NCBI GenBank assembly: GCA_017456105.1
Contig: JAFTKA010000018.1
Location: 1-21,993, forward strand
From: Oscillospiraceae bacterium
Lineage (GTDB): Bacteria > Bacillota_A > Clostridia > Oscillospirales > Oscillospiraceae
DNA: 21,993 bases
Reading direction: 5' to 3'
Part shown: positions 1 through 21,993 of the stretch, one piece after another
Numbering within the stretch: the first letter of the stretch is position 1
Layout of the letters: each line of letters opens with the position of its first letter
Position numbers and translations under genes: made by a program
The notes under the pieces: generated by a model
What the model was told of the DNA's origin: nothing
The model's input: the letters and a program-made list of their open reading frames with translations, nothing else
The model's database searches: none

Positions 1-407
1 CTCTGGCTTTCCTGTGTGAGGCTTACGACGAGGAGGTCGTGGGTCAGGACAAGAACGGCAACGACGATGTCCGCACCGTGCTGCGTCTGCACCCGGCTCT
101 GGCTCCTTTCAAGGCAGCGATCCTGCCCCTTAGCAAGAAGCTCAGCCCCAAGGCAGAGGAGATCTACAGAGAGCTGCGGAAGGACTTTATGGTGGACTTT
201 GACGATGCCGGCTCCATCGGCAAGCGTTACCGCCGTGAGGACGAGATCGGCACACCCCTTTGCATCACCGTGGACTTCCAGACCGTGGGTGATGACACCA
301 CCGAGGCCGACAACTGCGTAACGGTTCGTGATCGCGACACCATGGAGCAGGTCCGTGTTCCCATTGCAGAGCTGAAAGACTACATCGCCAAGAAGTGCGA
401 ATTCTAA
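1..407 (+). CDS. glyQS: Glycyl-tRNA synthetase, single-chain class II type (3' part only)
   Basis: This is the C-terminal end of glycyl-tRNA synthetase, which charges tRNA(Gly) in the cytoplasm. The reading frame is open from base 3 and runs off the left edge, so about the last 134 residues are visible. They correspond to the anticodon-binding domain, with the family-typical runs [40 protein letters not shown] and [11 protein letters not shown]. These match the bacterial/eukaryotic-like alpha2 GlyRS rather than the two-subunit GlyQ/GlyS enzyme. The stop codon is followed at once by a strong intrinsic terminator, so this gene ends its transcription unit. An internal GTG at 39 is not a real start, because homologous sequence continues upstream of it ([12 protein letters not shown]). 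Identification is near certain; the missing 5' part cannot be assessed. Confidence 0.96.
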
Positions 408-414
408 ATAAGCC

Positions 415-461
415 CCGACTGGGCCAATGCTCTGTAAGAGCATTGGCCCAGTCGGTTTTTT
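415..461 (+). terminator. Intrinsic terminator of glyQS
   Basis: A perfect 19-bp inverted repeat (415-433 with 437-455, 3-nt apical loop) is followed by six T residues (456-461). It lies 8 bases after the glyQS stop codon and separates the core gene from the AT-rich insert to its right. Confidence 0.93.
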
Positions 462-483
462 ATTACAAAGTGGTTGAAATATC

Positions 484-512
484 TTGACATTCTCATTTCC
501 TTAAATTAAAAT
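484..512 (+). promoter_or_regulatory. Near-consensus housekeeping promoter of the leader peptide / lipoprotein / protease unit
   Basis: TTGACA (484-489) and TAAAAT (507-512) are separated by exactly 17 bases. Transcription would start near 519, about 36 bases before the leader peptide start codon. No other promoter of comparable quality is visible before the lipoprotein gene at 713. Confidence 0.82.
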
Positions 513-544
513 AGAAATGTAAGAACCACCCCCTGTCGAAAGGA

Positions 545-680
545 GGTCATTGCCATGTTTTATTCTGTATTTCCCAGGCCTTTGTTCATGTGCAATGCCC
601 AATCTTGGCGAGGGAAACTGAAAATCCTTTTATTCCGCACATAAGGAAGGCTGAAAAGTAAGCCCCTTATGTGCTTTTTT
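545..680 (+). promoter_or_regulatory. Four-segment transcription attenuator with leader peptide
   Basis: Four segments can pair in mutually exclusive ways. Segment 1 (545-557) pairs with segment 2 (587-599) in 12 bp with two single-base bulges, covering the leader peptide start codon. Segment 2 (577-593) can instead pair with segment 3 (637-652) as an antiterminator: six perfect pairs of ATGTGC/GCACAT plus a 7-bp block GGCCTTT with AAGGAAGGCT-side bases, including G-T wobbles. Segment 3 (637-652) pairs with segment 4 (661-674) as a terminator (10 bp GCACATAAGG/CCTTATGTGC plus 4 bp GGCT/AGCC, loop 653-660), followed by six T residues (675-680). A ribosome held up early in the leader would cover segment 1, free segment 2 and prevent termination. 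This logic is inferred from the sequence; the general mechanism is established for ribosome-mediated attenuation. Confidence 0.72.
555..644 (+). CDS. Leader peptide of 29 residues
   Basis: The small reading frame starts with ATG at 555 and ends with TAA at 642-644. A strong ribosome binding site, AAAGGAGG (539-546), lies 8 bases upstream of the ATG. The peptide begins MFYSVFPRPLF and ends KILLFRT. It contains the overlapping basic triplets Arg19-Gly20-Lys21 and Lys21-Leu22-Lys23, a +X+ pattern known from macrolide-stalled leader peptides, though this may be chance. Its stop codon lies inside the 5' arm of the terminator hairpin, as expected of a regulatory leader rather than a functional protein. 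No signal peptide or domain is recognisable. Whether it is translated is an inference from the ribosome binding site and its placement in the attenuator. Confidence 0.6.
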   Translation: MFYSVFPRPLFMCNAQSWRGKLKILLFRT

Positions 681-712
681 GTACCCATTTTGTAGAAATA
701 GGAGTGTCCTCC

Positions 713-1393
713 ATGAAAAGATTTTTTAGCTATTTACTAATTGTGGTTTTGCTTTCCCTGCTGGTTGGCTGTAGTCAACAGGAAAAGAAGAACGCCATTC
801 TTCCTCCTGTTAGGGTAGGGTCGGGAATTATGTATATGCAGTTGAAAAGACAGCATACCGTTGAGTCTGCTTTTGAGGAGGCCTATGCCGTGGCTCGGGT
901 TAAAATCGGCGATTGGCTTGGGGAGAATACGGAACATGAGCTTAGTTACTTCAAGGCTGTCGTAATGGAGGAATTCAAGGGAGATTTACCACAATCTTTC
1001 GCTTTGATACAAGACGGATGTTCTACCGCGACGCAGGTGGGATATCCCCTGTTTACGGCAGGCAATGAATTGCTCCTGTTCTTGCACAAAGCAACGGGAG
1101 AGGAAGACTACCAGCCCGCCTACTGGATTGTTGGTGCGTTCACTACATTTATGGATGTTGCTTACGATGCTGAAGGCAATCGTTACTATACGGATAGATA
1201 TGGCCTTCTCTGCAAAAATTTCTTTGGCTGCCCAAATTATACCTATGATAGTACAATAGGAGAAGAACTCCAAATCGAGCAAAGTGTTCGATCCTATCTC
1301 ATCAGTGTTGACCCCTATTATGAAATTATGGGCTATAAGTTTCCTAAAATTTATCGGGGTACGGATTTAGAGAATTATTTAAGAGGGTTGTAG
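713..1393 (+). CDS. Secreted lipoprotein of unknown function
   Basis: The product is 226 residues. It has a lipoprotein signal: basic start MKRFF, a hydrophobic stretch, then the lipobox LVGC with Cys20 as the lipidated residue, so it should be anchored on the outer face of the membrane. The start at ATG 713 is preferred over an upstream GTG at 671 because GGAG (701-704) is 8 bases before it, the signal peptide begins there, and the GTG lies inside the terminator hairpin. The middle has the pattern VARVKIGDWLG, then YFKAVVMEEFKGDLP, then GYPLFTAGNELLLFL. This is reminiscent of secreted Gram-positive domains with a 'V-x-V-x-x-x-x-KG ... G-x-x-YLLFL' layout, but I cannot name the family. It sits 23 bases before the protease gene and shares the attenuated promoter. 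Its AT-rich composition differs from the GC-rich core genes. Confidence 0.82.
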   Translation: MKRFFSYLLIVVLLSLLVGCSQQEKKNAILPPVRVGSGIMYMQLKRQHTVESAFEEAYAVARVKIGDWLGENTEHELSYFKAVVMEEFKGDLPQSFALIQDGCSTATQVGYPLFTAGNELLLFLHKATGEEDYQPAYWIVGAFTTFMDVAYDAEGNRYYTDRYGLLCKNFFGCPNYTYDSTIGEELQIEQSVRSYLISVDPYYEIMGYKFPKIYRGTDLENYLRGL

Positions 1394-1416
1394 AAACTGT
1401 TAAAGGAGGAATTTTT

Positions 1417-2268
1417 ATGAAAAGAACCAGATCATTAAGCACCTTGTTGTGTTTGTTTGCAATGCTTTTTGTATTACTGTCTGGTACTACTGTTTTTGCT
1501 CACCCGAGAACGCAAAAAGGTATTTTAGCAGAAACTACCATCGATCCAGAATACAGTAGTTACTATGTCGGCTCGTTTGTGGGCGGTGATGCGGTTGGTT
1601 GGCGCATTATGGAAGAGAGGCACACAAACGGCACGGAACAAACATATTCTTTTGATACATCTGACCCATACCTAACAAACACCTTGAAACAGTATGTTAG
1701 AGCGGGAGCTGATATGTGGAGCGACGTTATTGATATTGAAGAAAAGACCGATGGTTCAGGTATGGGCCTTATTTATATAGAGCATTATGAAACCTCACCT
1801 GCTAACGCGAAGTTTGTTGCAGATATTGGAACGTGCACCGATGGCAGAACAGGGCATTTGACTCGCTGGACAATTAAGATATATGAAGACAGTATAAGCG
1901 TGGTGAATGCAACAACGTTTGCTCACGAATTTGGACACATGATAGGCTTGACGGATTTATATGAAAGCTCAAGTAATAACAAGCTTATGTATGGATTTGA
2001 CAACAGAACGGCATCCGCACCTACAAATCTAGACAAATGGGGAGCGAGAGTTATTATCGGTGAACATACTACCCATACATGGGGATATAAATGTCATAGT
2101 GCGGCTACGTCTGGAGGAAACCGACACATAAAATACTGTATTATGTGCAATGGTCTGACAAATACGATCTTGAACTGTTCCTATAATTCTCAGAATATCT
2201 GTACTCTTTGTGGTGTTGCGTACAATGTAAATCCTGCATCCATTGGTATTGAACCAGAGATAAGTTAA
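1417..2268 (+). CDS. Secreted zinc metalloprotease, snapalysin/metzincin-like, with Cys/His-rich tail
   Basis: The 283-residue product has an N-terminal signal peptide (hydrophobic residues about 9-28, likely cut near VFA-HP) and no lipobox, so it is probably exported. The zinc site HEFGHMIGLTD is at residues 170-180, with His170, Glu171, His174 and Asp180 matching HExxHxxGxxD, the form with Asp as third ligand. A candidate Met-turn, LMYG with Met191, follows. After about residue 210 comes a Cys/His-rich tail with pairs HIKYCIMC and NICTLCG, which resembles the repeats in the lipoprotein at 13512. AAAGGAGG lies 8 bases before the ATG. It is co-transcribed with the lipoprotein, so the two may act together at the cell surface; substrate unknown. 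The peptidase fold call is firm for the motif; the subfamily is tentative. Confidence 0.86.
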   Translation: MKRTRSLSTLLCLFAMLFVLLSGTTVFAHPRTQKGILAETTIDPEYSSYYVGSFVGGDAVGWRIMEERHTNGTEQTYSFDTSDPYLTNTLKQYVRAGADMWSDVIDIEEKTDGSGMGLIYIEHYETSPANAKFVADIGTCTDGRTGHLTRWTIKIYEDSISVVNATTFAHEFGHMIGLTDLYESSSNNKLMYGFDNRTASAPTNLDKWGARVIIGEHTTHTWGYKCHSAATSGGNRHIKYCIMCNGLTNTILNCSYNSQNICTLCGVAYNVNPASIGIEPEIS

Positions 2269-2310
2269 GCGTTAAAAGCTAGATCACTGAAAAGCACAGA
2301 TTCTAAAATA

Positions 2311-2346
2311 GCAACGCCCTCCGGAAACGGAGGGCGTTGCTTATTT
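2311..2346. terminator. Terminator between convergent genes
   Basis: GCAACGCCCTCC (2311-2322) pairs perfectly with 2329-2340 across a 6-base loop. A short T-rich run follows on the plus strand (TTATTT), and TATTTTAG follows on the minus strand, so it can serve both the protease gene and the convergent beta-CASP gene ending at 2341. Confidence 0.82.
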
Positions 2347-3942
2347 CCACTTTTGGATCAGATTGCGGATCTGGGCGGTCAGCTTGGCGTTATCCTTGTT
2401 GGTGCAGCCCCGGCGTTTCTTTACCAGGGTCAGCAGGCTTTCCGCGGCTGCCAGCAGCTCTGTAAATACCGCATTGGCCCGGGCCGTGCCCCGGAGCGTT
2501 TTCACCCGATCGATGGGTTTGCCCTGGGTGTAGACCACCATGGCGTTGGTGATCAGATCGTATTCCGTACCGCTGAAGGGTGCTTCGGCGGCATAGCCCC
2601 GATCCTTCAGAAGCTTTCGGAAGGTTTCACAGGAGCCATCGTCTCCGTGGTTTACATAAATCATTGTTGGATTTTCCCGGAAGCCCTCCAGCCACCGCAA
2701 AAGGCCTGCCTGGTCGGCGTGGCCCGACGTGCCGTGGAGCATGGAGATTTCCGCGTGGACAGCGATCTCCTCACCGAACAGACGGACCTCCTTAGCACCC
2801 TGCTGGAGCTTTCGGCCTAAAGAACCCTCAGCCTGATAGCCTACAAACAGAACGGTGCTTTCCGGCCGCCACAGGTTATGCTTCAGGTGATGGCGGATCC
2901 GGCCTGCCTCGCACATACCGCTGGCAGAGAGGATCACCTTGGGTCGTTTATCTTCGTTAATGGCTTTGGAATCCTCGGAGGTAACGGACAAGGTCAGACC
3001 CTCAAACCAAATGGGATTGATCCCCTGCTTCACAAGCTCCATGGTCGGTTCGTCCAGACAGCTTAAGTCGCATTGGAGGAAAACACCGGTGGCTTCCACC
3101 GCCAAAGGACTGTCCACATACACCGGGAAGCCGTCATGTCCCTTTACCAGGCCCTGCAGCTTTACCTGACGGAGGGCATATAAAAGTTCCTGGGTCCTGC
3201 CCACGGCGAAGGAGGGGATCACCACGTTGCCGCCCCGGTCAAAGGTCCGCTGCAGGCACATAGCAAGCTCCCCGATGGCATCGCCGGGCTTCTCGTGCAG
3301 CCGGTCGCCGTAGGTGGATTCGATCACCAAATAGTCAGTTTGTTCCACCGGCTTCGGGTCGTTGATAATGGGCTGGTTTGTGTTGCCCACATCGCCGGAG
3401 AAGACGATCTTCCGGGTCTTTTGTCCCTCAGTCAGCCACAGCTCAATACAGGCAGAGCCCAACAGGTGTCCGATATCCGTGAATCGCAACTCAATTCCCT
3501 CGGCAACCCGCAGAATCTCGTCATAGCTACAGGGACGGAACAGGGAGATCGCCCCGACAGCGTCGTTCAAGTCATAAACAGGAGTGATGGGATCATCACC
3601 GGCCCGCTGGGCCTTTCTTGTCTGCCACTGGGCCTCGGACTCCTGGATATGGGCAGAGTCCCGCAGCATGATATTACAGAGGTTGCAGGTCTCCCGGGTG
3701 GCGTAGATCTGCCCCCGGAAGCCGTCCTTATAAAGCTTGGGCAGCATACCGGAGTGGTCGATATGGGCGTGGGTCAGAAATACAGCCTCGATTTTTTCTG
3801 CGGCCACCGGCAGGGGTACATTTTCAAAAACATCAATGCCTTGCTCCATGCCGCAGTCCACCAGATATTGCCGGGAACCGACTTCCAGCAGGGTGCAGGA
3901 GCCGGTTACCTCGTGGGTGGCACCGATAAATTGCACTCGCAT
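2341..3942 (-). CDS. Beta-CASP metallo-beta-lactamase-fold ribonuclease (YSH1/COG1236 type)
   Basis: The 533-residue product belongs to the MBL-fold RNA-processing nucleases. Residues 57-64 are THAHIDHS, giving zinc ligands His58, His60, Asp62 and His63. Further MBL motifs are DIGHLLGSA and FSGDVG. The beta-CASP insert follows, with IPSFAVGRTQELL, the Arg/His motif SASGMCEAGRIRHHL and the C-terminal motif GTSGHADQAGLL. A basic tail of about 60 residues ends the protein. The family cuts or trims RNA as a metal-dependent nuclease; the substrate here is unknown. The start at ATG 3942 has AGGAGGTG 5-6 bases upstream. The 68 in-frame residues further upstream cross the promoter and a hairpin and lack homology, so they are excluded. 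It is transcribed alone from its own promoter. Confidence 0.92.
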   Translation of the reverse strand: MRVQFIGATHEVTGSCTLLEVGSRQYLVDCGMEQGIDVFENVPLPVAAEKIEAVFLTHAHIDHSGMLPKLYKDGFRGQIYATRETCNLCNIMLRDSAHIQESEAQWQTRKAQRAGDDPITPVYDLNDAVGAISLFRPCSYDEILRVAEGIELRFTDIGHLLGSACIELWLTEGQKTRKIVFSGDVGNTNQPIINDPKPVEQTDYLVIESTYGDRLHEKPGDAIGELAMCLQRTFDRGGNVVIPSFAVGRTQELLYALRQVKLQGLVKGHDGFPVYVDSPLAVEATGVFLQCDLSCLDEPTMELVKQGINPIWFEGLTLSVTSEDSKAINEDKRPKVILSASGMCEAGRIRHHLKHNLWRPESTVLFVGYQAEGSLGRKLQQGAKEVRLFGEEIAVHAEISMLHGTSGHADQAGLLRWLEGFRENPTMIYVNHGDDGSCETFRKLLKDRGYAAEAPFSGTEYDLITNAMVVYTQGKPIDRVKTLRGTARANAVFTELLAAAESLLTLVKKRRGCTNKDNAKLTAQIRNLIQKWK

Positions 3943-3961
3943 AAAAACACCTCCTATATTT

Positions 3962-3990
3962 ACTATACTCCAAAGTGCGGGGTTCGACAA
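3962..3990 (-). promoter_or_regulatory. Promoter of the beta-CASP gene
   Basis: On the minus strand TTGTCG (3990-3985) and TATAGT (3967-3962) are 17 bases apart. Transcription would start about 13 bases before the start codon, leaving a very short leader that contains the ribosome binding site. Confidence 0.62.
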
Positions 3991-3998
3991 GATAAGGT

Positions 3999-4027
3999 AA
4001 AAAAATAGAGGGGTCAGCAATGACCCC
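3999..4027 (-). terminator. Hairpin with minus-strand T-tract upstream of the beta-CASP promoter
   Basis: GGGGTCA (4010-4016) and TGACCCC (4021-4027) form a 7-bp stem with a 4-base loop. On the minus strand it is followed by TCTATTTTTTTA, which is terminator-like. It lies just upstream of the beta-CASP promoter and would insulate it from leftward transcription crossing 4028-4586. Confidence 0.6.
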
Positions 4028-4536
4028 AACACGATTATAATAACATATCCTGCGATGCATGTCAACAAGTATTTGTTCAAAATGTCTAAATTCTGCGTTT
4101 TAAATAAAATAAACTTATTTACTTTGTACAATATTCCATCTTGCAAAAGGGAAAAATGTATGTTACTTTATAGTCAGAAAGGGTGATACCAATGTACAGT
4201 TAAAACCCTAAGGCACATAAAGGCGTTTCCCCAATTTATAATATATGGGTCTCAAACAAAACAAAACAAAATCAACAAACCGGAAACGCAGATGTGTGCA
4301 AAGACGATAAGGCCGAAGTGGAAACCGGCAACCGACATATAGGCTGGTCGCCTATGATGATGAGTGGAATCGAAAATGGAGTCGGAATGAATGGGGCGAA
4401 AGCGGAGGAGTTTATCGTCAGGATCTGAACAGATCCAAAAAAGATACGCAGAAGCAGATATCATGGCATCGTGCGGCGTATCTAAACTGTAGAAAGCGAG
4501 GTAGCCATTGATGAGTGAACCCAAGAACAAAGAGAG
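4028..4536. other. Intergenic stretch with no convincing gene
   Basis: About 510 bases lie between two hairpins. The left half (4028-4260) is very AT-rich. The right half (about 4280-4530) is richer in GC and purine-biased on the plus strand, and reads like decayed coding sequence: several overlapping frames give 40-60 codon fragments without a good start or ribosome binding site. An 8-bp inverted repeat (4223-4230 with 4282-4289) is present. A minus-strand open frame of 102 codons (4252-4560) begins inside the downstream terminator hairpin and is probably spurious. I recognise no protein, RNA or mobile element here. Confidence 0.5.
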
Positions 4537-4590
4537 ATAACCCTTGATCGTCAAGTCCAAGTAAGACGATCAAGGGTTATTTCGTTTTAT
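4537..4590. terminator. Terminator after the deacylase-like gene
   Basis: A perfect 16-bp inverted repeat (4537-4552 with 4565-4580, 12-base loop) lies just beyond the minus-strand gene ending at 4587. On the minus strand it is followed by CTCTCTTTGTTCTT; on the plus strand by TTCGTTTTAT. It probably ends the minus operon and may also stop plus-strand transcription from 4028-4536. Confidence 0.75.
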
Positions 4591-5120
4591 AGGGTTACAG
4601 TCTGCATAGTGTGCTCCATAGCGGGGAGAATGATGGTTGTCAGATCCTTGGTAGCCAGCCGCAGGCTGGAGGTGTTCACACAGGGGTGGCAGCCAATATA
4701 TTCATCATTCAGAAGGTCGCGGTCTATTAAAAGCCGGACCTTTTTTTCTTTGTCATTCATAAGCCCCAAAACGCTGACGGAACCGGGGGTGATGTCCAAA
4801 TACTTTTCCATATGATCGCTATCGGCAAAGGACAGTCGGGAAGAGCCGATCTGGGCGGATAAGTCCTTGGTCTTAAAGGGCTTGTCGCCGGGCATCAGCA
4901 ACAGGTAAAAATCCGTCTGCTGCCGGTTGCACAGGAACAGGTTTTTGCACATGGGGGCTTCCAAAGCCCCGTCGATGGCAAGGCAGGCTTCCATGGTCAT
5001 AGCCGGGTCGTGATCCACCCGCCGGTAGGAAATGCCCAGGTTATCCAAAAAGTCATAGACCCGGATCTCCTTGTCCAGCCGCTGGGAGCAATCTGTGGGG
5101 CGTCCGTTTTCCGGTATCAT
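4587..5120 (-). CDS. Prolyl-tRNA editing-type deacylase (ProXp-ala / PrdX-like, YbaK fold)
   Basis: The 177-residue product fits the free-standing YbaK/ProRS-INS editing family, which hydrolyses Ala-tRNA(Pro) mischarged by prolyl-tRNA synthetase. Family features are the RRVDHDPAMTMEAC segment near residue 35, the conserved lysines in CKNLFLCNRQQ, and LLMPGDKPFKTKDL. The segments PGSVSVLGLMND and GCHPCVNTSSL, the latter matching the GxHPxxNT-type substrate pocket motif, complete the pattern. The length is normal for the family. The ATG overlaps the stop of the upstream kinase gene in the sequence TAATG, and GAGGTG precedes it, so translation is probably coupled. The pairing with a sugar-type kinase has no obvious metabolic logic. 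Confidence in the fold is high; substrate specificity is inferred from the family. Confidence 0.88.
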   Translation of the reverse strand: MIPENGRPTDCSQRLDKEIRVYDFLDNLGISYRRVDHDPAMTMEACLAIDGALEAPMCKNLFLCNRQQTDFYLLLMPGDKPFKTKDLSAQIGSSRLSFADSDHMEKYLDITPGSVSVLGLMNDKEKKVRLLIDRDLLNDEYIGCHPCVNTSSLRLATKDLTTIILPAMEHTMQTVTL

Positions 5121-6193
5121 TAGGCATTCACCTCAGAAATGATTTTCTTCATAGTGTCCCACTGGCGTTCCATATCCGCTACCAGCTTGAACTGTGTGCG
5201 GCAGCGGTCCAGGTTCTGCTCCGGGTACTGGATTCCAAAGTAATGGTCGCCGTCCAGATAGTCGGTCAAAAACCGCATGCCACATTCCAATGTCATCATC
5301 TTGGCACCGACGGTCAGAGAGTCCCGCTCAGCCGCAGTCAGGTTGGGGAATGCGGTCAGGAAGCCCTCGGCATAGCTGCGGAACAGGTTGATGTCCATAC
5401 GGACTTTACTGAGATCCTTTTCGTCCTCAGCGGCAGTGGACGCACCAAAACGAATGGCATCGCCAAAATCGTAGGCCAAAAGGCCGGGCATGGTGGTGTC
5501 CAGGTCCACGACGCAAAGGGGCTCACGGGTGTGCTTATCCAGCATGACGTTATTGAGCTTGGTGTCATTGTGGGTTACACGCAGGGGGAGCCTGCCCGCA
5601 TTCAGCTGGGATACCAGAGTATCTGCAAAGTCTTCCCGGGACAAAACGAAATCAATCTCAGCCTGCACGTCCTTGGCACGATTCATGGGGTCTCTGGCTA
5701 AGGTCTCCTTGAAGATCCGGTAGCGGTCGGGGGTATCGTGGAAGTTGGGAATGGTCTCAAACAGGGTCTCGGCGGGGAAGCCGTCCAGCTGCCGGGCAAA
5801 AGAGCCAAAAGCAACCGCTACCTGATAGAAATCCTGGGGACATTCCACTGCCTGTAGGCAGATACTGTTGTCGATAAAGATGTAGACACGCCAGTCGCCC
5901 AGCTCGTCGTCGTGATAGTAGGGCTTATCGTCCACCGTATGTACCAGGGTCAGCACCTTTCGGGGGTCGTCGGTCTGCTTGTGAAGGTATGCGGACACGG
6001 CGGCGACGTTTTGCATCAGCTCCGGGATATTGCCGAAGGCCTGGTTGCTCAGCTTCTGCAGAACATACTGCCGGCCGGACTGGGTGGCAACAAGGTAGGT
6101 TTTATTGATATGACCGTGGCCGTACTTCTCGCAGGACACTGCGGGGGAGTCCAACTGAAATTGTGCCAATATGGTGCTAAAAACTGCTTCCAT
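5120..6193 (-). CDS. APH-fold small-molecule kinase, N-acetylhexosamine 1-kinase (NahK)-like
   Basis: The 357-residue product is an aminoglycoside-phosphotransferase-fold kinase. A glycine/histidine-rich segment, YGHGHINKTYLV, near residue 25 and the lysine in YVLQKL form the nucleotide site. The catalytic loop THNDTKLNNVML is near residue 208, and the metal-binding DLDTTMPG follows. The layout and length resemble NahK-type N-acetylhexosamine kinases and related choline/homoserine kinase-like enzymes, so it probably phosphorylates a sugar or similar metabolite. It should not be read as an antibiotic-resistance enzyme. The start at ATG 6193 was chosen because AAGGAGAG lies 6 bases upstream; nine further in-frame codons upstream lack one. 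It is the first gene of a two-gene unit with the deacylase-like gene. The substrate is not determined by the sequence. Confidence 0.85.
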   Translation of the reverse strand: MEAVFSTILAQFQLDSPAVSCEKYGHGHINKTYLVATQSGRQYVLQKLSNQAFGNIPELMQNVAAVSAYLHKQTDDPRKVLTLVHTVDDKPYYHDDELGDWRVYIFIDNSICLQAVECPQDFYQVAVAFGSFARQLDGFPAETLFETIPNFHDTPDRYRIFKETLARDPMNRAKDVQAEIDFVLSREDFADTLVSQLNAGRLPLRVTHNDTKLNNVMLDKHTREPLCVVDLDTTMPGLLAYDFGDAIRFGASTAAEDEKDLSKVRMDINLFRSYAEGFLTAFPNLTAAERDSLTVGAKMMTLECGMRFLTDYLDGDHYFGIQYPEQNLDRCRTQFKLVADMERQWDTMKKIISEVNA

Positions 6194-6228
6194 AATTTCT
6201 CTCCTTGGCATATTTATCAAACTTAAAC

Positions 6229-6257
6229 ATTATAATATAAAAAACCCCTTTTGAAAA
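6229..6257 (-). promoter_or_regulatory. Likely promoter of the kinase-deacylase operon
   Basis: On the minus strand TATAAT (6234-6229) is a perfect -10 element. TTTTCA (6257-6252), 17 bases upstream, is a weak -35 and lies within the terminator stem of the upstream gene, so the two elements overlap. Confidence 0.5.
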
Positions 6258-6267
6258 GGGGTTTTTG
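6239..6267. terminator. Bidirectional terminator, AACCCC/GGGGTT stem
   Basis: AAAAACCCCTT (6240-6250) pairs with AAGGGGTTTTT (6256-6266) around a short loop, giving T-runs on both strands. It should end the zinc-ribbon membrane gene on the minus strand. Confidence 0.8.
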
Positions 6268-6324
6268 TGTTTTTACGGTATTTTTATTAAAAAGCTGCCG
6301 AGTCTTTTCGGTAGCGTATGTATA

Positions 6325-6780
6325 TTAGAAGCCAAGAGAAAGTACTGGGGTTTCGTACAAAATTGCATAGATAGCTAATGCAATAAAAATTGTGGAAATA
6401 ATAATGGCACGAAGTCGGTAGCTTAAGTCGGCATCTCTATCCCAAATACTAAAGAAAACAGAAAAAGAAGCTATACCCACAATGTGCGGCATAAAATAAA
6501 GCTGTAAATCTCTGGGAATTCCTTTAACAACCTCGGTTACAAAAAGTCCAAATTCATCGTAGTATTCCTGAACTCCGGAAGTAAAAAGTCTTAAGACAAA
6601 AGCAATAAGGGCACTAAGAAAAGCGAAACCATAGACCCTCCCGAGATAGTAGCCCTCGTGTCTGGGCTTGTATTCTTTATATCTCAGGGCGTCTGATGAT
6701 CCTAGCTCGGTGCAGCCGCACCAGTTGCATTTCGTCAGTTCATCTTCTACCCGAAGGCCACATCTTGTACATGTCTTCAT
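6325..6780 (-). CDS. Zinc-ribbon membrane protein of unknown function
   Basis: The product is 151 residues. The first 25 residues form a zinc ribbon, CTRCG followed by CNWCG, with four cysteines in two CxxC pairs. Three hydrophobic stretches follow at about residues 46-65, 94-112 and 124-141, so it is likely an integral membrane protein with a cytosolic zinc finger. This layout is common in small uncharacterised Firmicutes membrane proteins. The start at ATG 6780 was preferred because GGGGAG lies about 9 bases upstream and the zinc ribbon begins there; the 11-codon extension enters the palindromic control region. It is AT-rich and divergent from the XRE gene at 6899, from which it is separated by a 32-bp palindrome. 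No function can be assigned. Confidence 0.75.
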   Translation of the reverse strand: MKTCTRCGLRVEDELTKCNWCGCTELGSSDALRYKEYKPRHEGYYLGRVYGFAFLSALIAFVLRLFTSGVQEYYDEFGLFVTEVVKGIPRDLQLYFMPHIVGIASFSVFFSIWDRDADLSYRLRAIIISTIFIALAIYAILYETPVLSLGF

Positions 6781-6801
6781 AAGTGATGTCTCCCCATTTC
6801 T

Positions 6802-6833
6802 ATTTCTTTGCACCTATATAGGTGCAAAGAAAT
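6802..6833. promoter_or_regulatory. Perfect 32-bp palindrome, probable operator
   Basis: The arm ATTTCTTTGCACCTAT (6802-6817) is followed at once by its exact reverse complement (6818-6833). It overlaps the -10 element and start site of the minus-strand promoter, which is the position expected for a repressor site. It lies between the membrane protein gene and the XRE regulator gene. Confidence 0.65.
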
Positions 6834-6860
6834 CATAACACTATTCTATAATAAAGTCAA
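6832..6860 (-). promoter_or_regulatory. Promoter of the zinc-ribbon membrane protein gene
   Basis: On the minus strand TTGACT (6860-6855) and TATGAT (6837-6832) are separated by 17 bases. The transcript would start within the palindrome at 6802-6833. Confidence 0.72.
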
Positions 6861-6898
6861 GGCTTTTGTTCCTAAATAAGTGCAGGGAGTGATGGCGT

Positions 6899-7129
6899 TT
6901 GAATCCGGAAATCGAGAAGAGAATCGGCAAAAATATCCATGACCTACGGGAAGCACGCAATATGACACAGGAGCAGCTGGCTGCCAAGCTTCAGCTAAGG
7001 GGTTGCGATATTACCCGAAGTGCGGTTGCCAAGATCGAGGTTGGCCAGCGTCATATTTATCCGGACGAGATCATTCATATTAAGCAAATTCTGAACATTT
7101 CCTTCGATTGTTTGTTTGACATAGAATAA
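6899..7129 (+). CDS. XRE-family helix-turn-helix transcriptional regulator
   Basis: The 76-residue product is a single Cro/CI-type DNA-binding domain: RIGKNIHDLREARNMTQEQL (first helices), then DITRSAVAKIEVGQR (recognition helix and following turn), then ILNISFDCLFD at the end. The start is TTG at 6899: an in-frame stop at 6890-6892 excludes any earlier start, and AGGGAG lies 9 bases upstream. A plus-strand TATAAT at 6847-6852 could serve as its -10 box, but no good -35 matches it. It is divergent from the membrane protein gene and is the natural candidate to bind the palindrome between them. It has no effector domain and no toxin-like neighbour. Confidence 0.88.
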   Translation: MNPEIEKRIGKNIHDLREARNMTQEQLAAKLQLRGCDITRSAVAKIEVGQRHIYPDEIIHIKQILNISFDCLFDIE

Positions 7130-7135
7130 CACAAA

Positions 7136-7163
7136 GGGCGGCCACAGGCCGCCCGAAATTTTT
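7136..7163 (+). terminator. Terminator of the XRE gene
   Basis: GGGCGGCC (7136-7143) and GGCCGCCC (7147-7154) form an 8-bp stem with a 3-base loop; GAAATTTTT follows. It lies 6 bases after the stop codon. Confidence 0.82.
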
Positions 7164-7178
7164 ATACGCAAGCAAAAC

Positions 7179-7262
7179 GGCGGGAGCAAGCCCCCGCCCT
7201 ACGTTGTTGTTCGATAGAAATATATGCATTCCGTAGCGGAACGGATATATCCGTTCCGCTAC
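7179..7262. repeat. Two further stem-loops: GGCGGG/CCCGCC and a perfect 30-bp palindrome
   Basis: GGCGGG (7179-7184) pairs with CCCGCC (7193-7198) around a loop containing a GC/GC pair. The arm GTAGCGGAACGGATA (7233-7247) is followed directly by its exact reverse complement (7248-7262). Neither is followed by a T-tract, so they are not simple terminators. They resemble intergenic REP-like or MITE-derived palindromes, which is an inference only. Confidence 0.6.
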
Positions 7263-7263
7263 A

Positions 7264-7300
7264 TAAAACGGGCGTGTTGTAAATCAACACGCCCGTTATC
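7264..7300 (-). terminator. Terminator of the araC-ymdB-nuclease-mgtC operon
   Basis: AACGGGCGTGTTG (7267-7279) pairs perfectly with 7285-7297 across a 5-base loop. On the minus strand the stem ends in TTTTATG. It lies 3 bases after the stop codon of the mgtC-like gene. Confidence 0.8.
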
Positions 7301-7969
7301 TTACAGTTCTTCGATGTATTCTACGCCGGACATGGTGCGGAGGTCCTCCAGCATCAGGACGTAGTTGCGGCGGTCGGCGGCCTTAAAGGTGGCGATATAG
7401 GCACGGACTCCGGAGTCCTGCATACCTTCCCGCTGAATGTCGCCCACATGGACGGCAAGCTCGTCAGCCTGCCGCAGGAAATCTCCCAAAGACAAGTCCT
7501 TACTCAGCTCAAAATAGGCACTGACACGGCTGCTCCGTTTCCGCATACCGGCGTCCAGCCGCTGCATGACCGTCATAACCACGAAAATGGCAAGGCTGCC
7601 CGCAAGGGCGGCTTCGTAAAAGCCAACGCCCAAGGTAAGGCCTACACCGGCGGCAGACCAAAGTCCGGCGGCAGTGGTCAGACCCTTGATCTGACTGCGG
7701 CGGGTTACGATGATGGTGCCGGCTCCCAAAAAGCCGATGCCGCTGACTACCTGAGCACCCATTCGGACCGGGTCGCCGGTGCCGAATACCTGGCATACAT
7801 ATTGGTTGGTCAGCATTACAAGGCAGGCACCTACACAGACCAGCATATAGGTTCTCAGGCCTGCGGCACGGTTTTTGATCTCACGTTCCAGGCCGATGAC
7901 GCCGCCTAAAATGGCGGCCACAACGATTCGCAGGGCTACGGCTAAATAGGTTACTTCACGCAATTCCAT
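7301..7969 (-). CDS. MgtC/SapB-family membrane protein
   Basis: The 222-residue product has the MgtC N-terminal membrane domain: LRIVVAAILGGVIGLEREIKNRAAGLRT (family signature GxxIGxERExxxxxAGLRT), then VGACLVML, VSGIGFLGAGTI and the segment KGLTTAAGLWSAAGVGLTLG. These give about four or five membrane segments in the first 135 residues. The C-terminal 85 residues form a soluble ACT-like domain. Relatives are linked to magnesium stress and inhibition of the F-type ATPase in pathogens, but many environmental members have no proven role. AGGAGGT lies 6 bases before the ATG, and the gene starts 15 bases after the ATPase gene ends, so it is the last gene of the long minus operon. Confidence 0.9.
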   Translation of the reverse strand: MELREVTYLAVALRIVVAAILGGVIGLEREIKNRAAGLRTYMLVCVGACLVMLTNQYVCQVFGTGDPVRMGAQVVSGIGFLGAGTIIVTRRSQIKGLTTAAGLWSAAGVGLTLGVGFYEAALAGSLAIFVVMTVMQRLDAGMRKRSSRVSAYFELSKDLSLGDFLRQADELAVHVGDIQREGMQDSGVRAYIATFKAADRRNYVLMLEDLRTMSGVEYIEEL

Positions 7970-7984
7970 AAAGATACCTCCTGA

Positions 7985-10081
7985 TTACATTAGGCTTTCT
8001 TCCCGGCTTTGACAGGTAAAGACGATCACCTGCTTGGCCTGGGATTCTTCTTTCAGGAGCTCCATGGCCGAGGCAAGACGGGTATCGTCAAACCGGACCA
8101 GAGCGTCATCTAAAATAAGGGGGGCATTGGGGGTCAGCTCCTGAGCCACCGCCAGCCGGAGAGCAAGGTACAGCTGATCCACCGTGCCGTCGCTACGCCA
8201 AAGACTGCCCCGGAGGGTGGTCTCGTTCTCGGCGGCTGTTTCTAAAGACAGATCCTGGCAAAGAGCCAGTCTTTTGTACCGGCCGCCGGTCAGCCGGGAG
8301 AAGATCTCCTGAGCCCGCTGGGAGATTCGGGGTGCGAACCGACGCTGCAGCTCCCGGGAGGCTTTCTCCAGGGTTTCCATGGCAAAGGTCAGGGCGGCAT
8401 AATGGGCTTCCAGCTTTTCATGGCGGGCGGCCATGGCAGACTTTTGGGCCAGCAGGTCCTGTTCTTGACCAAGGGTATCCATTTGACCCTGGCAGATACC
8501 CAAACGATGCCGCAGGCTCTGCTCCTCTGCTCGGTTGTTTTCCAGCTGCCTTTGGGCATCAAAGGCGGGCAGGGTCATTTCGTCCGGGAAGGTGGGGGCG
8601 GCGACCTCCTTTTGGGTGGAGGTCAGAGCCTGCAGATAGCTTTCTGCCTGGGCGTATTTTTCACGGGCGGCCTGCAGAGCCCTATGCTGTTCCTGGGCGT
8701 TCAGGCAGAACTGCTCAAATTCGGCCGCAGACAGATTGCCGGTCAGAGCCGCAAAAGCGGCGGTGTTTTCTTCCCTGCGGCGGTCGAAAGCGGATCGGTC
8801 CTGCTGATAGGCAGAGAGGTTACGGCAGTAATCCCGGTAGCTTTCGGCGTCGCTTACCCAACGCTCCACGGAAAGACCCGGATATTTTTGCAGAACCGCC
8901 TGCAGGCGAGTCCGGAGTTTTTGGCTCTTTACCGTCTGTACGATGAAAAGTGCAATACCACAGAGGGCGGCAACGATGCCGGGTATCTTCCAAAGGAAGA
9001 AGAGGCTAGCACCTGCCAGCAGTAAAATGCCGCCTAAGATGTAGAGAAGGGGGGAACGCTTACCTGCCAAAAGCTGAACGGTTTGGGTATCCTGTTTGGC
9101 CTCCAAAACCGCAGTGTCCGGGTCCTTGCCCTGGAAGAGGGTGGAGCTATAGGGCGTTTCCGGCTTTTGGGAGACGGTTTCCAAAGAGAGTCTTTCCCGC
9201 TGATCCCGCAGCTGCCGTAGGGCGAACAGGTCTTCCTGCAGCTTTTCGGGGGAGGGAAGCTTTTCGCAGGCTTGGGTTGCCGCCTGTAATTGCAGTTGGG
9301 CGGTGTCCTTTGCCACCTGGGCTGCGGCTAAGCGTTGGGTATGGGCTAAGTTTTCCTGGTAGGAAAGGGCGGCCAAATGATTGGTAAGCAAGCGGTTTTC
9401 CGCCTTGATTTGGGCCTGACGGGCTTCGATGGAAGCAATCTGCATCTGCAGCTGCTGAAGCTGCATAAGCTTTTGGTCAACCTCAGCCTGCTGGGCCTCC
9501 AGCTCGGGGAGCAGACCTTTTTTATTGAAGCGGCAGCGGTTTTTCAGATCCCGGAGCTTTTGGGCAAGGCTTTCCGATTCGCCGCTTTCGTCGCCGGTGG
9601 TTACCAGCTCGTTCAGGCGGCGGCGGAGCTTTTCGTCTTCCGTTACGGGCATTTGGGATTGCTTCAAAAAGCCCGACCGGGCAAAGACGCTCCGCTCCAC
9701 GCCAAGCAAAATCTCGCCACAGTTATGAACGGAAAGTTCCGGTATGGTCAGGCCGGTTTCGGTTTCATAGACCTTGATCTCCCCGAAGGGAGTGCGGCCT
9801 TTATTCTTCCGCTCGATGGTGATTTTTTTGTTATTCCACAGAATGTCCATTCTGCCGGACATGGGCTCACCGGACCAGGGGGCGTAATGCTCCTTATCGG
9901 CCAGGAAGCCTGTCTTACTGCGGCTGGAGGTCTCAATGCCGTAGAGCATAGCCTCAACAAAGGCACACCAGGTGCTTTTGCCCCATTCGTTGGGGGCGTG
10001 GATAATGTTCAGACCCGGCTCTAATTGCAGTGTGGCATTGGATAGCTTGCCAAAGGTGGCATTCATAGACAGAATTTTCAC
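7985..10081 (-). CDS. SbcC/YhaN-like SMC-type ATPase with a central membrane hairpin
   Basis: The 698-residue product is the ATPase partner of the nuclease encoded just upstream. Walker A, APNEWGKST, is at residues 29-37. A conserved Gln region, KQSQMPVTEDE, is near residue 140, and long Gln/Ala/Leu-rich coiled coils follow. Two adjacent hydrophobic segments (about residues 342-383, ILGGILLLAGASLFFLW then IVAALCGIALFIVQ) lie between the coiled-coil halves. The ABC signature region and Walker B, LILDDALVRFDD, are at the C-terminus. No CxxC zinc hook is visible; the membrane hairpin takes its place. It starts with GTG at 10081, which overlaps the nuclease stop by 4 bases (GTGA), preceded by AGGAGG. 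By family it should act in DNA end processing; the membrane location is inferred. Confidence 0.88.
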   Translation of the reverse strand: MKILSMNATFGKLSNATLQLEPGLNIIHAPNEWGKSTWCAFVEAMLYGIETSSRSKTGFLADKEHYAPWSGEPMSGRMDILWNNKKITIERKNKGRTPFGEIKVYETETGLTIPELSVHNCGEILLGVERSVFARSGFLKQSQMPVTEDEKLRRRLNELVTTGDESGESESLAQKLRDLKNRCRFNKKGLLPELEAQQAEVDQKLMQLQQLQMQIASIEARQAQIKAENRLLTNHLAALSYQENLAHTQRLAAAQVAKDTAQLQLQAATQACEKLPSPEKLQEDLFALRQLRDQRERLSLETVSQKPETPYSSTLFQGKDPDTAVLEAKQDTQTVQLLAGKRSPLLYILGGILLLAGASLFFLWKIPGIVAALCGIALFIVQTVKSQKLRTRLQAVLQKYPGLSVERWVSDAESYRDYCRNLSAYQQDRSAFDRRREENTAAFAALTGNLSAAEFEQFCLNAQEQHRALQAAREKYAQAESYLQALTSTQKEVAAPTFPDEMTLPAFDAQRQLENNRAEEQSLRHRLGICQGQMDTLGQEQDLLAQKSAMAARHEKLEAHYAALTFAMETLEKASRELQRRFAPRISQRAQEIFSRLTGGRYKRLALCQDLSLETAAENETTLRGSLWRSDGTVDQLYLALRLAVAQELTPNAPLILDDALVRFDDTRLASAMELLKEESQAKQVIVFTCQSREESLM

Positions 10082-11112
10082 GGCAGAACCACCTCCTGTC
10101 CTTCCAAAAGCTGGCGGGAGAGCTTGGCGGCCAGCAGGATCTCTTCCTTTTGGTCGTCCTCAGCTTCCTCCATTGCCTGATGCAAAAGGCCGAAGTACAC
10201 GCCCTCAAAGCTGTCCTGTCCGGCAGAACCCCAGATGTCCACAGGGGGGACAGTTCTGTCCCGCAGTACCAGATTGGGGAAGTGGGCATACTTTTGAGAA
10301 AGGGCAGCCAGGTCCACACTTTCGGCTTCACCGGTTAAGGTGATGCGGTAGAAATCTTCAGAGCCGGCGGCGGGAAGCAGGTGATCCAGATCCGCTACAG
10401 AGCCCTGCAAATCGTAAAACCGGGGGGTATCCAGCGGCACGAACCGGGCGGTAACGGTGCTGTCTACGGTTACGATATACGCACCCTTTTCGCCCTCCTC
10501 GTCATAGCCTCTGCCCATGGGGCAGCCCGGCCAGGCACAGAGGGTCTTGCCGGCAGAAAAACTTCCGGCCTGATGGATATGACCTAAGGCAAGGTAGTGG
10601 AGATTGGAATCTTCTACCTGCCGGCGGGAGATGGGGTTATAGGGGGAGGCGGCCACGGTGGGATCACCGTGGAAAATGCCGATATTGATTTTTCCGCTTT
10701 CTGCCCGGAAGCCGGGGAGCAGGGCCTTACAGTCCATACCGGTAAAGCCCGCACCGTATACCCGGCACTCAGGCAGATCCACGGACTCGATGGTATTGCT
10801 TTTGAAAATATGCACGTTTTCCGGGAAGGATTCGGTCAGCCAGGGACTTTGACCACCCACAAAGTCGTGGTTACCGGGAGTAATGAACACAGGAACGGCC
10901 ATTTCTTCCAAGGCAGAACAGAGAATCTGCAGGCTCTCCCGGGTATAGCCGCCGTCGAACAGGTCGCCGCTCAGCAGTACCAGATCGCAGTTTTCGTCCC
11001 GGCACAGGGCTGCCAGCTTGCCGGGGATCTGCAAAAGCTCCTGACGAAGATCCTCACGGCCTAACAGGGGAGCACCTATGTGCCAGTCGGCACTGTGGAG
11101 TATTTTAATCAT
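10078..11112 (-). CDS. SbcD/YhaO-like Mre11-family DNA nuclease
   Basis: The 344-residue product is a calcineurin-like metallophosphoesterase of the SbcD/Mre11 group. The metal-binding motifs are in order: SADWHIG (residues 7-13), LLSGDLFDGG, ITPGNHDF, IFHGDPT, and ALGHIHQAG. After the catalytic part a capping and ATPase-binding region of about 100 residues ends the chain. The protein is expected to process DNA ends together with the SbcC/YhaN-like ATPase, whose start codon overlaps its stop. Its own ATG (11112) overlaps the end of ymdB by 8 bases, with GAGGTGG upstream, so the three genes are translationally coupled. Compared with the SbcD of enterobacteria it is closer in layout to Bacillus YhaO. 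The family call is secure. Confidence 0.9.
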   Translation of the reverse strand: MIKILHSADWHIGAPLLGREDLRQELLQIPGKLAALCRDENCDLVLLSGDLFDGGYTRESLQILCSALEEMAVPVFITPGNHDFVGGQSPWLTESFPENVHIFKSNTIESVDLPECRVYGAGFTGMDCKALLPGFRAESGKINIGIFHGDPTVAASPYNPISRRQVEDSNLHYLALGHIHQAGSFSAGKTLCAWPGCPMGRGYDEEGEKGAYIVTVDSTVTARFVPLDTPRFYDLQGSVADLDHLLPAAGSEDFYRITLTGEAESVDLAALSQKYAHFPNLVLRDRTVPPVDIWGSAGQDSFEGVYFGLLHQAMEEAEDDQKEEILLAAKLSRQLLEGQEVVLP

Positions 11113-11881
11113 AAAGATCCACCCTCTCTGCGGCCTTGCACAGGCCGGTTTCGGTATCGATGGTAAACAGCACGGCCTCCAGCTTGGTGGGGCCGTCAGC
11201 CCACTGGTAGCGGCTTGTCAGGTCGCCCCGGAATTTGGCGATGGACAGCTCCGGCCGGATTCCCAGCACTGAGTGCTTGGGGCCGGTCATACCCAGGTCC
11301 GTTACATAGCCCGTTCCCTTGGGGAGGATCTGGACATCGGAAGTGGGTACGTGGGTGTGAGTACCCCAAAGGGCACTGACCCGGCCGTCCAACAGGTATC
11401 CCATGGCCAGCTTTTCGGAGGTGGCCTCTGCGTGGAGCTCCACTAAGATCAGCTTAGTATCGATTTCCTTCAAGATATGCTCGATTTGCAGGAAAGGATT
11501 GTCAGGGCCGTAGTCCATATTGCAACGACCGATCAGGTCGATGACCGCCACAGGGCCTGCCTTGGTATCGAAAATGCCATAGCCACGGCCGGGGGCCTGG
11601 GGGGCGAAGTTAGCAGGCCGCAGGATACGGGGGCTGTCTTCCAGGAAGGTTACCAGATCCCGCTTGCCGAAGGTGTGGTTACCCATGGTGATCAGGTCCG
11701 CTCCGGCGTCCAAAATGTCCTCTGCCTGCTGGGGGGTCATACCCACCACGCTGGCGTTTTCTCCGTTGACGATCACAAAATCCGCATTGGTTTTTCGTTT
11801 GAGATAACGCAGGCTGTAGTTGATCCGATTCATACCGGGATTTCCCACTACGTCGCCTACGGCTAAAACCTTAAAATCCAT
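11105..11881 (-). CDS. ymdB: YmdB-family metallophosphoesterase (2',3'-cyclic nucleotide phosphodiesterase)
   Basis: The 258-residue product matches the YmdB family (TIGR00282). Metal-binding motifs are VGDVVG at residues 8-13, VNGENAS near residue 40, MGNHTFGKRD, VELHAEATSEK and WGTHTHVPTSD. In Bacillus, YmdB hydrolyses 2',3'-cyclic nucleotides and influences biofilm/motility decisions; the role here is inferred from the family. The length is typical. AAGGAGAG lies 7 bases before the ATG. In many Firmicutes ymdB follows rny (RNase Y); here it lies 13 bases after an AraC-type regulator and overlaps the nuclease gene instead, so its genomic context is unusual. Confidence 0.93.
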   Translation of the reverse strand: MDFKVLAVGDVVGNPGMNRINYSLRYLKRKTNADFVIVNGENASVVGMTPQQAEDILDAGADLITMGNHTFGKRDLVTFLEDSPRILRPANFAPQAPGRGYGIFDTKAGPVAVIDLIGRCNMDYGPDNPFLQIEHILKEIDTKLILVELHAEATSEKLAMGYLLDGRVSALWGTHTHVPTSDVQILPKGTGYVTDLGMTGPKHSVLGIRPELSIAKFRGDLTSRYQWADGPTKLEAVLFTIDTETGLCKAAERVDLYD

Positions 11882-11894
11882 AGATTTTCTCTCC

Positions 11895-13025
11895 TTATTT
11901 CACAGATTTTGCGTACTGAGAAGGGGTAATGCCGAATTTCTCCTTGAACTGACGGGAGAAATGATGGACTGTGGAATATTCCAAAGCCTCGGCGATCTGG
12001 GTGAAGTTCAGGTTGCCCTCACGGATCAATTGCTTACTCTTTTGCAGCTTTACCCGGCGGAGGTACTCACCGGGGGAGATCTGCAAATGCTTTTGAAACA
12101 ATGCCGTCAGATAGCTGGCACTGACACCGATGTTTTTGGCAACGATGGGCACGTTCAGCTTTTCTGAGACGTGGTCGGTGATATAGTGCTGGGCTCTGGC
12201 GATGATCCGGTTTTCGCTGCTTCCGGTGGCAGGAACTGCCACTTCACCGGCGGTTTCCCGCAGAAGGCTGATAAGGATCACGTTCAGCAGGCTTAAAAGC
12301 ATATCAGAAGAATGGGGGGCAGGGGATTCCTGCTCCCGGAGCATTTGCTGCAGGCAGCTGTGTACGGCCTTGGAGGCCTTGATGGGGCGGTTAGCGATCC
12401 CACTCCAATCACAATGGTCTGATGCAAAGGAAATGCTCAAAAAACGGGGAGCGACACCAGTATCTGCATATTGCATATGCCATTGTCCGGGTGCATAGAT
12501 CACAAGATCGCCTTGGTTCAGCAGGGAGTCCTGACCGTCCACCACAGAGTGTACAGAGCCGCTGTCCACGTAGGTCAGCTTGGCCATTTCCCGGGCTTCG
12601 CCGGGGAACAAAAAGCCCTGCTCCGGCTCTTGATAGAAGAAGGTCGTTAGAGAGGTTACCTGCAGCTGGGGGTAAATGGCAAAGTTATCGGCAGGAGATG
12701 TGGTCAGCTCTCTTGGCATCAGTACTGCCGAAAGCACCACGGAGGATTTTTCCTGGAAGGCTGTCAGCCGAAACCAAATGCCGGGCTTTAACTGCAGGGG
12801 TCTATCCAAATAAAAATCCTTATAGCTTATGCCGTCTAAAGACACGGAAAGCACCGCAAAGCCGCTCTCGCTCCGCAGTCTGGTGTCCGCTACGGTCCTA
12901 TAAGTGGTGGCACTGCCCATGGACAGAGCCATAGACTGGTCGTTATGGGTAGCTTGCACTTTCTCCGGCAGTAAAATGCCAAAAGACTGAAATTCAATTG
13001 GATTCAAATTCTGTATCAAATCCAT
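11895..13025 (-). CDS. AraC-family transcriptional regulator
   Basis: The product is about 376 residues. The C-terminal 100 residues form the two-helix-turn-helix AraC domain: LNVPIVAKNIGVSASYLTAL, FQKHLQISPGEYLRRVKLQK, then FTQIAEALEYSTVHHFSRQF and KFGITPSQYAKS. A cupin-like sensing segment, NQGDLVIYAPGQWHMQY, lies in the middle, and a separate beta-rich N-terminal region precedes it. The start is uncertain. ATG 13025 is listed, but AAGGTG directly abuts it; TTG 13019 has this site at 6 bases; ATG 13055 lies inside the promoter palindrome only about 8 bases after the predicted transcription start. It is the first gene of a five-gene minus operon, and probably regulates itself through the palindrome at its promoter. 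The effector is unknown. Confidence 0.88.
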   Translation of the reverse strand: MDLIQNLNPIEFQSFGILLPEKVQATHNDQSMALSMGSATTYRTVADTRLRSESGFAVLSVSLDGISYKDFYLDRPLQLKPGIWFRLTAFQEKSSVVLSAVLMPRELTTSPADNFAIYPQLQVTSLTTFFYQEPEQGFLFPGEAREMAKLTYVDSGSVHSVVDGQDSLLNQGDLVIYAPGQWHMQYADTGVAPRFLSISFASDHCDWSGIANRPIKASKAVHSCLQQMLREQESPAPHSSDMLLSLLNVILISLLRETAGEVAVPATGSSENRIIARAQHYITDHVSEKLNVPIVAKNIGVSASYLTALFQKHLQISPGEYLRRVKLQKSKQLIREGNLNFTQIAEALEYSTVHHFSRQFKEKFGITPSQYAKSVK

Positions 13026-13042
13026 CACCTTCCGGGTAAAAA

Positions 13043-13098
13043 ATAATAGAGTCATCTTTCGATGACTCTATTATATAGTAAATAGTTGAAAATGGCAA
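13043..13098 (-). promoter_or_regulatory. Promoter of the AraC operon with overlapping palindrome
   Basis: On the minus strand TTGCCA (13098-13093) and TATAAT (13075-13070) are 17 bases apart. A perfect 14-bp inverted repeat with a 4-base spacer (13043-13056 and 13061-13074) covers the -10 box and about 20 bases of the transcript. Its minus-strand side is followed by ATTATTTTTTACC, so it could look like a terminator, but transcription would begin inside its first arm. An operator is therefore the better reading. Confidence 0.65.
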
Positions 13099-13162
13099 AT
13101 ACTTTATCGCGGATACCTAAATTATGCACCATAATGTTCCATAGTACTGTTAAAAATGGCTT

Positions 13163-13384
13163 TTATGGTTGCTTGGAAGGATAGGGCTTGCGTTCATCTG
13201 TCAGGTCCATTAAAAAATCAAGGCTTGTTTTGTAATAGTTAGCAAGGATGAGCAGATTGTCAATTGTAGGAACTGCGTTGCCGGACTCATATTTCGAGAG
13301 AGTGCTTTGGCTAATTCCGGTATCCATTTGTACCTTTATTTGAGTAAAATCCTTTGTTACACGGATGAGTTTTATATTTTTCAT
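13163..13384 (-). CDS. XRE-family helix-turn-helix regulator
   Basis: The 73-residue product is a Cro/CI-type DNA-binding domain: IKLIRVTKDFTQIKVQMDTG, then ISQSTLSKYESGNAVPTIDN (recognition helix and turn), then LLILANYYKTSLDFLMDLTD. A short tail RKPYPSKQP ends it. AGGAGGG lies about 8 bases before the ATG. An inverted repeat, TGCAATAAT (13384-13392) with ATTATTGCA (13412-13420), flanks this ribosome binding site and touches the start codon, so the messenger could fold with the site in the loop. The gene is divergent from the repeat lipoprotein at 13512. Two palindromes between them are likely binding sites for this protein. It is AT-rich like its neighbour, unlike the core genes around. Confidence 0.88.
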   Translation of the reverse strand: MKNIKLIRVTKDFTQIKVQMDTGISQSTLSKYESGNAVPTIDNLLILANYYKTSLDFLMDLTDERKPYPSKQP

Positions 13385-13430
13385 GCAATAATCCCTCCTG
13401 TTGACTATTCAATTATTGCATATTTTAGTC

Positions 13431-13459
13431 TTGACACACATAATTTATGAGAATATAAT
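13431..13459 (+). promoter_or_regulatory. Consensus promoter of the repeat lipoprotein gene
   Basis: TTGACA (13431-13436) and TATAAT (13454-13459) match both consensus hexamers with a 17-base spacer. Such a strong promoter usually requires repression, which agrees with the operators overlapping its -10 box. Confidence 0.88.
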
Positions 13460-13483
13460 ATTCTGAAGGAGAATATTATATTC
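13451..13483. promoter_or_regulatory. Double operator, two GAATAT-N-ATATTC sites 20 bp apart
   Basis: GAATATAATATTC (13451-13463) and GAATATTATATTC (13471-13483) are each palindromic around one central base and are also inverted copies of each other. Their centres are 20 bp apart, two helical turns, so two regulator dimers would bind the same DNA face. The first overlaps the -10 box of the lipoprotein promoter. The XRE protein encoded at 13163 is the likely ligand. Confidence 0.75.
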
Positions 13484-13511
13484 TCGAATACACAAAAGGA
13501 GAGAAAAAATT

Positions 13512-14369
13512 ATGAAAAGAACAATGTTGCTATTAACAATGCTGCTTACTTTAGTTAGCCTGAGTGCCTGCCATGAACATACTTGGTTAGATGCGACCTG
13601 CACCGAGGCAAAAACGTGTTCTTCTTGCGATGCCGTGTCGGGGGTAGCACTTGGGCATAAATGGCAGGATGCTACCTGCACAGAAGCCAGGACCTGCACT
13701 GTTTGCGGTGTGGTTTTGGGAGATGCGGTTGGTCATAATTGGAGTGATGCAACTTGCACCGAGCCGAAAACTTGCGCTACTTGTGGTGCAACAGAGGGTG
13801 ATGCTGCGGGCCATAGATGGAATGAAGCAAACTGCACTACGCCTAGAACCTGCTATATCTGTAAAATAACGGAAGGGTCTGAGAAAGGGCATGATTGGAA
13901 TGTCATCAATGCGTATCTAAAAAAATGCAAACATTGCGGAGTTACTGAAACAGACCAAAGCAAGTTTCCAAAAGATTTAGGGAGCTTAACACCGTGCACC
14001 GGTAAAAATTATTATAAGAAATACTATGAACACGATATTTACGGAAACGGATTTTCAGAAGGGTTATATATTCAGATTTACGATAAACTGACAGCAGAAA
14101 CGGAATATGTACTAAATAAGGAGTACAAAAAATTTACTACAACATTGATGATATCATCCGATTCATATGAGTATTTTAAAGGTAGTCTGAAAATCTATGT
14201 GGATGAGGTTTTGGCCTATGATTCAGGAATGATGAATCTAAAAACGCAACCGCGCAACATTGAAATTGATGTTTCAGATGCACTATTTCTGAAAATCGTT
14301 GTTTCAGGAAACTCTCCATATGCTAAATCTGGGTATGCAATGCTTGCTTATCCAATGCTCATCTATTGA
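13512..14369 (+). CDS. Lipoprotein with Cys/His repeats and a carbohydrate-binding-like C-terminal domain
   Basis: The 285-residue product has a lipoprotein signal with lipobox LSAC (Cys20), so it is likely surface-anchored. Residues 23-126 are four tandem 26-residue repeats, each H-x-W-x4-C-x5-C-x2-C, with histidines at 23, 49, 75 and 101, and a fifth partial copy from His127. The Cys/His pattern suggests a small metal-binding or disulfide-stabilised unit, as found in stalk-like surface proteins of Firmicutes. The C-terminal part (about 155-285) has the strand pattern of an NPCBM/discoidin-like carbohydrate-binding module: YFKGSLKIYVDEVLAYDSG, IEIDVSDALFLKIVVSG, YAMLAYPMLIY. AAAGGAGAG precedes the ATG. 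It is expressed from a consensus promoter with XRE-type operators. The binding function is an inference from the fold pattern. Confidence 0.83.
   Translation: MKRTMLLLTMLLTLVSLSACHEHTWLDATCTEAKTCSSCDAVSGVALGHKWQDATCTEARTCTVCGVVLGDAVGHNWSDATCTEPKTCATCGATEGDAAGHRWNEANCTTPRTCYICKITEGSEKGHDWNVINAYLKKCKHCGVTETDQSKFPKDLGSLTPCTGKNYYKKYYEHDIYGNGFSEGLYIQIYDKLTAETEYVLNKEYKKFTTTLMISSDSYEYFKGSLKIYVDEVLAYDSGMMNLKTQPRNIEIDVSDALFLKIVVSGNSPYAKSGYAMLAYPMLIY
13578..13889 (+). repeat. Tandem coding repeat, 4 x 78 bp
   Basis: Four units of 78 bases encode the 26-residue H-W-C-C-C repeats of the lipoprotein. The motif GATGC-ACCTGCACCGA-type core recurs with base changes, and units 1-3 are closer to each other than to unit 4. 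Copy number may vary between strains. Confidence 0.85.
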
Positions 14370-14391
14370 TACTATAAAAGCATATGCCAAT

Positions 14392-14436
14392 ACGGCTCAC
14401 AACGTCATTTGCGACGTTGTGAGCCGTTGTTTGTTT
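14392..14436. terminator. Terminator between the repeat lipoprotein and obg
   Basis: ACGGCTCACAACGTC (14392-14406) pairs perfectly with 14413-14427 across a 6-base loop; TGTTTGTTT follows on the plus strand. It lies between convergent genes and may also end the obg transcript. Confidence 0.82.
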
Positions 14437-14457
14437 AGAACGTTATTTAGTTAAAAC

Positions 14458-15738
14458 TTATCGCTGATATTCAAATTGCATATCGTAGATGTCCACGACG
14501 TCGCCGTCTTGAATGCCCAGTTCCTCCAAGCGGGCAAAGAGTCCACATTTGCGGAGCTGCTGGTCAAAATAGTTTCTCGATTCATAATCGTCAAAGTTGA
14601 TATTGATAATCAGCCGCTCCAGCCAAGTGCCGGTAACCACCCAAGTGTTGCCCAGGTGCTCGATCTCCAACGCGTTGGGATCACCGGGTTCTTCAATGAC
14701 CTCCACGTACTCCGGCTCGTAAATGGTAACCGGGGGCAGGGTGCGAAGCTTTTCGGCTACCACACGCATCAGATTCTTTGTGCCCTGTGTCGTGCCTGCA
14801 GAAATTTCATAAAGCTCACAGCCGGCTTCTTCTACGCATGCTCTCAGCCGTTCCAGATTATCGGACTCCGGCATTAGCAGGTCGCACTTGTTGGCGGCTA
14901 CGATCATGGGCCGGTCGCTCAGGTCTACGCTGTAGTTGTGTAGTTCCTGACAGATGGCGTTAAAGTCCTCCACAGGATCGCGACCCTCGGAACCGGATAC
15001 GTCTACTACGTGAACCAGCAGTCGGCAGCGGTCGATGTGCCGCAGAAAGTCGTGGCCCAGGCCAGCACCCTCTGCCGCACCCTCGATGATGCCGGGAATG
15101 TCTGCCATAACAAAGGACACACCCTCGTCCACGTAGATCACGCCCAGATTGGGATACAAAGTGGTAAAGTGATAGTTGGCGATCTTGGGCCGGGCGTTGG
15201 AGGTTACGGAGAGGAGGGTGGACTTGCCCACGTTGGGGAAGCCTACCAGACCTACGTCAGCCAAAAGCTTCAGCTCTAAGACAACGTCCCGTTCCTGTCC
15301 CTTCAGGCCTGCCTTGGCAAACCGGGGGATCTGACGGGTAGGGGTGGCATAGTGGGCATTGCCCCAGCCGCCCCGGCCACCCTTGGCCAGAATAAAGTCA
15401 TCGTCCGTGGACATATCCACGATGATCTGCCCGGTTTCCGCGTCCCGGACTACTGTGCCACGGGGCACTTGGATAATAAGCGGCTCGCCCCGCTTGCCGC
15501 TCATATTCCGGCCTTGTCCGTTCTGGCCGGACTGGGCGGCGTATTTCCGCTTATAGCGGAAGTCCAAAAGTGTGGACAGATTGTCATTGACCCGCAATAT
15601 TACACTGCCGCCATGACCGCCGTCGCCACCGTCAGGGCCGCCGGAAGCTACATATTTTTCCCGGTGGAAGGCAACCGCTCCGTCGCCGCCCCGGCCGCCG
15701 CATACGGTGATGCGGACTCTGTCTACAAACATTTCCAT
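14458..15738 (-). CDS. obg: GTPase Obg (ribosome assembly and stress)
   Basis: The 426-residue product is the essential Obg GTPase, which acts in late 50S subunit assembly and stress response. The glycine-rich Obg fold occupies residues 1 to about 158 (GGRGGDGAVAFHREKY, SGGPDGGDGGHGGSV, KGGRGGWGNAHYATP). The G domain follows, with GFPNVGKST (G1), the shifted switch II DIPGIIEGAAEGAGLGHDFL, and NKCD (G4). A C-terminal OCT domain ends in the typical VDIYDMQFEYQ. The length is normal for Gram-positive Obg. ATG 15738 was chosen because AGAGGA lies 6 bases upstream; ATG 15732 is also possible. In many Firmicutes obg directly follows rpmA; here an MFS transporter gene intervenes and ends 2 bases before obg. 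Confidence 0.96.
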   Translation of the reverse strand: MEMFVDRVRITVCGGRGGDGAVAFHREKYVASGGPDGGDGGHGGSVILRVNDNLSTLLDFRYKRKYAAQSGQNGQGRNMSGKRGEPLIIQVPRGTVVRDAETGQIIVDMSTDDDFILAKGGRGGWGNAHYATPTRQIPRFAKAGLKGQERDVVLELKLLADVGLVGFPNVGKSTLLSVTSNARPKIANYHFTTLYPNLGVIYVDEGVSFVMADIPGIIEGAAEGAGLGHDFLRHIDRCRLLVHVVDVSGSEGRDPVEDFNAICQELHNYSVDLSDRPMIVAANKCDLLMPESDNLERLRACVEEAGCELYEISAGTTQGTKNLMRVVAEKLRTLPPVTIYEPEYVEVIEEPGDPNALEIEHLGNTWVVTGTWLERLIININFDDYESRNYFDQQLRKCGLFARLEELGIQDGDVVDIYDMQFEYQR

Positions 15739-15740
15739 AA

Positions 15741-16994
15741 TTAGTCCTCTTGTGTACAAATTTGGGTCTGGGTGGTCTTGGCTTTCTTCAGGGCAAACAT
15801 AAATGCTGCCGTTACGCCAACCATCAGAGCTCCGTATACGAAAAACACAGGGGTGTAAGTACCGATGGCGTCAAAGCAGATGTTGGACACCAGCGGTCCT
15901 ACCGCATAGCCTGCGGTATTGACCGAAACAAAAATACCCAGCATTTTGCCGAATTCCTTTTCGCCGAACAGGTCGCCGGCGATCAGCGGCAGCATGATGG
16001 TTTCCAGGGGCAGGGCAAGACCGGCAAGTACCGAGTAGGCCATGGCGATCACCTGACCCTCAGTAGATCCGGAGACGATGGCCAGCAGTACAATCATAAC
16101 CACTGCAGCTCCATCGCAAACCAGCATGGTAAACTTAAGACCTTTTTTGTCATACATGACGCCTGTCAGGAATTTGAAGGCCGCCAGGGAAAGTGCGTAA
16201 ACGCTGGTGGCGGTAGCGATAAAGCTGTCGCCAAGGCCGCGGTCCTCCATATGGGCAGCGGCTACGCCGGTTACGCTTTGCAGCACTGCACCGGTAAAGA
16301 AAATACAGATGCAGGCAATATAGAAATAGGGCTTGCGAAGTGCCTGAGAAAAGGTGATGCCCTCCCAGGTTGCACCCTTGGATTTTTTATTTTGGGGCAG
16401 AGTTTCTGCTTTGGGAGCGTCCCGGAACACCAGCACCAGCACCACACCCACCACCAAAAGGATCAGGGCAATCAGCCGGTAGGCAGTTTGGTAGCCGAAG
16501 ACGTCGCTATTGATAATTTTGCTGATAAAGGGAGCGGATACCGCAGTACCAAGGGCGTTGGCACACATAACGATGCCAAGGATCGTACCCTGGTTCTTTT
16601 TGCACCAGCGTTTTACGATATAGCCCACGATGGTCGTACCGCCAAAGGTCAGGCCCAGACCGAGCAGGGCACCGCCTGCGTAAATACCGATCACATTGGT
16701 AGCCAGAGAGCTGACAAGGCAGGAAAGTGCCAAAGCACCTACACCTAAGCCTACCAGCTTCCGGGTGCCGAATTTCATAACCAGCACGCCAAAGAACAGG
16801 TTGGTTACAGCGGTGGTAATATACCGCAAACTGTCGCTGACCGCGTAAGCACCCCGGGAAATGTCCAGAGCTTCCGTTACGGCTGTCAGAAACAGACCCT
16901 TATTGCCGCTGCAAAAACCCAGTCCTGTGAAGCACAGTACAAAGCTTGCCGCAACAATGACCCACTGATAATTGAATTTTCTTTTGTTAAGCAT
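15741..16994 (-). CDS. Major facilitator superfamily transporter, OFA (oxalate/formate antiporter-like) type
   Basis: The 417-residue product is a polytopic carrier with about 12 hydrophobic segments in two halves. The first segment is WVIVAASFVLCFTGLGF; the loop between segments 2 and 3 is VLVMKFGTRKLVGLGV and the equivalent loop in the second half is GVMYDKKGLKFTMLV, both versions of the MFS A-motif. A charged cytoplasmic loop (DAPKAETLPQNKKSKG) separates the halves. OFA-family members exchange small organic acids or act as sugar/phosphate-independent carriers; the substrate is not evident. ATG 16994 has GGAG 8 bases upstream; 43 further in-frame codons overlap the terminator of rpmA and are excluded. 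It lies in the rplU-prp-rpmA to obg interval and shares a transcript with obg. Confidence 0.86.
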   Translation of the reverse strand: MLNKRKFNYQWVIVAASFVLCFTGLGFCSGNKGLFLTAVTEALDISRGAYAVSDSLRYITTAVTNLFFGVLVMKFGTRKLVGLGVGALALSCLVSSLATNVIGIYAGGALLGLGLTFGGTTIVGYIVKRWCKKNQGTILGIVMCANALGTAVSAPFISKIINSDVFGYQTAYRLIALILLVVGVVLVLVFRDAPKAETLPQNKKSKGATWEGITFSQALRKPYFYIACICIFFTGAVLQSVTGVAAAHMEDRGLGDSFIATATSVYALSLAAFKFLTGVMYDKKGLKFTMLVCDGAAVVMIVLLAIVSGSTEGQVIAMAYSVLAGLALPLETIMLPLIAGDLFGEKEFGKMLGIFVSVNTAGYAVGPLVSNICFDAIGTYTPVFFVYGALMVGVTAAFMFALKKAKTTQTQICTQED

Positions 16995-17042
16995 TTTAGA
17001 ATCTCCAAAACACGGCTCACAAGCCTTCTCCTCAAGGAGAAG

Positions 17043-17082
17043 CCATAATAAAAGAGGACTGTTGCCGTGGGGCAACAGTCCT
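17043..17082 (-). terminator. Terminator after rpmA
   Basis: AGGACTGTTGCC (17055-17066) pairs perfectly with 17071-17082 across a 4-base loop. On the minus strand CTTTTATTATGG follows. It lies 13 bases after the rpmA stop and should separate the ribosomal operon from the MFS-obg unit, although some read-through may supply obg. Confidence 0.85.
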
Positions 17083-17095
17083 TCGCTTTTCGTGA

Positions 17096-17380
17096 TTACT
17101 GCTCCACAGCGTATACGGAGCACTGACGGCGATCCTTGCCCTTGCGCTCGAACTTGACAGTACCGTCAACCAGAGCAAACAGAGTGTCATCGCTGCCGAT
17201 TCCCACATTGACACCGGGGTGAATGTGAGTGCCTCTCTGGCGGACCAGAATGTTACCGGCCAGAACGAACTGACCGTCAGCACGCTTTACGCCCAGACGC
17301 TTAGACTCGGAATCACGGCCGTTCTTGGTAGAACCACCGCCCTTGTGGTGAGCGAAAAACTGAATACCAATCTTCAACAT
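17096..17380 (-). CDS. rpmA: Large ribosomal subunit protein bL27 with Prp-cleaved extension
   Basis: The 94-residue product is bL27, near the peptidyl transferase centre of the 50S subunit. It begins [16 protein letters not shown]: the first nine residues are the Firmicutes extension that Prp removes between FF and A, exposing the functional N-terminus. Family features are [26 protein letters not shown] and [17 protein letters not shown] lies 8 bases before the ATG, and the gene starts 4 bases after the prp stop. Confidence 0.97.
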
Positions 17381-17384
17381 GGTG

Positions 17385-17702
17385 TTACACCTCCAAAACT
17401 TCGATATAGTCCGGATAATCGTCCCGCATGCTGCAGAGGGTCAGCATCATGCCGGCAAGCACTGCCTGCACGGACTCCTCTTCATCGCAGGAGACGGGGA
17501 GAGTCAGGGTGATCCGGTCGTCCTTGACTCTTACCTTGGCCTTTGCACCGCACACATCATTGATGGTGGCTTCGGCCATGGTTACTGTGGCGGAGATGGC
17601 AGCACAGACAATATCCTTGCCTGCTTCTGCATAACCGCTATGACCGGAGACGGAGAATCCGGTGATTCTGTCGCCTTCCATAAAAAACTCGCATCTTGTC
17701 AT
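17385..17702 (-). CDS. prp: Ribosomal-processing cysteine protease Prp
   Basis: The 105-residue product is the protease that trims the N-terminal extension of bL27. The catalytic dyad is His21 in the motif [20 protein letters not shown] together with Cys33. Family length and the alpha/beta order agree. It lies between rplU and rpmA with gaps of 2 and 4 bases, the standard Firmicutes arrangement. No clear ribosome binding site precedes its ATG, so its translation is probably coupled to rplU. Its predicted target site is visible in the next gene. Confidence 0.96.
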
Positions 17703-17704
17703 AA

Positions 17705-18016
17705 TTACAGTGCGATCTTGGTGATTTCCACCTTGGTGTAGGGCTGACGATGGCCCTGCTTCTTCTTCTCGTTCTTCTTGGCCTTGTACTTGAAGACGAT
17801 GATCTTCTTGGCCTTGCCGTTCTTCAGAGCCTTGGCCTCCACGGTAGCACCCTCAACCAGAGGAGCACCGATCTTGGAGTTTTCGCCGTCCAGCACTGCC
17901 AGAACCTGGTCGAACTTCACGGTGGCTTCTGCCTCTACATCCAGCTTTTCGATGTACAGGACATCGCCCTCGGAGACGGTATACTGCTTACCGCCGGTTA
18001 CGATAACTGCTTTCAT
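17705..18016 (-). CDS. rplU: Large ribosomal subunit protein bL21
   Basis: The 103-residue product is bL21: [20 protein letters not shown] at the start, then [20 protein letters not shown], and the basic end [19 protein letters not shown]. It binds 23S rRNA early in 50S assembly. ATG 18016 is the start by homology; the 26 in-frame codons upstream are leader. AGGTGAAAAAGGA precedes it. It is the first gene of rplU-prp-rpmA and has an own leader of about 85 bases. Confidence 0.97.
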
Positions 18017-18100
18017 TCCTTTTTCACCTACTTTTATTGTGTAGACTCGCTCTGGAGGCGGGCGACCATAGATCGCCAACTTAAGCCTTTTCAATGCGGC
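18017..18100 (-). ncRNA. Possible bL21 leader RNA (autoregulatory element)
   Basis: The rplU transcript has an untranslated leader of about 85 bases. It contains the hairpin GGCGA/TCGCC (18061-18065 with 18073-18077) and further GC-rich bases CGCCTCCAGAGCG. bL21 leaders that control this operon are known in Firmicutes, so this is a reasonable candidate, but I could not match it to a consensus. Confidence 0.4.
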
Positions 18101-18106
18101 TCGACT

Positions 18107-18135
18107 ATTTTAGCAAAGGAAAATCCAAAAGTCAA
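18107..18135 (-). promoter_or_regulatory. Promoter of rplU-prp-rpmA
   Basis: On the minus strand TTGACT (18135-18130) and TAAAAT (18112-18107) are 17 bases apart. It starts 8 bases after the end of the acyltransferase-like gene, with no terminator between, so read-through from that gene could add to rplU expression. Confidence 0.8.
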
Positions 18136-18143
18136 GTGGTTTT

Positions 18144-19010
18144 TCACGGGTTTTTGACGATTTTCAGGCCAAATCCGATACCAATTTGCCGTCCTGTGGC
18201 AAGCCAGGCGGCAGTTTCTTTCTGCATGGAGGTGATTTGGGGCAGGGAAGATACATCACCGTCAAAGTGCTTGCCGAAGATCCGCCACAGATCCTCGCCC
18301 TCGGGCTTTTCTCGGGATTCATAAATTTGGAACTGTTCCCGGAAGGCCAAAACGTTTTTGGCGGAGGGGAAGATATGGGGGTTTTCGTTGTACAAAAGCC
18401 AGCTTCCGCAGTGGAGGATCAGGGGATCTTCCTTAAAAAAGACCTTTGCCCGTTGGAAGCTGTCCTCGCAGGCTTCCGGTGTCATAGGACCACCGCTGGG
18501 GATATGGACATTATATACGGTCTGCCCGGGCAGAACGGTTATGCCACCGACCGTTACCGGCTCTTTGCCCCGGAAGGTGCTTCGCTCAAACTGGAGCCTT
18601 CCCAGACTGAAAATCTGCATGCGGAAGAAATTCTGATACCATAAGCCTGTTCCCGTACCCCAAATGCCGTAAAGCTGCTTACATTCCAATGCTTTGGCTT
18701 TCAAGTCCAGCACCGTATCCCAGTACAGTTCGTCGGGAAGGTTTGCGGCTTTGTAGTCTTCCCGCAGGCGTTTGAAGGCACAGACTAAAAACACGAACCG
18801 CATGGTGTATTCTTCGGTTTCCGTTTCCAATTCCCAGGCCTTTTGCATCATATCCATCAGAGGGAAATCCGTGGCGTAAAGCTCGTCAATTAGGGCATTT
18901 AACGCCTGTTCGTGCCGGGAAATGATCCGAAGGCCCGTTTCCCGGAGGTAACGGTCGCCCTCCGCCGGCAGAGCCAATTTATCCATAAATAAGAGGAAAT
19001 GGTTTTTCAT
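18144..19010 (-). CDS. Acyltransferase-domain protein (GNAT-like, DUF5596 type)
   Basis: The 288-residue product resembles uncharacterised Firmicutes proteins annotated as acyltransferase domain-containing, with an all-helical N-terminal part (residues 1 to about 125, including MRFVFLVCAFKRLREDY) and a GNAT-like C-terminal part. Visible conserved segments are GIWGTGTGLWYQNFFRMQIF, LGRLQFE, VYNVHIPSGGPMTPEACEDSF and the repeated SWLLYNENPHIFPSAKNV. The segment HIPSGGPMT and LHCGSWLL look like the family's core, but the catalytic residues are unknown to me. AAGGAG lies about 10 bases before the ATG. It has its own promoter divergent from tcdA. The family assignment comes from memory of similar sequences, so it is moderately sure; the substrate is not known. 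Confidence 0.72.
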   Translation of the reverse strand: MKNHFLLFMDKLALPAEGDRYLRETGLRIISRHEQALNALIDELYATDFPLMDMMQKAWELETETEEYTMRFVFLVCAFKRLREDYKAANLPDELYWDTVLDLKAKALECKQLYGIWGTGTGLWYQNFFRMQIFSLGRLQFERSTFRGKEPVTVGGITVLPGQTVYNVHIPSGGPMTPEACEDSFQRAKVFFKEDPLILHCGSWLLYNENPHIFPSAKNVLAFREQFQIYESREKPEGEDLWRIFGKHFDGDVSSLPQITSMQKETAAWLATGRQIGIGFGLKIVKNP

Positions 19011-19041
19011 GGTGGCAAGCTCCTTATATCATATTATATAT

Positions 19042-19070
19042 AGTATAACATTCCGGCAGGGTGATGGCAA
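19042..19070 (-). promoter_or_regulatory. Promoter of the acyltransferase-like gene
   Basis: On the minus strand TTGCCA (19070-19065) and TATACT (19047-19042) are 17 bases apart. Confidence 0.75.
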
Positions 19071-19076
19071 GTGCCA

Positions 19077-19105
19077 TTGACACCGGTTTTGATTCGTGTT
19101 AGGAT
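19077..19105 (+). promoter_or_regulatory. Promoter of tcdA-MATE
   Basis: TTGACA (19077-19082) and TAGGAT (19100-19105) are 17 bases apart. Its -35 box lies 6 bases from the -35 box of the divergent promoter. Confidence 0.78.
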
Positions 19106-19132
19106 AGTACAATCAAAACCAAGGAGAACCCT

Positions 19133-19870
19133 ATGAATCCCTTTTCCAGAACCCAGCTGCTTTTCGGGGCAGAGGCTATGAAAAAACTGAATAACGCCCG
19201 GGTGGCTGTGTTTGGACTGGGCGGCGTTGGCGGTTACGTTGCGGAGGCGTTGGCTCGCAGCGGTGTGGGTGCGTTGGATCTTGTGGATCACGACACCATC
19301 AGCCTTACCAATATCAACCGTCAGATTTTGGCCACCCACGATACGGTGGGCAGAGCTAAGGCAGTGGTAGCCGCAGAGCGGGTTTTAGCAATCAATCCCC
19401 AAATCAAGGTAAATGCAATCCAAAAATTCTACGGCCCGGATACGGCGGCGGAATTCGATTTTACACAATATAATTATATAGTAGATGCCATCGACACTGT
19501 AACGGGCAAGCTGGCTCTTGTGATGGCCGCCAGGGAGGCGGGTGTTCCCATCATCTGCTCCATGGGGACGGGCAATAAGCTGGATCCTACGGGGTTTCGG
19601 GTGGCCGACCTTTATGAGACCTCTGTTTGTCCCCTTGCCCGGATCATGCGGAAGGAGTGCCGCAAGCGGGGGATCGAGCGGTTGAAGGTGGTCTATTCAG
19701 AGGAAGAGCCCCTTGCTCCCGTGCCTTCGGAGGAAGAAATGGAAGAACTGCCGGAGGGGAGAAATGCCCTGCCCGGCTCCTGTGCCTTTGTGCCGGCGGC
19801 GGCAGGCCTTGTGCTGGCAGGAGAGGTTATCAAAGATTTAACTGAGGTTTATAATGCAAGTAAGAAATAA
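19133..19870 (+). CDS. tcdA: tRNA threonylcarbamoyladenosine dehydratase (TcdA/CsdL)
   Basis: The 245-residue product is an E1-like enzyme that cyclises t6A37 of tRNA to ct6A using ATP. The nucleotide site GLGGVGGYVAEALARSG is at residues 28-44, followed by LVDHDTISLTNINRQ (ThiF/E1-family Asp and Asn-Arg-Gln), VDAIDTVTGKLAL, and GNKLDPTGFRVADLYETSVCPLARIMRKE, which is typical of TcdA rather than ThiF or MoeB. The C-terminal PGSCAFVPAAAGLVLAGEV is also conserved. AAGGAG lies 7 bases before the ATG. The last 17 bases overlap the start of the MATE gene, so the two are one operon. Confidence 0.95.
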   Translation: MNPFSRTQLLFGAEAMKKLNNARVAVFGLGGVGGYVAEALARSGVGALDLVDHDTISLTNINRQILATHDTVGRAKAVVAAERVLAINPQIKVNAIQKFYGPDTAAEFDFTQYNYIVDAIDTVTGKLALVMAAREAGVPIICSMGTGNKLDPTGFRVADLYETSVCPLARIMRKECRKRGIERLKVVYSEEEPLAPVPSEEEMEELPEGRNALPGSCAFVPAAAGLVLAGEVIKDLTEVYNASKK

Positions 19871-21242
19871 ACTGATCGGAGACCGGCCTTTTTATCGCCG
19901 GGTGGCGGCGGTGGCCGTGCCGATCATTGTACAAAACGGAATCACCACCTTTGTGTCGCTTTTGGACAATGTGATGGTGGGTCGCGTGGGAACGCTGGAA
20001 ATGAGTGGTGTTTCCGTGGTGAATCAGATACTTTTGATCTTTATGCTCAGCGTGTGGGGCATCAATGCCGGTGCGGGCATCTTTACCGCCCAGTTCCGGG
20101 GGTCTTGCGACAACGACGGCATTCGGTACACCCTGCGTTACAAACTGTTGGCCTGTATGGTGATCACAGCGGCCTTTATTGTGGCCATGTTCCCGGCGGC
20201 AAAACCCCTGATCGGGTTGTTCCTGCAGGGCGAAGGATCCCCGGAGGACGCCCGGGCGATCATGGGCTTTGGTTTGGAGTATTTGGATATTATGCTTTGG
20301 GGTCTTGTGCCCTTTGCCCTGTGCAACGCCTATGCCGGCACGCTCAGAGAGTGCGACAAGGGTGCTGTGCCCATGGTGGGCAGTATGGTGGCGGTGGGCG
20401 TCAACCTGGTGCTCAACTACCTGCTGATCTTCGGCAAGCTGGGCCTGCCGGCTATGGGTGTCAGAGGTGCTGCCCTGGCTACGGTCATTTCCCGGTTTGT
20501 AGAATTGGGCGTGGTTGCCGGCTGGGCTCATTTACATACCAAGGTGCTGCCTTGCATCAAGGGACTGTTCCGGAGCGTATATATTCCCGGAAAGCTTTTG
20601 GGAAAGATGATCCTCAAAAGTACGCCCCTTTTATTTAATGAGGCACTTTATGCCACGGGTATGGGCATCATCAGCCAGTGCTACTCCACCTGCGGTCTTG
20701 CGGTGGTCAGTGCGGTGAGCATCGCTACCACCCTCAATAATTTGGCCAGTGTGGTTACCACTGCCATCGGCAATACCATCGGCATTATTATGGGTCAGAT
20801 GCTGGGTGCAAACCATTCCCGGGAAGAACTGAGGACCACAAACAGCCGGTTACTGGCTCTGGCGGTGGCAGCAGGTGTTACCTTCGGTCTTCTGTTGGTG
20901 GCAATTTCCTGGGTGTTCCCCCTTTGCTACAATGCCAGCGGTGAGATCCGGGCGTTGGCGACCTCTTTGATCCTGATCATGGCGGTGGTCAAGCCCTTCC
21001 TGACCTTCTCCTCCAGTTGCTACTATACGGTGCGGGCCGGCGGTCAGATCGGCATCACCTTCCTGTACGACAGCGGCTTTATGTTTGTCTTTACTATTCC
21101 GATTGCGTTTTGTCTGAGCCGGTTTACGGACATCTCCATTCTGCCGATGTTCTTCTGCTGCCAGCTGCCGGACGTCTGTAAATGCGTCCTGGGCTTTATT
21201 ATGATTAAAAAAGAACGCTGGATGCAGCGATTGATCCCGTAA
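19854..21242 (+). CDS. MATE-family efflux transporter
   Basis: The 462-residue product is a multidrug/toxic-compound exporter of the MATE family, with about 12 membrane segments in two homologous halves. The first half starts with PIIVQNGITTFVSLLDNVMVGRVGT, matching the family pattern P-x-x-x-x-x-x-x-x-x-x-x-D-x-x-x-x-G-x-x-G. Others are VVNQILLIFMLSVWGINAGA and LGLPAMGVRGAALATVISR; the second half repeats the fold with PLLFNEALYATGMGIISQC and ATTLNNLASVVTTAIGNTIG. GAGG lies 6 bases before the ATG, which is inside the tcdA coding end, so translation is coupled. The family couples export to Na+ or H+; the substrate is not predictable. It ends before a strong terminator. Confidence 0.93.
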   Translation: MQVRNKLIGDRPFYRRVAAVAVPIIVQNGITTFVSLLDNVMVGRVGTLEMSGVSVVNQILLIFMLSVWGINAGAGIFTAQFRGSCDNDGIRYTLRYKLLACMVITAAFIVAMFPAAKPLIGLFLQGEGSPEDARAIMGFGLEYLDIMLWGLVPFALCNAYAGTLRECDKGAVPMVGSMVAVGVNLVLNYLLIFGKLGLPAMGVRGAALATVISRFVELGVVAGWAHLHTKVLPCIKGLFRSVYIPGKLLGKMILKSTPLLFNEALYATGMGIISQCYSTCGLAVVSAVSIATTLNNLASVVTTAIGNTIGIIMGQMLGANHSREELRTTNSRLLALAVAAGVTFGLLLVAISWVFPLCYNASGEIRALATSLILIMAVVKPFLTFSSSCYYTVRAGGQIGITFLYDSGFMFVFTIPIAFCLSRFTDISILPMFFCCQLPDVCKCVLGFIMIKKERWMQRLIP

Positions 21243-21278
21243 AATATACAGGGCGTAAAAACGCCCTGTATATTTTTT
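21242..21278 (+). terminator. Terminator of tcdA-MATE
   Basis: AAATATACAGGGCGT (21242-21256) pairs perfectly with 21261-21275 across a 4-base loop, ending in six T residues (21273-21278). Confidence 0.92.
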
Positions 21279-21317
21279 GCTTTATTGGACAATACTCCAC
21301 CCAAAGGAGGTATTGCT

Positions 21318-21746
21318 ATGAAAATTCGTCAGATCATGTCCAGTCCCGCCATCTCGGTGGGCGAGGGGGAAACGGTGGAAGCAGCTGCCCGCACCCTTGC
21401 ACAATATAATATTGGGGTACTGCCGGTGTGCAACACAAGAGGAGAGGTTTGCGGCCTGGTAACTGACAGAGATTTGGTTACCCGCTGCATGGCAGCCGGA
21501 AAAGCACCGGGGAAAACCACGCTGAAAGAGATCATGACAGGGCAGGTAACCTCTGTCCGGCCGGATACGGAGATCGGGGTGGCAGCACATCTGATGGGAA
21601 GGCTCCAGGTAAGACGGCTGCCGGTGGTGGAAAACGGCAAGCTCTGCGGCATGGTGAGCCTGGGAGATCTGGCTGTCAGAGATGAAACGGCGGTCGATGC
21701 CTCCGATGCTTTAACTGATATCAGCAGTAACCTTTCTGCCCGATAA
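21318..21746 (+). CDS. Two-CBS-domain protein
   Basis: The 142-residue product consists of two CBS domains and little else. The first is about residues 1-60 (IMSSPAISVGEGETVEAAAR, YNIGVLPVCNTRGEVCGLVTDRDLVTR); the second is about 70-128 (IMTGQVTSVRPDTEIGVAAH, LQVRRLPVVENGKLCGMVSLGDLAV). Such pairs bind adenine nucleotides and act as sensor modules; the partner is unknown. ATG 21318 has AAAGGAGG 7 bases upstream; an upstream ATG at 21285 lacks one. It sits alone between a terminator and an rRNA-type promoter. Confidence 0.92.
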   Translation: MKIRQIMSSPAISVGEGETVEAAARTLAQYNIGVLPVCNTRGEVCGLVTDRDLVTRCMAAGKAPGKTTLKEIMTGQVTSVRPDTEIGVAAHLMGRLQVRRLPVVENGKLCGMVSLGDLAVRDETAVDASDALTDISSNLSAR

Positions 21747-21809
21747 AAGGGTAAAAAACACACCGAAGAAAAAACCCCGGAAAAAAAGTAAAAAATTTGA
21801 AAAAACTTC

Positions 21810-21838
21810 TTGACAAGCGGGTAATGGTGTGGTACTAT
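21810..21838 (+). promoter_or_regulatory. rRNA-type promoter with upstream A-tracts
   Basis: TTGACA (21810-21815) and TACTAT (21833-21838) are separated by 17 bases. The 60 bases upstream (21750-21809) are dominated by A-tracts, as in UP elements of strong stable-RNA promoters. Confidence 0.78.
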
Positions 21839-21844
21839 TAGCAG

Positions 21845-21993
21845 GCTCACCCCGTGGGGCGGGCAGGAAATGTACCTTGTAAATTGAATAACGCAAAGAC
21901 GAACAAACACCTTGGACAATAATGAATTGTTTAAGTTTCGAGTAAAATCGAATTTAAGCCAACGAAAATTCTTGAGTAAAATTTGCTAGACAA
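21845..21993 (+). other. Probable 5' leader of an rRNA operon
   Basis: No reading frame of note follows the promoter. The sequence has a small GC hairpin (CCCCGTGGGG near 21849-21859) and then an AT-rich tract with AAATTGAATAACGCAAAGAC and two copies of GAGTAAAAT (about 21940 and 21974), one within the hairpin TTCGAGTAAAATCGAA. This is the usual look of pre-16S leader sequence in Clostridia. The 16S gene itself is not inside the window, so the call is an inference. Confidence 0.6.

Follow-up and report, generated by a model that had tools for sequence, protein, structure and literature searches.

A putative ribosome-mediated transcription attenuator, conserved as a leader family, upstream of lipoprotein and secreted protease genes in an Oscillospiraceae bacterium

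We analysed a 21,993-nucleotide stretch of DNA from an Oscillospiraceae bacterium (hereafter, the window), in which a short leader reading frame and an intrinsic terminator precede the genes for a lipoprotein and a secreted protease. The element is real, conserved and coherent, and represents a new sequence family with an unusual set of targets. It is probably a ribosome-mediated transcription attenuator that ties expression of the exported lipoprotein and the protease to translation of the leader. Its parts, their conservation and the dependence of its folding on ribosome position follow from sequence and calculation, which support ribosome-mediated attenuation, as claimed in the initial annotation, and suggest that slowed translation, also claimed there, may be the likeliest cue.

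Table 1. Features of the attenuator region and its neighbours (window coordinates)
Feature	Position	Strand	Remarks
Glycine–tRNA ligase gene (glyS), 3′ end	1..407	+	NCBIfam glycine–tRNA ligase matches, C-terminal part; upstream neighbour
Strong terminator 3′ of glyS	415..455	+	19-bp stem and T run
Sigma-70 promoter TTGACA-17-TAAAAT	484..512	+	TTGACA 484–489, TAAAAT 507–512, 11/12
Leader Shine–Dalgarno AGGAGG	541..546	+	
Segment 1, anti-antiterminator strand (leader RBS/start codon)	545..557	+	RNA folds
29-codon leader ORF	555..644	+	ATG 555; stop TAA 642–644 inside segment 3
Segment 2	579..600	+	587–600 pairs with segment 1; 579–593 with segment 3
Codons 18–23 (WRGKLK)	606..623	+	Peptide-level conserved motif, fixed distance from stop
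Segment 3, terminator 5′ arm	637..652	+	Folds
Segment 4, terminator 3′ arm	661..674	+	Folds
T6 tract, intrinsic terminator	675..680	+	
Lipoprotein gene, 226 aa	713..1393	+	No Pfam family at cut-off; first regulated gene
Secreted metalloprotease	1417..2268	+	HExxHxxGxxD motif, weak sub-cut-off M10/M12/M6/M7 matches; second regulated gene

As can be seen from Table 1, a short ORF with a Shine–Dalgarno (SD) sequence lies between a near-consensus promoter (17 nt spacer) and the lipoprotein gene. The strong promoter, the 29-codon leader and the ideal ribosome binding site described initially were all borne out, as were the placement of the leader stop codon in segment 3 and the lack of a run of any single amino acid in the encoded peptide, MFYSVFPRPLFMCNAQSWRGKLKILLFRT. 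The terminator downstream of glyS insulates the unit from upstream transcription. Folding reproduced, nearly to the position, the three pairings that had been proposed (545–557/587–599, 577–593/637–652 and 637–652/661–674). In the minimum-energy fold of ribosome-free RNA extending to 650, segment 1 pairs with segment 2 (1:2; 545–557/587–600, 12 pairs), and the rest of the SD, 541–544, lies on 603–606. With a ribosome masking 544–575 (P-site at codon 2), the minimum-energy fold joins segments 2 and 3 (2:3; 579–593/637–650, 13 pairs), and in the full RNA, to 681, segments 3 and 4 form the terminator stem (3:4; 637–646/665–674 and 649–652/661–664), followed by the T6 tract. Segment 2 is a copy of segment 4 (CCTT..ATGTGC), and the anti-antiterminator, the antiterminator and the intrinsic terminator are mutually exclusive in silico. 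The fold of 519–712 has a z of −2.5, with 3 of 200 shuffles as good; the energy of the window's 2:3 duplex alone is not significant (p 0.107). No Rfam 15 family matched the window in a covariance search at the gathering cut-off, and a search covering 13 sources gave nothing credible at the element at E ≤ 0.5; one weak antisense match, to SurA (415–560), stayed below its cut-off (21.2 bits vs the 100 needed).

We calculated the probability of 2:3 pairing, P(2:3), on RNA extending only up to segment 3, moving a masked ribosome along the leader. In the window, P(2:3) averaged 0.79 for P-site positions at codons 1–3, compared with 0.00 on ribosome-free RNA and 0.01 at codons 7–13. None of 100 shuffled leaders reached this early/late contrast (3 of 100 reached the early value alone), suggesting that ribosomes detained close to the start codon of the leader are what the element should sense, as in vmlR. 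With the whole terminator present, P(3:4) in the window was 1.0 for P-site positions at codons 1–22, and by duplex energy 3:4 is more stable than 2:3 in all 22 elements described below. Antitermination must therefore be kinetic. P(3:4) dropped to 0 with the P-site on the last four codons, in the window and in 8/8 other elements folded, so fast coupled translation might itself give read-through; L009 also lost part of 3:4 at some positions early and midway in the leader, and L094 at codon 1.

We infer the following action in the cell, in which the direction of the response and impaired translation as its cue are part of the proposal. By default, while the start of the leader is free of ribosomes, segment 1, which holds the SD and the start codon, would pair with segment 2, the terminator would form, and RNA polymerase would stop after 680. 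A ribosome passing codons 6–17 would cover segment 2, and 3:4 would form too. Ribosomes held at the start codon or within about five codons of it, possibly by drugs that trap initiating ribosomes or by slow first decoding, would mask segment 1; segment 2 could then pair with segment 3 before segment 4 is made, and 713–2268 would be transcribed.

Relatives of the element were sought through the lipoprotein and through the RNA. The lipoprotein family is sparse, as a word-based search of a 5.8-billion set returned 29 proteins at E ≤ 0.001. A genome scan with a lipoprotein alignment (A1) gave 13 loci, in MAGs assigned to Oscillospiraceae and to other Clostridia or Bacillota, several of which come from animal gut; two of these loci, L009 and L012 (lipoproteins 44% and 42% identical), carry the leader design. 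A third leader relative, found in genome G004, precedes genes for a paralogue of the lipoprotein and a metalloprotease. Two RNA models were used, R1 (leader 3′ half and terminator) and R2 (terminator, built from 17 members, without the leader start, leader length or segment 2); both were built from members of the set, and their matches are thus not independent of it. At E ≤ 0.1, R1 had matches in 18 of the 199 G004 relatives, at 27 places of which 17 were inspected; the R1 places L030, L031, L034 and L035 look like chance matches. Among 297 relatives of G201, 46 had an R2 match at E ≤ 0.02, chance accounting for part of the weaker ones; a class-wide search with R2 at E ≤ 0.001 gave 21 places in 18 of 391 genomes. 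Of the 18 class-wide places outside G201 and G270 we inspected 14, leaving out L126–L129. Only L122 (G864) among them has a W-type leader (bearing the motif described below), which ends early; L119 has an exported-looking gene and an SD-led ORF whose end falls 7 nt short of the stem; the others had no leader ORF by the filter used. L122's early-ending leader (912–962) stands before a lipoprotein that by eye resembles the 106-aa one of L109, and intact leaders of this type occur elsewhere. Strict terminator patterns were rare (1/101 and 4/394 genomes). No credible leader relative was found in plasmid searches, phage searches gave nothing or only matches at E 6, and three viral pattern scans (0, 8 and 1 stretches) revealed no such leader.

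Some genomes carry several strong copies: G124 four, and G184 and G004 three each, one of those in G004 lacking a leader. Among 15 genomes compared, ObgE identity to the window's genome was 92% for G201, 90% for G004, 89% for G124, 88% for G184 and G003, and 83% for G109. We chose 22 elements for detailed study, namely the window, L009, L012, L112, L114 and 17 of the 18 strong R2 leader loci; the 21 relatives are not all independent, several being close kin (four from G124). Excluded by hand were L093 and L096 (leader ORF stopping at +5), L090 and L091 (ORF with another stop), L110 and L099 (terminator with no such leader) and, as weaker, L092, L098, L113 and L115–L118.

Absence of conservation of the leader frame and of the 2:3 pairing in relatives had been named as evidence against the attenuator; we found both to be kept in most elements. 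At 18 of the 20 R2 places in relatives of G201 with E ≤ 1e-6, an SD-led leader ORF ends in the stem, 16 of these ORFs having their stop codon at stem position +5 (GCGCA-TAA or a variant of it). Across the 22 elements, the leader has 28–34 codons and the stop codon lies at stem +5 in 20, where the distance from ATG to stem is 79, 82, 88, 94 or 97 nt, all 1 mod 3; it is 81 nt in L109 and L111. Both sides of the 3:4 helix have changed in 8 of 12 pairs, with 94.6% of cells paired (17 sequences). The 2:3 duplex starts at leader codons 8–10 in 20/22 elements and has a mean z of −1.98 against shuffles (p ≤ 0.05 in 12/22). When L012 is left out, stem positions 3, 9, 10 and 11 each show at least three 2:3 pair types among the 21 elements, and the sequence of segment 2 tracks that of segment 3. 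L012 is the clear exception for 2:3, having no segment 2 at codons 8–13. Promoter-like sites matching at least 9/12 precede 20 of the 21 elements with enough upstream sequence, a count made without a shuffled control.

The dependence on ribosome position also extends to the relatives. Mean P(2:3) over the 22 elements was 0.40 with no ribosome, 0.78 with an early one and 0.21 with a late one, as against 0.35, 0.35 and 0.31 for shuffled leaders. The early-minus-late contrast was matched by at most 5% of shuffles in 18/22 elements, and was not significant in L012, L109, L111 and L027; three mask sizes agreed, early exceeding late by 0.2 in 18 or 19 of 22. The 1:2 guard of the ribosome-free state, however, is not general among relatives: in 9/22 elements P(2:3) is at least 0.6 even without a ribosome, and the early value exceeds the ribosome-free one by 0.2 in only 12/22. 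This counts against the proposed attenuator, at least as a universal model, as do the greater stability of 3:4, the four elements lacking a significant contrast and the presence of the element at only 2 of the 13 lipoprotein loci.

Surface and secreted proteins had been proposed as the output, and the downstream genes suggest that they probably are. The first downstream ORF is exported-looking in 19/21 elements, against a baseline of 21/97 genes (of at least 100 aa); we took the first ORF that had an SD and was 60 aa or longer, and scored as exported-looking an N-terminal hydrophobic stretch with an index of at least 2.1. L027, whose contig ends too soon, stands outside this count, and in L101 and L102 another nearby ORF is exported-looking. 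By Pfam, subtilases (S8) lie downstream of L088, L094 and L106, and an M10/M6/M7-like protease is the target of L111, a family for which the window's protease stays below the cut-off; L107 has Big_2, and L102 a ricin-type lectin as a later ORF. RHS repeats (Pfam) lie directly behind the attenuator in L114 and L093. Several downstream lipoproteins have no Pfam family. No credible PDB or Pfam relative was found for the window's lipoprotein (its structure model has a pLDDT of 90.5), and 26 members of its family gave no Pfam family beyond weak single matches. We had presumed the lipoprotein to be TIMP-like; PF00965 gave no match over the cut-off in 60 genomes, and weak ones in 4, and the guess was dropped. 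Lipoprotein homologues and protease homologues were found on contigs whose lengths are the same (6304, 26860, 1640 and 1912), which suggests that the two are a conserved pair, possibly an enzyme and its protective partner.

The peptide itself contains a conserved motif, of which the proposed attenuator has no need. In 10 W-type leaders, pN/pS was 0.36 from the residue before W through K at +5, and 1.12 for codons 2–7, and in 9 of 11 W-type leaders W stands 11 residues before the last one (12 in the other two) despite varying leader length. These values indicate that LWRGxxK is conserved as a peptide at a fixed distance from the stop. The nascent chain might act at the stop codon, where the ribosome would cover segment 3. 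If the leader slowed its own release there, in the manner of TnaC, the parked ribosome would block the terminator, in agreement with the loss of 3:4 at the last four codons and with the stop locked at stem +5. We consider such control, in place of start-codon sensing, unlikely. The constraint is local (0.61 for the wider block from −6 to +7, 1.06 for −6 to −2), coding constraint on the RNA could mimic part of it, and LWRG is absent from the eight MVNA-type leaders, where only some basic residues are shared; neither a ligand nor an arrest is known, and the conservation of 2:3 would be left unexplained.

Several targets being secreted proteases, the element might instead respond to amino-acid starvation and release proteases that scavenge peptides; Phe is indeed the commonest residue at codons 2–5 of the 14 non-MVNA leaders (9 of 56 codons, followed by Asn 7, Ala 6, and Tyr, Cys, Arg and Ile 5 each). 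However, MVNA leaders have Val, Asn and Ala there, there is no run of regulatory codons, and the lack of constraint on codons 2–7 argues against fixed sensor codons and therefore against amino-acid sensing at the leader start. RHS proteins and plain lipoproteins are also among the targets, and the window's targets are a lipoprotein and a protease, not biosynthesis or uptake genes. Starvation control is thus quite improbable; the protease targets could still have a scavenging role. A terminator that is simply constitutive, the short ORF being incidental, would suit L110 and L099, where the terminator lacks a leader ending in the stem, but not the conservation of reading frame, stop position, placement of segment 2 and position-dependent folding, and we regard it as very unlikely. 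Finally, the initial annotation offered, as an alternative, that the element once controlled a resistance gene and stayed in place when that gene was replaced. The mechanism is typical of resistance genes, and the low GC content of the cassette (0.41 vs 0.52–0.58 around it) suggests acquired DNA. The tet(M), tet(O), tet(S) and tet(W) leaders, with which we compared the element, likewise have a short ORF and a terminator before the gene, but the ORF encodes MRQGILK, the terminator is another one, and the annotated tet(M) leader did not align to the window's. Neither model gave a credible match in the tet regions: R2 did not match L138–L140 and, with filters off, gave only weak scores on L141–L143 (the best, 12 bits and E 0.14, on tet(M)'s own terminator), and the single weak R1 match lay on the other strand inside the gene. 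By these comparisons the element is not a member of the tet leader family. Given this, the lack of credible plasmid relatives, the occurrence of the same leader type before 42–44% identical lipoproteins elsewhere, as if inherited together, and the failure to recognise a resistance gene downstream (genes read by eye and a Pfam scan of 20 proteins), a resistance-gene remnant is hardly credible.

The closest mechanisms to the ribosome-mediated attenuator we propose are those of vmlR and bmrBCD of Bacillus subtilis. In vmlR, a uORF lies within an anti-antiterminator hairpin, and a drug-stalled ribosome frees the antiterminator against an intrinsic terminator; the inducers are drugs that stall initiating ribosomes (PMC9226507). 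This logic matches the one predicted for the window. The vmlR uORF, however, is MIN (three codons) and its target a resistance ABC-F protein (PMC9226507), whereas the leaders here are longer, end in the terminator arm, carry a C-terminal motif in the W-type and mostly precede exported targets. In bmrBCD, the leader bmrB, which is translated, is predicted to contain a terminator, an antiterminator and an anti-antiterminator, and slow translation favours read-through; bmrB, compared by description, differs in being 162 bp and in controlling a multidrug transporter (PMC4191407). The toiL-topAI system of Escherichia coli has a uORF that senses translation stress, including start-codon stalls, and a non-resistance target, a toxin-antitoxin, but the mechanism, again compared by description, is translational repression and Rho, not an intrinsic-terminator switch (PMC12121999). 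The tnaC leader has a critical Trp (W12 of 24), and a ribosome parked at its stop codon permits transcription, a precedent for Trp-dependent parking at a stop codon; it is, however, Rho-dependent and induced by Trp, while arrest for the leader here is only hypothetical (PMC8429421).

Of the ribosome-sensing attenuators considered here, vmlR and bmrBCD control resistance or efflux genes, whereas toiL, before a toxin-antitoxin pair, is an exception. The present conserved family mostly precedes secreted or surface proteins, and some genomes carry three or four strong copies of it; no such element before secreted proteins of these bacteria was found among the matches listed in titles and abstract starts of open-licence PMC articles. 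As the relatives mostly precede exported-protein genes in gut-type bacteria, some microbes may tie secretion to the performance of their ribosomes. If the predicted mechanism is true, low doses of translation inhibitors would alter secretion, including that of proteases and RHS proteins, and a new nascent-chain signal may lie in the conserved motif. One could go further and envisage, though we think it rather unlikely, a clade-centred, multi-copy regulon of gut Oscillospiraceae-type bacteria, in which leaders with two checkpoints, the start codon (1:2/2:3) and the stop codon (LWRGxxK chain, stop in the terminator arm), would induce secreted effectors when translation is disturbed. Its outputs, namely secreted proteases, lipoproteins and RHS-type surface proteins, would then serve a danger or competition response, not drug resistance.

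Between glyS and an MBL-fold gene, 460–2290 of the window forms a low-GC unit (0.41) of attenuator, lipoprotein and protease. The GC content of this cassette is 0.414 vs 0.578 and 0.522 in its flanks, and it is therefore perhaps acquired DNA. The cassette of L009 is likewise GC-poor (0.384 vs 0.639 around it), and that of L012 hardly lower than its surroundings (0.463 vs 0.498). Such low-GC cassettes fit, without proving, acquired units that bring their own switch. At L110 (G004:C41), the family terminator without a leader ending in the stem is followed by two tandem lipoprotein paralogues and a protease-like ORF, and is perhaps a decayed switch. Elsewhere in the window, 13512–14369 encodes a lipoprotein-like protein in which HxW..C..C..C..C repeats accompany an NPCBM domain; its Cys/His pattern is similar to that in the C-terminus of the protease (1417–2268).
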